DNA of 64,000 nucleotides from Brachyspira suanatina (GTDB lineage: Bacteria; Spirochaetota; Brachyspiria; Brachyspirales; Brachyspiraceae), in contig NZ_CVLB01000001.1 of the NCBI RefSeq assembly GCF_001049755.1, forward strand, positions 744,001 to 808,000, read 5' to 3'. Below are positions 1-64,000 of the stretch, one piece after another. Made by a program: the position numbers and the translations under genes. Numbering within the stretch: the first letter of the stretch is position 1; each line of letters opens with the position of its first letter. The notes beneath the pieces are model-generated. The model saw only the letters and a list, made by a program, of their open reading frames with translations, had not been told where the DNA came from and did not search any database.

Positions 1-1405
1 TAACAAATCTATAAGGATTAGTAGGAAGTATTTTAACTAAATAATTATACAATAAAGTAGAGCTTTGAAGTACATTATTATTTGTATTATAATAAAAATA
101 TTTAGGATAGTCTAATACATATTTATAATAAGGATTATTTTTTGAACTTACCAATTCTCCTATTTTGTTATTAACTTTCCATAAGAAATATACTGATTTA
201 TCTGTGAAATAGTTTGTCTGCGGATCATTAAGTATATAAGAGAAGAAGTCTGATGATTTTAAATAATCATAATTCTTATATGAATTCATAGCTGCTTTAT
301 AATTTTCAAATACATCTTCCATGTTCTGAATATTATTAGTCATATATCTTAAATAACTCCATCCAACTATAGGTCCGTAATAAGTATCATATTTTACTAA
401 TGCCCAATCTTCTCTTGCTCTCTCTTTAGGATTGTATACATTTGTTTTATTAAGTACTGTTACAAAATCATAATTATATAATGTATAAAGTTGTTTTTCA
501 GCTCCAGGAGTAATTGCAGGTATTCTATCTCTTATTATTATTCCATTTCCTATAACATAATATTCTTCTTCAAATGCTGCACTTATAGCATCGATTCTTT
601 TTTGTACAGTTTCCATAGTATCTTTATAATTTTTATTTTCAGCTGCAGTTAAAGTAAAAGGCAGTGTATTAGGGAAATATGATTGATTATGTAATATGCT
701 GTCTTGTAATACGCTTGTTCTGTATCTGTCTGAGAATCTTCTTAAATAAGTAATATTTGTAATGAATTTTGCCTTGTCATTTTCATTTTGTATATTGCTG
801 AATCTATGTCTTATGCTGAAATAGTATGCAAAATCTTTTAAAGGAAAAGCACTTTCTTCATCTTGAAGTATTCTGTCAAATACATATCCGTTAAAAGAGT
901 ATTGTCCATCTTTTACTATGATGCCCATTTGACTGTATATATTTTTTAATGAAGACTGCAAATTTGTAACTGCATCATCATTATTTTCTTCACCTTCAAC
1001 TATACCTTCTGATAATAATTGAGTATAAAATTCTTCTATATATGCAGGATCATTTTCAACCATATATATTAATGCTTGTCCTAAAAGATATGATGCTTCG
1101 CTTTCATAATAACTTGAAGGGTAGGTGAATAAAAATCTTGCTAAAGTTTCAAAACCTTCTTTATAGCTTGATGATAATATTTGATTTCTTCCTGTAATAA
1201 ATGTTGTAAGTTCATTATATGGAGATTGTGCATTTTCTTCTTCTGTTTTAGGCAGTGTTTTTAAAAAGTCTCCTAAAGGTCCGTAATCTTCAGTACTTTC
1301 TATATCTTTTAATTTTCTATATTCATTTATTGAGTCTGCTGCTTTGCATGAACTAAGCAATACCGCAGATATTAACATAATTATACTTAATAATTTTTTA
1401 TTCAT
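1..1405 (-). CDS. Lipoprotein with SH3-like domain (C-terminus beyond window)
   Basis: The reading frame is open from an ATG at 1405 to the left edge, so at least 468 residues are present and the C-terminus is missing. The N-terminus is a lipoprotein signal: Lys-Lys, a hydrophobic stretch, then the lipobox LLSSC with Cys near residue 20. The middle is helical and resembles TPR-type periplasmic proteins. At about residues 310-350 there is a segment with alternating hydrophobic residues ending in GWSYLRYM, which is typical of bacterial SH3 (SH3_3-like) domains. The start lies 18 bases after the ptsI stop, so the gene is probably co-transcribed with ptsI. Its function is unknown; a cell-envelope role is inferred from the lipid anchor and SH3 module. 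Confidence 0.75.
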   Translation of the reverse strand, partial: MNKKLLSIIMLISAVLLSSCKAADSINEYRKLKDIESTEDYGPLGDFLKTLPKTEEENAQSPYNELTTFITGRNQILSSSYKEGFETLARFLFTYPSSYYESEASYLLGQALIYMVENDPAYIEEFYTQLLSEGIVEGEENNDDAVTNLQSSLKNIYSQMGIIVKDGQYSFNGYVFDRILQDEESAFPLKDFAYYFSIRHRFSNIQNENDKAKFITNITYLRRFSDRYRTSVLQDSILHNQSYFPNTLPFTLTAAENKNYKDTMETVQKRIDAISAAFEEEYYVIGNGIIIRDRIPAITPGAEKQLYTLYNYDFVTVLNKTNVYNPKERAREDWALVKYDTYYGPIVGWSYLRYMTNNIQNMEDVFENYKAAMNSYKNYDYLKSSDFFSYILNDPQTNYFTDKSVYFLWKVNNKIGELVSSKNNPYYKYVLDYPKYFYYNTNNNVLQSSTLLYNYLVKILPTNPYRFV

Positions 1406-1423
1406 ATTTAAATTTACCTTCAT

Positions 1424-3175
1424 TCATTTATTTATTTTATATGTTTTTCTTAAAAAAGTTCTTAAAATTGATCTTGAAAAATTATTATCACATTTATCAA
1501 GCATATTATTTACTAACTCTTCGCATTCTTCTATGCTTATATTTCTTATGATATTTTTTACTTTAGCCACAGATGTTACGGACATAGAAAGATCTCTTAT
1601 TCCAAGTCCTAATAATACAGGAGTATATTCTGGAACCCCAGCCATTTCACCGCATAATGTTACAGGCTTATTATTTTCATTGGCTATTTTTATAACTCTT
1701 TTTAAAGTTCTCAATACTGATATATCTATTGGATTATATAAATACATCAGCTTTTCATTTGTTCTGTCGCATGCCATCATATACTGAACTAAATCATTAG
1801 AGCCTATAGATAAGAAATCAGCTTCTTTTACTATTAAATCTATAATTGCAGCAGCTGAAGGAGTTTCTATTAAAGCACCTATTTTTATTGAATCATTGAA
1901 ATCTTTATTTTCATGTCTTAATTCATCTTTAACATATTCTATGAAATTTTTAGTTTCAATAAATTCTTCTAAAGTGCTTATCATAGGAATCATTATTTCA
2001 ATATTTCCATAATGAGAAGCTCTAAGCAATGCCTTTATCTGATCTTTAAATAATTCTCTATTAGATAGGCAGAATCTTATAGCACGCCATCCTAAGAAAG
2101 GATTATCCTCTTTAAAATCTAATCCTAAAGCAGGTGATATTTTATCTCCTCCTATATCCAAAGTTCTTATTATTACTTTTCCTTTTATTTTAGATGCGAT
2201 TTTTTTATATACTTGGAATTGTATTTCTTCGCTAGGAAGTTCAGTAGCTATTCCGTCATCTGAAAATATATATAAAAATTCTGTTCTGTATAATCCTATT
2301 GAATCTATACCGAATTTTAATAAACTTTCTGTTTCTTCCGGTATATCTATATTAGCATGTACTTTTATTTCTATGCCGTCTTTTGTTGATGCTGCTTCTT
2401 TAGCATCTAATATAGATTTTTCTTTTAATTTTTTTAAATTTTCTGACAATGCAGTATAATTTTCCACATCTCTTTTACTAGGATTCATTATAACTATATT
2501 GCTTTTGCAGTCTATTATTATTTTTTTTCCATTTTTTATTTTGCTTGATATATCTGCTATGTTGAATATAGTTGTAATACCGAAAGATTTAGCAAGTATT
2601 GCAGCATGCGAAGTATAACCTCCGCTTTCTACTATAAACCCTGAAACACCTATATTATTGAATTTTAAAACATCGCTTGGTGTTAGTGTTTTTGCTATTA
2701 CGATACTGTCTTTAGGAACTTGTGAATAATCTCCTGAATCAGGCTGTATCAAATTTCTTATAAGTCTTGATTTTATATCAATAATATCTCCGCTTCTTTC
2801 GGAAAGCATTTTATTATTTATAGATGATAATTTATCGAGATATCCTGATATGATTGTATCGTATATATGTTCTATATTGAATAATTTTTCTTTAACTTCT
2901 TCTTTTACCTGTTTAGTTATTACTCTGTCTTGAAGCATTAATATATGAGTATGGAGAATATTTTTGATATTATTATCCACATGATTTTGTAATAATTCTA
3001 TTTCATTTATAGATTTCTTTACAGCTTCATCAAATCTTTTATATTCTTCTTCTATATCAGATTCTTCTATTTTATATATAGGCGTACTTAAAGATGGCGT
3101 ATAAAAAAATGAATTTCCTATAGCTACATCATCTCCAACCCCATTTCCATTTAATATCGTTCTTTTATCCGGCAT
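1424..3175 (-). CDS. ptsI: PTS enzyme I (phosphoenolpyruvate-protein phosphotransferase)
   Basis: This is the cytoplasmic entry enzyme of the sugar phosphotransferase system. It moves the phosphate of phosphoenolpyruvate to HPr. The 583 residues match the usual length of about 575. The N-terminal HPr-binding region is followed by the swivelling phosphohistidine motif GGYTSHAAI with His190, which matches the classic active-site histidine near residue 189. The C-terminal PEP-utilising barrel has the TEFL and GSNDLVQY motifs. A clear CGGAG ribosome site and a TTGAAA-N17-TATAAT promoter precede the ATG. The SH3 lipoprotein gene follows after 18 bases. No HPr or EII genes are in the window. The closely related nitrogen-PTS PtsP carries an extra N-terminal GAF domain, which is absent here. 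Confidence 0.95.
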   Translation of the reverse strand: MPDKRTILNGNGVGDDVAIGNSFFYTPSLSTPIYKIEESDIEEEYKRFDEAVKKSINEIELLQNHVDNNIKNILHTHILMLQDRVITKQVKEEVKEKLFNIEHIYDTIISGYLDKLSSINNKMLSERSGDIIDIKSRLIRNLIQPDSGDYSQVPKDSIVIAKTLTPSDVLKFNNIGVSGFIVESGGYTSHAAILAKSFGITTIFNIADISSKIKNGKKIIIDCKSNIVIMNPSKRDVENYTALSENLKKLKEKSILDAKEAASTKDGIEIKVHANIDIPEETESLLKFGIDSIGLYRTEFLYIFSDDGIATELPSEEIQFQVYKKIASKIKGKVIIRTLDIGGDKISPALGLDFKEDNPFLGWRAIRFCLSNRELFKDQIKALLRASHYGNIEIMIPMISTLEEFIETKNFIEYVKDELRHENKDFNDSIKIGALIETPSAAAIIDLIVKEADFLSIGSNDLVQYMMACDRTNEKLMYLYNPIDISVLRTLKRVIKIANENNKPVTLCGEMAGVPEYTPVLLGLGIRDLSMSVTSVAKVKNIIRNISIEECEELVNNMLDKCDNNFSRSILRTFLRKTYKINK

Positions 3176-3209
3176 GTATTCTCCGATATTATGTTAATTA
3201 ATAGTAAAG

Positions 3210-3238
3210 ATTATATTATAAATGTATAATATTTTCAA
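3210..3238 (-). promoter_or_regulatory. Sigma-70-type promoter of ptsI
   Basis: On the minus strand TTGAAA (3238-3233) and TATAAT (3215-3210) are separated by exactly 17 bases, 35 bases before the ptsI start codon. A CGGAG ribosome site lies between promoter and start. Confidence 0.65.
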
Positions 3239-3562
3239 TAGTAAATTTATTGTAAGTAGTAATATTTTTATATCATTAAAATATATGTTAATATAAAAAA
3301 TGGTTGCAAAAGTATGCAAAATGTATTATACTAATAAAGATAAGTTCTTTGAGATATTTAATTATAAAGTATATAATTTGTGTAAACTTCATAATATATA
3401 TTATGTTTTTATAGGTCGATGACTGTAAAATTAGCTTACAATCTGATTTGATAATTGTATATAGATATAAAAAAGATATATAATGAAGAAAGATAATAGG
3501 AATCAATGATTTGTAAATAAATATTAGATATAATTTACAATAAATTTACAGATTAAGGGACG

Positions 3563-3627
3563 GTTTTTAAAATCAATTCCCCCACACCGAGTAGGCACTT
3601 CGCTACGCTCGTAGGGGGACGAAAACA
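3563..3627. repeat. Hairpin repeat, copy 1 of family at 3.6-5.5 kb
   Basis: A GC-rich island in AT-rich DNA. Outer arms CCCCC (3579-3583) and GGGGG (3614-3618) enclose an inner stem built from CGAGTAG and CTAcgCTCG around a short loop. The flanks (TTTTTAAAATCAA before, GACGAAAAC after) recur at copy 2, so the repeat unit is larger than the hairpin. Confidence 0.7.
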
Positions 3628-3660
3628 TTTTACTTTCAAAATAATGAGCAGCAAGTCCAA

Positions 3661-3732
3661 GAGTTTTTAAAATCAACTCCCACACTTCGTGCCGAGTAGG
3701 TACTCGCCTAACGGCTCGTATGGGACGAAAAC
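3661..3732. repeat. Hairpin repeat, copy 2
   Basis: Same flanks as copy 1 (GTTTTTAAAATCAA and GACGAAAAC). Outer arms TCCCA (3678-3682) and TGGGA (3721-3725) enclose an inner stem TAGG/CCTA with GCCG/CGGC next to it. The ribosome site and start of the exported-protein gene follow within 30 bases, so this copy sits in that gene's leader. Confidence 0.7.
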
Positions 3733-3757
3733 TTTAAGAGAAAAAGGAGAATTTAAA

Positions 3758-4867
3758 ATGATTAAATTTTTATTAACTATAATTATAATTTTATCAATGA
3801 ATATTTTTACTTTATTTGGAAAAGTATTAGATAACACTAATATAACAATAGGAGTATATAAATATGATGATGAAAAATTTATATTAGATATTAAAGAAAC
3901 TCCAATTATTTATCAAAATAATACTGGACGGAGAGTTTTGACTATTAAAAATGTTAGAACATTATTTACTATAAATACCAATAATTACAAGATTATAAAT
4001 ACTAAAACTTTAGTAAATGCTAAAGCAAATCTTATTAATAAAGAGAGAGTTAATGTTTATGGTCAATGGTTAAGTCGTTGGAATTATCGAATAGATTGGA
4101 CTATCAATAATATTTTTAATCCAATCTTTAATAAAAAATTTTCTACCAATGATAGTATTTATTTAGAAAACAGTACTTTATCAATATTGCATGAAAATAT
4201 TATAAATACTTGTCTTTATCAAACTTATACAAATGAATATTACGAAATTAGAACAAATGAGATTTTATTTCATATATTGACTAATGAGGGTATTAATTTG
4301 AAAGATTATTTAGTGTCTAAAAAACATGAACAGCCATTATTTACCAAAAATGAACAAGGGATATGGGTTAAAAAAGGAAAATGGTATGATTTTTGGGAAG
4401 ATGATAATGTTCTAGTAATAGGAAATAGTAGAATAAATACAAATATTTATAAAACTAGATTTATAGAAGAAATGGAAATAGTAAAAGTAGAGAATATAGA
4501 GAAATCACAATTACCGTTAAATGAAAGAGGGTATACAGATGAAAGTGGAGTATATTTTGATGAAATAGATAAAATAAATGAATTTAAAACTAAATATCAT
4601 TTGGGTTTACAAATATTAAAAGATAATGATAAATGTACAACATATCATGGTTATTATTTAGATATACAACCTCATATTAATTACCCTTCTATAATTTTTA
4701 CTAATAAACGTTACAGTTCACTTAATGTTTACAAACAATACTCTTATGTAACTAATTACATTAATACTAATATAATTGTAACAAATGATTTAGCTAATTT
4801 TCAAAATATTAAAGATAAATATTTTAAATTAATAAATGTGGAGGATTTAGAAAAATATTATGATTAA
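3758..4867 (+). CDS. Exported protein of unknown function
   Basis: A 369-residue protein starting at the ATG at 3758, chosen because AAAGGAGA lies directly upstream and because this start gives a signal peptide: Met-Ile-Lys, a run of about 16 hydrophobic residues, then LFGK. An upstream in-frame ATG at 3689 would place the hairpin repeat inside the coding region and bury the signal peptide. The mature part is rich in Asn, Thr, Tyr and Lys, with no lipobox and no family I recognise. Its last codons overlap the start of a 27-codon ORF. The gene and its small followers sit between two groups of hairpin repeats, which suggests an accessory patch. Confidence 0.7.
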   Translation: MIKFLLTIIIILSMNIFTLFGKVLDNTNITIGVYKYDDEKFILDIKETPIIYQNNTGRRVLTIKNVRTLFTINTNNYKIINTKTLVNAKANLINKERVNVYGQWLSRWNYRIDWTINNIFNPIFNKKFSTNDSIYLENSTLSILHENIINTCLYQTYTNEYYEIRTNEILFHILTNEGINLKDYLVSKKHEQPLFTKNEQGIWVKKGKWYDFWEDDNVLVIGNSRINTNIYKTRFIEEMEIVKVENIEKSQLPLNERGYTDESGVYFDEIDKINEFKTKYHLGLQILKDNDKCTTYHGYYLDIQPHINYPSIIFTNKRYSSLNVYKQYSYVTNYINTNIIVTNDLANFQNIKDKYFKLINVEDLEKYYD

Positions 4868-4943
4868 TAATGATTATAATAAAAAACTAAAAAAGAGTCT
4901 ATTAAAATTAAAACAAACTTTGGAAAACAAAGATAAAAAATGA
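4860..4943 (+). CDS. Possible 27-residue ORF coupling two genes
   Basis: An ATG at 4860 lies inside the last codons of the exported-protein gene (8-base overlap). The frame ends in TGA at 4941-4943, sharing ATGA with the next start. The peptide is Lys/Leu-rich and probably helical. Overlap at both ends fits translational coupling, but in this AT-rich DNA such a short frame can occur by chance. Confidence 0.3.
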   Translation: MINNDYNKKLKKSLLKLKQTLENKDKK

Positions 4944-5125
4944 AAAAGAAATTAGAAGATATGGGTAAAAAATATGGAAAATCAGTTTCTTTTAATGTTA
5001 ATAATGAAACATATTTATCTATGTTAAAAATTGCTTATGAATTAAATCTCTCTTTTTCTGAATATATTAGAAAATGCATTCAGAGTTTTGTAAGAAAAAT
5101 TTTCCTAATGAATATAATAAAATAA
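4940..5125 (+). CDS. Small ribbon-helix-helix-like protein, possibly frameshifted
   Basis: Sixty-one residues. After a basic start (MKKKLEDMGKKYGK) there is a beta-strand-like VSFNV, then NNETYLSMLKIAYELN and a second helix SFSEYIRKCIQSF. This is the strand-helix-helix pattern of Arc/MetJ-type DNA-binding proteins, such as antitoxins and mobilisation regulators. The end (VRKIFLMNIIK) looks out of character. In the neighbouring frame an ORF from 5074 continues for 46 residues, so one base may have been lost or gained near 5075-5090. The start is shared as ATGA with the preceding 27-codon frame. The family call is inference from the pattern. Confidence 0.45.
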   Translation: MKKKLEDMGKKYGKSVSFNVNNETYLSMLKIAYELNLSFSEYIRKCIQSFVRKIFLMNIIK

Positions 5126-5214
5126 ATATTGTTCTTCCAAATTTTAATAATAAAAATTGGAATGAAATTGAAATATCTGATGATACTATTATTAGAATAA
5201 ATGGAAGAATATGA
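5074..5214 (+). pseudogene. Out-of-frame continuation of the small RHH-like gene
   Basis: An ATG at 5074 opens 46 codons in another frame (start MHSEFCKKNFPNEY, end TIIRINGRI) that overlap the end of the RHH-like ORF. A further 19-codon frame (5201-5260) overlaps its stop. Together they look like the C-terminal part of one gene broken by frameshifts, or a chain of tiny overlapping ORFs. I cannot decide between the two. Confidence 0.25.
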
Positions 5215-5252
5215 TTTAAATTCTATTAGGAAAGAAATACAAAAAAGAAGAA

Positions 5253-5470
5253 GTTTTTAAACTCATTCCTTATGAGGGGATGAAAACGAGTTAATAGTTT
5301 GTTTTCATCAAAATGAGCTAATCTATTTATGTTTCAATTCCCACTCGTCTGCTTCTTCGGTCGCAAGTAGGGCTTTACGCAGTGGGACAGAGACTTTCTT
5401 AACAATGATATAATTGTGCCACTCGTATGCCTACTTAATATACAAGTAGGTATTTACGATGAGGGACAAA
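5253..5470. repeat. Cluster of three hairpin repeats (copies 3-5)
   Basis: Copy 3 (5253-5287) is short: GTTTTTAAACTCA, then TGAGGGGATGAAAAC, sharing the flanks of copies 1 and 2. Copy 4 has perfect outer arms TCCCACT (5339-5345) and AGTGGGA (5381-5387). Copy 5 has a perfect inner stem CCTACTT/AAGTAGG (5430-5436, 5444-5450), continued outward by CTCGTA/TACGATGAG. Together with copies 1 and 2 they bracket the 3758-5260 gene patch. Nothing else is seen up to the mtnN terminator. Confidence 0.65.
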
Positions 5471-5587
5471 TATCAAATTTATTAATACTTTATTCTTAAA
5501 TATTTTTTACGGTGAAAATCGATTTATAAATTTTATGATTTTATTAAAAGAGAAAAGAATTTATTTTTGATAAAATTACTAACAATT

Positions 5588-5624
5588 AGCTGATAATCAA
5601 GTATATATTCATTGATTATCAGCT
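5588..5624 (-). terminator. Hairpin terminator after mtnN
   Basis: A perfect 12-base stem AGCTGATAATCA/TGATTATCAGCT with a 13-base loop lies 20 bases beyond the mtnN stop. The U-tract on the minus strand is weak, so termination may be partial. Confidence 0.5.
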
Positions 5625-5644
5625 TCTTATTTATATTTTAAAAA

Positions 5645-6361
5645 TTATTTCATATTTTCAAGCATTTCTACCACTATTTTCATGGAGTTCTGAGCAGATT
5701 TTACAACAAATTTAGGAAAATCCACTACAGCATCACTGTCTGCTTTGTCAGATAATGATCTTATAACTACAAAAGGTACTTTATACATTAAAGCGGCATG
5801 GGCAACAGCAGCACCTTCCATCTCTATAGCTCCGGCTTTGAATTTATTATGAATTTGCTTAACTTTATTATTATCACCAACAAACTGATCGCCTGTAGCT
5901 ATTGTATCAATATATACTTTATTTTCTTTTATCACTTTTTGGGCAGATTCTTTTGCTAATTGTATCAAAGAAGCATCAGCAGGATAGTAATTTTTATCAT
6001 AACCTTTAACTAGTACAGTAAGTTCATCTCCGTCTAAAGCACTTGTATCGAAGTCATGTTCTATTAAGTCTTTTGATATAACTATATCAGATATATCATA
6101 ATCAGGATTGCCTGAACCTGCAACTCCTGTAAATATTATTTTTTCAACATTAAATCTTTCTATAGCTATAGTTGTAGCAATAGCAGCATTAACTTTACCA
6201 ATTCCTGATTTTAATAATACTATATTTTTACCGCATAATGTTCCTTTATAATAAGTAATATTAGCTATTTCAATTTCTTCTATATTTTCTATCATACCTT
6301 TAAAATTTGTTATTTCTGAATCCATAGCACCTATTATGGCAATTCTTTTTATATCTGACAT
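5645..6361 (-). CDS. mtnN: 5'-methylthioadenosine/S-adenosylhomocysteine nucleosidase
   Basis: A cytoplasmic enzyme that removes adenine from methylthioadenosine and S-adenosylhomocysteine, for methyl-donor recycling. The 238 residues are close to the E. coli length. Key residues are visible: Glu16 in GAMDSEI, the EMEG motif with Glu182, and the catalytic Asp205 in SLSDKAD. The nucleoside-binding TGVAGSGN and ATGDQFV segments are present. A strong GGAGG ribosome site precedes the start. The aldo/keto reductase gene upstream runs the same way with a 92-base gap, so mtnN may have its own promoter. Confidence 0.95.
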   Translation of the reverse strand: MSDIKRIAIIGAMDSEITNFKGMIENIEEIEIANITYYKGTLCGKNIVLLKSGIGKVNAAIATTIAIERFNVEKIIFTGVAGSGNPDYDISDIVISKDLIEHDFDTSALDGDELTVLVKGYDKNYYPADASLIQLAKESAQKVIKENKVYIDTIATGDQFVGDNNKVKQIHNKFKAGAIEMEGAAVAHAALMYKVPFVVIRSLSDKADSDAVVDFPKFVVKSAQNSMKIVVEMLENMK

Positions 6362-6453
6362 ATATCAGCCTCCAAAATAAATTTAAAATAATGATGTAAA
6401 GAATTATACATTAAAAAATAATTTTTATAAACTTTTAATCATAATTTTTATAA

Positions 6454-7275
6454 TTAAAAATCGAAAGTTAAAGGATCGTCTCCAACTCTAGATCCATTTT
6501 CTAATGAATTTATTTTTTCAATGTCATTTTTATCTAATTTAAAATCAAATATATTTATGTTTTCTTCTATTCTTTCTTTATTTGATGATTTTGGTATCAC
6601 TGATATATTACTTTCTATATTCCATCTTAATATTATTTGAGCGGGAGTTTTATTGTACTTATTTGCTATATCGATTATAGTTTTATTTTCAACCATTTTT
6701 CCTCTTCCTAAAGGAGACCATGCTTCTACTACAATATTATGATCTTTACAGAATTCTATCAATTCATTTCTTAGCAAATTAGGATGTCTTTCTATTTGAT
6801 TTATTACAGGAGCTATATTGCAATGTGCAAATATATCTTTTAAATGTTTTATTTCAAAGTTGCTTAACCCTATAGATTTTGCTTTTTTACTTTGGCATAT
6901 ATTTTCTAATGCTCTGTATGTATCTAAATATCTCTCCTTATTTTGACCAGGCCAATGTATAAGAACTAAATCTACATAATCCATATTAAGTTTTTCCAAA
7001 CTTTCTTCAAATGATTTTCTTGTAGAATTGTAACCCTGTTTAGTGTTCCATATTTTAGTGGTTATAAATATTTCTTCCCTTTTTATACCCATTTCTTTTA
7101 TAACTTCACCTAATTCTTTTTCATTATCATAAAACTGAGCAGTATCAAATTTTCTGTATCCAGCTTCTATTGCCCATTTTATAGTATTTGCTAATTCTTT
7201 TTTATCTGTTATTTTATATAGTCCAAGCCCTAATATAGGCATTTCTATACCGTTATTAAATTTTACATTAAACAT
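6454..7275 (-). CDS. Aldo/keto reductase
   Basis: An NADPH-dependent reductase of small aldehydes or ketones, predicted cytoplasmic, 273 residues. The catalytic tetrad of the family is complete: Asp44 and Tyr49 in FDTAQFYDNE, Lys74 in TTKIW, His107 in LIHWPG. The C-terminal NADP phosphate-binding segment (SVIPKSSNKERIEEN) is intact. The fold is close to the AKR5 group (2,5-diketo-D-gluconate reductase-like), but the substrate cannot be read from sequence. It is divergent from fliS across a 156-base gap. Confidence 0.9.
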   Translation of the reverse strand: MFNVKFNNGIEMPILGLGLYKITDKKELANTIKWAIEAGYRKFDTAQFYDNEKELGEVIKEMGIKREEIFITTKIWNTKQGYNSTRKSFEESLEKLNMDYVDLVLIHWPGQNKERYLDTYRALENICQSKKAKSIGLSNFEIKHLKDIFAHCNIAPVINQIERHPNLLRNELIEFCKDHNIVVEAWSPLGRGKMVENKTIIDIANKYNKTPAQIILRWNIESNISVIPKSSNKERIEENINIFDFKLDKNDIEKINSLENGSRVGDDPLTFDF

Positions 7276-7381
7276 AATTTATCCTTTATTATGGTATTAA
7301 TTTTATTATATGATATAATAAATATTATTACAGCTATATTTTTATTTTATCTTAAAAAATGTTTTATGCTTTTTATGATTT

Positions 7382-7389
7382 TCCGATAA
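7382..7389 (+). promoter_or_regulatory. Possible flagellar sigma-28 -10 element before fliS
   Basis: TCCGATAA matches the sigma-28 -10 consensus GCCGATAA at 7 of 8 positions and sits 42 bases before the fliS start. No good TAAA -35 partner lies at the proper distance, so this is only suggestive. Confidence 0.25.
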
Positions 7390-7431
7390 TATTTAGTAAT
7401 TAACATAATAATATAAAATGGGGGGATTCAA

Positions 7432-7896
7432 TTGTCAAGTAATAACGGTTACGAAAAATATAAAAAAGTAGATGTGAGTACCGCTTCTCAAAATAGACTT
7501 ATAGTTATGCTTTATGATGGGGCTATTAAGTTTTTGGAAACCGCTTGTGCTGCTATGGATAAAAAACATGGCACTGAAGAAGCACATAATAATATAGTAA
7601 AAGCACAGGAAATCATATATGAGCTTTTATCTTCTCTTAATTATGAGGCAGGAGATATAGCACATAGACTTGCTTCTATATATACATATATGAATCAAAA
7701 ACTCACAGAGGGTAATATATCTAAAACTAAGCCGCCTTTGTTAGAAGTGATAAGATATCTTAAAGAGCTTAAAACAGCTTGGGAAGGTGTTGAAGAGCAA
7801 ATGGCTAAGGCTAATAGTGAAAATAAAGCATCATCTAATAATAACAAAGATAATTCTTCATCAAATAGTGATAGTAAATTAAATATAACAGGTTGA
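7432..7896 (+). CDS. fliS: Flagellin export chaperone FliS
   Basis: FliS binds the C-terminus of flagellin in the cytoplasm and prevents early polymerisation before export; here it would serve periplasmic flagella. The 154 residues show the family pattern GYEKYKKVDVSTASQ, LIVMLYDGAIKFLE and a helical bundle with conserved NxxKAQEIIYEL. The last 25 residues are a low-complexity Ser/Asn/Lys tail beyond the usual end. The start is TTG at 7432, preceded by a GGGGGG ribosome site; a nearby ATG at 7418 is out of frame. The glycogen-binding lipoprotein follows after 7 bases. Confidence 0.9.
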   Translation: MSSNNGYEKYKKVDVSTASQNRLIVMLYDGAIKFLETACAAMDKKHGTEEAHNNIVKAQEIIYELLSSLNYEAGDIAHRLASIYTYMNQKLTEGNISKTKPPLLEVIRYLKELKTAWEGVEEQMAKANSENKASSNNNKDNSSSNSDSKLNITG

Positions 7897-7903
7897 GTAA
7901 GCA

Positions 7904-8653
7904 ATGAAAAAAGTATATAAATCAACAATATTATTTATTATTTTTAGCATAGTTCTTTTGTCATGCGGAGAGAAAGATACTGAAACTATAGAACAGTATG
8001 AAGCTAGAATGAATAGATTGGAAATTTTGAAATATTATAATATACAAGATGTTATGGCACCAAGAGTTGTAAATGACGGAGTATTATTTACATTTGCTGA
8101 AAATTATGATTCTGTAGAAATATCTGGTGATTTTAATAATTGGGAGGATAGCATACCTCTTATAAAGAGTTCTTATGGTGTTTATTATTATCTTTGGCAG
8201 CAGCCTCTTAAAGCTGGAAAATATTCATATAGATACAGAGTAAATGGTGTTTGGATTAATGACCCTGTAAATGCTAATATCGAATATGATAATAATAATC
8301 AGGTTGTAAGCTATTTTGTTTTAACTAATGATATAGGATTCTATGAAAAAAATCCTATTTATAATTCTGATGGTACAGTTACATTCTTCTACAGTAATGA
8401 TACAGCTAAAGAGGTTATGTTTACTTCTGATAAATTGGGTTTCGATAGTTTAAGATATCCTATGACTTATTCTAATAATTTATGGGTTATAACTTTGAGA
8501 GCTGAGGCTGGAAACTACTATTATAATTTTGTTGTAGACAGAATATGGGAAGTTGATCCTCTTAATATGAATGTTTATAAAGGAAGCGATGGAAGACTTC
8601 ATTCATATACATTGATAAATTATAATCAAACTAATAAAAGAATGGTATATTAA
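7904..8653 (+). CDS. Lipoprotein with two CBM48/E-set glycogen-binding-like domains
   Basis: A 249-residue lipoprotein with signal sequence and lipobox VLLSC at about residues 18-22. Residues about 55-145 form an E-set/CBM48 domain: YDSVEISGDFNNWE, then YLWQQPLKAGKYSYRYRVNG and WINDPVNAN. A second, more diverged copy covers about 150-240, ending in EAGNYYYNFVVDRIWEVDPLN. Such domains bind alpha-glucans in GH13 enzymes and AMPK, but no catalytic domain is attached. The gene lies 7 bases after fliS and ends at a strong terminator, so it is probably co-transcribed with fliS. The binding target is unknown. Confidence 0.8.
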   Translation: MKKVYKSTILFIIFSIVLLSCGEKDTETIEQYEARMNRLEILKYYNIQDVMAPRVVNDGVLFTFAENYDSVEISGDFNNWEDSIPLIKSSYGVYYYLWQQPLKAGKYSYRYRVNGVWINDPVNANIEYDNNNQVVSYFVLTNDIGFYEKNPIYNSDGTVTFFYSNDTAKEVMFTSDKLGFDSLRYPMTYSNNLWVITLRAEAGNYYYNFVVDRIWEVDPLNMNVYKGSDGRLHSYTLINYNQTNKRMVY

Positions 8654-8677
8654 TAATATAATTAACTAAGATAAAAT

Positions 8678-8715
8678 AAAAAGGATAAGCTATTTAATTG
8701 GCTATCCTTTTTTTA
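8678..8715 (+). terminator. Terminator after the fliS operon
   Basis: The stem AAAAAGGATA-GC pairs with GC-TATCCTTTTT, followed by a T-run. It also lies between convergent genes, so it may work in both directions. Confidence 0.7.
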
Positions 8716-8746
8716 TTGCATTTTTTTATTATTTACTCAGTTTTAC

Positions 8747-9454
8747 TTATTTATTTTGATTATCATCATTGTTATTATTTATTGTAGGATTTTCAGCATT
8801 CAAATCATGAAGTCTTTCTCTAATTTCTGAAGTTGTTTGTAAAGGATCTTTTTCTTTCATTTTTGGCTGTTTGAATACTGATAATGTTTGATTAAAAATA
8901 TTTTTAAAACTGTCATCTACAGTATTGTTTTTAGAGTTGATATACATCATTTTTATTTGATCTTTAGTTTCTTTATCTTCAATCTTTGATAATAAATTAA
9001 TATTATGATCCGAAATAGAAACTAAATACATATCTTCAACAATCTCTATTATAGATATATATCTGTTTGTAGCTACAGGAGTAGTGGCAAGCACTTTAAT
9101 GATATCGCTTGACCCTGAAACTTTTTTTGACTTATTTTTCAAATATATAAATACAAGATATATACCAACCAAAGTAACTATAAAACCAATTATAGCTCTT
9201 ATAAACATCCAGCCATTACTTACTTCGGCTCTGTCCTGAATATTTCTAATGTCTTGTAATATAGCAGGTTCATTTGCATTATTGGTATTATCTATAGGGG
9301 CATTAAAAAAATTAGTTTCTGGTGCATTATTCGTATTTTCTTCTGTTACAGCAGCCGCATTGTTAGTATTATTTAGATTAGTATCATTTGTGTTTTCTTG
9401 AGTAAGTGCTATGCTGAAAATAATTAAGAATATGACAGAAATTTTTTTAATCAT
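8747..9454 (-). CDS. fliO: FliO-like flagellar export apparatus protein
   Basis: A 235-residue protein with an N-terminal hydrophobic export signal, an Asn/Thr-rich spacer (about 20-75), a transmembrane segment at about 85-108 (GFIVTLVGIYLVFIYL), and a cytoplasmic FliO core. The core has the family pattern IKVLATTPVATNRYISIIEI, then MYLVSISDHNINLLSKIE. FliO assists assembly of the FliP ring in the flagellar export gate. The Asn-rich tail is low complexity. No other fli genes adjoin it, unlike the usual fliOPQR cluster. The ATG lies only 12 bases after the 3' end of tRNA-Ser in the same direction. Confidence 0.75.
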   Translation of the reverse strand: MIKKISVIFLIIFSIALTQENTNDTNLNNTNNAAAVTEENTNNAPETNFFNAPIDNTNNANEPAILQDIRNIQDRAEVSNGWMFIRAIIGFIVTLVGIYLVFIYLKNKSKKVSGSSDIIKVLATTPVATNRYISIIEIVEDMYLVSISDHNINLLSKIEDKETKDQIKMMYINSKNNTVDDSFKNIFNQTLSVFKQPKMKEKDPLQTTSEIRERLHDLNAENPTINNNNDDNQNK

Positions 9455-9466
9455 ATATAAACCGAT

Positions 9467-9552
9467 GCGGAGAGAGCGGGATTCGAACCCGCGGTAGGGG
9501 TTGCCTACGACAGTTTAGCAAACTGCTCCCTTCGGCCTCTCGGGCATCTCTC
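9467..9552 (-). tRNA. tRNA-Ser (anticodon GCT)
   Basis: An 86-base class II tRNA on the minus strand. Acceptor arms GGAGAGA and TCTCTCC pair fully with discriminator G. The anticodon stem CAGTT/AACTG encloses a loop with GCT (plus-strand AGC at 9516-9518), which reads AGC/AGU. A long variable arm and the T-loop GGTTCGAATCC are present. The 3' CCA is not encoded. Confidence 0.95.
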
Positions 9553-9666
9553 CATAACTATATATTTTTCTCAATAGTTGTATTATGATAACATAAATAA
9601 GATTTTTAGTCAAGTTTATATTTGATTAAAGTGTGTTTTTTATTAAATAATATAATGTATGTAATT

Positions 9667-9695
9667 TTGACAAATGGTATATTTTTTATTATAAT
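9667..9695 (+). promoter_or_regulatory. Perfect-consensus promoter of the restriction-modification gene
   Basis: TTGACA (9667-9672) and TATAAT (9690-9695) are both exact consensus, separated by the ideal 17 bases. It lies 21 bases before the start codon, with AAGGGG as ribosome site in between. Confidence 0.8.
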
Positions 9696-9716
9696 ATAAA
9701 ATCAAGGGGCGGCATT

Positions 9717-12700
9717 ATGATTAAAGAATTATCTGCATATTTAGAACGTATAAAAGATATTACCACTGAAGATAAAGAGCATACTTACAGGGGTGCTTTA
9801 GAAATTTTATTAAATAATGTAAAAAATAATCTTAATTTTAGTAAAGTAAATATAAAGCATGAACCTAATAATGATAAAGAGGGCAGAGGAGCACCTGATT
9901 TTTTAATCACTATTGATTCTCTTGTTTTGGGGTATATAGAAAATAAAAGAGTGAATGCTAATCTTGATGAAATTATTAAAAGTGATCAGATAAAAAAATA
10001 TTTACTTTTAAGTGATAATATTATACTTACAGATTATTTGAGATTTATATTAATTGATGAAAATTGTAATATTATTGATGAAGTGAGAATATGCGAATTA
10101 AGCGAGATTAAAAATTATAAAAAAATTAAACTAGATGATGCAGGCACAAAGCTTTTAGATATATTTAAAATATTTTTCTCAAGAGAACCTAAACCTATAA
10201 ATACAGCTTTAGAGTTTGCTGATGCTTTAGCTATGCGTACTAGAATATTGAGAGATGATTTATATGAACTTGAAAATAATAATCAGATAGAACGTTTATA
10301 TCATATATTTAAAACTACAATTTATTCGCAGATAGATTTTGCCGACTTTTGCGATAACTTTGCCCAGACTCTTACTTATAGTTTATTCTTAGCCAGACTT
10401 AATACAAATGAAAAAATAGATTTATATAATGTAACTAAGTTTATACCGAAATCTTTTCCATTAATAAGAGCAATGAGTAAATTTCTTCAAGATTTGGAAG
10501 AATTAAATACTAATGATTTAAAAACTATAGAATGGCTTTTGAATGAAATAATAAATATTACAAATCATATAAATATTGTTTCTATTGTAGAAGAATTAAA
10601 TAAATATGATAATACAGCAGTGCAGAAAGACCCTTATATGCATTTTTATGAAACTTTTTTGTATAAATATAATCCAGAGCTTAGAGAATTAAGAGGCGTT
10701 TATTATACTCCTCAAAGTGTGGTTAATTTTATTATTGATTCTATAGATATAGTTTTAAAAGATTATTTTCATAAAAATAAAGGCTTAGGCGAGGCATTAG
10801 AAAAAGATACTAACATAACACTTTTAGACTTTGCAACTGGTACAGGCACATTTTTGCTTGATTCTTTTAGAAAGGCTTTATCTTATTATCAAAAAAACTC
10901 TGTTAAATATAACCCTAAAGAATTAATTAATAAATTTTACGGCTTTGAGTTTATGATAGCTCCATATACAATAGCACATCTTAAAATATCTCAGACACTA
11001 AAAGAAGAATTTGATTATAGTTTACAAGATGATGAAAGATTAAATATATTTTTAACCAACACTTTAGAAAATATACATTTAGATGAAGGCAAAGAAAAAA
11101 ATAATATATTTGAAGAACTTAATGAAGAGATGAATCTTGCACAAAAAACAAAAGAAAAAGAGATTCTCATAATAACAGGCAATCCGCCATATAGCGGAGC
11201 AAGTGCCAATAAAGGCATATTTGAGGAAGAAGTAAGAAAAGAATATAAAGACGGTTTAGAGTCTTCTCCTTTAGCTATAACAAGAAATGGCAAAATAGAA
11301 AAAGAAAAAAATCCTAAATGGCTTCTTGATGATTATGTGAAGTTTATAAGATTTGCACAGCAAAAAATAGATAATCAGAATGGCGGAGGAATATTTGGCT
11401 TTATTTCTAATAATTCATTTTTGGATAATCCTACTTTTAGAGGTATGCGTTATAGTTTATTAAAAAGTTTTGATGAAATATATATTGTAAATTTGCATGG
11501 CAATACCAGAAAAAAAGAAGCATGTCCAGACGGCAGCAAAGATGAAAATGTGTTTGATATAATGCAGGGTGTGAGTATAAATATATTTGTAAAGCATAGT
11601 CAAAAAATAAAAGATAAAAAAGTTGAAGATAAAAAATTAAATCCTTCATATTATAAATATGGCGGTGATTATGCTAATGTATACTATTATGATTTGTACG
11701 GTAAAAGAGAATATAAATATAAATTTCTTTTTGATAATAATATTAAAAGCATAGAGTGGAATAAATTAGAATATAAAGAGCCTTTCTTTTTATTTGTAAA
11801 ACAAGATGAAAATTTACGCGAAGAATATGATAAATTTTATAGTATAAAAGATATTTTTAGAATTTATAATGTTGGTATAGTAACATCAAAAGATTCTGTG
11901 TTAATAGGTTTGAGTGAAGATAAATTGAAAGAACAAGTTAAAAATTATTATGATGAATTTGATAATTCTTTTGTAGAAATTATTAATTATCGTCCTTTTG
12001 ATAAAAGGTTTGTTTATTATGATACGGATAAAATAGAAAGGGCAAGAAAAGATATTATGGAACATTTTTTAAAAGATGATAATAATATAGGAGTCATATG
12101 TGATAGAGGTACAAAATTAAAAGAAATATCGAATATTTTTATTTCTAATAATTTAATTGATTTACATCTTGTAGGTTCTGGAAGTTATATTTTTCCATTA
12201 TATTTATACAATACCCCTAGTGCTAAAAAAGCTATTCAGTCTGAAAATTATAATGTTGGAGATTTATTTGAGCAGTATGAAGAAAATCCATTTGAAAATT
12301 CAGATAAGATAGAAAATTTTACTGTTAATTTTAGAAATTTCATTGATAAAAAATATGATTATAATTTCTCGCCTGAAGATGTATTAGGCTATATCTATGC
12401 AGTGCTGTTTCATAAAACTTACAGAACTAAATATATAGACTTTCTAAAAATTGATTTCCCTAAAATTCCTTTTACTGATTCCAAAGATATATTTATAAAA
12501 TTAAGTGAGTTAGGTACTCAATTATACAATCTTCATCTAATGAAAGATAATAATTTAAATAATGATGTGGGTGAGGGGTTATATAAAGATGATAAGAATA
12601 ACAAAATAGAAAAGCCTATTTATAATGAAAAAGAAAAAAGATTATTTATTAATAAAAGTCTATATTTTGATAATGTATCAAAAGAAGTTTGGCTCTATAA

Positions 12701-12845
12701 AATTGGAGGCTATCAGGTATTAGATAAATATTTAAAATCTCATAAGAGTGAAGATATTGATTACTCTTATTTTCAGAAGATTATACAGATTTTAGATAAG
12801 TCATTGAATTTAGAAAATGAAATTGCAGGTATTAATTTTTTGTAA
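9717..12845 (+). CDS. Single-chain restriction-modification enzyme (type IIG/ISP-like adenine methyltransferase-nuclease)
   Basis: A 1042-residue protein that appears to combine cleavage, N6-adenine methylation and target recognition in one chain. The N-terminus carries a PD-(D/E)xK-like nuclease pattern: Asp61 in GAPDFLI, then Glu75 and Lys77 in YIENKR. Around residues 369-384 is the SAM-binding motif I DFATGTGTF, and near 488 the catalytic NPPY. After about 750 the segment NYRPFDKRFVYY is typical of the type ISP C-terminal recognition domain. No helicase motifs are seen between nuclease and methylase, so it is shorter than true type ISP enzymes (about 1600 residues) and closer in architecture to type IIG. 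The ATG has a good ribosome site and a consensus promoter. It is probably an acquired defence gene; the recognition sequence is unknown. Confidence 0.85.
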   Translation: MIKELSAYLERIKDITTEDKEHTYRGALEILLNNVKNNLNFSKVNIKHEPNNDKEGRGAPDFLITIDSLVLGYIENKRVNANLDEIIKSDQIKKYLLLSDNIILTDYLRFILIDENCNIIDEVRICELSEIKNYKKIKLDDAGTKLLDIFKIFFSREPKPINTALEFADALAMRTRILRDDLYELENNNQIERLYHIFKTTIYSQIDFADFCDNFAQTLTYSLFLARLNTNEKIDLYNVTKFIPKSFPLIRAMSKFLQDLEELNTNDLKTIEWLLNEIINITNHINIVSIVEELNKYDNTAVQKDPYMHFYETFLYKYNPELRELRGVYYTPQSVVNFIIDSIDIVLKDYFHKNKGLGEALEKDTNITLLDFATGTGTFLLDSFRKALSYYQKNSVKYNPKELINKFYGFEFMIAPYTIAHLKISQTLKEEFDYSLQDDERLNIFLTNTLENIHLDEGKEKNNIFEELNEEMNLAQKTKEKEILIITGNPPYSGASANKGIFEEEVRKEYKDGLESSPLAITRNGKIEKEKNPKWLLDDYVKFIRFAQQKIDNQNGGGIFGFISNNSFLDNPTFRGMRYSLLKSFDEIYIVNLHGNTRKKEACPDGSKDENVFDIMQGVSINIFVKHSQKIKDKKVEDKKLNPSYYKYGGDYANVYYYDLYGKREYKYKFLFDNNIKSIEWNKLEYKEPFFLFVKQDENLREEYDKFYSIKDIFRIYNVGIVTSKDSVLIGLSEDKLKEQVKNYYDEFDNSFVEIINYRPFDKRFVYYDTDKIERARKDIMEHFLKDDNNIGVICDRGTKLKEISNIFISNNLIDLHLVGSGSYIFPLYLYNTPSAKKAIQSENYNVGDLFEQYEENPFENSDKIENFTVNFRNFIDKKYDYNFSPEDVLGYIYAVLFHKTYRTKYIDFLKIDFPKIPFTDSKDIFIKLSELGTQLYNLHLMKDNNLNNDVGEGLYKDDKNNKIEKPIYNEKEKRLFINKSLYFDNVSKEVWLYKIGGYQVLDKYLKSHKSEDIDYSYFQKIIQILDKSLNLENEIAGINFL

Positions 12846-12893
12846 ATAAATAAGGCTTTACTTAAAAAATTAAGCAAAGCCTTATTTATTTAA
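12846..12893. terminator. Bidirectional terminator between the R-M gene and nagA fusion
   Basis: A long imperfect hairpin in which AAATAAGGCTTTaCTTAA pairs with TTAAGcAAAGCCTTATTT, with A/T runs on both sides. It lies between two convergent stop codons. Confidence 0.8.
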
Positions 12894-12912
12894 TGCATTG
12901 AAACTTTATAGT

Positions 12913-14874
12913 TTAAGCATGAGTTACCCATTCATGGTCATAATCGTATTCTTTGTAATTTCCTTTGAATACAACGCCTTTTACAACTAACTTTTCATCC
13001 AGTATAACTAAATCGGCAATATATCCTTCTTTGATTCTGCCGTATTTATCATCTATGCCCATAACCTGAGCAGGGTAGAGCGAAGCCATTTTTAAAGCCT
13101 CTTCTACTGTAGCACCAACTTCATTAACTACATTTCTTACAGACTGACTCATAGTTATAGATGATCCTCCTAAAGTTCCGTTATCATCTATAAGTCTGTT
13201 GCCGTCTCTATGTATTTTTTTACCAGCCCAAATATATTCTTTTATATCTGAAGCTGCAGGAGCTATGGCATCAGTTACTATACATATATGACCTGTTTTT
13301 AATTTGTAAGCAAGTTCTACAGAAGCAAAATCACAATGTACTCCGTCACATATTAAACCGGCATACATGTCTTTTGTTTCAAGTACAGCACCTACAGCAC
13401 CCGGCTCTCTTGAACCCCAAGGACGCATAGCATTGAATAAGTGAGTGGCAAAAGTTATGCCGTAAGGTATTTTTTCTTTTATTTCTGTATAAGTACCATT
13501 AGTATGGCCTACAGATACAACCTTTCCAGCCATAGCAAATTCTTCTATAACTTCACCATCAACCATTTCCGGTGCTACTGTTACCATTACGCATTTTGAG
13601 GCATTGATTTTATCTATCATTTCCATATTAGGTTCTCTTATAAATTTATCATTATGAATACCTCTTTTTTCATGAGATATATAAGGTCCTTCAAAATGTA
13701 TGCCTAATACGCCTATTACTGATAAATCTTCTATACTGTTAAACAAGTCTATTATTTTTATCATATATTCATCGCCGTTTGTAATAACAGTCGGCAAATA
13801 TGAAGTACAGCCGTATCTTTGACAAACTTCATTCATATTTTTTAATGTTTCTATAGAAGGATCAGCATTAATGTCATATCCTCCTATACCATTAACCTGC
13901 AAGTCTATATATCCAGGAGCAACTATTTTTCCTCCTAAATCTATTCTTGTAATAACAGCATCAACATCAATTTCTTTTTCTACACTTTTTATAACATTAT
14001 TTTCTATAACAATACAATGTCCTTCTATAAACTTTTCACCGTCAAATATTTTGATATTTGTAAGTGCATAATAAGATTTATAAAGACCTTTGATAAGTTC
14101 TTTAGGGTGTAAACTCTTGCTTTCCAAACTTTTAGCATATTTATAAGTTTTTACTCTTAAATCACTGCTTGATTCTTCATCGGCAACAATTATAAGTTTT
14201 TTATGCTCTTGCAGTACAGAAGTAGGGTAGAATTGGCTTATAGCTCCTTCAACACAATGAGCTAAAGCATCGGATACATCATATCCGTTCGCCATGACAA
14301 GTATATATTTAGCATTAAAGGCTTCTTCAAAACCTAATGTGAAACCTTCTCTTGGGAACATTTCTATAGGCATATTGAATTTTTTGGATTCATAGCTTCT
14401 TATTATTTCACTTATTTTTTTATCTCTTACGCTTCCATCTAATGATGAGCTTGGAGTATTAAGCAAGAAACTTCCATCTTCAGCTAAATTATCTATTAAT
14501 AAAGTGATATTGCCTAATTCTTTTATTAGATTAGCCATTCTCCTAGCTTCTTCTTTTCTATTTGCTACACTGCTGTCAAATAAATGAACATTTTCTTTAG
14601 GTATATCTATAAATTTTAAGAAATTATCTTCTAAATATTTTTGTGATATATTTGAATCTATATATTCACCAGATGAAACTATATGAATATTTTTGAAAGA
14701 TACTATATTATCATTGTAGAAAGATAATAATTTTTGATAATATGATTTATTGATATATCTTAAAGGAAAAGATAATACAAAAGGCTTGTCTTTATCTGAA
14801 TAGTCTAATATACATTTTACAGTATAATAAGCAGCCCATTCATAAACGCTTTCATTTGTAATAATGATTCTCAT
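12913..14874 (-). CDS. nagA: Fusion of degenerate NagB-like domain with N-acetylglucosamine-6-phosphate deacetylase (NagA)
   Basis: A 653-residue fusion. Residues 1-260 align along their length with glucosamine-6-phosphate deaminase (VSFKNIHIV, DIPKENVHLFD, CVEGAISQFYP, LRVKTYKY). The catalytic sites differ: the position of E. coli NagB Asp72 is Gly69, His143 is Ser135 and Glu148 is Thr140, while Asp141 is kept as Asp133. The phosphate loop GLPTGGTP is replaced. This half is therefore probably not a deaminase. Residues about 272-650 are a complete NagA, which removes acetate from GlcNAc-6-P. Metal and catalytic residues are present: Glu395 in HFEGPY, His457, His478 in THLFNAM, and Asp535 in TDAIAP. 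The gene is the last of a four-gene operon, 13 bases after the second NagB-like gene. Confidence 0.88.
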   Translation of the reverse strand: MRIIITNESVYEWAAYYTVKCILDYSDKDKPFVLSFPLRYINKSYYQKLLSFYNDNIVSFKNIHIVSSGEYIDSNISQKYLEDNFLKFIDIPKENVHLFDSSVANRKEEARRMANLIKELGNITLLIDNLAEDGSFLLNTPSSSLDGSVRDKKISEIIRSYESKKFNMPIEMFPREGFTLGFEEAFNAKYILVMANGYDVSDALAHCVEGAISQFYPTSVLQEHKKLIIVADEESSSDLRVKTYKYAKSLESKSLHPKELIKGLYKSYYALTNIKIFDGEKFIEGHCIVIENNVIKSVEKEIDVDAVITRIDLGGKIVAPGYIDLQVNGIGGYDINADPSIETLKNMNEVCQRYGCTSYLPTVITNGDEYMIKIIDLFNSIEDLSVIGVLGIHFEGPYISHEKRGIHNDKFIREPNMEMIDKINASKCVMVTVAPEMVDGEVIEEFAMAGKVVSVGHTNGTYTEIKEKIPYGITFATHLFNAMRPWGSREPGAVGAVLETKDMYAGLICDGVHCDFASVELAYKLKTGHICIVTDAIAPAASDIKEYIWAGKKIHRDGNRLIDDNGTLGGSSITMSQSVRNVVNEVGATVEEALKMASLYPAQVMGIDDKYGRIKEGYIADLVILDEKLVVKGVVFKGNYKEYDYDHEWVTHA

Positions 14875-14887
14875 GTATATTCTCCTT

Positions 14888-15661
14888 TTATTTTATATTT
14901 TTTTCTATTTTCATAAATACGGTTTGACTTGATAATCTCAAAGATGATTCATAATCAGCTATAACAGTAACATCACTATGTTTTTGCAATTTGCTTAAAG
15001 GCGAAGAGTTGCTTATACCGTATTCTAAACAATCTCTCAAAGAGCATGAATTATTTATTCCAGATGATGTTAATAAAACTGTATCAACCATATCTATAAA
15101 TCCCATACCCATACTAAATACAGTTGTAGGTACTTGGCTTTCATCTTCAAATTTATATTTAATTTCATTTATGGAATGATCGCTTAAAGTTTTTATTCTA
15201 AATAATGAAGATAATGATGACATTCTTTCATTTCCTGCAGAAGTTGAATCAGCAGTAAGCGAATACCATATAACATCGAATCTTCCTATTTTGTTTATTA
15301 TATCAAGCTGTCTATCCATTTGAGATTCATCGCCTTTTCCGTCAAATAAGAATACATTTTCTTCAGGTATATCTATTTTTGAAAGCAAATTTTCTTTTAA
15401 AAAATATGCCTTACTGTTTTTATCTGTCGGAGAAAGCCCGATATATTCCGATTGCTGAAATATAAATATATTTTTGAAATTAATTTTATAGTTTTTAACA
15501 TTTTCTACTATTTCTTTATATATATCTTTAGTATCATCCTGACTCGAAACAGAAATATAAAGTTTTTCTTTTTTTTCCTGTTTTTTTTCTAAGAAATTTA
15601 GAATATGTTTTGCTGTGAATACGGTATAATCTCGATATGAATCAGCTATATATATATTCAT
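14888..15661 (-). CDS. Stand-alone degenerate NagB-like protein
   Basis: A 257-residue relative of glucosamine-6-phosphate deaminase (SEYIGL, IDIPEENVFLFDG, RIKTLSD, LEYGISN, SQTVFMKIEKN). The catalytic base position is Ser71 instead of Asp, and the catalytic His is Thr140. Asp138 and Glu145 are kept. The phosphate-binding loop GLPTGGTP is not recognisable. The losses differ from those in the neighbouring fused domain, so the two copies may be complementary halves of an oligomer or have a binding or regulatory role. That is inference. It lies between the heparinase-like lipoprotein (27-base gap) and the NagB-NagA fusion (13-base gap). Confidence 0.8.
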   Translation of the reverse strand: MNIYIADSYRDYTVFTAKHILNFLEKKQEKKEKLYISVSSQDDTKDIYKEIVENVKNYKINFKNIFIFQQSEYIGLSPTDKNSKAYFLKENLLSKIDIPEENVFLFDGKGDESQMDRQLDIINKIGRFDVIWYSLTADSTSAGNERMSSLSSLFRIKTLSDHSINEIKYKFEDESQVPTTVFSMGMGFIDMVDTVLLTSSGINNSCSLRDCLEYGISNSSPLSKLQKHSDVTVIADYESSLRLSSQTVFMKIEKNIK

Positions 15662-15688
15662 TAATAAGTCCTTTATAATTAATAAAAA

Positions 15689-18445
15689 TTAATCTGAACT
15701 TATTATAACACTTTCCCTATTTTCTGTATATAGTATATTGTTTATTTTATTTGTATTATCTGAAGTATTTATATAATCTTCTATATTTATATAGTAGTCT
15801 TTATTTCCTACTTTGAAATTCAAACTTGTACTATTAAAATTTCCAATAGTTATATTAGGATTTAAAATATTTCTTCTCATAGCTACTGGTACATTATTTT
15901 TAGGCATTGTGCTTACTATTATCCAAGGTTCAAATTTCTTAACATTTTCTCTAGTTGATACTTGTGCTGTATATAATTTATTCTGTCCTATATTGGTTTG
16001 AATAACATTATATTCTAATTCATTTGATGAAAGTATTTGTATATATGTGTAAGAGTAAGCTCCATCTATAATGAATTTATTGGACTCATTATCAAAAGTG
16101 ATTGGAAGTTTTGAGTTTACATTCCATTTATATTTATATCCATAAACATGATATTCTCTTGTTATATCAGGTAATGCTTCAATATCTTCTTTTACTACTA
16201 AAATATTAGGCTTTAAATAGTAGAATCTTCTGTCATAGTTTTTAAGATTTATTGGGTATGTATATCTTTGATTTGCTTTAGAATGAGCATAGAACATCTT
16301 ATAATAATTAGTGATATTTTCTATATAAGAGTAACTGCCCATATTTTCTTCTATTTTACTTCCATCTATTGATATGCCATTATGAAAATCTGCATCTTTG
16401 AAAATAGTATAATTATTAGAATCAAAGTTATAACCTAATTCATCTATTATAGAATCGCCGTAATTATAATATACAAAACTCATTCTGTCATTATGATTAA
16501 GTCCGAAAGAATCATCTGCATTTCTTCCTTTTGCATATACTGCTAAATAAGGAGCATTTAGAGCTTTTATATTTTCATTATAAATAGCTGTTTGTATTTT
16601 TTTTAAAAGTAAAGTCTCGTATTGAAAATCGACATTTGAATTTACATTATCTCTTAGATAATAATTATTCCACATCAATGCATAAGGAAGATATTTGATA
16701 TCAGCAGCTTCGCTTTGGGCAAATACGGCATAATTTTTATATAAAGGATCAGCGCACATTTTACTTAAAAGTTCCATAACTGCATTTCTAGCACCTGTAT
16801 CAAATCTTAATTTGCTTCTATTATATATAGCTGTATAACCTATAGGCAATGTGTAGCCTGAAGGATATCCTACTATTGATAAATATTTTCCTATATTTCT
16901 AAATGATTCTAAAGTGAAAGCATCAAATATACCTACATTTTTTAATGATAATGCATAAGTTAGTATAGGCATAATAGTATCAAATGCTTCACTTATTGAA
17001 GATTTAAAACTTCCGTCACTTTCAAACATAGAAAATACCATGCTGTTTATATAGTTCATAGAAAAATAATGCCAATTTCTAATTTGATCCTGATTAACAT
17101 TTTCATTAAGCATGTTTATTGCTATTAATCCTAATGTTGTAACATATTTGATTGTGTTTTTATTTCTATATTCTGAAGGATTTTCTACTATATAATTATA
17201 AAGTGTTTCTCCGTATTTTATAAATTCCTGCTTCATTAATACTATTTCTTCAGGAGAAAACTCATCATACATTAAATCAAACGGCATAAGCAAAGAATTA
17301 GCCAATATATTAACAGCATCTATAATATTATAATTTTCTATTTTTGTTTCATCTAGGTTTACTATATCCCTTATCATCTGCTTTATTTCGTATTTTAATA
17401 AATTATTATTAGGTTCAAAAGCAGCCTTCAAAGACATAATCATAGTATGAGAAGGCAGATTTTCAAAATATAATTTATTAGTATCATCAGTTGATGAATA
17501 TGCTATGTTGTTAACAGACCATTTACCCATATTTGCTGAAGTATATGATTTGAATGCATTTATATTTCTTAAAAGTACAGAAGGCTGCAGTCTATTTTGT
17601 TTGTATAATAAATTGTATAAAACTTCAAAAGTTTGTTTATCTATAAATACAAAAGGTCTTGGTATATTGAAAGTTTTATTTGTTATAGGTATGATTTTAG
17701 TACTGCTGTCATCTATAAAGAAATGATAAATTTTTCTTAAATTTGTATCTCCGTTTTCATCGAAAGCTATATACCATTTACCGTTTTCTAATGTATTAGT
17801 TATAGAGAAGAAACTATTATTTCTTAATGTATATTCATAACGTGTTGTAAATGAAAGCTCTTTAGATATTGATATTCTAGTAAGAGTTGTTCTTTTATTT
17901 ATCATAACGAAAGGAGGATTGCTCTTTGCTATATGTCCGCTTTCAGGAAGTATCAATGCTATATTTTCTCTTGATTTTATTTTGTCATCATATTGATTAA
18001 TTGCAATTTTTACTTTATCTTTTGTATCAACATTTCCTATTGTTTCTATACTTACGGATAATTTATCCAATTTATCTTTCTCTAATGGAGGATTGAAATT
18101 TGTAGCATATAATGTTAGGTTTATATTTCTATTAACTAATGGATTTTCTATAGAAAGTTTTTTTATTATGTTGTTTTCTTCTACTTCTATGTTTAATTGT
18201 ATAGGTATATTATCAGAATCTATATTATAAGTTAATGATATTCCTTCATTTATTTTTACGCTTTTTCCATATTTTAAATTTATAAATTTAGGATACTGTT
18301 TATTATATTCAGGATATGTAATAGTATAAGAATTATCTTTTTTATCGTAAACGGCTTCTATCTCTCTATCTACTACTTTTTTTTGAGAGCATGATAATAT
18401 AGGTATTATCAATAATGCTAATATAATTCTTATAAGCTTTTTCAT
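15689..18445 (-). CDS. Heparinase II/III-like lipoprotein (putative polysaccharide lyase)
   Basis: A 918-residue lipoprotein with a signal peptide and lipobox ILSC at about residues 16-19. An N-terminal beta-rich part (about 30-270) is followed by a largely helical region (about 290-620) and then a beta-sandwich. The strongest family signal is LNHNDRMSFVYYNYGDS near 650 and DADFHNGISIDG near 690, the HxD...yG and fHN motifs of heparinase II/III-type lyases. These enzymes cut uronic-acid polysaccharides such as heparan or alginate-type chains by beta-elimination. Its place upstream of two nag genes fits use of amino-sugar polysaccharide from host mucus or matrix. The exact substrate is unknown, and the active-site Tyr/His were not fixed by alignment. 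Confidence 0.7.
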   Translation of the reverse strand: MKKLIRIILALLIIPILSCSQKKVVDREIEAVYDKKDNSYTITYPEYNKQYPKFINLKYGKSVKINEGISLTYNIDSDNIPIQLNIEVEENNIIKKLSIENPLVNRNINLTLYATNFNPPLEKDKLDKLSVSIETIGNVDTKDKVKIAINQYDDKIKSRENIALILPESGHIAKSNPPFVMINKRTTLTRISISKELSFTTRYEYTLRNNSFFSITNTLENGKWYIAFDENGDTNLRKIYHFFIDDSSTKIIPITNKTFNIPRPFVFIDKQTFEVLYNLLYKQNRLQPSVLLRNINAFKSYTSANMGKWSVNNIAYSSTDDTNKLYFENLPSHTMIMSLKAAFEPNNNLLKYEIKQMIRDIVNLDETKIENYNIIDAVNILANSLLMPFDLMYDEFSPEEIVLMKQEFIKYGETLYNYIVENPSEYRNKNTIKYVTTLGLIAINMLNENVNQDQIRNWHYFSMNYINSMVFSMFESDGSFKSSISEAFDTIMPILTYALSLKNVGIFDAFTLESFRNIGKYLSIVGYPSGYTLPIGYTAIYNRSKLRFDTGARNAVMELLSKMCADPLYKNYAVFAQSEAADIKYLPYALMWNNYYLRDNVNSNVDFQYETLLLKKIQTAIYNENIKALNAPYLAVYAKGRNADDSFGLNHNDRMSFVYYNYGDSIIDELGYNFDSNNYTIFKDADFHNGISIDGSKIEENMGSYSYIENITNYYKMFYAHSKANQRYTYPINLKNYDRRFYYLKPNILVVKEDIEALPDITREYHVYGYKYKWNVNSKLPITFDNESNKFIIDGAYSYTYIQILSSNELEYNVIQTNIGQNKLYTAQVSTRENVKKFEPWIIVSTMPKNNVPVAMRRNILNPNITIGNFNSTSLNFKVGNKDYYINIEDYINTSDNTNKINNILYTENRESVIISSD

Positions 18446-18465
18446 TATTCTTTTTATCCTGTCTT

Positions 18466-20058
18466 TTATTCCATTCTAACTCTATGCAAGCCTCTTAAAT
18501 AGTAAGTGATATCTTGTATGTTTTTATCTATCATCTGCTTATATTCATCGGGTATATTCTGATCTCTTATAAGTTTGAACATTTCAAGTCCTTCCTGTAA
18601 GTTTCCGAACAAACTTATTCTTGCGGCATTTCTTAATATTCTTTTATATTTAGAATAGTAAGTGTTTTCAGGCATATTATCAAAACCATAAGTGATTACA
18701 AGTTTCTTTTCATAATCATCTATATCATCTAAAAGCTTCATTCTCATAGTAGGTGTTTCACTGGCTGGTCTTAATTGAGATTCAGGCTTAGCCAATTTAG
18801 CACTTTCTTTAGGAGCTTCAACTTTAACAGTGATATTAGGCTGCTGTCCTTGAGGAGCTTGTCCTATTTGCTGAGTAGAGTCAGGAGAAGCCACTATAGC
18901 TTGTCCGCCTGCTGGAGGAGTATATCCTTCATTAATTTCTACGCGGCTGTTTTCTATTTTATCAATGATAGTGAAAGGTCTTTTACTTAGATTTTCATCT
19001 TTTGTACTTTCAGAATCTTCCAATCTATTTTCAACAAGAGTTTCTAATTCTTCAGAAGCTTTATTTAATCTATCTTCTCCTTCAGATAAAACAGATACAG
19101 TTTCTGATTTTTCTTCAAGTTCAGCTTCTTCTCTTTCTTTTTCTTTCTGCTCTCTGTAATCGTCCATAGCAGCACATAGTAAAGTTGCTAATTTAGTAAT
19201 TCCTTCTTCTGTTTTAGCATTCATATTTGAGAAGAAATCACCGTTGTTAGAATCTTCATCTTCATCATCAGCTGTTATATAACTTTTTCTCATTGTAGAA
19301 GCTATGTCTTTAGCAGAACTTTTTATATCGCCTCTTATTTCTTTAAGTTTTTCTTCTTCTTTTTTTAGCAATTCTCTTTTTCTATCTAATGCTTTTGATT
19401 CTTTTTCTATCTGCTTTAATATTCTTAAATTTTCTTTATACTGATCTTTATCTTCTTTTGAAAGTTTATTTGTATTTTTCTTAGCATTTTTTAAATCAGC
19501 TACAGCCTCTTTTAATTTTGCTCTTAATTCTTTCTTTTCATGTTCTGATTCTAATAATTGTTCTTTTAATGCTTTAATTTCTTTTAGAGCTTCTTTATCT
19601 GTTTTGGCAGTTTTTGAAGATATTTCATTTTTTGATTTTAAAGCTTCTCTTGCTTTTTGTTTTAATTCTTCATTTTTTAATTCTATTTTTCTTTTTTCTT
19701 CTTCTAGTTTTTGATTGGTTTTTTCTAATTTTTCCAATCTTTTTTGAAGTTTATTTATTTCAGCATTACTAGTTTGAGTTCTAGCAGGTATAGATTTTTT
19801 TGATTCTAAATCTTCTATTATTTTTTTATATTTGTCTTCTATTTTTTTCTTTTGTATATCTACTACTTTTTTATATTTTTTATTTAGTTCAGCTATTTTT
19901 TCTTCTGATTGCTGCAATTTTAATTTTAATTCTTCAGACAATTCTTTGTATGAAATTCTGCCAGTAGATTTTTCTTCTGCTGTTTTGGATGCAGTTTTTT
20001 TGGTGTCTAAAGTTTTTTTAGTAGTTTGTTTTTTAATATCTTTCTTTTTTACAGCCAT
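18466..20058 (-). CDS. Long coiled-coil protein of unknown function
   Basis: A 530-residue protein. A Lys/Thr-rich basic start (MAVKKKDIKKQTTKK) is followed by a near-continuous Glu/Lys-rich coiled coil at about residues 35-250. A short acidic DDEDEDS segment follows, then a second charged helix at about 295-345, a Pro/Gln-rich linker (about 370-430), and a compact helical C-terminus. There is no signal peptide or membrane segment, so it is probably cytoplasmic. It is the first gene of the leftward operon with the lipoprotein lyase (20-base gap) and divergent from secG. No family is recognised; a structural or scaffolding role is a guess from the coiled coil. Confidence 0.75.
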   Translation of the reverse strand: MAVKKKDIKKQTTKKTLDTKKTASKTAEEKSTGRISYKELSEELKLKLQQSEEKIAELNKKYKKVVDIQKKKIEDKYKKIIEDLESKKSIPARTQTSNAEINKLQKRLEKLEKTNQKLEEEKRKIELKNEELKQKAREALKSKNEISSKTAKTDKEALKEIKALKEQLLESEHEKKELRAKLKEAVADLKNAKKNTNKLSKEDKDQYKENLRILKQIEKESKALDRKRELLKKEEEKLKEIRGDIKSSAKDIASTMRKSYITADDEDEDSNNGDFFSNMNAKTEEGITKLATLLCAAMDDYREQKEKEREEAELEEKSETVSVLSEGEDRLNKASEELETLVENRLEDSESTKDENLSKRPFTIIDKIENSRVEINEGYTPPAGGQAIVASPDSTQQIGQAPQGQQPNITVKVEAPKESAKLAKPESQLRPASETPTMRMKLLDDIDDYEKKLVITYGFDNMPENTYYSKYKRILRNAARISLFGNLQEGLEMFKLIRDQNIPDEYKQMIDKNIQDITYYLRGLHRVRME

Positions 20059-20195
20059 TATAAAGTACCTGCCATTGTATTATATATATTATAATCCTTA
20101 TTAGTATTAACGGAAAAAATTTAAATTTACTAATAAAAATATTTTTTTTATTAACATAATACCATATTTCTAAAATAAATTTAAGAGTTTTATGC

Positions 20196-20224
20196 TTGAA
20201 AAATATTTTGTATGATGTTATAAT
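20196..20224 (+). promoter_or_regulatory. Promoter of secG
   Basis: TTGAAA (20196-20201) and TATAAT (20219-20224) with a 17-base spacer, 57 bases before the secG start. Confidence 0.6.
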
Positions 20225-20281
20225 TTTTAGCAATAAAATCGTATTTATAATATAAGAAATTAATTTTAAGGAAAAATATAT

Positions 20282-20638
20282 ATGAACGCTTTACTAACTT
20301 TAGGAATCGTAGTTTATTCTATAATATGTGTACTATTAATATTGATAATTATCATACAAGGTGGTAAAGCAGAAGGTTTATTTTCAAGTGCTCAGGCTAA
20401 TGTTTTGGGCAGTCAGAGAGGAAATGCTTTAAGTAAGGCTACTACTTTTCTTTCTACTATATTTGTAGTAGGCGCATTACTTATATCTGTTGCTATAAGT
20501 ACTCAAAAAACTGCTTTTGAAAATGTTACAAATACTCCTGCTAATACTACAACTACTCAGCAGCAGCCGGCAGCTCCATTAACAGCACCTACCAATGCTG
20601 CTCCTATAGAAAATACAAATACTGTTTCTAATCAATAA
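20282..20638 (+). CDS. secG: Preprotein translocase subunit SecG
   Basis: A 118-residue inner-membrane subunit of the SecYEG channel. Two transmembrane helices (about 4-28 and 57-76) flank the conserved cytoplasmic loop with GGKAEGLFSSAQANVLGSQRG. The tail after residue 80 is a Thr/Asn/Pro/Gln-rich low-complexity stretch, common in this genus. A TAAGGAAA ribosome site precedes the ATG. Transcribed alone and closed by a strong terminator. Confidence 0.92.
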   Translation: MNALLTLGIVVYSIICVLLILIIIIQGGKAEGLFSSAQANVLGSQRGNALSKATTFLSTIFVVGALLISVAISTQKTAFENVTNTPANTTTTQQQPAAPLTAPTNAAPIENTNTVSNQ

Positions 20639-20675
20639 ATATAATTATCTAATTAATTAGATTGAAAATATATAA

Positions 20676-20714
20676 ATAAAAAGAACTGTTTATAAAATAG
20701 CAGTTCTTTTTTAT
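20676..20714 (+). terminator. Terminator after secG
   Basis: AAAAAGAACTG pairs with CAGTTCTTTTT across a loop of about nine bases and is followed by a T-run. Confidence 0.75.
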
Positions 20715-20727
20715 TTTTGCTTATTTT

Positions 20728-21010
20728 TGTAGTATATAGTGAAAATTTTTAACTTTTTGTTGTCTTTTTCCCTCGACTCAAAGAACTTTATATCCTCGAT
20801 AAACTTAGATACGCTTCGCGAAAGTGCAAGTATAAAATTAGTAACAAATCATATTAAAAATTGTTTTACATATAAGATAATTTATCCCATTTAAGTTCAA
20901 ATGTACCCCTTCGCCGAAGGCGGGCTAAAGACCAAGGCAAGTGGTGGTGTGGTGGCTAGTTCCCACAAATAATAAAATAATTTTTGACAAAATATAGTTG
21001 TTTGCTATAG
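20728..21010. repeat. Long intergenic repeat element, copy A
   Basis: No gene lies here. The stretch shares ordered blocks with 62,466-62,800: AAAATTTTTAAC, TTTTTCCC, CAAAGAAC, a block around AAATCATATTAAAA with TTTTACATATAA, a GC-rich hairpin part (CCTTCGCCGAAGGCGGGC), and finally the 20-base TTGACAAAATATAGTTGTTT close to the right end. The last block looks like a -35 element. The rest of each copy differs, as expected for an old interspersed element. Confidence 0.6.
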
Positions 21011-21011
21011 A

Positions 21012-21563
21012 TCAATATTTTATTTTGATTTTTTTGGTATTTATACTGTTTGTTTTTACTAGATTATTATCAAATTGCAGTATTATTTCTAGTTTATTAG
21101 CTTCTTTCCAATAATTTTTATCAAAGTTAAGATTGAATCCTATCCTTTGACCTACAGGGAATCTTATATTATTAAAAGAACGGTTTCCTGAAAATATTAA
21201 TTTTCTATATTTGTATAATGAGAAAGAAGTTCTTAATACTTCTACGCTTTCAGAATTAGTATAATTAGAATTTTCAAGTTCTATAGTTGTTATTATGACA
21301 TCATCAATGGACTGTGCTTTATTAATTTTTACTATTATATCAGTTTTAGGCTTTAAAGCTTCAAATAGTGGTATATTATTAAAGAATCCTTTTTTATAAA
21401 GAAGCATACCAATTACAGCTAATGTGAGGAAAGTTCCGTATAAAAACATGAACCATCTTCTAGCAAATATGCTTACTTCTCTTTTAGGAGCAGGTGGCTT
21501 TACCTCTCTTTTAGCGTAGAATTCTAATTCTTTTTGTTTAGGGTCGTAAACTTCTCTAGGCAA
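21012..21563 (-). CDS. Single-pass membrane protein of unknown function
   Basis: A 183-residue protein with a basic, Pro-rich cytoplasmic start (residues 1-32), one transmembrane helix at about 33-58 (WFMFLYGTFLTLAVIGMLLY) and a beta-rich outer part resembling an FxLyD-like domain in strand pattern. No family is recognised with confidence. It follows the nnr gene after 2 bases and is the last gene of a three-gene leftward operon. Confidence 0.7.
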   Translation of the reverse strand: MPREVYDPKQKELEFYAKREVKPPAPKREVSIFARRWFMFLYGTFLTLAVIGMLLYKKGFFNNIPLFEALKPKTDIIVKINKAQSIDDVIITTIELENSNYTNSESVEVLRTSFSLYKYRKLIFSGNRSFNNIRFPVGQRIGFNLNFDKNYWKEANKLEIILQFDNNLVKTNSINTKKIKIKY

Positions 21564-21565
21564 AT

Positions 21566-23107
21566 TTATATCCTTTTTAGTATTTTGTATGAAATATTTG
21601 CCAAATCTTTAGGCTGAATATAATCATTTCCAAATTTTTTGGATAATATATTAAAAGATTTAGACTGTATTGTCAATGCCAATTTTGAAGCCTCTAATAT
21701 ATTTAATTTTCTAGCAAGCAATGCCCCTATAAATCCTGCCAAAACATCCCCCATACCTGCTTTTCCCATAGATTCTCTAGGATTATAATTTATATATATA
21801 TCATTTTCATACATTAAGAAACTTACAGCATCTTTTAATATTATTGAAGCATTAGTTTTTTGTCTATATCTTAATAATGCCTGATATGGATTTTCTAAAG
21901 CTTCTATATGATTGATTTGTGTAAGTTTTTCAAATTCATATATATGAGGTGTAATTATAAAATTGTTTTTAAGTTCATTAAGAGTGCTTTCAAACATTAA
22001 ATATAAAGCATCAGCATCTATAATAGTAGGTATATTTATTTGCTTTAATATACTGTTTATAAAAATTTCAGTAGACATATCTCTGCCTATACCTGAACCT
22101 ATTATACAAACATCGCTTTTATTTATATCATTTACTATTTCAATATCATTTTCTGTGAAGAATTTTTGATTTTCTTCTCCTATACCTATAATAACAATTT
22201 CAGGCATAGAAGACATTACAGCATCTCTAATATTTTTTACTATACCATTAGGTACATATAATCTTATATATCCTACACCTAATCTATAAGCGGCATTTGC
22301 AGCTAAAACAGCAGCCCCTATATAATTATCACTTCCTGCCACTATAGCAAGCATTCCCTGTTCTCTTTTGCTGTATAGTGAGTTTCTATTTATATGTATT
22401 TTTTCATTATAGTCTATTAATTTAGCTTTATATCCCCAACTATCTAGTATTTCATTTGGGAATATTGATTTTATTATGAATAATTTTCCTATATATTCTC
22501 TAGTTCTATATAAGAAGAACATATCTTTAGCAAAGCATATTGTATAAGTTTCATGAGCTTTAAAACATGTATGTATATTGTCATAATCATTTATCTTTGA
22601 AGCTAGCCCTGAAGGTATGTCTATTGCTATTCTAAGAACATCTAATTTATTTAAGCAGTCTATAAGAGTTTTTTGTATTCCTTCTAAAGGTCTGTTTCCG
22701 CCTGTTCCGAATAATGAATCCAATACTATAGATTTTCTTTCTATATTTTCAACAGCGGATATAGCATCTTCCTCGCTTCCTAAATAATTAATATCTACAT
22801 TCATAGATTTTAATATATTAAAATTAGTATAAGTATCTTTATTAACTCTATCAAGATTTCCTGTAATATATATTTTAACATCATATCCATTTTTTATTAA
22901 ATATCTGGCTATAGCGAGTCCGTCTCCGCCATTTCCTCCAACAGATGAAAAAATATAAACAGTTTTTGTATATAATAATTTTCTATGTCTTTTTACAAGC
23001 AAATAGAAAATTTCACTGGCTACATGCTCCATTAAAAGTATGGAAGGAATCTTTTCTATTGTTTTTTTATCTATATTAATTAGATCTTCTGTAGTTACAA
23101 CTTTCAT
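21566..23107 (-). CDS. nnr: Bifunctional NAD(P)HX epimerase / ADP-dependent NAD(P)HX dehydratase
   Basis: A metabolite-repair enzyme that restores hydrated NADH/NADPH. The 513 residues contain an N-terminal YjeF epimerase domain (about 1-215; GGNGGDGLAIARYL at about 57-70, LDSLFGTG and DIPSG motifs) and a C-terminal ribokinase-like dehydratase domain (about 230-510). The latter carries GSDNYIGAAVLAANAAYR, VIGSGIGR, TPH and the GKAGMGDVLAG active-site motif. Length and domain order match bacterial fused Nnr. The start shares ATGA with the stop of the upstream HU/LysM-like gene, so translation is probably coupled. Confidence 0.93.
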   Translation of the reverse strand: MKVVTTEDLINIDKKTIEKIPSILLMEHVASEIFYLLVKRHRKLLYTKTVYIFSSVGGNGGDGLAIARYLIKNGYDVKIYITGNLDRVNKDTYTNFNILKSMNVDINYLGSEEDAISAVENIERKSIVLDSLFGTGGNRPLEGIQKTLIDCLNKLDVLRIAIDIPSGLASKINDYDNIHTCFKAHETYTICFAKDMFFLYRTREYIGKLFIIKSIFPNEILDSWGYKAKLIDYNEKIHINRNSLYSKREQGMLAIVAGSDNYIGAAVLAANAAYRLGVGYIRLYVPNGIVKNIRDAVMSSMPEIVIIGIGEENQKFFTENDIEIVNDINKSDVCIIGSGIGRDMSTEIFINSILKQINIPTIIDADALYLMFESTLNELKNNFIITPHIYEFEKLTQINHIEALENPYQALLRYRQKTNASIILKDAVSFLMYENDIYINYNPRESMGKAGMGDVLAGFIGALLARKLNILEASKLALTIQSKSFNILSKKFGNDYIQPKDLANISYKILKRI

Positions 23108-24735
23108 TTTGTTATTCCTAATGTTTCCTTTATGATCTCAAAAATGGATAAAACTACATTTTCATTTAATTGACCGTATTTTATGAGTTCATTATATGTA
23201 GTATTTATTGTATTATTATCATTTAAAATTTCCATATATGTTTCTTGAGGTATGATATTTGAATTGTTTTTAAATACATTCAAATCATAATATGCTGATA
23301 ATTTTAATGCCCATAAAGCATGATTATATTTATTATCATTTGTTAGTATAGGATAAACATATATATAAGATTTTGATAATGTATTATTCAAGTATTTTAT
23401 CTCTTTTACAGAGTAAAAATCAGGAATATTTCTATATGATATAGTACTTCCTTTTCTTATAACATTGCTTATTTTAAATTTGTCATTATTATATGCATAT
23501 ATTAAAGGCCAATATGTAGCATCTCCATATAAAGTTTTTGCTATATCCCAATAGTACATATCTTTTGAAGTTACATATGATAAATTTGCTGAATCTATTT
23601 GATTAAAATATTCATTAACTATATCATAAAGCTTTCTGTTTTCTATATTATTGCTTGATATTACTTTATTGCTGTTATAGTATATTGATGATACTATACC
23701 AATTATAAATATTACTATTACTATTATTATTACTCTTATAATACCTACAAGTAATACATTTTTTCTTTTTACATTGTTTTTATCCATTTTTTTATTTCCT
23801 GATTTTTTAATATTAGTGTTTAGTGTTTTATTATTGTTATTATTTAATAATTCTTTTTGTATATTTATTTCTAATAAATTATTATTTTCCTCTTTTTCTT
23901 CTTCTTTATCCTCCTCATTATTAGGTGGAGTATCATTACTAGATTCTAAATCTTCCTTATCAAAATGATTAATATCCAATAATTCTTCTTTAGAATATTC
24001 TTTCATTTCAGGATAATCATTGTTTTTATTATCGGATATATTATTGTTAATTTTTGATTCTTCTAATTTTTCTGATTCTTCGGATTTATTTTTTATATCT
24101 TCTTTTTCATTTAAATTTTTTATCATACTATTTAAATCTATAGAATTATAATTTTTCCATATATTTCCTACAACATTATTATCTATAGATTTATTTTCTT
24201 CTTCTTTATTTTCTTCTTCAGAAATTTCAATTATTTCTTCAATTTCTTCTTTTGTATTATAATTTACATTTTTATTTTTTATTTGACTATCTAACTCATA
24301 TAATATATCTTCTACAACTTCATTATTATTTGATTCTTTTATTTTATTTTTTAGAGTATTATCAGCTTCGAAATTATTTTTTGAAAAAGTACCAAAGTTT
24401 TTTATATATACATCTTCTTCTTTTGATATATCTGCTATATTTTTAAATATACTTTTATATATTGATTTTTCCAGAAAAATATTTTTTATATTGTTATTTG
24501 TAACATTTAGAGATTCTAAAGATTCATCAAAATTTTCATCATCTTTGTTTAATATAATATTATTATTTTGATCTAAACTTAAGATACCGACTTTATGAAT
24601 ATAGAATCTGTTTTTATCTATAATAGAGGATGTTATTTTTGAGAATAATTTTTGAATAATGTTTTCAGCTTCATCATTTTCTATATTGAATTCATTTGAT
24701 ATATTTTCTAGCAATTTATTATTAGTGTTAAGCAT
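23104..24735 (-). CDS. Membrane protein with HU-like N-terminal segments and LysM-like C-terminus
   Basis: A 543-residue protein of unusual layout. Residues about 5-60 follow the HU/IHF pattern (LLENISNEFNIENDEAENIIQ..., then FYIHKVGILSLD), and a second, weaker one ends in YIKNFGTFS near 115, the HU GFGTF signature. Residues about 150-310 are an acidic Asn/Glu/Lys linker. A transmembrane helix lies at about 328-352. Outside it, WDIAKTLYGDATYWPLIYAYN at about 390-415 matches the start of a LysM-type domain (peptidoglycan binding). The implied topology puts DNA-binding-like domains inside and a cell-wall domain outside. It heads the operon with nnr (ATGA overlap). The domain calls rest on pattern only. 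Confidence 0.65.
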   Translation of the reverse strand: MLNTNNKLLENISNEFNIENDEAENIIQKLFSKITSSIIDKNRFYIHKVGILSLDQNNNIILNKDDENFDESLESLNVTNNNIKNIFLEKSIYKSIFKNIADISKEEDVYIKNFGTFSKNNFEADNTLKNKIKESNNNEVVEDILYELDSQIKNKNVNYNTKEEIEEIIEISEEENKEEENKSIDNNVVGNIWKNYNSIDLNSMIKNLNEKEDIKNKSEESEKLEESKINNNISDNKNNDYPEMKEYSKEELLDINHFDKEDLESSNDTPPNNEEDKEEEKEENNNLLEINIQKELLNNNNNKTLNTNIKKSGNKKMDKNNVKRKNVLLVGIIRVIIIVIVIFIIGIVSSIYYNSNKVISSNNIENRKLYDIVNEYFNQIDSANLSYVTSKDMYYWDIAKTLYGDATYWPLIYAYNNDKFKISNVIRKGSTISYRNIPDFYSVKEIKYLNNTLSKSYIYVYPILTNDNKYNHALWALKLSAYYDLNVFKNNSNIIPQETYMEILNDNNTINTTYNELIKYGQLNENVVLSIFEIIKETLGITK

Positions 24736-24796
24736 ATATTATACCCTGAATTTTTTATAATATAATTGCGAATTATATATCAATTTAGAATAAATA

Positions 24797-24826
24797 AAAG
24801 CCTAATTTTTAATAAAATTAGGCTAA
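24797..24826 (-). terminator. Terminator after trxA
   Basis: Perfect 11-base stem AGCCTAATTTT/AAAATTAGGCT, with a T-run following on the minus strand, 16 bases after the trxA stop. Confidence 0.7.
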
Positions 24827-24841
24827 AATAAAATATTTTAT

Positions 24842-25159
24842 TTATAGATATTCTTTCAACCATTCTTTTAATTGAGCTTCATTTTTCATACCTTCAGCTC
24901 TTTTAACCATTTCTCCGCCTTTGAATACCATTAGAGTAGGTATAGACTGAACACCGTATTTAGCAGCCACTTCTTCAGCATCATCAACATTAACAGCACC
25001 AAAATTCATTTTATCAGAATATTGATCTGCTACTTTATGTAATACAGGAGTTTGCATTTTACAAGGTCCGCACCATTCAGCAAAAAAGTCAACTAATATA
25101 GCTTTATCTCCTTTTATAGCTGCTTCAAAATTATCTGTTTTTAATTCTTGTACTGACAT
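24842..25159 (-). CDS. trxA: Thioredoxin
   Basis: A 105-residue cytoplasmic disulphide reductase. The redox motif WCGPC is at residues 29-33, within the usual DFFAEWCGPCK context. The cis-proline is in SIPTLMVFKGG. The length is typical. It has its own promoter and terminator and is divergent from marR. No thioredoxin reductase gene is in the window. Confidence 0.95.
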   Translation of the reverse strand: MSVQELKTDNFEAAIKGDKAILVDFFAEWCGPCKMQTPVLHKVADQYSDKMNFGAVNVDDAEEVAAKYGVQSIPTLMVFKGGEMVKRAEGMKNEAQLKEWLKEYL

Positions 25160-25203
25160 ATTTGTTTTACCTCGCTTATTTTATAATTTACTTTATGTAA
25201 CTT

Positions 25204-25231
25204 AGTATACTCTAACTTTATTAAAAGTCAA
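25204..25231 (-). promoter_or_regulatory. Promoter of trxA
   Basis: On the minus strand TTGACT (25231-25226) and TATACT (25209-25204) with a 16-base spacer; GAGG ribosome site before the start. Confidence 0.6.
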
Positions 25232-25258
25232 TAACTTTTTTAATTTTTTTATATATAC

Positions 25259-25277
25259 CCATATATAGTATATATGG
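25259..25277. promoter_or_regulatory. Perfect palindrome between trxA and marR promoters (possible MarR operator)
   Basis: CCATATATA-G-TATATATGG is a perfect 19-base palindrome directly upstream of the marR -35 and 27 bases from the trxA -35. MarR proteins bind such short dyads near their own promoters. A second dyad, TATACGTATA (25319-25328), lies just after the marR -10. Confidence 0.5.
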
Positions 25278-25278
25278 T

Positions 25279-25306
25279 TTGACTTTTTAATTTGTTGGTG
25301 TATAAT
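25279..25306 (+). promoter_or_regulatory. Promoter of the marR operon
   Basis: TTGACT (25279-25284), 16-base spacer, TATAAT (25301-25306), 45 bases before the start codon. Confidence 0.65.
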
Positions 25307-25350
25307 GAGTATTGTTATTATACGTATACTTATTATAAGGATTATCACTA

Positions 25351-25776
25351 TTGGAAAATCTGCATTATTTATTAATGAAAACCAATTCTATATTTGCCCG
25401 TAAAATAATGTACGAGGCTAATAAAATAGGACTTACATCAGGACAGCCTAAAGTTTTGTATTTTTTATCTAAATTTAAAGAAGCAGATCAAAAAACTATA
25501 GCGAATTATCTTGAAATAGAGCAAACAACTGTTGGAAGTATATTGTTAGGTATGGAAAAAGCAGGTCTTATAGAGAGAAAACAGCATGAAGGAAATAGAA
25601 GATCTCTTTATGTTTCTTTGACTAATAAAGGTAAAGAAATTTCAAAGTCTATGCTTGATATTTTTGAAAAAATAGAAAATGAAGCAATAAAAAATATACC
25701 AAAAGATAAACAGGAAGAACTTAAAAGTTTATTAGCGGAAATATGTAAATCACTTACAGATAATGGAGTCGAATGA
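25351..25776 (+). CDS. MarR-family transcriptional regulator
   Basis: A 141-residue winged-helix regulator. The DNA-binding region is at about residues 40-100: QKTIANYLEIEQTTVGSILLGMEKAGLIERKQHEGNRRSLYVSLTNKG, including the beta-wing. Helical ends form the dimer. The start is TTG at 25351 behind TAAGGA; an in-frame ATG at 25375 is possible but would cut the first dimer helix. The stop shares ATGA with the following membrane-protein gene, so it probably controls that gene. The palindrome upstream is a candidate operator. The ligand is unknown. Confidence 0.88.
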   Translation: MENLHYLLMKTNSIFARKIMYEANKIGLTSGQPKVLYFLSKFKEADQKTIANYLEIEQTTVGSILLGMEKAGLIERKQHEGNRRSLYVSLTNKGKEISKSMLDIFEKIENEAIKNIPKDKQEELKSLLAEICKSLTDNGVE

Positions 25777-26444
25777 TGAAAAAAGAAATTTTCAAAAATC
25801 ATTTTATTGAGAGATGTATTATATTTTTGATAGGGCTTTATTTGATGTCTTTAGGAATAGCATTTTCAATTAAGGCATCATTAGGGACTTCTCCAATTTC
25901 AAGTGTACCATATGTTACAAGTTATATATCAGGACTTTCGGTTGGAGAAACTACAATTATTATCAATATTTTATTTATAATAATGCAAATAGTTATTTTA
26001 AGAAAGAATTATGATTTATTTCAGCTTTTTCAGATACCGGCATTAATTTTATTTGGAATGATGATAGATTTTTCACAGTATTTGATAAAAGATATCACAT
26101 ATACAAATTATTTACAGCAATGGATTTTATGTATAATAGGAATATTAATGGTTGGCATAGGGGTAAGTATAGAAGTTATGGCTAAATTAGTTACTACTCC
26201 TGGAGAAGGATTAGTATTAGCTATATGTAAAGTCTTTCCTGTAAAATTTGGAAATACTAAAATAGCTTTTGATGTTACGTTAGTGTTAATTTCTCTAACT
26301 ACTATTCTAATATATTTAGGACATTTAGAAGGGGTTAGGGAAGGTACTATTATAGCAGCAATTTTTGTAGGCTTTATAGCAAAATTAGTAAGCAAGCCTT
26401 TGAAAGTTTTGGAAGATAAATATTTAATTGAAAAAAGTGTTTAA
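25773..26444 (+). CDS. YczE/YitT-type integral membrane protein
   Basis: A 223-residue protein with about five to six transmembrane helices. It has the family pattern GLYLMSLGIAFSIKASLGTSPISSVPY near the N-terminus and the internal LVTTPGEGLVLAI segment, which resembles YczE/YyaS/YitT-type proteins. Their biochemical role is not firmly known; some act with transport or antibiotic production loci. Translation is coupled to marR by an ATGA overlap. A Met-Met start gives two possible first codons, 25773 and 25776. A strong terminator follows. Confidence 0.75.
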   Translation: MMKKEIFKNHFIERCIIFLIGLYLMSLGIAFSIKASLGTSPISSVPYVTSYISGLSVGETTIIINILFIIMQIVILRKNYDLFQLFQIPALILFGMMIDFSQYLIKDITYTNYLQQWILCIIGILMVGIGVSIEVMAKLVTTPGEGLVLAICKVFPVKFGNTKIAFDVTLVLISLTTILIYLGHLEGVREGTIIAAIFVGFIAKLVSKPLKVLEDKYLIEKSV

Positions 26445-26522
26445 ATATAAATATTTATCAATTTATTTTTGAAATAAGTATAATATATCTCTATTATGAT
26501 TTACTATTAAAAAATGTTAAAA

Positions 26523-26560
26523 TAAAAAGCCCTATTTATAATAAATAGGGCTTTTATTTT
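26523..26560. terminator. Bidirectional terminator between the marR operon and fabF
   Basis: AAAAGCCCTATTTAT pairs with ATAAATAGGGCTTTT, with A and T runs on both sides, between convergent genes. Confidence 0.8.
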
Positions 26561-26574
26561 ATTAAAAATATTAA

Positions 26575-27828
26575 TTATATTTTCTTGAATACTATAGAAG
26601 CATTATGTCCACCGAAACCGAAAGAATTGCTTATAGCATATTCTATCTTGTAATCTTGAGCAGTATTAGCAACAACATCTAAATCGCATTCAGGATCTTG
26701 TTCTTCTACATTGATAGTAGGGTGAACTTTACCTTCAATCATACTCATAATAGTTGCAATAGCTTCTATACCGCCTGCAGCACCTAATGCATGTCCTGTC
26801 ATAGATTTTGTAGAGTTAATTTTTATCTTTTTAGCATGATCTTCGCCTAAAGCCTTTTTAATAGCTTTTATTTCTGCAATATCTCCAACAGGTGTAGAAG
26901 TACCGTGAGTATTAACATAGCTGATTTTATCAGGTGAAATTTTAGCACTTTCAATAGCTAAAGACATAGCTCTTGCTCCCATAGCACCATCTTCTAAAGG
27001 TGCAGTGATATGATTAGCATCAGCAGTAAATCCATAACCGCAAACTTCAGCAAGTATATTAGCATTTCTTTTCTTAGCATGTTCATACTCTTCAAGTATT
27101 AATATACCAGCTCCCTCAGCTATAACAAATCCATCTCTTCCTTTATCGAAAGGTCTTGATGCTTTAGTAGGTTCATCATTTCTAGTAGATAAAGCTCTAG
27201 CATTATTGAAACCAGCTATAGTAAGAGGATTAATAGTAGCTTCAGAACCTCCAACTACCATAATATCAGCTTCATTATCTTTAATATGTTTATAACCTAA
27301 ACCTATAGAGTGGTTTGAAGAAGCACAAGCAGTAACTGTACTGTAATTAGGTCCGTTCATACCATATTCCATAGATATTAAACCAGGTGTCATATTTATT
27401 ATTTGCATAGGTACAAAGAAAGGTGATACTCTGCCAGGTCCGTCATTAAGTAAAACTTGATGGTTAGATAAAAGAGTAGTCATACCGCCAATACCGCTAC
27501 CAAGAACACAACCGGCTCTTAAAGGATCAAAGCCTGTTTTAGGTTCTATACCAGCCTGCTTAAATGCATGATGAGCGGCATATATTCCAAAATTAATAAA
27601 AGGGTCTAATCTTCTTAACATTTTTTTATCAGAATAATAATCGCCCTCAACTGGTAAAGCTTCAGCACCGATTTTGGTAATAAGCTGCTCTTTTTCAGGA
27701 TCGAAATATTTACTTAATGTTTTTATACCTGAAACACCATTAAGTAAATTATCCCAAAATGTTTTTACATCATTTCCTAGAGAACTTACTATTCCAAGCC
27801 CTGTAATTACAACTCTACGTTCACTCAT
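26575..27828 (-). CDS. fabF: 3-oxoacyl-ACP synthase II
   Basis: A condensing enzyme of fatty-acid elongation that adds malonyl-ACP to acyl-ACP. The 417 residues have the catalytic triad Cys168 (TACASS), His308 (NTHGTSTPVGD) and His346 (KSMTGHALGAAGG). It is the last gene of the leftward fabG-acpP-fabF cluster. A hairpin separates acpP from fabF, so fabF is probably expressed partly by read-through. Confidence 0.97.
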   Translation of the reverse strand: MSERRVVITGLGIVSSLGNDVKTFWDNLLNGVSGIKTLSKYFDPEKEQLITKIGAEALPVEGDYYSDKKMLRRLDPFINFGIYAAHHAFKQAGIEPKTGFDPLRAGCVLGSGIGGMTTLLSNHQVLLNDGPGRVSPFFVPMQIINMTPGLISMEYGMNGPNYSTVTACASSNHSIGLGYKHIKDNEADIMVVGGSEATINPLTIAGFNNARALSTRNDEPTKASRPFDKGRDGFVIAEGAGILILEEYEHAKKRNANILAEVCGYGFTADANHITAPLEDGAMGARAMSLAIESAKISPDKISYVNTHGTSTPVGDIAEIKAIKKALGEDHAKKIKINSTKSMTGHALGAAGGIEAIATIMSMIEGKVHPTINVEEQDPECDLDVVANTAQDYKIEYAISNSFGFGGHNASIVFKKI

Positions 27829-27865
27829 ATATAAAACTCCTATGATTTTGAACTACTATATCAAA

Positions 27866-27906
27866 AAATTTCCCGTAAAAGACATAATTCTATTTACGGG
27901 AAATTT
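27866..27906 (-). terminator. Hairpin between acpP and fabF (attenuator-like terminator)
   Basis: AAATTTCCCGTAAA pairs with TTTACGGGAAATTT around a 13-base loop, followed by T residues on the minus strand. Its place inside the cluster may set a high acpP to fabF ratio. Confidence 0.6.
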
Positions 27907-27917
27907 AAATAGTATAA

Positions 27918-28154
27918 TTATTTTTTATGTTCTTCAATGTATTTAGCAGCATCAGCTACATTTTTAATTTTTTCTTGATCTTCTTGAGGAATTTTGATTT
28001 CATAACGTTTTTCTAATTCCATGATTAATTCTACTAAATCAAGTGAATCAGCGTTTAAATCATCTACGAAAGAAGCTGTATCAGTGATTTTACTTTTGTC
28101 TGAGATGTTTAATTGATTAGCAACAACATCTTTAATTTCATCGATTAATGCCAT
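27918..28154 (-). CDS. acpP: Acyl carrier protein
   Basis: A 78-residue acidic carrier of fatty-acid intermediates. The phosphopantetheine attachment serine is Ser37 in DDLNADSLDLVELIM. The length and four-helix pattern are typical. It lies between fabG (71-base gap) and fabF. A GGAG ribosome site precedes the start. Confidence 0.97.
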   Translation of the reverse strand: MALIDEIKDVVANQLNISDKSKITDTASFVDDLNADSLDLVELIMELEKRYEIKIPQEDQEKIKNVADAAKYIEEHKK

Positions 28155-28225
28155 TTTTAATTCTCCTTAAATTGTATTGTTTATTAATAAAGTGTTTTTT
28201 AACACATTTATATACTTTTTAATTA

Positions 28226-28975
28226 TTACATTGACATTCCGCCGTCAACTGCTATTACTTCTCCTGTGATATAATTACTCATATCAGAAGCTAAAAATAA
28301 TACTAAATTAGATACATCTTCAGGTGTTCCTAATCTTTTTAAAGGCGTAATACTCATAATTCCTTTAACTGTATCTTCAGGCAATACATCTGTCATATCT
28401 GTTTGTATGAATCCTGGAGCTATTGCATTTACACATATATTTCTAGGGGCAAATTCTTTAGCCATAGATTTTGTCATTCCTATGATTCCAGCTTTAGCAG
28501 CAGAATAATTAGCCTGTCCTGCATTTCCCATTTTTCCTATAACACTGGATATATTGATTATTTTACCTTTTCTAGCTCTAAGCATATTTTTAGCGGCTTC
28601 TCTAGACATATAGAAAGTACCTGAAAGGTTAGTTGATATTACATCATTCCAAGCATTATCATCCATTTGAAGCACTAACATATCTTTAGTAATACCTGCA
28701 TTATTTACAAGTATATCAATAGAGCCAAATTTTTCTATAGTTTTAGCAATAACATCTTTACAAGATTCACTTGATTTTGCATCATGGCAAATTGCCAAAG
28801 TTTCAACATTGAAAGATGATTTTATTTCTTCAGCAACTTGAGAGGCTTTTTCAAAGTTTGTAGCAGTGATTACAACATTAACTCCTTCTTTAGCAAGAGT
28901 TTCTGCTATTTTCTTTCCTATTCCTCTGCTTGAACCTGTTACTATAGCTGTTTTATTTTTAAGATTTAAGTCCAT
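28226..28975 (-). CDS. fabG: 3-oxoacyl-ACP reductase
   Basis: An NADPH-dependent reductase of the second elongation step. The 249-residue short-chain dehydrogenase has the nucleotide loop TGSSRGIGK (13-21), the NNAG motif and the catalytic Ser144, Tyr157 and Lys161 (NYSAAKAG). The C-terminus PDDTxxIT-like segment ends in YITGEVIAVDGGMSM. It is the first gene of the fabG-acpP-fabF cluster. A promoter lies about 65 bases upstream. Confidence 0.96.
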   Translation of the reverse strand: MDLNLKNKTAIVTGSSRGIGKKIAETLAKEGVNVVITATNFEKASQVAEEIKSSFNVETLAICHDAKSSESCKDVIAKTIEKFGSIDILVNNAGITKDMLVLQMDDNAWNDVISTNLSGTFYMSREAAKNMLRARKGKIINISSVIGKMGNAGQANYSAAKAGIIGMTKSMAKEFAPRNICVNAIAPGFIQTDMTDVLPEDTVKGIMSITPLKRLGTPEDVSNLVLFLASDMSNYITGEVIAVDGGMSM

Positions 28976-29037
28976 ATTTACCCTTTTTGAAGTATATAAA
29001 GATATAACAAAAAAATTATTAGTTAAATATATGATAT

Positions 29038-29066
29038 ATTAAAACAAAATATATTGAATTTGTCAA
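29038..29066 (-). promoter_or_regulatory. Promoter of the fabG-acpP-fabF cluster
   Basis: On the minus strand TTGACA (29066-29061), 17-base spacer, TTTAAT (29043-29038), about 65 bases before fabG. Confidence 0.6.
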
Positions 29067-29089
29067 GTAAAAAAGATCATTTTAAAATT

Positions 29090-29116
29090 TTCGACTTTTT
29101 TGGTTTAAAAGTCGAA
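29090..29116. promoter_or_regulatory. Dyad upstream of the fabG promoter
   Basis: TTCGACTTTT and AAAAGTCGAA form a perfect 10-base inverted repeat with a 7-base gap, 24 bases upstream of the fabG -35. It could be an operator for fatty-acid control or a leftover hairpin. No regulator is identified. Confidence 0.35.
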
Positions 29117-29157
29117 GTGTCTATTTTATATAATAATTATTTTATGTATGAATTTAT

Positions 29158-29194
29158 AAAAAAACTCTGGAAAATTATAATTCCAGAGTTTTAT
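29158..29194 (-). terminator. Terminator after the phosphohexomutase gene
   Basis: AAAACTCTGGAA pairs with TTCCAGAGTTTT, 20 bases after the stop, with T-rich flank on the minus strand. Confidence 0.75.
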
Positions 29195-29212
29195 ATATAA
29201 AAATAATTATTT

Positions 29213-30628
29213 TTATTTTTTAGTTTTTTTACTTACTTCTTTTTTCGGTTTGGCTTCTTTTGATTTAGTTTCTTTAGCAGGTTTGACTCCTTTTATCATA
29301 TTCATAGCAGCAGTAATTAATTCTTTAGCTTCTTTTTTACTTTTAGCCTCAGCAATAATTCTTACTATAGGTTCTGTATTTGATGATCGTACATGAAGCC
29401 ATCCTTCTTCTAAATCTATTTTTATTCCATCAATAGTTGTGATTTTAGATTTAGGATACTGTTCTTTAACTTGTTTTAAGAATTTATCTTCATCTATTTT
29501 TGATACTTCTAATTTCTCTTTCACTATTTCATATTTAGGTATTTCATTTACAAGTTCGGTAATAGTTTTTCCTGTTTTGGCCATTAATTCCAATATCAAT
29601 GCTATACCCAAAAGAGAATCTCTTCCAGGAGTAACAGCAGGAACTATTATTCCTCCATTTCCCTCTCCTCCGAAATATAATCTATTTTTTACAACATGAG
29701 AAGTAACATTTATTTCTCCTATTTTGGTACGATCAACAGAATATCCTTTTTCTTTAGCTAAATCGTCTATCATTCTTGAAGTAGATAAATTTACAGCAGC
29801 ATTTCCTTTTCCGGCCATCCATAAATATTTAGCACATAAAGCCAAAGTATATTCTTCACTTATGATAGTACCGTCATCAAGAACTAATGCAAGTCTGTCA
29901 GCATCAGGATCTTGAGTAAATCCTATATTAACCTTATTCTTTTTAACTAAATCAGATAAATTTTTCATACTTGCTGCGGAAGGCTCTGCAATATGCGCGA
30001 ATTTTCCTGTATGTTCTTTGTTTATAGAAACTTCTTTTACTCCTAATGCTTTTAGTAGTGGCGGAGTAGCAAATAAACCTGTACCATTAACATAATCGCA
30101 TGCCACTTTGAAATTAGCCTTTTTTATTTTATCAGCATCTATCCATCTCAATATTCTCTTAATATGTTCTTCTATAGCATTATCTATTTTTTCATAAGTA
30201 CCTGTTTCTAATGCTTTAACAAATCTTGATGATTTTTTATCATAAAGCTTAATAACTTCATTAACTGATTTTTCATCTAAAAAAAGTCCGCCTTTTCCTA
30301 TAAGTTTTAATGCATTCCATTCTATAGGATTATGACTTGCAGATATCATTATACCGCCATGTATTTTTAGTTTTTCTACCATATATAATGCTGTAGGTGT
30401 AGGTGTTATACCTATATCTATTACATTTATACCTGATGCTGTTAATGTTGCTACAACAGCATTTAATATAGATTCTCCTGTTATTCTTGTATCTCTAGCT
30501 ACTACAATTTTTGCTTTTTTAGGAAAAAGACATGCAAATGCTGCAGTGTAATCTACTACAGCTTTTATATCTAAACCGTCTCCTATTATTCCTCTGATTC
30601 CTGATATACTTGTTTTTAAAGTAGGCAT
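29213..30628 (-). CDS. glmM: Phosphohexomutase (phosphoglucosamine mutase-like)
   Basis: A cytoplasmic alpha-D-phosphohexomutase of 471 residues. The phosphoserine loop is SASHNP with Ser98. The metal loop is DPDADR (Asp240, Asp242, Asp244). The sugar-specificity loop is GGEGNGG, closer to archaeal-type phosphoglucosamine or phosphomannomutases than to the GEQSGH of classical bacterial GlmM. The likely role is glucosamine-6-P to glucosamine-1-P for peptidoglycan, but phosphomannomutase activity is possible. The last 25 residues are a Lys-rich tail (KPAKETKSKEAKPKK), unusual for the family. Transcribed alone. Confidence 0.85.
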   Translation of the reverse strand: MPTLKTSISGIRGIIGDGLDIKAVVDYTAAFACLFPKKAKIVVARDTRITGESILNAVVATLTASGINVIDIGITPTPTALYMVEKLKIHGGIMISASHNPIEWNALKLIGKGGLFLDEKSVNEVIKLYDKKSSRFVKALETGTYEKIDNAIEEHIKRILRWIDADKIKKANFKVACDYVNGTGLFATPPLLKALGVKEVSINKEHTGKFAHIAEPSAASMKNLSDLVKKNKVNIGFTQDPDADRLALVLDDGTIISEEYTLALCAKYLWMAGKGNAAVNLSTSRMIDDLAKEKGYSVDRTKIGEINVTSHVVKNRLYFGGEGNGGIIVPAVTPGRDSLLGIALILELMAKTGKTITELVNEIPKYEIVKEKLEVSKIDEDKFLKQVKEQYPKSKITTIDGIKIDLEEGWLHVRSSNTEPIVRIIAEAKSKKEAKELITAAMNMIKGVKPAKETKSKEAKPKKEVSKKTKK

Positions 30629-30734
30629 TTGAAACTCCTAAAATATATTCTTTAATTATAAAAATTATAAATATATAAAAAGTAAAATATTATCATTAAT
30701 ATTTTAACAATACTAGAATAATTTTCAATTATTT

Positions 30735-31916
30735 TTATGAATGATGATTCATATTAGTTACTCTGTTAATAGAATTTTTGTATTCCATTATAAAACCTTT
30801 TATATTTGTTATATTTATATAATTATTATCAGATATTGATATTGTTTTTATTTTATTTAATTCTTTTTTTATAATTTCATTATCTCTTATATTCAGCATA
30901 GTTTTTATGTCATTGATATTGTATGGAAGATCTATATGATCAATATTATTAGGCAATGTTTCTGTTTTTACAATATAATATAATGTTATTAATATTTTAG
31001 CCAACATATCATCTGTATTAATTGCTATTATTTTTAATATTGTATTTCTAATTTTCATGCTTAACATTTTGATATAATAAAGTTTAATAGAATTATCATT
31101 TTCTATTACATTTAATAATTCTTCTTTTTTTAACACTTTTATCACAGAATCTTCAAGTATAATTGCTGATGTAGATAAAGGCTGATATTCTAAAATAGGG
31201 TTATATCCATCTATTATACTGTTTTTAGAGTATATGCTTCTCGTAATCTGCTTAAGATTGACAATATTATATATTCCTATCTTACCAGATTTTATCAAAT
31301 ATAATTTATCACTTCCTTCTAATTCTGTATATAAACAGTATCCTTTTTTATAATGAAATACATTTTCTTTTTTTGCCAATGGTTCTTCTATAGGATTTAT
31401 GTTAGATAATTTATTTTTTACATCATCAATATTTTCATTATCATTTGGGAATCTTTTTATGTATTCATTGTATAATTTATATGCGGCGTGATCAAAACCA
31501 TTTTTGCTGTACACTTGAGCCATATTAAGTATTTCTTCTTGAGTTTTTCCTTTAATGATTTCTTTACTCTCTGATATAAGTAAATAATATCTTCCAAGCC
31601 AAGTTTCTAATGAAGAATTTAAATATTCATATATTTTTATTGTTAAATCTTTATTTTTAGTATTAATGATTTCATCTAAAGTTAATTCTATAACTTCCAT
31701 ATCCTCCAATGCTTTCATGTTATAAAAATAAGGTTCATTAAGTACAACATTTACTAATCCTAATATATCACCCTTATTGAATTCTACATTAGATTCTAAA
31801 GTTCCATAAGATATGGCTTTTCCTTTAGTTATAATATAAAAAGAATTTTTAGGACTTTGATTTTTTATAAAAATTATAGATGATTTTTTAAAATTTAAAA
31901 TACTGTATTTATTCAT
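30735..31916 (-). CDS. Protein with two cyclic-nucleotide-binding domains and a winged-helix-like end
   Basis: About 393 residues from the ATG at 31916. Two cNMP-binding folds are seen: the first (about 1-100) with FYIITKGKAISYG and FNKGDILGLV, the second (about 185-290) with KLYLIKSGKIGIYNI and a following SIIDGYNP. Between them is a short TPR-like helical stretch. The last 90 residues resemble a Crp-type winged helix (LPYNINDIKTMLNIRDNEIIKKEL). The canonical cAMP-binding FGE...R...A motif is not intact, so the ligand may differ or be absent. A longer version from a TTG at 31967 is possible but lacks a ribosome site. It is the last gene of the dciA-like/sigma/tag operon. Confidence 0.7.
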   Translation of the reverse strand: MNKYSILNFKKSSIIFIKNQSPKNSFYIITKGKAISYGTLESNVEFNKGDILGLVNVVLNEPYFYNMKALEDMEVIELTLDEIINTKNKDLTIKIYEYLNSSLETWLGRYYLLISESKEIIKGKTQEEILNMAQVYSKNGFDHAAYKLYNEYIKRFPNDNENIDDVKNKLSNINPIEEPLAKKENVFHYKKGYCLYTELEGSDKLYLIKSGKIGIYNIVNLKQITRSIYSKNSIIDGYNPILEYQPLSTSAIILEDSVIKVLKKEELLNVIENDNSIKLYYIKMLSMKIRNTILKIIAINTDDMLAKILITLYYIVKTETLPNNIDHIDLPYNINDIKTMLNIRDNEIIKKELNKIKTISISDNNYINITNIKGFIMEYKNSINRVTNMNHHS

Positions 31917-31985
31917 AATTTTACCCAAATAATGCTTTATTCTAGCTTTTTTTACATTATTAGTCAATATTGTAATTAATATTTC

Positions 31986-32540
31986 TTATTTGTTGTGGCA
32001 ACTGCAATTAATTGAATGATCATTTACAATTCCTATAGCCTGCATATAGCTGTAAATTATTATGCTCCCTGTGAATTTAAATCCTCTTTTAATCATATCT
32101 TTGCTTATAGTATCGGATAATTCACTTTTTGCTGGAAGAGGATTTTCATCATCTAATTTATTATCTATTTGTTTTCCATCAGTAAAAGACCAAATATATT
32201 TATCAAAACTTCCAAATTCTTTTTGTACTTCTATAAATTTATTTGCATTTACTATAAGAGCATTGATTTTTCTTTTATTTCTTATAATACCTTTATCATT
32301 TAAAAGTTCATCTATTTTTTTTTCATCATATTTAGATATTTTTTTATAATCAAAATTATCAAATGCCTTTCTCATATTTTCTCTTTTATCAAGTACGCAT
32401 TTCCAGCTTAATCCTGCCTGCATATTTTCAAGTATCAGCATTTCAAATAATTTTCTTTCATCATGGCATACTTGGCACCATTCTTCATTATGATATTTAA
32501 TTTCTATTTCACTTTTAGCCCATTTGCATATTTCTGACAT
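31986..32540 (-). CDS. tag: DNA-3-methyladenine glycosylase I
   Basis: A base-excision repair enzyme that removes 3-methyladenine. In 184 residues all four zinc ligands fall at positions that match E. coli Tag or within one residue of it: Cys5, His17, His175 and Cys179. The catalytic region LENMQAGLSW places Glu38 as in E. coli. The family YHDxEWG appears as YHNEEWC. It lies 49 bases after the putative anti-sigma gene and before the cNMP-domain gene, in one direction. Confidence 0.95.
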   Translation of the reverse strand: MSEICKWAKSEIEIKYHNEEWCQVCHDERKLFEMLILENMQAGLSWKCVLDKRENMRKAFDNFDYKKISKYDEKKIDELLNDKGIIRNKRKINALIVNANKFIEVQKEFGSFDKYIWSFTDGKQIDNKLDDENPLPAKSELSDTISKDMIKRGFKFTGSIIIYSYMQAIGIVNDHSINCSCHNK

Positions 32541-32589
32541 AATTAAAATATTTCCTATTTTATATATGATTATTTGGTATGTATTTTAT

Positions 32590-33090
32590 TTATTCTATAT
32601 TTATTGATACTTCATCATTATCAACTTTTATATTATAGTTTCCGTTTTTTAATTCTGAAGAGTAGTTATCTCTTTGACCGAATATATTAACTATTTTTTC
32701 TCCATTATATTCTATTACACACCAATTTTTTATGTTGCTGATATTTATATAGTATTGATTGTCGCTTTTATATATTTCTATATTTTTATAAACATAAATA
32801 TCTTTGATTTTATTATCTTCTTCTCCTCTTGATGCCAATGGAGTTAATTTACTAAAATAAAGCATATAATCAATTATACTGTCTTTTATATTGATGATTG
32901 GTTTTATTTTGGATTCTTTAAGCATATTAGAATCTTCTATATTTTCCATAAGAAATAAATCATTTTTAAGGGAAGTTACTTCTCTTTGCAAATCGGAATT
33001 CGATTCCAACTCTTGTAAAAAGTCATCAGATACTTTAATACCATTAACATAGTTTATAATTTCTTCTTCTGTATAATTATATTTGCTCAT
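32590..33090 (-). CDS. Putative anti-sigma factor
   Basis: A 166-residue protein. The N-terminus (YTEEEIINYVNGIKVSDDFLQELESNSDLQREVTSLKNDL split over residues 6-45) follows the anti-sigma ASD pattern of a helix, a short D/E-rich turn and a second helix before LxxL, but without the zinc-binding HxxxCxxC. No transmembrane segment is evident, so it would be soluble, unlike most membrane-bound partners. The C-terminal half is beta-rich. It starts 1 base after the stop of the divergent sigma factor gene, the usual sigma/anti-sigma order. The call rests on pattern and position. Confidence 0.5.
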   Translation of the reverse strand: MSKYNYTEEEIINYVNGIKVSDDFLQELESNSDLQREVTSLKNDLFLMENIEDSNMLKESKIKPIINIKDSIIDYMLYFSKLTPLASRGEEDNKIKDIYVYKNIEIYKSDNQYYINISNIKNWCVIEYNGEKIVNIFGQRDNYSSELKNGNYNIKVDNDEVSINIE

Positions 33091-33091
33091 A

Positions 33092-33973
33092 TTATATGTC
33101 CGATAAATTATTAAAATGTTCTTTTAAACTAGCTTTTATTTTATTTATAATTTTTGTAACTGCATTGTTCGTAATATTTAAAAGTTTTGCTATAAATTCA
33201 TATGGAACATTTATCTTTATAGAATGCAGCTTCTTAATATAATTTTGTTTTTTGCTCGCTAAATGTACTGTAAAAAGTCCTCTTTTATTATTGATTTCTA
33301 TTTGGGCATTTATTTTTGCTATTTTATCCTGCTGTTTTATTATTTCATTATATTTATTTATATATGTTGCTCTTGCCTTTTCTATTATTGAATATGCCTC
33401 TTCATGATTTATATTAAAATATTTCATTAGAGGCTGTATTATAAGATTGATAAATAATTCTAAATTATGTATGAAAAATGCTATGGAATCTCTATCTGTG
33501 AATTCTTTTTCTATATAATTAAACATATTAAAAGAAAGTTTTTCAATATTGCTTTCATTGTAATTATCAGTATATTCATTCATAACATAAGATTTGCTGT
33601 CATAAAGCACATCATGTAATGTTAATGCATCTTTACCGCATAATGGTGCATCTATTGATATTTCATGTTTTTTATACTTATCTTTTCTTTTTTTATGATC
33701 TATAAAATTTAAATAATGGCTTCTTAATGTATATGTAAACCAAGTAATAAATTTAGCATCAGTTTCATTATACTTTATTATTATATTATCTATTCTTTCT
33801 ATATAATAAGAATAAAATTCTAAAGCATCATCATGAAATACTCCGAAAACTTTTCTAGGATAATTATAAATATAATTAGATAAATGCTCATTAATCTCTT
33901 TTAAAGCTTCAATGCTTCTGGTAGATTTATATTCTAGAATCAGCTTTTTTATAAATACATCATCTATCATCAT
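33092..33973 (-). CDS. Divergent sigma-70-like factor
   Basis: A 293-residue protein. Region 2 features are at about residues 50-105: ALEFYSYYIERIDNIIIKYN, then FITWFTYTLRSHYLNFIDHKKRK, in the place of the -10 recognition helices. The C-terminus (about 250-290, VPYEFIAKLLNITNNAVTKIINKIKASLKEHF) is a helix-turn-helix like region 4. A long helical insert (about 125-245) replaces region 3. This is larger than ECF sigma factors. The start overlaps the DciA-like gene by 14 bases and has GAGGAT as ribosome site. The target promoters are unknown. A divergent phage-type or regulatory HTH protein is the alternative. Confidence 0.6.
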   Translation of the reverse strand: MMIDDVFIKKLILEYKSTRSIEALKEINEHLSNYIYNYPRKVFGVFHDDALEFYSYYIERIDNIIIKYNETDAKFITWFTYTLRSHYLNFIDHKKRKDKYKKHEISIDAPLCGKDALTLHDVLYDSKSYVMNEYTDNYNESNIEKLSFNMFNYIEKEFTDRDSIAFFIHNLELFINLIIQPLMKYFNINHEEAYSIIEKARATYINKYNEIIKQQDKIAKINAQIEINNKRGLFTVHLASKKQNYIKKLHSIKINVPYEFIAKLLNITNNAVTKIINKIKASLKEHFNNLSDI

Positions 33974-34430
33974 TATCCTCGTATTTCAGTATATTAGTAA
34001 ATATTTCTTTCATTCGCTCATCTTTTATGCCAGATTCTTTTATTGTATTATCTATCCATTCTTTATGTTCTTTTGTTAATTCTTTTTCTTCTTTAATATT
34101 TTTGTTATTAGTATTTTCTATTGTTCTATTATTGTTATTATTGACTTCACCGATTCTTGTTTTTAATTCTACTACTTCTATATTAGTTTCTTTCTTGATA
34201 TTTTTGAATATATTATTTCTGTTCATAAATATTTCATTAGCCCATACACTATCTGTTATGGTTACAGTAAGAACAGCATTTCTATAAAATGAAGGATAGC
34301 ATATTTTTGAAAGAACTTCTCCCATAATATCATCCCATTTTTGGGATATTTTTATATAATTTGCTAAATTTATATTTTGATATAATTTTCTGTCAGAATA
34401 TTCTTCCAATGTGTTTTTTATAGTATGCAT
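33960..34430 (-). CDS. DciA-like (DUF721) protein
   Basis: A 156-residue protein whose first 95 residues match the DUF721/DciA fold: WDDIMGEVLSKICYPSFYRNAVLTVTITDSVWANEIFMNRNNI. DciA loads the replicative helicase DnaB in bacteria without DnaC. The C-terminal part is an Asn/Glu-rich linker and a short helix. An AAGGAT ribosome site precedes the start. It is the first gene of the operon with the sigma-like factor (14-base overlap). dciA is often near dnaA/recF/gyrB, so this placement is unusual. Confidence 0.7.
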   Translation of the reverse strand: MHTIKNTLEEYSDRKLYQNINLANYIKISQKWDDIMGEVLSKICYPSFYRNAVLTVTITDSVWANEIFMNRNNIFKNIKKETNIEVVELKTRIGEVNNNNNRTIENTNNKNIKEEKELTKEHKEWIDNTIKESGIKDERMKEIFTNILKYEDNDDR

Positions 34431-34494
34431 TATAAATCCTTATGATATAATCATACAATAATTTTTTATATAATCAATATCATTAATTATAATA

Positions 34495-35433
34495 TTAATT
34501 ATCATTTTGAGTAGCATTTGTTTGAGGAGCTGTAATATTTGTTTCTGTAGCAGCTGTATTTGTTATTATACTATTTGTATTTATTATTGTATTAGTATTT
34601 ATAATATCATTTGTTATGACAGTGTTTGTATTTAAGATATTATTTGTCATAATAGTATTTGTTGCTGCTAATTCCATTATATCTATCTCTATTGGTTTAG
34701 CTTCTACATCTTCATCATAAGTTATATTGTTCTGATTTGTGTTTATTATTGGTTTATCTTCAATAGCTATATTTGTATTTCCTGATATTCTTGCTAATAT
34801 ATTTTTGTTTCTAATTATTGAGTCTTTTAATCCTCTGTAATTAGGATTTATTTTATATGCCTCTTCATAGGTATTAAGTGCTGAACTGAAATTTTTATCT
34901 CTTTCATAGGTAGCTGCTAGATTCACCATATAAACTACATTGTTTGGACTATATACTGTAGCTTTTAAAAATGATGATTCAGCCTGTTTATAATCTTCAA
35001 CATATAAATATAAAAGCCCTAAAAAATTATTCATATAAGCATCATTAGGCTTTAAATTTAACGAATATCTTATAGAGTCTATTGCTTTATTGGTGTCTCC
35101 TAATTTGTATAGAGCATATCCTTTTTGAAAATGCAGTTTAGGTGAAAAACTATTTACTATAATACCATTTCTTGCTGCCCTAAGCATATTAGTATAATCT
35201 TTTAGGTTCATATAAGAATTGGCTAAATTTTCAAAATATTCTATTTTAAGAATAGGGGAGTATTCTATTTCATATTCAAATAATTCTGCAGCTTTTTTGT
35301 AATTTTTTGCATTATAATATCTGTATGCATTAGATAAATTTTTCCTATCATATTGGAATTTTTCATTTGTCTGACAATACAATGATAATGCAAATAATGA
35401 AAAAAGTATAAGAACTATCTTATTAACGTGCAT
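34495..35433 (-). CDS. Exported TPR protein
   Basis: A 312-residue protein with an N-terminal signal (IVLILFSLFALSLYC, possibly a relaxed lipobox with Cys20). Residues about 28-215 contain about five tetratricopeptide repeats (for example KLGDTNKAIDSIRYSLNLKP and YKQAESSFLKATVYSP). The C-terminal third is low-complexity Asn/Thr/Ile-rich, with a degenerate TNTI-type repeat up to the end. It overlaps the preceding gene by 11 bases, so the two are co-translated. It probably acts as a periplasmic scaffold; partners are unknown. Confidence 0.75.
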   Translation of the reverse strand: MHVNKIVLILFSLFALSLYCQTNEKFQYDRKNLSNAYRYYNAKNYKKAAELFEYEIEYSPILKIEYFENLANSYMNLKDYTNMLRAARNGIIVNSFSPKLHFQKGYALYKLGDTNKAIDSIRYSLNLKPNDAYMNNFLGLLYLYVEDYKQAESSFLKATVYSPNNVVYMVNLAATYERDKNFSSALNTYEEAYKINPNYRGLKDSIIRNKNILARISGNTNIAIEDKPIINTNQNNITYDEDVEAKPIEIDIMELAATNTIMTNNILNTNTVITNDIINTNTIINTNSIITNTAATETNITAPQTNATQNDN

Positions 35434-36265
35434 CTTTTTTGAAACTTTGCAGCCTAAAATCGTTAATCATAGCATTAGCATAAGCTATAGTAGCATCATA
35501 CATTTCTTCTTTAGTTTTTCCTTTGAAGAATTTGTATACTCTAGGTGATTGAACATTTAAATAATCAGGAAGAACTATTTCTCCGTCACTGCTTGCTTTA
35601 AGAGCTAATTGCTTTATATTATTCATTTTCTCAATGAATGCATGCAAGAAAAATCCTGATTCTTTAAGTATGAATTGTTCTGCTCTGCTTGAGTTATCTC
35701 CATTATTTAGTGCAAAAACGTAATCAGAAAATATTTGAGGTACTTTATTTTCACCTATAGGGATTATAAATTTTTGGAATTGATTATCATAATCTTTTAT
35801 AGCAGTTTCTACTACATAGTCGCTTGCAGGTCCGCATGAAAAGAATCTTATAACAGAAAAACAGTTATATAATTCTTTGAAAGCACCATATAAATGGCAA
35901 ATTTCCTGATCAGCTTTAGGATTCATATCTTCCAAAGGATACTTTTCTGTAGCACTTTTGAATTTTTCTATCATATTATCTACTTTACTCATAAAAGAAT
36001 TTTCTTTAGCTTTTTCTTCTTCAGCTTTTTTTCTTTGACGTTCTAATTCTCTGTCTCTTAAAGTAGTTTTTATATCTTCTAGAATTTTGATCTCAACAAT
36101 TAAAAAATTTGATAAGTCTTGTCTGTTTTGTAATGCTTCTCTGTATCTATCATTAAAACTATTTACATTATATATTCTACTTCCATATTTTTCAGCACCT
36201 TGTTCATATTCAGTTCTTATTTTTGTTAAAGTTGCATTAATTTCTTTGTCGCTTAAACTAGCCAT
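35423..36265 (-). CDS. Conserved-looking cytoplasmic protein of unknown function
   Basis: A 280-residue protein with no signal or membrane segment. A charged helix with RELERQRKKAEEEKAKE lies at about residues 70-95. The rest is helical with a few Cys (around residues 135-155: CHLYGAF, CFSVIRFFSCG). I do not recognise the family. It overlaps the start of the exported TPR gene by 11 bases, so the pair is probably functionally linked. A GGAGG ribosome site precedes the start. Confidence 0.65.
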   Translation of the reverse strand: MASLSDKEINATLTKIRTEYEQGAEKYGSRIYNVNSFNDRYREALQNRQDLSNFLIVEIKILEDIKTTLRDRELERQRKKAEEEKAKENSFMSKVDNMIEKFKSATEKYPLEDMNPKADQEICHLYGAFKELYNCFSVIRFFSCGPASDYVVETAIKDYDNQFQKFIIPIGENKVPQIFSDYVFALNNGDNSSRAEQFILKESGFFLHAFIEKMNNIKQLALKASSDGEIVLPDYLNVQSPRVYKFFKGKTKEEMYDATIAYANAMINDFRLQSFKKDAR

Positions 36266-36532
36266 TAAAAAACCTCCATTATGAAAAATATTTCTTCATA
36301 TGTAAAACACTATTACAAATTATATGTTGTTAAATATATCGAAAACTACCGATAATAAATTATACAATTTTTTAAAAATAAATCTAGTATTAAAAAATAT
36401 TGTTATTTTATATTCAGACACTGAAATAGATATACATATTAAATATATATTTAAAGGTAAAAACTTAAAATAATAAATACATTAATTATTATTAATTCTG
36501 TATTTTGTTTTAATGGCTTATAATATTTTATA

Positions 36533-37804
36533 TTATTTATCTATCATTATATTAAGTATTTCAACATCTGTGCTTTTCATACCTTCTTTAGCCATTCTTC
36601 CTATACTATCAATGGTAGCTTCTATATCATTTTTTACAAGCCCGTCTCCAGCTTTAAATACTTTTCCATCTCTAGCTAAATTAAAAGCTAATATACCGCA
36701 GTCAATAGCCTCTGCAATCTTTGAAGCACATGAAGATTTAGCTCCATCGCAAACCATACCGCCTATTGTACATAGAGCATTTGTAATAGTATCGCATATA
36801 ACTTGGTAATCACAATCATGTAGATATGCTATTGCTGAGGCAGAACCTGTGGCAGCACAAACAACACCACAAAATGCTGATAATTTACCTATATGTTTTT
36901 TTTGTAGTATAGCTATTAAATTTGAAAGTACTAAAGCTCTGTATAATTTTTCTTCAGATACTTTCATATGTTCTGCATATTTTATAACTGGAATTGATAC
37001 TGTTATACCTTGATTACCGCTTCCTGAATTAGTTACTACAGGCATAGAACATCCTCCCATTCTAGCATCAGATCCTGCAGAAGCGTAAGCTTTAGCTTTA
37101 TTTCTTATATCATCACCATAATATTTCATCAATGTTTTTCCTATGCCGGAACCATAATCATTTTTTAATCCTTCTTCGGAAATACTGTAATTAAGTTCTA
37201 TTTGTCTTTTTATAATATCTTTAATATTATCTATATTAACTTCATTGGCAAAATTGAGTATATCTTTTATATTTAATGTGTCTCTAAGATCTTCTTCTTT
37301 TTTATTCGAATAGTTATTAGAATTTAATAATTCTTCACCATTTTTAGAGATTCTTGTAATATTAGTATGGGCGTTTTTTATTTCTACTAAGGCATTTGTA
37401 TCTTTATATTTTGCTTCTATTATGATATGTAAATTTTCATCGCCTTCTATTAATTCGCAAGTGCAGAATTCTTTATTATTTAAAAGTTCTTTAGTTTTTT
37501 CTATATTTTCTTCTTTTATAGAAGATAAAACTTCAAGATTTTTACTGGCATCTCCGCCTATTAAACCTAAAATAGCAGCAGTATCTATTCCTTTTAATCC
37601 TCCTGAATTTGGTACAGTTACCCCTTTTACATTTTTTATTATATTTCCGCTGCATTTTACAGTGATATGTTCAGGTATATTGCCTATTATTTCTCTGACT
37701 TTTGCACCAGCAAAAGCTATTGCTATAGGTTCTGTACATCCTAAAGCTGGTATTAATTCTTCTTTTAATATATTTATGTAATTACTGTATAAAGTTCTAT
37801 CCAT
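36533..37804 (-). CDS. L-cysteine desulfidase-like protein (UPF0597/CyuA family)
   Basis: A 423-residue cytoplasmic protein of the UPF0597 family (E. coli CyuA/YhaM), which breaks down cysteine to pyruvate, sulphide and ammonia under anaerobic conditions. Family motifs are ALGCTEPIAIA near the start, VPNSGGLKGI, MGGCSMPVVTNSGSGNQGI and the cysteines in CTIGGMVCDGAKSSCASK, probably iron-sulphur ligands. The ATG at 37804 is chosen because an AGGA lies upstream and the family begins here; a TTG start at 37879 would add 25 atypical residues. Transcribed alone. Sulphide production fits an anaerobic gut spirochaete (inference). Confidence 0.85.
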   Translation of the reverse strand: MDRTLYSNYINILKEELIPALGCTEPIAIAFAGAKVREIIGNIPEHITVKCSGNIIKNVKGVTVPNSGGLKGIDTAAILGLIGGDASKNLEVLSSIKEENIEKTKELLNNKEFCTCELIEGDENLHIIIEAKYKDTNALVEIKNAHTNITRISKNGEELLNSNNYSNKKEEDLRDTLNIKDILNFANEVNIDNIKDIIKRQIELNYSISEEGLKNDYGSGIGKTLMKYYGDDIRNKAKAYASAGSDARMGGCSMPVVTNSGSGNQGITVSIPVIKYAEHMKVSEEKLYRALVLSNLIAILQKKHIGKLSAFCGVVCAATGSASAIAYLHDCDYQVICDTITNALCTIGGMVCDGAKSSCASKIAEAIDCGILAFNLARDGKVFKAGDGLVKNDIEATIDSIGRMAKEGMKSTDVEILNIMIDK

Positions 37805-38026
37805 AAAAAAATGATCCTGCTGTATTTGTATTTTGCACATTATATTATTGTTTTTTATCAAAATCAATGATTTTAACAATTATTTATTTTAGTTTTCAGA
37901 AAAATTTACGATTTATAGTTTGTATAGTTTAATTAAAATATTATTTTTTTACAATAACTGTGTTTATACTATTGATTTTTTTTTATTTTATGATATTTAT
38001 AACAGATAATTTTTGAGAGATTTAGC

Positions 38027-39208
38027 ATGATACCTAGATTACATTTAAAAATAGTAGCAAGATTTAGAGAAGTTTTCGGACATAAAGGTGATACAAAACT
38101 TTACTTTGCTCCGGGAAGGGTTACAGTTATAGGAGAACTTATAGATTATTCAGATGGAGATACTATAACTTCTGCTGTAGACAGAGGAACATATATAGTA
38201 GCTAGAAAAAGACCTGACAATAAAGTTAATATATATGCCCATTCTTTTAAAGCTAGAAAATCATTTACATTAGATGATTTAGAAAAGAATAAGGAAGATG
38301 AGTGGGCTATTTATTTTAAGGGTGTTTATTCTGTGCTTTTGGAAAAAGGCTATAAAATACATGGTATGGATATATTTGTCTATACTGATTTACCTTTTAA
38401 TACATCTTTGGCTTCATCTAGTTCATTATGTGCTTGTTTGACTTTTGCCGCTTTGGACATAAATAATATTAAAGATATTGAACCTATTGAAATGGCAAAA
38501 TTGTCATATGAAGGCGAAATAAAGTATGCATCACACAGAACATCTTTAAGCGATCATGTTACAATATTTTTAGCTAAAGAAAATACATTATTCTTATTTA
38601 ATATGAAAACACTTAAATATGAATATTTTGATTTCAATTTAGGTGATTATTGTATGGCAGTTGTTAACAGTAATAAGAAAAGAACTTCCAGTGATGGTGA
38701 ATATAATGCTAGAAAAAGAGAATGTGAGAATGCATTAAAAAAACTTAAAGAAAAGAAAAGCAACTTAAAATCATTATCTGATTTAAAAGTTAAAGATGCT
38801 GATTTTATTAAAGAAACTTTACAAAATAAAGAGCAAAGACGTGCTTTATATGTTTCAGCTGAGCAGGATAGAGTTAATCAGGCAGTTAAAGCTATTAAAA
38901 AAGGTTCTGTTAAGGACTTGGCTAATTTAATACTAAAAACACATGATGGTTTAAGTAAATTATATGAGGTTTCTACTGCAGAATTAGATATTTTAGTTGA
39001 AGAAGCTATGAATATGGACGGTGTTTTGGGTGCTAGAATGATAGGTACTGGTTTTGGAGGAGGAGTTTTATTGTTCCTTAAGAAAACTGAAGTTGAAAAT
39101 GTTATAGAGAATTTATATACCCATTATAAAGAAAGAACTAGAAGAGATGCTGATGTTTATATATTAAAATTATCCAGCGGTACTAGAATTTTACCTACAG
39201 AAGAATAA
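38027..39208 (+). CDS. GHMP kinase, galactokinase-like
   Basis: A 393-residue sugar kinase with galactokinase layout. Motif 1 is GRVTVIGELIDY at 30-41, where galactokinases have GEHTDY: Glu37 and Asp40 are kept but His is Leu38. Motif 2, LASSSSL at 128-134, is the ATP phosphate loop. The catalytic Asp is Asp176 in SLSDHVT. The GTGFGGG motif is near 345. Loss of the His suggests altered sugar binding, so the substrate may not be galactose. Transcribed alone between a desulfidase gene and prfB. Confidence 0.8.
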   Translation: MIPRLHLKIVARFREVFGHKGDTKLYFAPGRVTVIGELIDYSDGDTITSAVDRGTYIVARKRPDNKVNIYAHSFKARKSFTLDDLEKNKEDEWAIYFKGVYSVLLEKGYKIHGMDIFVYTDLPFNTSLASSSSLCACLTFAALDINNIKDIEPIEMAKLSYEGEIKYASHRTSLSDHVTIFLAKENTLFLFNMKTLKYEYFDFNLGDYCMAVVNSNKKRTSSDGEYNARKRECENALKKLKEKKSNLKSLSDLKVKDADFIKETLQNKEQRRALYVSAEQDRVNQAVKAIKKGSVKDLANLILKTHDGLSKLYEVSTAELDILVEEAMNMDGVLGARMIGTGFGGGVLLFLKKTEVENVIENLYTHYKERTRRDADVYILKLSSGTRILPTEE

Positions 39209-39313
39209 TTTTTAATAAAAATTTTATTATAAATAAAAAATAATTGTATTTTGGTACAATTCATTGCAAGAATTAGCTTAAATTATAAGCTAGTTTGTAT
39301 TGTAATGATAACT

Positions 39314-39455
39314 AAGATATAAACTTGTAGATTATAATAATATTTGTAATCTAAAGTTTATAATTTTATATCATAACAATAATTCAAGATATAAATGAAT
39401 AGATTATGATGTTGGTTATCATCTATAGTTAGCGAGTTTATATCGTAACAATAAT
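39314..39455. repeat. Two tandem 70-base palindromic repeats before prfB
   Basis: Unit A (39314-39383) and unit B (39386-39455) begin with AAGATATAAA and end with AACAATAAT. Each folds on itself: in A the arms TATAAACT...TAGATTA and TAATCTA...AGTTTATA pair strongly; in B AGATtATGAT pairs with ATCATCT and the outer ends with TTTATATC. A shorter related hairpin (TAGCTT...AAGCTA) precedes them at about 39275-39293. They end 11 bases before the prfB start. Confidence 0.75.
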
Positions 39456-39466
39456 AGGAACGTTTT

Positions 39467-40571
39467 ATGACATTATCAGAAATTAAAGGTATAGTATCTA
39501 ATATTAAAGAACAATCAGAAATATTAAGGGGGTATCTTTGACCCTGATTCTATTTATAAAAGGGTTAAAGAGATAGACGAAATATCAGCTAAAGATGATT
39601 TTTGGAATGATAATATAGCAGCTCAGAAACTTATGAAGGAGAGAATGCTTCTTCTTGATAAAATAGAGCCTGTTGAAAATTTGATAAAAAATTCTAATAA
39701 TATATATGAATTGGTTGAAATGGCTATGGAGTCAAATGATACTGAAATGGAAAAAGAATTGGAAACAGAATGCTTAGAATTGCAGAAAGTTTTTGAGGAA
39801 TTAGAAACAAAGAATTTATTTTCAGGTGAGTTTGACAGTAAGAATGCATATTTAACTTTAAATGCAGGTGCCGGCGGTACAGAGAGCTGCGATTGGGCTT
39901 CTATGCTTTCAAGAATGTATGTAAGATTCTGTGAAAGACATGGCTTTACAGTTGAAACTACAGATGAACTTCCGGGAGATGAAGCAGGGATAAAACAGAT
40001 AAGTTTTTATGTTCAGGGGCTTTATGCTTATGGATATTTGCGTTCAGAAATAGGTGTTCATAGACTAGTTAGAATATCTCCTTTTGATGCTAATGCTAAA
40101 AGACATACTTCATTTGTTGCCGTTAGTGTTATGCCTGATATAGATGAAGATATTGAAATAGAAATAAACCCTGCAGACTTAAGAATAGATACTTACAGAG
40201 CTTCAGGAGCAGGCGGACAGCACGTTAATAAAACTTCATCAGCTATTAGAATAACTCATATACCAACTAATATAGTGGTTCAATGCCAGGCAGAAAGAAG
40301 CCAGCATAACAATAAAGATATGGCTATGAAAATGTTAAAGGCAAAACTTTATCAATTAGAAAAAGAGAAATTGGATAAAGAAAAGCAGAAAATAGCGGGA
40401 GAGAAAACAGATATAGCTTGGGGCAATCAGATTAGAAGTTATGTATTCCAGCCTTATCAGATGGTAAAAGATTTAAGAACAGGCTGCGAGAGTGGAAATA
40501 TGAACTCTGTAATGGACGGAAATATTGATGAATTTATATCAGCGTATCTCAAACAGCAAATAAAAAAATGA
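39467..40571 (+). CDS. prfB: Peptide chain release factor 2 with programmed +1 frameshift
   Basis: RF2 recognises UGA and UAA stop codons. The zero frame opens at ATG 39467 and meets TGA at 39539-39541 after 24 codons. The stop is in the classic context AGGGGGTATCTTTGAC: an internal Shine-Dalgarno-like AGGGGG and CTT before the stop. A +1 shift gives the remaining 343 residues, ending at 40571. The product has the catalytic GGQ motif in SGAGGQHVNK. This feedback control of RF2 level is well known in bacteria. Two palindromic repeats directly upstream may form part of the leader. Confidence 0.95.
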
Positions 40572-40654
40572 GATAATAATATAATATTTGATATTTAATG
40601 TAGTTTTACTTGTGTAAAAATAAATTAAAGTTGTTAATAATATTATGTTACTTA

Positions 40655-40683
40655 TTGACATTTTTAGACATAAATTGTATAGT
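40655..40683 (+). promoter_or_regulatory. Strong promoter of the first beta-barrel gene
   Basis: TTGACA (40655-40660), 17-base spacer, TATAGT (40678-40683), 29 bases before the ATG. Confidence 0.65.
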
Positions 40684-40711
40684 GCAGATATATTAAAAAA
40701 TGGAGAATATT

Positions 40712-41281
40712 ATGTTTAAAAAAATTGCAGTTGTAATTGCTATTGCTTTAGCTTTAACAGTTGCTATGCCTAAAAAAGCTGCTGCCGCTTATTCTGATGG
40801 AGCTGCAATAGGAGCTTCTTTATTTTTTGGATATCCAAATCAAGGTTTAACATTAGTTGGTCAATTTGACGGAGTACCTTTGATGTTTGGAGTTCAAGCT
40901 GTAGCTAATATTTTTGATACTCGCTATTTATATTTTGGTGTAGGACTCACTATGGATTGGTGGGGATTAAAAATACCTTTAGGTAAGGCTGGAGCATCTG
41001 ATGTTCATTTTTATTTAGGACCAGGACTTGCTGCTGATTTTGCTATTGGTTCTCATGGTTTATGGTCTGTTAATGCTGGTTTAAGAATGCCTATAGGTTT
41101 TTCATTCTTAATCAAAAATCAATGGGAGATATTCTTAGAGCCTGCTCCTGTTGTAAATGTTATACATGCTGACGGTAATGGTTTCTCTTTACTTGGTCTT
41201 CATTTCGGTGATGAGAATCATTGGTATCTTGAGCATTTCTTGCATTTGACATTCCAAGTAGGATTCAGATATTGGTTCTAA
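40712..41281 (+). CDS. Small outer-membrane beta-barrel-like protein, paralogue 1
   Basis: A 189-residue protein. The start is ATG 40712, 6 bases after GGAGA; an upstream ATG at 40700 would overlap that site. It has a signal peptide ending in AAAA at about residue 25. The mature part is rich in Gly and aromatic residues with alternating strands, and ends in GFRYWF, the C-terminal aromatic signature of outer-membrane barrels. It shares its layout and many positions with the gene at 41409 (ADWWGLK, YFGPG, RMPIGFSF, WEIFL). No family I can name with certainty. Confidence 0.75.
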   Translation: MFKKIAVVIAIALALTVAMPKKAAAAYSDGAAIGASLFFGYPNQGLTLVGQFDGVPLMFGVQAVANIFDTRYLYFGVGLTMDWWGLKIPLGKAGASDVHFYLGPGLAADFAIGSHGLWSVNAGLRMPIGFSFLIKNQWEIFLEPAPVVNVIHADGNGFSLLGLHFGDENHWYLEHFLHLTFQVGFRYWF

Positions 41282-41302
41282 TAGTATTTGTTTAGAATGT
41301 TT

Positions 41303-41340
41303 AGAGCTCCGTTATTTTATTAGCGGAGCTTTTATTTTTT
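41303..41340 (+). terminator. Terminator after paralogue 1
   Basis: AGCTCCG pairs with CGGAGCT around a 12-base loop and is followed by a long T-run. Confidence 0.75.
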
Positions 41341-41408
41341 ATAATAATTTTTTTACTTTTTTATATTATTTTTTATATTTATATAAAGTAAAATTAGGTT
41401 TTGTTTAT

Positions 41409-41981
41409 ATGTTTAAAAGAGTAATCATTTATAGTTTATTTTGTATTATTTTAATTTCTTTTTTATCTATTGGATCTAAATTGTATGCTGATTATCCTAA
41501 TGGTGCTGCAGCTGGACTTTTCTTTAGATTCAGTTTTCCAAGTCAGGCATCTTTGGGTGTAACAGGAAAGATTGATAATTTCCCATTGATGTTTAGCGGT
41601 ATATTAAATATAGGTATATCAACTAAAGGTTGGGCTTGGTTTGGACTTAGTGCCAATGCTGATTGGTGGGGCTTAAAATATAGAATAGGAAAAGCAGGCG
41701 ATTCTGATGCTTGGCTTTATTTTGGTCCCGGAGCTGAGGCTATTGCAGAATTTGGAAATAATTATTGGAATTTGGGTTTAGGTTTTAGGCTTCCTTTAGG
41801 AGTTTCTTTTATAGTTGATAGAGATTGGGAAATATTTTTACAGATTTCGCCAGGACTTAATGTTATAGCTGTGGGTAGTGATGGTTTTGGAACTTTCGGC
41901 TGGTACCCTAGCCATACAGGCTGGACTTTTACCAAATTCTTCAGATTTTCGGGAGATTTTGGATTTAGATATTGGTTCTAA
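41409..41981 (+). CDS. Small outer-membrane beta-barrel-like protein, paralogue 2
   Basis: A 190-residue protein with a signal peptide (hydrophobic run to about residue 22, LYADYPNG after it). The mature part has the same strand pattern as the gene before it, with the shared NADWWGLKYRIGKAGDSDA, YFGPG, RLPLGVSF, WEIFL blocks and the same FRYWF end. The two probably arose by tandem duplication, with a terminator between them, so each is expressed separately. A role as an envelope protein is inferred; binding partners are unknown. Confidence 0.75.
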   Translation: MFKRVIIYSLFCIILISFLSIGSKLYADYPNGAAAGLFFRFSFPSQASLGVTGKIDNFPLMFSGILNIGISTKGWAWFGLSANADWWGLKYRIGKAGDSDAWLYFGPGAEAIAEFGNNYWNLGLGFRLPLGVSFIVDRDWEIFLQISPGLNVIAVGSDGFGTFGWYPSHTGWTFTKFFRFSGDFGFRYWF

Positions 41982-41991
41982 TAATATAATT

Positions 41992-42030
41992 AAAAAGGGT
42001 TATTCTAATATAAGAATAACCCTTTTATTT
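41992..42030. terminator. Bidirectional terminator between paralogue 2 and pgsA
   Basis: AAAAGGGTTATTCT pairs with AGAATAACCCTTTT, with A/T runs on both sides, between convergent genes. Confidence 0.8.
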
Positions 42031-42040
42031 TTTATATATT

Positions 42041-42598
42041 TTATTTTTTATTTGATTTTCCTGTTATTAAAGGCATATAATCAAAGAATGAATATATCGT
42101 TATTATTGTAACAACTAATAAACTATAATATGTTATTTGCTCATAAGGAAGCAATATTTCTGTATATTTCAATATTTTTAAAAGGAATATTATAATTACA
42201 GCAGCCGCTCTTGATGCAGTTTTTAATTTACCGCTGAATTTGGCAGCTACAGCAAAACCTCTTAATCCTCCTAATATTCTTATAAACATTGAAAACATAT
42301 CCCTATAAAGTGAAATTATATACATCCATATAGGCATAGAACCTTCGTAAAGAAATATTGTAAACATTGTTATATGAAATACTGTATCAGCAAAAGGATC
42401 AAGCACTTTTCCTAAATCACTTACAAGGTTAAATTTTCTAGCCATAGCACCGTCTAAAGCATCTGTTATCTCTAGTATAATAAGAAATATCAATGCCAAT
42501 ACTGCACTTATCATAGAATTATAAAAGTACAGAAATATAACAAGAGGTGATAAAACTATTCTACTTATACTTAGTAAATTAGGTATTTGCTGTTTCAT
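42041..42598 (-). CDS. pgsA: CDP-alcohol phosphatidyltransferase (PgsA-like)
   Basis: A membrane enzyme that makes phosphatidylglycerol phosphate from CDP-diacylglycerol and glycerol-3-phosphate. The 185 residues contain the complete CDP-alcohol motif: Asp46-x2-Asp49-Gly50-x2-Ala53-Arg54-x8-Gly63-x3-Asp67-x3-Asp71, with catalytic Asp71. About five or six transmembrane helices. The length matches PgsA. The acceptor alcohol is inferred from overall similarity; a cardiolipin or PI synthase is the alternative. Confidence 0.88.
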   Translation of the reverse strand: MKQQIPNLLSISRIVLSPLVIFLYFYNSMISAVLALIFLIILEITDALDGAMARKFNLVSDLGKVLDPFADTVFHITMFTIFLYEGSMPIWMYIISLYRDMFSMFIRILGGLRGFAVAAKFSGKLKTASRAAAVIIIFLLKILKYTEILLPYEQITYYSLLVVTIITIYSFFDYMPLITGKSNKK

Positions 42599-42638
42599 AA
42601 ATTACTTCCTTAAAAAAATTATATTAAATTTTATTAAT

Positions 42639-43661
42639 TTATTGCTGCAAATTTTCATCTAATCTCATACTATCTTCTGCTGTATCCATATAAGGATCAT
42701 TTTCATTATTTGTCTCTTTTTCATCATCTTCAGTTTTTATATAATAGCTTCTGTCACGCATAGCAGCAGAATATATATTATAATCAACTTCATATATTAT
42801 ACCGCTTTGAGGTTTTACATATACTCTGTTATCATTATTATCATATACTATTTGATACTGTGTTTTTGTATTATCTTCCATATATATTGTAATAACAGCA
42901 TCAGGTATTCTAAATAATCTATTTAAATATTTAAGCATATTTTCATCATATACAAAACCTGTAGCTTTAACTAAAGATAATGCCTCAAAATCTCTGTAAG
43001 CTTTATCTAAACTAATTTCTTCATCTATACCATCAACAACCCAATTAGTTCTATTTTCTTTTCTTATTATGTTTGTATAATCTCTTATATTACTTTCTGT
43101 TTTTACTACAGAATCTATATATATAGTTTTATCAAATATTTGTTTATCTCTAAGCATATCAATAGTTTTCTTCAATGCTTCTATATAAACGAGTTCTACG
43201 CTGAAATATTCATCATTATATTTTACATAATATTTTTCTTCATCAGCTGTTTTATTTCCAACGAATACTTTATATTCTTTATTGCCTTCCCAAACAGTAA
43301 ATTCATTGCTTGGATTTTCTAAACCGAATGAATCTAATTCAGCAAGATTTGTTATTGTGGAGTCAATATTCAAAGTATTGAAGTTTTTAACGTTTGCAAA
43401 AGCCTCTAACTGATCTATTTTATAATCATTAGATGGAGCTATTACTTTCCAAGTTTCATCTATTTTTTCTACAATTATTGGTTCTTCAGCATATTTTAAT
43501 TCGTATTTTGTAACATTTGTTTCATTAAGTTCAAAAAGCTGAGTTCTAGGTTTGTTTGCCTCTATTTTTTTACGGCTTTGTTTAGTTGTTAGAAATGCTG
43601 CAACACTTATTACTGCCAATGCTATAAGCAAAACTATGATTTTTGTAACATTTTTATTCAT
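42639..43661 (-). CDS. DUF4340 protein linked to an ABC-2 exporter
   Basis: A 340-residue protein with one N-terminal transmembrane helix (residues 8-25) and a long extracytoplasmic part. The segments IVEKIDETWKVIAPSNDYKIDQ, FGLENPSNEFTVW and KVFVGNKTADEEKYYVKY are the repeat units of DUF4340 domains. Such proteins are usually encoded with GldA/GldF-type ABC systems. Its stop precedes pgsA, and it follows the permease gene (50-base gap) in the same direction. The transported substrate is unknown. Confidence 0.75.
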   Translation of the reverse strand: MNKNVTKIIVLLIALAVISVAAFLTTKQSRKKIEANKPRTQLFELNETNVTKYELKYAEEPIIVEKIDETWKVIAPSNDYKIDQLEAFANVKNFNTLNIDSTITNLAELDSFGLENPSNEFTVWEGNKEYKVFVGNKTADEEKYYVKYNDEYFSVELVYIEALKKTIDMLRDKQIFDKTIYIDSVVKTESNIRDYTNIIRKENRTNWVVDGIDEEISLDKAYRDFEALSLVKATGFVYDENMLKYLNRLFRIPDAVITIYMEDNTKTQYQIVYDNNDNRVYVKPQSGIIYEVDYNIYSAAMRDRSYYIKTEDDEKETNNENDPYMDTAEDSMRLDENLQQ

Positions 43662-43711
43662 TTTATTTATCCTATAAGTTTATAATTTCTTTTGATTTTT
43701 AATATCGTAAA

Positions 43712-44437
43712 TTATTTTCTGTTTTCAAGCATAATATTTGCTAAATAAAGGAATATTATTGTAACTGATAAGAAGTATATAATATCTCTTAAATCCAATA
43801 CTCCTCTTGCTATATTAGCAAAATGATAATCACCGCTTATAACTTCTATGAAATTAACAGAAGCAGGGAAAAGTAAGGTTAAATATCTTAAAAACATATT
43901 CAAAGATATCATAATTGCAAGCCCTACAATTAAAGCTACTATCTGATTTTTTGTAGTAGATGAAGCGAATATGCCTATAGCACATAAAGCCATAATAAGA
44001 AATATACTTCCTATATATCCGGCAATTACAGGTCCTATATCCAATCTTCCCAAAAAAGTTAATGTCATAGGGTAGAGTATAGTAGGCATTAATGCAAAAA
44101 GCATAAATATCACTGCTGAAAAGAATTTACCTAGTATAATTTCTAAAGTAGAAACTGATTGTGTGCTTATAAGCTCATAAGAACCGCTTGAAAACTCACT
44201 TGATAATAGCCCCATAGTGATAGGCGGAATTATAAGCGATAGTATTAAAGGCAGAATACTGAAAAAATCCTGCATATCATTCTGCTGAAGTATAAAGAAT
44301 CTTGAGAAGAAATATACTCCGCTAACAATTAAAAATATTGCTGAAAATATATATGCTATAGGTGAAAAGAAAATATGCCTTAATTCTTTTTTTAATATAA
44401 CATTAGATTTATTTATAGTATAACTTATAGACTGCAC
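43712..44437 (-). CDS. ABC-2 type transporter permease
   Basis: A 241-residue integral membrane protein with six predicted helices. It resembles GldF-type ABC-2 permeases, with an N-terminal LKKELRHIFFSPIAYIFSAIF pattern and IPPITMGLLSSEFSSGSYELISTQSVS after helix 2. It pairs with the ATPase gene directly upstream (no gap) and the DUF4340 gene downstream. The substrate is not predictable. Confidence 0.85.
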   Translation of the reverse strand: MQSISYTINKSNVILKKELRHIFFSPIAYIFSAIFLIVSGVYFFSRFFILQQNDMQDFFSILPLILSLIIPPITMGLLSSEFSSGSYELISTQSVSTLEIILGKFFSAVIFMLFALMPTILYPMTLTFLGRLDIGPVIAGYIGSIFLIMALCAIGIFASSTTKNQIVALIVGLAIMISLNMFLRYLTLLFPASVNFIEVISGDYHFANIARGVLDLRDIIYFLSVTIIFLYLANIMLENRK

Positions 44438-45385
44438 TTATTTATCTCCTTTTGTTAATGTATGGAATACTTCTTCTAGATTTTCTCTTTCTCTGAACAT
44501 TTCATATATTACCCATTCTGTACTTTTGATAAATGAATAAATCTTTTCTCTAGGCTCTTCTTCATTAGAATATATTGTGATGTCTTTTAACTCTCCATTA
44601 TCTTCTGCTTTAACATCATAAATATTTTCTATTTTCTTTAACTTTTCTATTATTTTATTTTTATCATCATTTGTTTTTATAGATAATTTTATTCTTACAG
44701 ATGTTTTATTATTTTCTTTGTTATTCAAAGTTAAATGTTTAGGATCAGCATCTGCAATAACATTACCCTGATTGATGATTATAGCCCTTGAACAAGTAGC
44801 CTCAACTTCGCTTAATATATGTGTAGATATAAGAACAGTTTTTTCTTTGCCCAATTCTTTTATAAGCTCTCTAATCTCTACTATTTGGTTAGGGTCAAGT
44901 CCGTTAGTAGGCTCATCTAATATAAGTATTTTAGGGTCATGTATAATAGCTCCAGCAATTCCTACACGTTGTTTATAACCTTTTGAAAGCTCTCCGATTG
45001 ATTTTGATATAACATCTTTAAGGCTGCATGCATCTACAACATAATGAAGTCTTTCACTTAATCTGTTTCTTTCAAGCTCCTGAATCTCAGCCATATAAAC
45101 CAGATAATCAAATACGCTCATATCATCATAAAGCGGTGCTGATTCAGGTAAATATCCTATAACCTTTTTTACTTCTCTTTCATTATTTAATATACTTTTT
45201 CCGTCAATAATAGCATTTCCGCTAGTAGGAGAAAGGTAGCAAGTTAATATTCTTAAAGTAGTGGATTTTCCTGCTCCGTTTGGTCCCAATATTCCAACAA
45301 TTTCACCAGCATTTATTTCAAAACTTACGCCTTTTAAGGCATGAAAATCACCATAGTATTTGTTTAAATTTTCTACTGATATCAT
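44438..45385 (-). CDS. ABC transporter ATP-binding protein
   Basis: A 315-residue nucleotide-binding subunit with Walker A GPNGAGKST at 34-42, the signature LSKGYKQRVG near 133-142, and Walker B ILILDEPTNGLD near 155. The C-terminal extension (about 225-310) is a DUF4162-like regulatory domain common in ABC-2 exporter ATPases. It heads the three-gene exporter operon. Confidence 0.92.
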   Translation of the reverse strand: MISVENLNKYYGDFHALKGVSFEINAGEIVGILGPNGAGKSTTLRILTCYLSPTSGNAIIDGKSILNNEREVKKVIGYLPESAPLYDDMSVFDYLVYMAEIQELERNRLSERLHYVVDACSLKDVISKSIGELSKGYKQRVGIAGAIIHDPKILILDEPTNGLDPNQIVEIRELIKELGKEKTVLISTHILSEVEATCSRAIIINQGNVIADADPKHLTLNNKENNKTSVRIKLSIKTNDDKNKIIEKLKKIENIYDVKAEDNGELKDITIYSNEEEPREKIYSFIKSTEWVIYEMFRERENLEEVFHTLTKGDK

Positions 45386-45600
45386 TTTCTTCCTTTACTG
45401 TTTGATATATTTAAAAATTAATAATCTAAAAAATATATAAGTAGGAAAACATTATAATATATATAAAGTAAAAAAACAATTATAAAATTACAAAAGGTAT
45501 ATGTTTGAAATGTATGATTTTTGTATATGTTTAAATATTATATTGTAAATAACTATTTAATTAATTATAATATTATCATTAAATATTAAAGGCATTAAAT

Positions 45601-47274
45601 ATGGAATTAAATAAAGAAAAAATAAATTACATTATAGAAAAACTTTCAGATAGACTTTATGAAAAAGAAGATGCTATATCATTTACTTTTTTATGTGCTT
45701 TAGCTGGAAAATCAGTATTTTTATATGGCCCTCCCGGTACTGCTAAAAGTTTAATCGTAAGAAGAATAGCTTCTGCTTTTAGAGATTCCAAATATTTCGG
45801 TCAGCTTATGAATAGATTTACAACCCCCGAAGATGTATTCGGTCCTGTGAGCTTATCAAAATTAAAAGAAGATAAATTTGAAAGACAAACTGAAGGTTAT
45901 TTGCCTAAGGCTGATTTTGTATTTTTAGATGAAATTTGGAAAAGCAGTCCTGCAATATTAAATACATTATTAACTATAATAAATGAAAAAATATACAGAA
46001 ATGGAATCATTGAAGAAAAAGTGCCTTTAAAAATATTAGTTGCGGCAAGTAATGAAACTCCTCCCAAAGATCAGGGACTTGATGCTATGTATGATAGATT
46101 TATAATGCGTTTATTAGTTAATCCTGCTGAAGATATAGACAATTTCAAATCATTGATAGTTGATAAAGATGTTGATTTTAATGCTAATCTAAATGAGGAA
46201 GATAAAATATCAGCTGAAGATTTGGAAAGTTTAAAAAGCAATATAGAAGAAGTGGAAGTACCTTCTAATATTCTTAATATTATAATTTCAATAAAAAATG
46301 AAATAGATGAATATAATAACGGGAATAATGAACCTATTTATATTTCGGATAGAAGATGGAAGAATATCGTTTATATATTAAAAGCTTCTGCATATTTTTC
46401 AGATAGAAAAGAAATACTTCCTTCAGACTGTTTTTTAATTTCTAATTGTATTTGGACATTAGAAGAAAATATTAATGCTGTTAATAGCATAGTGAAAAAA
46501 TCTATAATGCGTTTTTTGAATGATGATAATGAAGAATTTGATTATGATAAAATATACGATGAAGCAGAAGAACTTAGAACAAATATAGATAAAGATTCTA
46601 TAAGTGACAGAGATGAGTATAAAAATGAAATTAATATAAATGGTAAAATGTATTTTTCTATAGATGTATTTTATGAATATAAAAATACTTATGGAAATAA
46701 TAGAGTGAGTATTGTAAAACTCTATATTGAAATTAATAAAATAAATAATAATACTCAATTTAATCCTTTAATGAATATATATGATAATGATGCTTTTAAT
46801 AATGCAAATGGCAGAAACCCAAAATATAATGATTATTATGATAATTATAGTAATTTAAAAAAATCTACTGATTATGTTGCAGCTGACAATGTATTTTGTT
46901 CATTTACAAATGCAAATACTATTCAAGTAAAAACTAATAATTATTATAACCGTTTTGTTGATCAAAATGGAGATATAGTATCATCATTAAATATATCTAT
47001 TCCTATTAAGTTTAGAAAAGGAGATATAAAACCTATAGAATACAATAAAAGAAATAGTTATATGTATGTTTGTTCGGATTTGCTTAATGCAGTAAATAAT
47101 AAAATAGAGTCTTATGAAAGTGATTTGAAATCTATGATTGAAAAATGCGACTCTGTTTTTATAAATAAAAGATATATACAAAAATTTATTTATAATAATG
47201 ATTATTTATCTAGTTTGAAATCTCTTAAAATTAATATTGAGCATTGTATAGATAAATTAAAGAATAATTATTAA
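45601..47274 (+). CDS. MoxR/RavA-type AAA+ ATPase
   Basis: A 557-residue AAA+ chaperone-like ATPase. Walker A is GPPGTAKS at 43-50; Walker B is FVFLDEIWKS at about 106-114; sensor 1 is VAASNE and the arginine-finger region is AMYDRFIMR. The C-terminal 230 residues are variable and Asn-rich with alternating strands. RavA-type proteins work with a VWA partner on metal-cofactor or respiratory complexes in E. coli. The VWA gene follows after 8 bases, a known pair. The cellular target here is unknown. Confidence 0.88.
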   Translation: MELNKEKINYIIEKLSDRLYEKEDAISFTFLCALAGKSVFLYGPPGTAKSLIVRRIASAFRDSKYFGQLMNRFTTPEDVFGPVSLSKLKEDKFERQTEGYLPKADFVFLDEIWKSSPAILNTLLTIINEKIYRNGIIEEKVPLKILVAASNETPPKDQGLDAMYDRFIMRLLVNPAEDIDNFKSLIVDKDVDFNANLNEEDKISAEDLESLKSNIEEVEVPSNILNIIISIKNEIDEYNNGNNEPIYISDRRWKNIVYILKASAYFSDRKEILPSDCFLISNCIWTLEENINAVNSIVKKSIMRFLNDDNEEFDYDKIYDEAEELRTNIDKDSISDRDEYKNEININGKMYFSIDVFYEYKNTYGNNRVSIVKLYIEINKINNNTQFNPLMNIYDNDAFNNANGRNPKYNDYYDNYSNLKKSTDYVAADNVFCSFTNANTIQVKTNNYYNRFVDQNGDIVSSLNISIPIKFRKGDIKPIEYNKRNSYMYVCSDLLNAVNNKIESYESDLKSMIEKCDSVFINKRYIQKFIYNNDYLSSLKSLKINIEHCIDKLKNNY

Positions 47275-47282
47275 GGTTTTGT

Positions 47283-48746
47283 ATGAATATTCATGATATT
47301 AACAATATTTTAAAAGAAACTAAATATATATTAAAAGAAAGATTTTCTCAGTATGATATATTTATGAGCAATAATGATATGCAAAAAGAAATTACTAAGA
47401 AAATAAATGATTTTAATTATAATTTAGAAAAACATTTAAAAGATGATAATCCATTTAAAGATTCATATTTTATTTATGAAGAAGCCAAAAATAGTTTTAC
47501 AGAAAATGAAACAGATAAAGAATCACTTTTAAAATATATTGAAAATTACAGATTAATTGCAGGCGATGATAATGCTGACTTTTTCTATTCAAAAATAGAT
47601 TCTTTAGAAAAAGATGAGTATAATAATGAGATAATAGCTATTAGAAAATCAGTTTTTAATAGTTGGAAAGATGAACTTGATAAACAATATATGAATTGGG
47701 TATTAAATGAAATAGATAAATACAGAAATAAATTTTTTCAAGATATGGAAAAATTTTTTGATTATTTGAATAATTTAAAGTATATACAGGATATATTTGG
47801 AGAAGATACAGAATTATTATTTGATTTGAGTATAGGAAAATTATTAAAAAAAGATATTGAATATATAAAAAGACTTTTAAATTTATTAAAAGAAAATTCA
47901 TATATAAAAAGATTATGCGATATGCTCGGAAGGTTTATAAAGTCTGAAGAAACTATAAAAACAGAAAAGATTTTAAGAAAAGAAACATTCAGCAGAAAAA
48001 TAAGAGATATTAATTCAGAAGAGGAGATTGTAGGAATAACTTATTCTAGAGATATACATAATATACTTCCTCAGGAGAAACTGCTTTTGGCTGAAGGCGT
48101 ACTTGAAACTTTATTTGGAGTAAAATATTTTGAGAATAGACTTTTAACTTTCAAAAAAGAAGGATATATTGACTCTTATTATGACAGATATATTGAAGAA
48201 GAAATTCAAGTAAAAGAAGAAGATAAAAAGGGACCTATTATAATATGCGTTGATACAAGCAGTTCTATGAGCGGAGTGCCTGAAACTGTTTCAAAGGCTG
48301 TTACATTATATTTGGCTACTCGTGCAATGAAGCAGAAAAGAAATTGCTATATTATAAATTTTAGTACTAAAATAAAAACTATGGATTTGACATATCCTAA
48401 TACTATGGATAATTTAATAGAGTTCTTGAGATTGAGTTTCAATGGAGGTACAGATCCCATTCCGGCACTGAGGCATGCTATAAAAACTATGAATACCGAG
48501 AATTATAAAAAATCTGATTTGCTTTTTATTTCTGACTTTGTATTTAATGGTTTTACAGATGAAGATTATAAATTGGCTGAAGAACAAAAGAAAAAAGAAA
48601 ATAGATTTTATTCTCTTGTAATAGGAAGTACTCCTATGTTTAATGTGGAAAACAGTATATTTGATTATAATTGGTGCTATGATTCTTCAATAGGCTCAAT
48701 TAAAGAGATTACAGGAAATATGTATTCAAGTATATTCGGACATTAA
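47283..48746 (+). CDS. VWA-domain protein (ViaA-like partner of RavA)
   Basis: A 487-residue protein. The N-terminal 300 residues are helical. The VWA domain occupies about 315-485, with an intact MIDAS motif: IICVDTSSSMSG (DxSxS), a threonine in NGGTDP near 395, and an Asp in FISDFVFNG. It lies 8 bases downstream of the MoxR/RavA-type ATPase. In E. coli the partner ViaA modulates RavA. No signal peptide, so it is cytoplasmic. Confidence 0.85.
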   Translation: MNIHDINNILKETKYILKERFSQYDIFMSNNDMQKEITKKINDFNYNLEKHLKDDNPFKDSYFIYEEAKNSFTENETDKESLLKYIENYRLIAGDDNADFFYSKIDSLEKDEYNNEIIAIRKSVFNSWKDELDKQYMNWVLNEIDKYRNKFFQDMEKFFDYLNNLKYIQDIFGEDTELLFDLSIGKLLKKDIEYIKRLLNLLKENSYIKRLCDMLGRFIKSEETIKTEKILRKETFSRKIRDINSEEEIVGITYSRDIHNILPQEKLLLAEGVLETLFGVKYFENRLLTFKKEGYIDSYYDRYIEEEIQVKEEDKKGPIIICVDTSSSMSGVPETVSKAVTLYLATRAMKQKRNCYIINFSTKIKTMDLTYPNTMDNLIEFLRLSFNGGTDPIPALRHAIKTMNTENYKKSDLLFISDFVFNGFTDEDYKLAEEQKKKENRFYSLVIGSTPMFNVENSIFDYNWCYDSSIGSIKEITGNMYSSIFGH

Positions 48747-48802
48747 TAATATATTAATATATAATAAAATCACAAAAAATATCAAAATTTTATATTATTT
48801 TC

Positions 48803-48830
48803 TTGACTGTTATTTTATTCATTGTATTAT
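48803..48830 (+). promoter_or_regulatory. Promoter of rnc
   Basis: TTGACT (48803-48808), 16-base spacer, TATTAT (48825-48830), 24 bases before the start codon. Confidence 0.55.
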
Positions 48831-48853
48831 AAATACAATACTGTTAGGCAGAT

Positions 48854-49594
48854 ATGGGTATGAATATAGATAAAATCTTAAATAATTGTCAGACGGCTAT
48901 AAAATATGAGTTTAGAAACAGAAATCATCTGTTAGAGGCTATAACTCATAGAACTTATGCTAATGAATCTAAAAAGAAAATGAAATATAATCAGAGATTA
49001 GAGTTTTTAGGAGACTCTGTGCTTTCTCTTATTATTTCAGATTATCTATTTAAAAAATATAATAGCAGTAAAGAAGGTTTATTATCTAAAGTAAAATCTT
49101 CTTTAGTATCGCAAAAAAGTTTGGCTGATATTTCAAAAGAGCTTAAACTCGGAGATTTTTTACTTTTAGGACATGGAGAAGAGGCTTCAGGTGGAAGGTA
49201 TAGAGATAATATGCTTGAAGATTTATTCGAGGCTATAGTAGGTGCTATATATTTAGATTCAGGTATTACAAGTGCATCCAAATTTGTTATGATGGCTTAT
49301 AAAGAAAGGCTTAGCAATTTGGATATTGAAAACTTTGATAAAGATTATAAAACTATATTTCAAGAGCTTATACAGAAAAAACATAAAACTAGTCCTATTT
49401 ATAAATCTTATGAATATTATGATGATAATAATCATGAGATGTTTAAAGCTGAAGTTTATGTAAATGATAAAAATTTTGCTTTGGGTATAGGTAAAAGTAA
49501 GAAAGAAGCGGAAACTAATGCTGCCAAAAAAGCATTGGATAAAATAGAAATGGCTAGTATGGCAATAAAGAAAAATAAAAAAATTAATAAGTAA
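48854..49594 (+). CDS. rnc: Ribonuclease III
   Basis: A 246-residue double-stranded RNA endonuclease that matures rRNA and cuts regulatory hairpins. The signature QRLEFLGDSVL has metal ligands Glu50 and Asp54; the second acidic pair is in DNMLEDLFEAIVGAI near 120. A dsRNA-binding domain covers about 160-235, ending in KSKKEAETNAAKKALD. The length is standard with a short Lys-rich tail. It has its own promoter and a terminator-like hairpin after it. Confidence 0.95.
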   Translation: MGMNIDKILNNCQTAIKYEFRNRNHLLEAITHRTYANESKKKMKYNQRLEFLGDSVLSLIISDYLFKKYNSSKEGLLSKVKSSLVSQKSLADISKELKLGDFLLLGHGEEASGGRYRDNMLEDLFEAIVGAIYLDSGITSASKFVMMAYKERLSNLDIENFDKDYKTIFQELIQKKHKTSPIYKSYEYYDDNNHEMFKAEVYVNDKNFALGIGKSKKEAETNAAKKALDKIEMASMAIKKNKKINK

Positions 49595-49607
49595 TAATTT
49601 GAATGTT

Positions 49608-49641
49608 GAAATACTAAAAAATATAAATTTTAGTATTTTTG
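49608..49641 (+). terminator. Terminator after rnc
   Basis: AAATACTAAAA pairs with TTTTAGTATTT around an AT loop and is followed by T residues. Confidence 0.55.
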
Positions 49642-49810
49642 TTAAGATAGCATATCAATTAATAATGAGGCTAATTTATTTAGAAGTTTAGTTGACATCT
49701 TATTAATGCTAATGGAATATAGCAAAAGTAAATTATCTGAAATAATTGATAACTGAAGTTTTAGCTTATTAATAGTTTCAGAGAATATAAAAATAGTAAA
49801 GGAAAATTTC

Positions 49811-50458
49811 ATGGGTAAAATTAATATAGCACCATCAATACTTACAGCATCATTTTCTAATTTGGATGCAACTATAAAAGAACTTGAAGAAGCAGGAAGT
49901 GATTATTTGCATTTAGATATAATGGACGGAGTATTTGTTCCGCAAATTACATTCGGTGCAAAAGTTCTTTCTGATATAAAAAAGGTAAGTAAAATACCTT
50001 TAGATGCACATCTAATGGTAGTAAATCCTGAAAAACATATTGATGATTTTGCTAAGGCTGGTGCAGATATTATAAGTGTTCATTTTGAGGGTAATATACA
50101 TATACATAGATTAATTTATCAGATAAAAGCACATAATATAAAAGCTGGTGTTGTTCTTAATCCTCATACTAGAGTTGATGTAATAGAACCTATCATTGAT
50201 GATATTGATTATTTGCTTATAATGAGTGTAAATCCGGGATTCGGGGGACAGAAATTCATTGAATCATCTTTGAATAAATTAAAGGAAGCAAAAAAATTAA
50301 TAGGAAATAGAGATATAATACTTGCAGTTGACGGCGGAGTTAATTTAAAAACTTGTGATAGAGTAGTTGAGGCAGGAGCAAATTTCCTTGTGGCTGGAAG
50401 TGCAATAATAGACAGCGATAATAAAAAAGATACTATTAATAAATTGAGAGGAAATTAA
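49811..50458 (+). CDS. rpe: Ribulose-phosphate 3-epimerase
   Basis: A 215-residue TIM-barrel enzyme of the pentose phosphate pathway that interconverts ribulose-5-P and xylulose-5-P. Motifs: APSILTASFSNL near the start, HLDIMDGVFVPQITFG (metal-binding His and Asp), DAHLMV, MSVNPGFGGQKF and the C-terminal VDGGVN with catalytic Asp. AAAGGAAA is the ribosome site. Confidence 0.96.
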   Translation: MGKINIAPSILTASFSNLDATIKELEEAGSDYLHLDIMDGVFVPQITFGAKVLSDIKKVSKIPLDAHLMVVNPEKHIDDFAKAGADIISVHFEGNIHIHRLIYQIKAHNIKAGVVLNPHTRVDVIEPIIDDIDYLLIMSVNPGFGGQKFIESSLNKLKEAKKLIGNRDIILAVDGGVNLKTCDRVVEAGANFLVAGSAIIDSDNKKDTINKLRGN

Positions 50459-50543
50459 TTTATTATAATGCCCAATATAGATATTATAAATATTTATTAA
50501 CTTAGTTTTGATATAAGTCTTATACAACATAAGAAAGGAAAAG

Positions 50544-52556
50544 ATGGAAGAATTAGATAATAGTAACAATAATGAAAATGAAGAAGAAAAACAAAATGAA
50601 GATTCTCCAAAAGTATTTATAAATAATGCTCAAATTCTTGAATCAGGTCAAATATTAATAACTCCTCCAAAACCAGATGAAAAAACTTTTGAAGATTGGA
50701 AAAGAACGTCAGATGAATATGCTGATAAAGGCGAATATGAAAAAGCTATAGAAGCATATTTTAGAATACTTTGGACTGATCCTAATAATACAGAATATTG
50801 GGAGCATTTAAGTTATTTATATTTAAATGGCGGCAGATATAATGATGCAGTATATGCTATATCAGAATGTGTAAAATTAGATACTAATAATCATCAGTAT
50901 TTATATAAGCTTGGCGGATTGTATATATTAAATGAAAATTATAAAGAAGCAGAAGATTATACATTAAAAGCTTTAAAATTAGATCCGTTAAATTATAAGT
51001 ATTTTCAAAGACTTGGAATAGTTTATTATTATATTAATCAATATGATAATGCTTTAAGTTTAATTTTAAAATCTATAGAATTAGAAAGTAATGATTATAA
51101 TAATTTGCTTTTATTAGCTTATATTTATGATGCTAAGAGCGAATATGATGAAGCTATAAAATCTATATTAAAATATTTAGATCATATAAAAGAAAAATCA
51201 GATAGTGAATGTTTCGTATATCAATATCTTTCTATACTATATATGAAAAATAAGCAGTATAATACGGCAATAGAAACATTATCAAAAAACTTAGATTTGT
51301 ATCCTAATGATGATTTTAATTATAACTTGCTTGCAAATGTTTATATATTAATAAATCAATATAAAGAAGCTATAGATTCAGCGTTAAAAGCAGTTAATTT
51401 AAATAAAAATAATTTTTGTAATTCTTATGTATTAGCTAATGCATTTTATAAAAATAAAGATTATGATAAATCTATAGAAATATTATTGAATACATTAAAA
51501 TTATTAAAAGAAAATCATAAAGAAGAAAAATTAATAAATATTAAATCTAGAAAATTAAAAAATAGAATAATCGAATTGAATGATAGATCTATAGAAGAGC
51601 TTTGTAAAAATTTAGATTTAGATGAAAAAAATTATGATTATTATCATTTATTAGGAAAATGTTATAATAAAATTGGAGAGTATAATAAATCAATATGTTT
51701 TTTCTTACTAGCGTATGAATTAGATAATGAAAATATTTACAATCTTCATTGGATTGGATCTACATACAATCAAAATAAAAATTATAATGCATCAATAAAT
51801 TTTCTATTGAAAAATATAGATTTAAGCAGCGATATTATAGATAGTTATTATTGGCTTGCTGATTCATATTATAATATAGGTAAATATGATAAAGTTATAA
51901 AGAATGCGTCAAAAATAGATAATTTAAAAATAGATGATGAAAACATAGAATACTTATCAATATTAGGAAAGTCTTATTACAAATCAGAAAAATATGAAAA
52001 ATCTGCTTCCATTTTATCGAAAGTGTTAGAAAAAGATGAAAACAATTTGGAGATTTTAACTTTATTAGGAAAATCATATAGTTCTGTAAATAATCATAAA
52101 AAAGCAATAGAAATGTTTGTTAAATATGATAGTTTAAATCCTAATGATACAGATAATTTAAAATCTTTATCAAAATCATATTATGATAGTGGAGAATATA
52201 ATAGTGCTATAAATATTTTTTTGAAATTAACAGAATTATATCCTAATGAGGCAGAATATTGGTATTATTTAGGTAATTCATTGAAAAATACTAATCAAAA
52301 TAAAGAAGCTAAAGAAGCATATAAAAAAGCTTTGAAAATAAATCCTTATAATCAAACATATAAAGAAGGCTTAAAAAGTGTAGGAGCAAATTTTTTCAAG
52401 TCTGCATATATTTGGGTAACAATTTTGTTTATTTTAGTTCTTATTGTATGCGGTATATTTTTATTCAAAACAAAAGCTAATCTTGGTATGGCATTACCTT
52501 TATTTACAGTAATTTTTGTTCTAATGTTTAAGACAGTTTCATTATTAAAAAAATAG
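50544..52556 (+). CDS. Large TPR protein with two C-terminal transmembrane helices
   Basis: A 670-residue protein with a charged start, then about 15 tetratricopeptide repeats (residues about 55-610), for example GEYEKAIEAYFRILWTDPNN and SINFLLKNIDLSSD. Two hydrophobic helices at about 623-642 and 648-665 anchor the C-terminus. There is no signal peptide, so the TPR array is predicted cytoplasmic. A GAAAGGAAAAG ribosome site precedes the ATG. It probably scaffolds protein complexes at the membrane; partners are unknown. Confidence 0.8.
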   Translation: MEELDNSNNNENEEEKQNEDSPKVFINNAQILESGQILITPPKPDEKTFEDWKRTSDEYADKGEYEKAIEAYFRILWTDPNNTEYWEHLSYLYLNGGRYNDAVYAISECVKLDTNNHQYLYKLGGLYILNENYKEAEDYTLKALKLDPLNYKYFQRLGIVYYYINQYDNALSLILKSIELESNDYNNLLLLAYIYDAKSEYDEAIKSILKYLDHIKEKSDSECFVYQYLSILYMKNKQYNTAIETLSKNLDLYPNDDFNYNLLANVYILINQYKEAIDSALKAVNLNKNNFCNSYVLANAFYKNKDYDKSIEILLNTLKLLKENHKEEKLINIKSRKLKNRIIELNDRSIEELCKNLDLDEKNYDYYHLLGKCYNKIGEYNKSICFFLLAYELDNENIYNLHWIGSTYNQNKNYNASINFLLKNIDLSSDIIDSYYWLADSYYNIGKYDKVIKNASKIDNLKIDDENIEYLSILGKSYYKSEKYEKSASILSKVLEKDENNLEILTLLGKSYSSVNNHKKAIEMFVKYDSLNPNDTDNLKSLSKSYYDSGEYNSAINIFLKLTELYPNEAEYWYYLGNSLKNTNQNKEAKEAYKKALKINPYNQTYKEGLKSVGANFFKSAYIWVTILFILVLIVCGIFLFKTKANLGMALPLFTVIFVLMFKTVSLLKK

Positions 52557-52724
52557 TAAGTGATATTTGTTATTAAAAAACTTAAAAATAAACTCTTTAA
52601 TCTCATATAAAGAAGTTTCATAAAGTATAAGATTGAATTTTTTATAAATATTTGAATTTAATATATTGAAAATATTTTTATTAAATTTTATTATTACCGT
52701 CAAAAAAATATGTAGGATATATTG

Positions 52725-53585
52725 ATGTCAAATAATAATAATAATAAATCTATTTTACTAGCTTCGACAGCGTATATAATTTGGGGTCTTCTTCCTCTTT
52801 ATTGGAAATCAGTTCAGAATTTTGATTCAGCTTTTGTTTTGGGTTTAAGGGTTATAACTACTTTTATATTTACTTTGATAATAATAATATATAAAAGGGC
52901 TAATTTATACAGAGGTATTAAGCCATTAATATCTATAATAATAGCGGGATTTTTTTTAGGACTTAATTGGTATTTATATATTTACACTGTTAATTCAGGA
53001 CATGTTCTTGAGGCAGGGCTAGCTTATTATATAGCACCTATTTTAAGTATATTAGTAGGCATTATAGTTTTTAGAGAGAAAAAAACTCCATTAGAATATG
53101 CAGCAATTATTTTAATGTTTATAGGAATGATTTATCAAACTATCACATTAGGCAAGCCTCCTATAATGGCATTTTTTATAGGTCTTACTTTTTCAATATA
53201 CGGCTTATTCAAAAAACTTACAATATATTCAAGCTGGGAAAGTTTATTTTTAGAAACAACTGCTATATTAATTCCATCAATAATTTTAAGTACAATATAT
53301 TTTCCTAAAACTCCTCAGCCAATTTATTCTTGGGTATCATTAATGTTTGCAGGAGTTGCTACAGGAATACCATTATATTTATATGCCAAAGCGGCTAAAG
53401 GACTTCAAGTTTCTACTCTTGGATTTCTTCAGTTTTTACTTCCATTTTTTGCTACTTTACTTGCAATTTTTGTATATAAGGAAGAAGTTAATTTGAATAG
53501 GGCTATTACTTTGTCTATAATAATATTAGCGGCAATTCTTTATGCTATTTCTATATTTAAAAATTCTGCTAATAAAAATAATTGA
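52725..53585 (+). CDS. rarD: RarD-type EamA-family transporter
   Basis: A 286-residue protein with ten predicted transmembrane helices. The N-terminal ASTAYIIWGLLPLYWKSV and ITTFIFTLIIIIYKR, and AYYIAPILSILVGIIVFREK, are close to RarD (EamA/DMT family). The substrate is uncertain; E. coli RarD is linked to chloramphenicol sensitivity. Start ATG 52725 is preferred over a TTG at 52722 because AGGA is 8 bases upstream. A strong terminator follows. Confidence 0.88.
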   Translation: MSNNNNNKSILLASTAYIIWGLLPLYWKSVQNFDSAFVLGLRVITTFIFTLIIIIYKRANLYRGIKPLISIIIAGFFLGLNWYLYIYTVNSGHVLEAGLAYYIAPILSILVGIIVFREKKTPLEYAAIILMFIGMIYQTITLGKPPIMAFFIGLTFSIYGLFKKLTIYSSWESLFLETTAILIPSIILSTIYFPKTPQPIYSWVSLMFAGVATGIPLYLYAKAAKGLQVSTLGFLQFLLPFFATLLAIFVYKEEVNLNRAITLSIIILAAILYAISIFKNSANKNN

Positions 53586-53603
53586 TATTATTATAAAAAT
53601 ATA

Positions 53604-53657
53604 AAAAAGCCTTAAGTAATTTTTATTAAAAATATTACTAAGGCTTTAATTTTTTTA
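53604..53657. terminator. Bidirectional terminator after rarD
   Basis: AAAGCCTTA-GTAAT pairs with ATTAC-TAAGGCTTT, with A/T runs on both sides, between convergent genes. Confidence 0.8.
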
Positions 53658-53676
53658 TAACTATTTTATATATTAA

Positions 53677-54423
53677 TTATTTTTGTATTCTCTTTCTAAA
53701 ATATCCTGATAAATCAACGGGAGTTTCCTCGAGCCATGATGACATAATGCATTCATATTTACCTTTGCTTTTGCTTAATTTGTAAATTTGATATTCAACT
53801 CTGTCGTTTCCGCCGTCAATAGTTTCTCTTGACTCAACTAGCATTTCATATATTCCGTCTCCGTCAATATCTTCAAATATATTATCCATTTGAGTTATAA
53901 CAGAGCTTTTCATAGAATTAATTTCTTTATAAAAAACTACATCAGCAATAAATTTTACACTAGTACCATCTATTCTAAACATATACATGTATATATCTCT
54001 ATCAGTACCGTCATCATTTATGATATAGTATTTTATTATTCCTATTTCATTTTTTTTATCATAAAAATTTTCTAAATCAATAGCAGCATTTTTTCCTAAT
54101 CTGTCTGTTTTATAAGAAAATTCTTCATTGTCTTTATTGTATATGTATATTTTATCTCCCTGAGCAGAAGATACTAAAGCTATAAATTCATTACCTTCTT
54201 TAGGAAGAACATCAGCAATAACTATAGAATATACTTTATATCCTTTGCTTTGTAATTCTGATTTTAATTTTTCCGCCTGAGTATATTCAGCATTATTTAT
54301 ATTGTCGCTTTTATAATAAACAATTTCTCCATTGCCTGAAAGATTAAATAAACTTTGCACATCAATAGAGTAAAGAGGCATAGTTAATATTAAAGAGATT
54401 ATAATTGATAATATTTTTTTCAT
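53677..54423 (-). CDS. Exported protein with a calcium-loop-like segment
   Basis: A 248-residue protein with a signal peptide (KKILSIIISLILTMPLYS). The segment DIDGDGIYEMLVES at about 190-205 has the Dx[DN]xDG pattern of EF-hand or dockerin-type calcium loops in repeat-propeller (FG-GAP-like) proteins. Otherwise beta-rich and unrecognised. It lies 23 bases after the LolA-like gene, in the same direction. Confidence 0.65.
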   Translation of the reverse strand: MKKILSIIISLILTMPLYSIDVQSLFNLSGNGEIVYYKSDNINNAEYTQAEKLKSELQSKGYKVYSIVIADVLPKEGNEFIALVSSAQGDKIYIYNKDNEEFSYKTDRLGKNAAIDLENFYDKKNEIGIIKYYIINDDGTDRDIYMYMFRIDGTSVKFIADVVFYKEINSMKSSVITQMDNIFEDIDGDGIYEMLVESRETIDGGNDRVEYQIYKLSKSKGKYECIMSSWLEETPVDLSGYFRKRIQK

Positions 54424-54446
54424 AATTTAGCATCCGTTTTATTTTA

Positions 54447-55106
54447 TTATTTGTAAGTTTTTATATCAACAAATTCTATTTCAGAATTCACCTTTCCGTC
54501 AGAACTTTTATATTTTATTATTTTAGGTAAAGTATAATCATCTACTTCTTCGTATGAAATATTAACATCATATATTTTAGATTTTTTATTATAATATTCT
54601 GCTCTTTCTATTATGTAAGTATCTTTGTTTACAGTGTAAGTTACACTATAATTCTCATTTTCCCCTTTTGCTCTTAGAGTTATTTTATATTCATCTTTTT
54701 TATCCTCTATATTTTCAAAGGTAATTTTTTTTGATATAGAACTATAATCATTGTTATTTCCTACTAAAGCATAAAATCCAACAGTTTCTAAAGCTCCTTC
54801 AAATACAGAAAACATATTTCTATAAAAGCTATCTACATTTTCAAGTATTAGGGTAGGCTTGTATCCTTTTTCAAAAGTGAATCTTAATTTTATATCTTCT
54901 TTAGTTTTTGTATAACTTTTTGCAGGAATAGTATCTATTTGTCTTTGTACTATTTTTCCGTCTATATAGGATTCAAATTTTCTTGGATAAATTGCAGAAT
55001 ATTTTTCTTTCATTTTTTCGTATATATCCTGAAAGTTTGCATCCTGAGAATATGCATAAGTATATGCAATACATATTGTGATTATTATTAATACTATTTT
55101 TCTCAT
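54447..55106 (-). CDS. Exported protein with LolA-like beta-sheet pattern
   Basis: A 219-residue exported protein with a signal peptide ending YAYSQ. The C-terminal half shows alternating strands (YTVNKDTYIIERAEYYNKK, VNISYEEVDDYTLPKIIKYKS) similar in pattern to LolA/LppX outer-membrane lipoprotein-sorting proteins. No lipobox, so soluble and periplasmic if the family call is right. The call is only tentative. Co-oriented with the exported gene that follows. Confidence 0.5.
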   Translation of the reverse strand: MRKIVLIIITICIAYTYAYSQDANFQDIYEKMKEKYSAIYPRKFESYIDGKIVQRQIDTIPAKSYTKTKEDIKLRFTFEKGYKPTLILENVDSFYRNMFSVFEGALETVGFYALVGNNNDYSSISKKITFENIEDKKDEYKITLRAKGENENYSVTYTVNKDTYIIERAEYYNKKSKIYDVNISYEEVDDYTLPKIIKYKSSDGKVNSEIEFVDIKTYK

Positions 55107-55255
55107 ACTATTACTATTCTCGTAATATTTTTAATTAGCAATAATAAAAAATAATTTTATACTTTTTGTAAATTTTATATAGAAAAATAAAATTTAAATG
55201 TTATTATTGATAAATTAATACGATTTTATACTAAAACTATTAATACATTAGAATC

Positions 55256-55284
55256 TTGACTTTAATTTTAAAGTTTGTTATACT
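55256..55284 (+). promoter_or_regulatory. Promoter of the 55.3-58.6 kb operon
   Basis: TTGACT (55256-55261), 17-base spacer, TATACT (55279-55284), 36 bases before the start codon of the five-cysteine protein. Confidence 0.6.
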
Positions 55285-55319
55285 TGCAGTATAAAAAATA
55301 TAATTTATGGTAAGTATTT

Positions 55320-55625
55320 ATGAGCGAAGAACAAAATGAACAATTGTCAGAAACAGGCATATATTGTGCCAATTGCAGATATTGCGTTTTATTCAGAAAA
55401 GCTAGTGGTATAGACGGTAATCAATATTTGCTAAGAGTAAAATGTGCACAAGAGCAATGGCGCAAAAAACTTGGCGAAGAAAAAATGTACAAGTATTTTA
55501 CAGTTGCTAGAAGAACTGTAGAAAAATGCGATGACTATAAGGAAATGGGCGATTTAAGAAGTTTCCTTAAAACTTTGCGTAAAAGTTTGCCTGTACGTGA
55601 TGAAGTATATACTATAAAGAAATAA
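55320..55625 (+). CDS. Small five-cysteine protein of unknown function
   Basis: A 101-residue soluble protein with five cysteines: Cys16, Cys19 and Cys22 (CxxCxxC), then Cys42 and Cys70. The pattern suggests binding of zinc or an iron-sulphur centre, with one Cys spare. No family is recognised. It is the first gene of a probable operon with a TPR lipoprotein (10-base gap), a TPR membrane protein and rsmA. Confidence 0.65.
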   Translation: MSEEQNEQLSETGIYCANCRYCVLFRKASGIDGNQYLLRVKCAQEQWRKKLGEEKMYKYFTVARRTVEKCDDYKEMGDLRSFLKTLRKSLPVRDEVYTIKK

Positions 55626-55635
55626 TGGATTTTTA

Positions 55636-56070
55636 GTGAAAAAAGGTTTGATTTTTTTAGCTGCGGTTGTTTTTTTATTAATTTCATGTGCTTCAGCGGT
55701 TAAAATTTCTGTAGAGGAAGGACAGTATCCTAAAATAATAGCTGAAAAAGGATACACTGAATTTGGTAATAAAAACTATAAAACTGCTATAGCCTATTAT
55801 CAGTACATAATAGATAATTTTGATAGAGAAAATTATGCTAAAGATGTAGCCTGGGCTTATTATGAGATAGGTTTTTGTTATTATTATCAAAAAAAGTATG
55901 AAGAAGCTTTAAAGTATTTTGATATAGTTCTTAATAATTTTACTGTTTTGCCTCCTAAAATTTTAGCTCAAAAAGTTATGCAAGATATTTATGAAGAAAA
56001 ACCTAAATTAAAACCTGTTGAAATTATAGAAGAGGAAATAGAAGTTATTGAAGAAAATATAGACTCATGA
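55636..56070 (+). CDS. TPR lipoprotein (BamD-like in pattern)
   Basis: A 144-residue lipoprotein starting with GTG at 55636. The signal ends in lipobox LLISC near residue 18. It has two tetratricopeptide-type repeats at about 35-105 (YTEFGNKNYKTAIAYYQYII, YEIGFCYYYQKKYEEALKYFD), then an acidic tail. The layout recalls the N-terminal part of BamD/outer-membrane TPR lipoproteins, but it is short. The stop shares ATGA with the next gene. Confidence 0.7.
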   Translation: MKKGLIFLAAVVFLLISCASAVKISVEEGQYPKIIAEKGYTEFGNKNYKTAIAYYQYIIDNFDRENYAKDVAWAYYEIGFCYYYQKKYEEALKYFDIVLNNFTVLPPKILAQKVMQDIYEEKPKLKPVEIIEEEIEVIEENIDS

Positions 56071-57794
56071 AAAAAGAAAATAGCATCACTAAGAGTATTA
56101 TATTAAGTTTCCTATTGCTTAGTATTTTAAGTATATTTATTATCCTTTTTGTATATATTTTGTATAGCAGAGGGGAGGGAGAGGATTATTCTCTTACATC
56201 ATATATATTATATAGTTTAATATTCTTTAAAAGTTATATACCTTATGTAATAGCATTATCAGTTTATTTCTCATTTTTTAAAGCTAAATATTTATATCAG
56301 GAAAGTATATCTAAGGTTATAGCTTATCCTATAGGGCTTATTGTATTACTTGTTTGCTTTTATGCTATATATGATTATTCTTTTACTAATTTCTTTATAT
56401 CTAAACTTAAGGAGCATAATAGTATTAGAGATGCAAAAATATATTATGAATATGAATTAACATTAAAAAATAGAGCTTATGAAGCAGCAAAAGAAGAATT
56501 GATGGCTGGTAACTTAGATGCAGCATCTAGTTTAGCTGAGGAAGCATTATTTTATGATAAAAATGATGGAAATACTCTTTTGCTTATAAAATCAATACAA
56601 AAAGAAAAAATGATTAAAGAAGCTAAGATTCATGAGGAAAAATTTAATAATATAAATAATTTAATGAGTCTTGGTACAAGAGAATTTAGCCTATCTAATT
56701 ATAATGCAGCAAATAACTATTTTAATCAAGTGTTGGAATTGGATAAAAATAATCCTATGGCACTATATTATATGAATAGAATAAGTATAGCTATGAATAG
56801 AAAACCTCTGTATTATGGTAATGCTACACCTCAGGAAGCTTCCATATATTCAAGATTATCAGAAACTATTGATATGTATGAAAGCGGATATTTATGGAAG
56901 GCTTATTATAATATTTCTGATTTGTATTTGAATTATCCTAATATTGCTGAAATAAATAACTATTATTCTATTATAAGAGATGCTATAACTAGATATGATT
57001 TCTTTATTAAGGAAGCACAAGAGGTTAGGGAAGCATATATTAATAATCCTGATTTGTTGAAATATTCTTCTGTTTTTAGTCATAATGGTATAAATATAAT
57101 GTTAAGTAAGAATGTTCTCTTATCTTCATCTACAAGTGCAATGTTTAAAAATAGTTTGTATATATTTGATGTTTCACTTATGGAATTAGATGATGAATTA
57201 AAAATTGTAAGATGTGAGAATTTTTTATTCGGAAAAATAGCTGATTCTTTCAATAATACTAATAATACTAAAAATATTATATTAAAAGCTTATTTTGATA
57301 CTAATAAAAATGAATATATATATGATGATGCTATTAGTAAAGTTATTCCTATTAATATATCATACAGCACATTGGATATTATTAAGAATTACACTTCTTT
57401 GAATTTAAGATATGTAAATTTATTAGAATTGTTTACTTTAAGAAAAGAAATTCAAAAATTTGGGTATTCTAATAAGGATATTAATTTTGAGCTTTTAGTG
57501 AAAAATATTGAACCCATAGCTTATTTATTATTATTTATGATAATAGCATATTATTCATTTAGATTTAGATTAGCAGCATCTACCGATAAATTCCATTTTT
57601 ACAATAGAATTACAGGTGTTTTAGGTACATTATTATTTGTTATCGTTTATAAGGTTTTGATAGATTATCTTGGAATGTTGATGTTAATGGCATCGCATAT
57701 TACAATAAGTGTTCTCATTGCTGTTGTGGTATTTGCATTCCTTATACTATATGTTATATTCCAAATGGCTAGAATTCCTAGAGATGTTAGATAA
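56067..57794 (+). CDS. Multi-pass membrane protein with TPR repeats
   Basis: A 575-residue protein. Three N-terminal transmembrane helices (about 12-32, 45-65, 85-105) precede a TPR region at about 130-245 (YEAAKEELMAGNLDAASSLAEEAL, YNAANNYFNQVLELDKNN). A beta-rich segment follows (about 310-440). Three more hydrophobic helices lie at about 480-570. Function unknown. It shares ATGA with the preceding TPR lipoprotein and overlaps the rsmA start, so these genes are translationally linked. Confidence 0.7.
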   Translation: MKKENSITKSIILSFLLLSILSIFIILFVYILYSRGEGEDYSLTSYILYSLIFFKSYIPYVIALSVYFSFFKAKYLYQESISKVIAYPIGLIVLLVCFYAIYDYSFTNFFISKLKEHNSIRDAKIYYEYELTLKNRAYEAAKEELMAGNLDAASSLAEEALFYDKNDGNTLLLIKSIQKEKMIKEAKIHEEKFNNINNLMSLGTREFSLSNYNAANNYFNQVLELDKNNPMALYYMNRISIAMNRKPLYYGNATPQEASIYSRLSETIDMYESGYLWKAYYNISDLYLNYPNIAEINNYYSIIRDAITRYDFFIKEAQEVREAYINNPDLLKYSSVFSHNGINIMLSKNVLLSSSTSAMFKNSLYIFDVSLMELDDELKIVRCENFLFGKIADSFNNTNNTKNIILKAYFDTNKNEYIYDDAISKVIPINISYSTLDIIKNYTSLNLRYVNLLELFTLRKEIQKFGYSNKDINFELLVKNIEPIAYLLLFMIIAYYSFRFRLAASTDKFHFYNRITGVLGTLLFVIVYKVLIDYLGMLMLMASHITISVLIAVVVFAFLILYVIFQMARIPRDVR

Positions 57795-58629
57795 TTTATA
57801 TTCAAAAAGAGAAGTTACAGAATATTTGAAACATAAGTCCATCTTTCCAAATAAGAATAGAGGACAGAACTTTTTATGCGATAAAAATATAGCATACAAT
57901 ATTGCTAATACCATTCCTGATAATTTATCAAGAGATAAATATGCTTTAGAAATAGGCGGGGGGCTTGGTTCTTTAAGTAATATGCTGTATGATATATACC
58001 AAAATAATCTCACTATAGTAGAATATGATAATGCTTTATATAATCATTTAATAGAAAAATTTAATGGTATCAATATAATACATAAAGATATACTTACATT
58101 TGATATATCCAATTCAGAAAATAAATATGATGTGTATGGAAACATACCATATAATATAGCGAGCCCTATAATGGAATGGCTTTTATATGAATCATATGAT
58201 AAATGGAATTATGCTGTATTTATGGTTCAAAGTGATTTTGCTCAAAGACTTATAGCTAAAGAAAATACTGAAAACTATTCTTCTTTAACCTTATTTGCTA
58301 ATTTTATGTCGCATATTAAATTGGAATTCAATGTTTCAAAAGATGTTTTTTATCCTATTCCAAAGGTTACTTCATCTGTTATCAGTATAATTCCCAAAAA
58401 AGTTGATATTGATATAATTGAAATATTTAAATCTGTTTCAAAAACTTTATTTCATAATAGAAGAAAAACTATAAGAAATAATTTTATTAGTTCTCCATAT
58501 TTAAATATTAACAAAGAATATGTAGATGAAATATTAAATAAAGCAAATATAGATGGAAATATAAGAGGAGAAACCTTACATATAGATAGAGTTATAGAAC
58601 TTTCCAATATAGTAAAAGAATATATTTAA
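57784..58629 (+). CDS. rsmA: 16S rRNA dimethyladenosine transferase
   Basis: An RNA methyltransferase that dimethylates A1518/A1519 at the 3' end of 16S rRNA. In 281 residues the motifs are RGQNFLCDKNIAYNIA (substrate loop), EIGGGLGSLS (SAM motif I), VEYDNAL, and GNIPYNIASP (motif IV). The ATG at 57784 is chosen because the RsmA family begins with the region before KNRGQNFL; an upstream ATG at 57709 would read the end of the membrane-protein gene. It overlaps that gene by 11 bases and converges on the lipoprotein gene with a 4-base overlap at the stop. Confidence 0.93.
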   Translation: MLDNLYSKREVTEYLKHKSIFPNKNRGQNFLCDKNIAYNIANTIPDNLSRDKYALEIGGGLGSLSNMLYDIYQNNLTIVEYDNALYNHLIEKFNGINIIHKDILTFDISNSENKYDVYGNIPYNIASPIMEWLLYESYDKWNYAVFMVQSDFAQRLIAKENTENYSSLTLFANFMSHIKLEFNVSKDVFYPIPKVTSSVISIIPKKVDIDIIEIFKSVSKTLFHNRRKTIRNNFISSPYLNINKEYVDEILNKANIDGNIRGETLHIDRVIELSNIVKEYI

Positions 58630-59189
58630 TTATTTGTATTGTTTTGCTCTAAAATTCTTACAGAATTAATAATATTTTCTATTTCTTTATCATCTTTTTT
58701 ACTGTTGGCATTATACATACATATTATTTGTAGTATTCCGTTATCATGAAGCATAAGAAAAGATTTATGGTATGTTTTATTAGGTCCGTAATAGAAACTA
58801 CTTAAAACTTTATATGAATTAGACATATTTTCAGGCACTTTTTCTGATACTACTTCGAATTCTTTTATGGCAGGATGATTTCTCAGTCCGTTTATTACAC
58901 TATTTTTAGCTTTTGCTAAATTTATACTTCCGCTATATGCTGGTTTATATTTTGTATATACTATAGTATATATAGCTGTATTTCTCTCTATACCATAAGA
59001 TTCATTAAATGCTACGGTATCATCAATAGCTACTGTTCCATCTAAGAATCCTGGTTTGAAATCTTCAGGTACATCTACTGCTATATTTGTAAGCATTATA
59101 GTTTTATTTCTTTGAGTACAAGAAGAAATAAATAATACAATTGAAATTATTATTATAGTATTAATTAATTTTTTTAATGTTTTACTCAT
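58626..59189 (-). CDS. Lipoprotein of unknown function
   Basis: About 187 residues from the Met at 59189 (SKTLKKLINT). A signal sequence with lipobox FISSC lies at about residues 19-23. The mature part contains alternating strands (TAIYTIVYTKYK, GILQIICMY) and resembles DcrB/PsbP-like or DUF-type lipoproteins in pattern, without a firm call. Its stop overlaps the rsmA stop (4 bases, convergent). The annotated longer start at 59207 adds six residues. Confidence 0.7.
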   Translation of the reverse strand: MSKTLKKLINTIIIISIVLFISSCTQRNKTIMLTNIAVDVPEDFKPGFLDGTVAIDDTVAFNESYGIERNTAIYTIVYTKYKPAYSGSINLAKAKNSVINGLRNHPAIKEFEVVSEKVPENMSNSYKVLSSFYYGPNKTYHKSFLMLHDNGILQIICMYNANSKKDDKEIENIINSVRILEQNNTNN

Positions 59190-59351
59190 ATTAATATTAT
59201 ATATCATATTATATATTTTTAAAGTAAAAATTATTATATATTCATTTTTTTTTATAAAAATAAAAAATTATTTTTAATTATTAAATTATTTTTTTATATT
59301 TAAATATATATTTGACTTTAATTTTGAAGAAATTGATAAGGATATTTAAGA

Positions 59352-60785
59352 ATGAGAAAAACAAAAATAATAGCAACTTTAGGCCCAAGATGGTCTAGTG
59401 AAGATATGGTAAGAAAGATTATAGAGAATGGTGCTGATGTATGCAGACTAAATTTTTCTTTTGGAACTTATGATGAGCATTTAGAAAGAATTAATATAAT
59501 AAGAAAAGTTTCAAATGAGCTTAAAAAACCAGTTGCAATATTAGCGGATTTACAAGGTCCTAAAATAAGAATAGGTAAATTAAAAGAGCCTATTACTGTA
59601 AAAGAAGGTGATATAGTAAAACTTAGCGGATACAAAGAAACTAATGATGATAGTATTATACCAACAACACATTCTAATATTGCTCATGATGTAAAATCAG
59701 GTTCTATGCTTTTGATAGCTGATGGTACTATACAGCTTATAGTTGAATCCAGTGATGAGGCATCAAAGCTTGTTGTATGTAAGGTTATAACAGGGGGAAC
59801 TATATTAAGCAGTAAAGGAATTAATCTTCCTGGTGCACATGTTACAACAGAAGTTCTAACTGAAAAAGATGTAAGCGATGCTTTATTTGCTGCTAAGAAT
59901 GGTGTTAATTATTTAGGAATGAGTTTTGTAAGAAAGGCTGAAGATGTTATAAGACTTAGAAAGATATTAGATGATAATAATCTTCAAGATGTAGGCATTG
60001 TTTCAAAGATAGAAAATACCGAATCTCTTGAGAATTTAGAGGAAATTATAAAGCATTCTGATGGTGTAATGGTGGCTAGAGGGGATTTAGGTGTTGAGAT
60101 ACCATTTGGAGAAGTACCTGTTTGGCAGAAAAAAATATTAAGAATGGCAAATGATATAGGAAAAATTACTATTATAGCTACTCAAATGCTTGAAAGTATG
60201 ACTAAAAGCCCTGTGCCTTCAAGAGCTGAGGCTAGCGATGTTGCTAATGCTGTTTTAGATGGTACAGATGTTGTAATGATGTCTGCAGAAACTGCTTCTG
60301 GTGATTATCCTATAGAATCAGTTAAGGCTATGGTTTCAATAGTTGAGGCTGCCGAGAAATCTGTTATGAGAGCTTCACATGAAAATATGTCTTATTTGGA
60401 TAGAGGTGTAAATGATGCTCTTACTGATAGTGCTTCTTATTTATCATATTGTTTAGATAATAAAGTAATAATAGCTCTTTCAAGATCAGGATATACTGTT
60501 AAAAACTTATCTAAAAAAAGACCTAAAACACCTATTGTTTTTATGTCTGCTGATACTGATTCATGTAATAGATTAGCTATATGTCATAATGTTTATACCA
60601 TACTCATGCCTGAAGATTTGAATTTCAGTGCCGGTATAAGTCACGGAGGTCAGATTGATGTACTTGAAGATACATTAATCAAACATAATTTAGCTAATCA
60701 TGGCGATAAAGCTATACTTGTCAGCGGAAGCAAATGGCAGGGTAGATGGCAGGAAAATAGTGTACGTGTAGTTGTTATACACTAA
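59352..60785 (+). CDS. pyk: Pyruvate kinase
   Basis: The final glycolytic enzyme, transferring phosphate from PEP to ADP. The 477 residues have CRLNFSFGTYDEH near the start, the active-site LADLQGPKIRIG (near 65), MVARGDLGVEIPF (metal-binding and substrate region), TQMLESM and the EASDVANAVLDGTDVVMMSAETA signature, and a C-terminal regulatory domain. Length is standard. It has a TTGACT -35 element upstream and a strong terminator. Confidence 0.97.
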   Translation: MRKTKIIATLGPRWSSEDMVRKIIENGADVCRLNFSFGTYDEHLERINIIRKVSNELKKPVAILADLQGPKIRIGKLKEPITVKEGDIVKLSGYKETNDDSIIPTTHSNIAHDVKSGSMLLIADGTIQLIVESSDEASKLVVCKVITGGTILSSKGINLPGAHVTTEVLTEKDVSDALFAAKNGVNYLGMSFVRKAEDVIRLRKILDDNNLQDVGIVSKIENTESLENLEEIIKHSDGVMVARGDLGVEIPFGEVPVWQKKILRMANDIGKITIIATQMLESMTKSPVPSRAEASDVANAVLDGTDVVMMSAETASGDYPIESVKAMVSIVEAAEKSVMRASHENMSYLDRGVNDALTDSASYLSYCLDNKVIIALSRSGYTVKNLSKKRPKTPIVFMSADTDSCNRLAICHNVYTILMPEDLNFSAGISHGGQIDVLEDTLIKHNLANHGDKAILVSGSKWQGRWQENSVRVVVIH

Positions 60786-60805
60786 TTTATATATTATATC
60801 TTTTA

Positions 60806-60842
60806 TAAGGATTACTATTAAGTCGTAGTAATCCTTTTATTT
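60806..60842 (+). terminator. Terminator after pyk
   Basis: AAGGATTACTA pairs with TAGTAATCCTT around an 8-base loop and is followed by a T-rich stretch. Confidence 0.8.
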
Positions 60843-61013
60843 TTAATACTTTCTGATATAGATGTAATTAATTTTATTATTTATAAATAGTATATTTTTA
60901 TATAAAAAATAAAAAACTTAAATAAAAATTTAATATTTTGTTTATTACTTCTTGAAGTAATTTATAAATTTTGTATAATATTATAATTAATAAACTTTAT
61001 GGAGTGGTTTTAT

Positions 61014-62402
61014 ATGAAAAATGATAAAAGAGAGAGATTATCTAGCAGGATTGGTTTTATTCTTGTATCAGCCGGATGTGCTATAGGTCTCGGAAATATA
61101 TGGCGTTTTCCTTATATAACCGGAAAATATGGCGGAGCTCTTTTTGTTATTATATATTTAATATGTTTGGCTCTTGTAGGGCTCCCAATACTTATAATGG
61201 AATTTAGTATAGGAAGAGCCGGACAAAAAGATATAGCAGGTTCATATAAGGTGATAGAAAAAGAAGGTAGTAAATGGCATTTAATTGGTTATGTGCAAAT
61301 GTTTGGCTGTTTAATATTAATGATGTTTTATACAAGTGTTACAGGATGGACTATTACTTATGCTTATTATATGGCTACAGGCGCTACTTTAGGACTTACC
61401 CCTGATGGAATAGCTGATTTCTTTGGAAAAATGCTTTCTAATCCTGCTATAATGCTTTTGAGTTTATTTATAGCTGTATTTTTTGGAACATTAATATGTT
61501 TTAAAGGTCTTCAGAAAGGTGTTGAAAGAGCATCTAAAATTATGATGTCTTCATTGTTTGTTATAGTTATAATATTAATAATGAGATCTATTACTTTAGA
61601 CGGTGCTGTAGAAGGAATAAAATTCTATTTGCTTCCAGATTTATCTAAGATGTTTGATGGTGGAATAGATAATGTTTTTGAAGTAATATATGCAGCTTTA
61701 GGACAAGCGTTTTTTACATTGGGAATTGGTGTAGGAAGTATGACTATATTTGGAAGCTATATAGGAAAGGAGAGATCTTTGACTAATGAATCTATAATAA
61801 TAGTAATATTAGATACTTCGATAGCTTTTCTTGCTGGGCTTGTTATATTTCCTGCTTGTTTTGCTTTTGGAGTTAATCCTGGAGAGGGTGCTGGTTTAGC
61901 ATTTGTAACATTGCCTAATATATTTAATTCTATGCCTATGCCTAGAGTATGGGGAACATTGTTCTTCTTATTTTTATCTATGGCGGCATTAACTACTGTT
62001 GTTACTGTTTTTGAAAATTTAATAGCTTTTACTATGTCTGAATTTAAGATGCCTAGAAATAAAGCTGCCATATTAGTGGGAATAGTTGTATTTATATGTT
62101 CTCTTCCTACTGCTTTGGGTTTTAATGTATTATCATTCATACAGCCTATGGGAAAAAATACTAGTTTCTTAGATTTATTTGATTTTATAATAAGCTATAA
62201 TTTAGTTGAGCTTGGAGGAATATATATAATAATATTTTGCGTATCTAAATATGGTTGGGGATGGGATAATTTTATTAAGGAAGTAGATTCTGGGGCTGGA
62301 ATAAAATTTCCTAAATTCTCAAGAATATATGTAACTTATTTTCTTCCTCTAATATTATTTGCTATATTTATTATTAATTATATATATAAATTTTTTCTAT
62401 AA
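61014..62402 (+). CDS. Sodium:neurotransmitter symporter-family (NSS/SNF) transporter
   Basis: A 462-residue protein with about 11-12 transmembrane helices. The first helix, FILVSAGCAIGLGNIWRFPYI, is the NSS signature with the sodium-site GLGN pattern; GGGI-type loops and FFLFLSMAALTTVV match later family motifs. Bacterial members transport amino acids with sodium. The ATG at 61014 is chosen because GGAGTGG (61001-61007) lies 7 bases upstream; an ATG at 60999 would include that site. A terminator follows. Confidence 0.92.
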   Translation: MKNDKRERLSSRIGFILVSAGCAIGLGNIWRFPYITGKYGGALFVIIYLICLALVGLPILIMEFSIGRAGQKDIAGSYKVIEKEGSKWHLIGYVQMFGCLILMMFYTSVTGWTITYAYYMATGATLGLTPDGIADFFGKMLSNPAIMLLSLFIAVFFGTLICFKGLQKGVERASKIMMSSLFVIVIILIMRSITLDGAVEGIKFYLLPDLSKMFDGGIDNVFEVIYAALGQAFFTLGIGVGSMTIFGSYIGKERSLTNESIIIVILDTSIAFLAGLVIFPACFAFGVNPGEGAGLAFVTLPNIFNSMPMPRVWGTLFFLFLSMAALTTVVTVFENLIAFTMSEFKMPRNKAAILVGIVVFICSLPTALGFNVLSFIQPMGKNTSFLDLFDFIISYNLVELGGIYIIIFCVSKYGWGWDNFIKEVDSGAGIKFPKFSRIYVTYFLPLILFAIFIINYIYKFFL

Positions 62403-62421
62403 AATATTAAATTAGATTTCA

Positions 62422-62453
62422 TAGCCAAGTATAAAAATACTTGGCTTTTTTAT
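62422..62453 (+). terminator. Terminator after the symporter
   Basis: AGCCAAGTA pairs with TACTTGGCT around a short loop and is followed by a T-run. Confidence 0.8.
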
Positions 62454-62465
62454 AAAAAATTATTA

Positions 62466-62800
62466 TATACTAAAAAATTTTTAACCTTGTAAATTTTATA
62501 TTGTTCTTTTTCCCGCTGCAAAAAGAACTAAAAAGTTCAACTATAAAGTTAGTATTAAATCATATTAAAATAGTATTACATATAATATAAATTATTAATT
62601 TAAGCTAAAATATAGCTCTTTGCGAAGCGTATCCTAGCCTGTTAATGATATAGCTTCTTGCAGTAGGTGGGCTTCGCCTGTGGCAACAAAAGAAGTTGTG
62701 TGTGGTACGTCTGTGTTCTTCGCAGTAAAGCCATGCAAATATTTCAAATTTAAAAAAAATTATTTTTGACAAAATATAGTTGTTTATGTATATTATAATT
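62466..62800. repeat. Long intergenic repeat element, copy B
   Basis: Gene-free stretch sharing ordered blocks with copy A (20,728-21,010): AATTTTTAAC, TTTTTCCC, AAAAAGAAC, TAAATCATATTAAAA with ACATATAA, and the final TTGACAAAATATAGTTGTTT. It also contains CTTTGCGAAGCGTATCCTA, which corresponds to the reverse complement of TAGATACGCTTCGCGAAAG in copy A, so part of one copy seems inverted. The last block is followed by TATATT-like -10 material. Confidence 0.6.
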
Positions 62801-63009
62801 GACTATAATTAATTTTTATAATTTGTAAATGTTTTAAATTATATTATATATAGAATTTGACTTTAAATGTAAATAATGATAATAATATATTAAACAAATC
62901 ATAATTGTATTTCATGCTATATATAAATGAATGTTTATTGAATCAATTACTTTATAAAATATATGATTGTTTGAAATTATTATGAAATTTATTTAGAGGA
63001 GTTATTAAT
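62801..63009. other. AT-rich gap before the thioesterase gene
   Basis: No gene is seen. A TTGACT-N17-TAATAA element lies at about 62,857-62,885, but it is 125 bases before the start codon, so its relation to the thioesterase gene is unclear. GAGGAG (62,996-63,001) is the ribosome site of that gene. Confidence 0.4.
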
Positions 63010-63429
63010 ATGTTGGAAAAAGAAGTTTATGAAAGAATAAAAAAGAGATTTGAGTCTCAGAATTTTTTATCTTTTGTTGGGATGAAGCTTGAGCATATAG
63101 ATAAAGGTAAAGCTGTTATATCATGTGAAAATAAAAAGGAGTTTTCTCAATATTTAGGCTATATGCATGGGGGTATGGTTTCAGCTATTGCAGATACTGC
63201 GGGAGGACATGCTGCCGCTACTATGCTTAAAGAGGGATATAAAACAGTAACTTCTGAATTGAAAATACATTTCTTGAAGCCGGTTGTTTCTAAGAAGGTA
63301 ATAGCTACAGGTGAGGTTCTAAGTGCTGGTAAAAGATTAATTATAGTAGAAACTACTGTAAGGGATGAAGAAGATAATATGCTTGCTAAGATGATAGCTA
63401 CTATGTTTGTGATAGAGCCTTCAGAATAA
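63010..63429 (+). CDS. PaaI/YbgC-like hotdog-fold thioesterase
   Basis: A 139-residue hotdog-fold thioesterase of the PaaI type, which would cleave acyl-CoA thioesters. The helix and active-site region HGGMVSAIADTAGGHAA at about 55-71 is the family signature. The central beta-sheet pattern runs through VTSELKIHFLKPV and VIATGEVLSAGKRLIIVET. It would be cytoplasmic. The ribosome site GAGGAG lies directly upstream. The acyl substrate is unknown. Confidence 0.9.
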   Translation: MLEKEVYERIKKRFESQNFLSFVGMKLEHIDKGKAVISCENKKEFSQYLGYMHGGMVSAIADTAGGHAAATMLKEGYKTVTSELKIHFLKPVVSKKVIATGEVLSAGKRLIIVETTVRDEEDNMLAKMIATMFVIEPSE

Positions 63430-63459
63430 TTGTATAAATAGGGTAGGGATAGTTAAAAA

Positions 63460-63613
63460 GATTTTGAAATTTATTTTCGTTCCCCGCCCATTATCCTTTA
63501 TTAGTTTCATTTGCAATTTTAATTTTTCTTTCTTATTTGCTTAAAAATAATTTAAAAGCACCCGCCCTAGTTTTAATTAGATTTAAAATTTTTATACCGC
63601 ACGGTAAACATAT
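63460..63613 (+). repeat. C-rich spaced-motif element, copy 1 (forward)
   Basis: CCCGCCC at 63483-63489 and again at 63561-63567 (78 bases apart), then ACCGCACGGT at 63596 (35 bases from the second). The same motifs and exactly the same spacings occur in the two copies that follow, although most bases between them differ. Confidence 0.8.
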
Positions 63614-63666
63614 TTTTTAATATAATAAAAATTGTATTATTAATCGACTTATATTCCTATTTTTAA

Positions 63667-63795
63667 TTTAACGTGCGTTGTATGCATTCTAAATTTAAAA
63701 AAATCTTGGGTGGGCAGCTAAAATAACAGTAGAAGTAAAAAAGAAAAATAATACAAAAATGAGAGAGAAATATTGAAAGCCTAAAGGGCGGGCAT
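63667..63795 (-). repeat. C-rich spaced-motif element, copy 2 (reverse)
   Basis: On the minus strand CCCGCCC (63792-63786), CCCACCC (63714-63708) and AACGCACGTT (63679-63670) reproduce the 78 and 35 base spacings of copies 1 and 3 in the opposite direction. Confidence 0.8.
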
Positions 63796-63802
63796 ATGTA
63801 AT

Positions 63803-63957
63803 TAGATTTTAAAACTTTTATTACAATCCCACCCATTATTCTTTATTAACTTCATTTTTAATTTTAATTTATTCTTTCTTATTTGCTTAAACAGAATTTA
63901 AAAGCCCCACCCTAATGTCATTTAAATTTTTAGCGAATAAACCGCACGTTAAATAAA
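63803..63957 (+). repeat. C-rich spaced-motif element, copy 3 (forward)
   Basis: CCCACCC at 63828-63834 and 63906-63912 (78 bases), then ACCGCACGTT at 63941 (35 bases). The leading AGATTTTAAAA and the run CTTATTTGCTTAAA match copy 1 almost base for base. Confidence 0.8.
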
Positions 63958-63997
63958 AAAGTAGTTAACAATACAAATTGTATTATTAACTACTTTA
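63955..63997 (-). terminator. Likely minus-strand terminator of a gene beyond the right edge
   Basis: GTAGTTAAcAATACAA pairs with TTGTATTaTTAACTAC, followed on the minus strand by a T-run (TTTTTTATTT). It suggests a leftward gene ending just outside the window. Confidence 0.55.
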
Positions 63998-64000
63998 AGT

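Follow-up and report, generated by a model that had tools for sequence, protein, structure and literature searches.

What does a deaminase domain do once its active site has been lost and the domain has become joined to the deacetylase that precedes it in the same pathway? The question is raised by a locus of Brachyspira suanatina within a stretch of 64,000 nucleotides (the window, meaning the whole stretch of DNA that was analysed). Here, a gene for a fusion protein, with a NagB-like domain followed by a complete NagA, lies next to a gene for a second, stand-alone NagB-like protein. The first-pass annotation held that both NagB-like sequences have the glucosamine-6-phosphate deaminase fold throughout but have lost catalytic residues and the phosphate loop in different ways, that the NagA half is intact, and that the two proteins might form a complex that binds GlcN-6-P or regulates NagA. 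The answer reached here is that, on balance, the deaminase has probably been gutted to its allosteric site, which would now serve as a GlcNAc6P-sensing domain of NagA.

The two genes are both on the minus strand and are separated by 13 nt (Table 1). The inverted repeat past the stop codon of the fusion gene is a probable bidirectional terminator, and a gene for a type ISP restriction-modification enzyme (N6_Mtase, Type_ISP_C; window 9717-12845) is convergent with the fusion gene. On the other side, the gene for the predicted lipoprotein ends 27 nt before the stand-alone gene and is a conserved neighbour in Brachyspiraceae. In a 60-genome sample this lipoprotein is found in Brachyspiraceae only; it is missing from one genome (G034) that also lacks the stand-alone protein, and it has no Pfam match and no solved relative. 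A gene of the same type is kept (L144, 2575-5403) in a genome without NagA and without the pseudo-NagB pair (G051). Another predicted lipoprotein, with AMPK1_CBM/CBM48 glycogen-binding-type domains, is encoded at window positions 7904-8653.

Table 1. Features of the fusion locus, in window coordinates; residue equivalences refer to E. coli NagB.
Feature	Position	Strand	Remarks
Fusion gene, 653 aa	12913..14874	-	NagB-like regulatory domain, putative (residues 1-255), linker, complete NagA (268-642)
NagB-like domain of fusion	14110..14874	-	D72/H143/E148 -> G69/S135/T140, phosphate loop lost; dN/dS 0.03-0.05
Fusion allosteric residues S143-S144 (= E. coli S151-S152)	14443..14448	-	kept
Fusion allosteric residues R150 and K152 (= E. 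coli R158, K160)	14419..14427	-	kept
Fusion Y246 (= E. coli Y254, allosteric face NC)	14137..14139	-	in all fusions, no stand-alones
Linker, residues 254-273, HPKxLxKGLYKxYYA, invariant	14056..14115	-	joins NagB-fold C-terminal helix to NagA
NagA half of fusion	12949..14073	-	sole NagA in genome
Stand-alone NagB-like protein, 257 aa	14888..15661	-	D72/H143 -> S71/T140, E145 kept
Inverted repeat past fusion stop	12843..12892		23-nt arms, 96% complementary, 4-nt loop
918-aa predicted lipoprotein gene, upstream of stand-alone	15689..18445	-	

By sequence, the nearest solved relatives of these proteins are NagA and NagB structures. Residues 1-251 of the fusion match the NCBIfam nagB family TIGR00502 with 146 bits and the stand-alone protein matches it with 130 bits, both below the cut-off of 236.9, while residues 268-639 of the fusion match nagA (TIGR00221) with 358 bits, above the cut-off of 225.65. 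The AlphaFold2 model of the stand-alone protein has the NagB fold (pLDDT 87), with a TM score of 0.90 to the NagB structures of V. cholerae and Borrelia. The model of the full-length fusion has a pLDDT of 55 overall and is confident only over about residues 10-200; together with homology over the full length, this part assigns the NagB fold to the fusion. The shared fold first claimed therefore holds for both proteins, by a complete model in one case and by homology with a partial model in the other.

The fate of the active site can be followed residue by residue on the sequence of E. coli NagB, which is identical to that of PDB 1cd5 and provides the numbering used here. The alignment returns the residues that had first been read from the translations: at positions 72, 143 and 148, in register, the fusion has Gly, Ser and Thr, and the stand-alone protein has Ser, Thr and a retained Glu. 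The phosphate loop P40-T44 is gone, the corresponding residues being PLRYI in the fusion and SSQDD in the stand-alone protein, and K208 is replaced by V200 and N204, respectively. D141, which the first reading had not included, is retained as D133 and D138. Neither protein has a working active site, as had been claimed, and the conclusion that both are, by sequence, pseudoenzymes is supported by a survey of 57 distinct NagB-like sequences (25 fusions and 24 stand-alones from Brachyspiraceae, four of each from Brevinema). The general base D72 is kept in 0/57 of them, and H143 solely in the Brevinema fusions. Judged from these sequences, the degeneration is ancient and common to Brevinema, not private to this locus.

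The NagA half of the fusion is intact, in agreement with the first reading. Its score lies above the family cut-off and the metal and substrate residues are all present (E395, H457, H478, N481, R489, H513 and D535) and invariant from Brachyspira to Brevinema. The fusion is also the only NagA available: the family search of the genome gives one above-cut-off match, and no second NagA was found in the 26 genomes of the genus when they were searched with the whole fusion.

GlcNAc6P is an activator of E. coli NagB and binds between its subunits. The allosteric cleft is described as having two faces, A and NC, and E148 as the T-state salt-bridge partner of K160 (PMC4008608); S151, R158 and K160 are named ligand contacts (PMC4281351), and hexameric NagBs are reported to have a characteristic C-terminal helix (PMC9812318). 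The three ligand residues of face A (S151, R158 and K160) occur in 57/57 NagB-like sequences, without exception in either type. The retention of these three was compared with that of 102 positions that are invariant in E. coli NagB and five allosteric-type spirochaete NagBs. Twelve of the 102 are still invariant across the 57 NagB-like sequences and include S151, R158 and K160 (random-set p 0.0015), and the set D72/H143/R172/K208 is unusually poorly kept (random-set p 0.027), where both values compare categories of positions and not independent events, the sequences being related. A chance resemblance at the allosteric site was rejected, because the alignment there is free of gaps and random draws from the conserved positions are retained less well.

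Among canonical NagBs of these families, D72/H143/E148 are kept in 8/8 cases and S151/R158/K160 in 0/8, so the NagB fold alone does not require the three allosteric residues. As far as sequence comparison can tell, catalysis and the allosteric site are parted between different genes. The stand-alone protein keeps the allosteric residues S148, S149, R155, K157 and T158 and is without the C-terminal helix and Y254. Position 254 is Tyr in 29/29 fusions and in 0/28 stand-alones, and the fusions also retain the NagB-type C-terminal helix; position 161, which is outside the published contact list, is Thr in 28/28 stand-alones and in 0/29 fusions. Counting against a sensing role, the Brachyspira fusions have lost Y121 and E148, which are also listed as allosteric contacts, and are altered at position 161. 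K160, however, stays in these proteins without its E148 partner, an argument for its contacting a ligand.

The obvious ligand is GlcNAc6P, since it is what the PTS makes from GlcNAc during uptake and what NagA deacetylates. The genome that contains the window encodes a GlcNAc-specific PTS IIBC (above its cut-off), so GlcNAc6P should form on uptake. In Brevinema, where the stand-alone and fusion genes stand directly before ptsI and ptsH, gene order also ties the pair to sugar uptake. A binding or regulatory role, as first proposed, is favoured over deamination; the ligand is more likely to be GlcNAc6P than the GlcN-6-P originally named, since the allosteric GlcNAc6P pocket is kept and the GlcN6P active site is lost. 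The retained residues support the presence of a sensing site, and from the sequences we infer ligand binding, a hetero-oligomer, coupling to NagA and a direction of regulation. GlcNAc6P entering via the GlcNAc PTS would occupy the cleft that face A of one NagB-like protomer, with its S151/R158/K160 equivalents, forms with face NC of the neighbouring protomer (the N-terminus and the Tyr254 equivalent), in the arrangement known from E. coli NagB. Movement of the subunits would then reach the NagA domain by way of the C-terminal helix and the linker, and deacetylation of the same molecule would be adjusted there, most likely by feed-forward activation. The stand-alone protein, which has face A and neither the C-terminal helix nor Tyr254, could join a mixed ring as another face-A subunit and modulate it, and deamination would be left to a separate B. 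subtilis-type NagB without the allosteric site.

A more specific version, put forward tentatively, is that the site is divided in a mixed ring, the stand-alone protein giving face A and the fusion face NC, so that GlcNAc6P would be sensed between two dead deaminases and would control the only NagA of the cell. Thr161 in all 28 stand-alones and Tyr254 in all 29 fusions fit such a ring and are suggestive only. The two-protein complex of the first-pass annotation is possible in this form, but it is not obligatory, because two Brachyspira species, G034 and G147 (B. catarrhinii, L128), keep the fusion and lack the stand-alone protein.

The main rival to a sensing domain is an oligomerisation scaffold, in which the NagB-like domain would only assemble NagA, with or without the stand-alone protein, into a trimer or hexamer and no ligand would be sensed. 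S151, R158 and K160 are located at the trimer interface and could have persisted for oligomerisation; G129, E217 and Q230 persist across the NagB-like sequences as well, and the C-terminal helix of the fusion is what such a role might also preserve. However, what has stayed invariant are the polar residues that contact the ligand, R158 and K160 carry long, positively charged side chains of the kind that usually line a phosphate site, and K160 has survived the loss of its T-state partner in the Brachyspira fusions. Assembly without sensing is considered unlikely.

A role in docking or channelling fares less well and is thought improbable. The pseudo-NagBs would bring the active, monomeric NagB, or else a PTS protein (HPr, for instance), to NagA, so that GlcN6P is passed on or deacetylation is tied to the state of the PTS. 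The gene order in Brevinema is suggestive in this respect: the stand-alone and fusion genes directly precede ptsI and ptsH, with a PTS EIIA gene beside them on the other strand, and E. coli HPr has been reported to bind NagB (PMC8167557). The genome containing the window has neither nagB nor PTS genes adjoining the pair. Its canonical nagB is found ∼300 kb from the pair (G000:C1:457 kb) and carries the GVGPNGHIAFNEP and NLDEY motifs. Docking leaves the selective retention of allosteric residues unexplained.

Residual catalysis, either weak deamination or another reaction on a sugar phosphate, is rated lower still. It would draw on the partial active sites of the Brevinema fusions, which keep D141, H143, E148 and K208, and on the scores of the Brevinema proteins, both of which (L112, 4540-5319 and 5368-7341) exceed the TIGR00502 equivalog cut-off without D72. 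Automatic annotation would call these proteins deaminases, the cut-off being passed despite D72G. The canonical NagB of the B. suanatina genome scores just under the same cut-off (226.5 against 236.9), and the cut-off alone is therefore not decisive. Weak or new catalysis in the NagB-like domains is disfavoured by the loss of the general base in every sequence surveyed. In Brachyspira, moreover, H143 is gone from both proteins and the fusion has also lost E148, K208 and the phosphate loop, and canonical NagB is present in the genomes that carry the pair.

The distribution and age of the pair bear on whether it is maintained. The fusion is found in 26/26 genomes of the genus (cut by contig ends in two of them) and the stand-alone protein in 24/26. 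Among 393 genomes sampled from the phylum, full-length fusions are confined to Brachyspira, one related genus (G043) and one other family (G073, G079, G099 and G119), and outside Brachyspira the stand-alone gene always adjoins the fusion. A scan of 84,980 species genomes for the linker pattern identified this other family as Brevinema and gave fusions only in Brachyspiraceae and Brevinema, a result from which a fusion with a different linker could escape. Two Brachyspiraceae without NagA (G051 and G140) are also without the pair. A candidate for a further fusion (G299) was rejected, as its nagB and nagA are separate adjacent genes. The phylogenetic tree places every fusion in a single clade (100/100), grouped with E. 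coli NagB, and every stand-alone in a second (95/86); the canonical NagBs of these families are set apart from both in a clade of their own (100/100). It follows that the two paralogues are older than the divergence of Brachyspiraceae and Brevinema, unless they were transferred together on a single occasion. The linker is the best-conserved stretch: Brachyspira and Brevinema are 85% identical here, compared with 35-37% in the NagB-like domain and 50-51% in NagA.

Between Brachyspira species, dN/dS is 0.03-0.05 for the fused NagB-like domain, 0.04-0.08 for the NagA half and 0.05-0.10 for the stand-alone protein, values which indicate that both genes are under strong purifying selection. It is hence very improbable that the NagB-like sequences are decaying remnants, that is, non-functional duplicates nearing loss of which the fused one is kept only because NagA is needed: two Brachyspira species lack the stand-alone gene and two assemblies have it with a frameshift at poly-A tracts, but the dN/dS of the fused domain, equal to that of NagA, disfavours pseudogene decay, and both types have been conserved between two families since their common origin. 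In the window, the stand-alone gene has two A8 tracts near codons 25-31 (15569-15589); of the two affected loci, L017 (G093) and L020 (G078), one has an A7 tract that causes a frameshift and the other is disrupted in the same region, where sequencing error or slippage is possible.

A GlcNAc6P-sensing domain on NagA can be set beside several known systems. With the hexameric NagB of E. coli type (TIGR00502; PDB 1dea, 1fs5) the pair shares whole-length homology, the fold, S151/R158/K160, Y254 (in the fusions) and, for the fusions, the position in the tree. It differs in the absence of D72, in the loss of most catalytic and phosphate-binding residues in Brachyspira, in the fusion to NagA and in comprising two divergent paralogues. 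Compared with NagA (TIGR00221; PDB 1yrr, 3egj), to which its C-terminal half corresponds completely, the fusion adds the N-terminal NagB-like domain and the linker, a combination seen in the genome scan only in Brachyspiraceae and Brevinema. NagB-like proteins of the PRK02122 type, which have a C-terminal extension and occur in other families of the phylum, are similar in length (∼650 aa) and also contain a NagB-like domain; they are not NagA fusions, form a separate clade (100/100), keep D72 and H143 and lose K160. No paper on a NagB-NagA fusion or a NagB pseudoenzyme was found among the open-access papers searched, which falls short of proving novelty.

The NagB fold has likewise been reused as a sensor of phospho-sugars in the effector-binding domains of CggR/SorC type, which were returned by the fold search. 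These are parts of transcription factors with remote similarity, and they bind the effector in the former active-site pocket; in the present proteins it is the allosteric site that survives and the active site that has gone. HisZ of short-form HisG and the trypanosome AdoMetDC prozyme are catalytically dead paralogues or homologues that regulate an active enzyme; as separate subunits, they act on their own enzyme or on an unrelated one. Most known pseudoenzyme regulators put the old active site to new use or do no more than stabilise a partner. In the Brachyspira fusion this would be reversed, the active site having been discarded and the allosteric site kept on an enzyme whose substrate is the allosteric ligand.

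For Brevinema, the annotation is corrected, as homologues of both genes pass the nagB equivalog cut-off without the general base. If the mixed ring exists, an allosteric site would have been taken from one enzyme and transferred to the preceding enzyme of the pathway. If the sensing domain itself is borne out, allosteric control would be movable between the enzymes of a pathway as a ready-made part.
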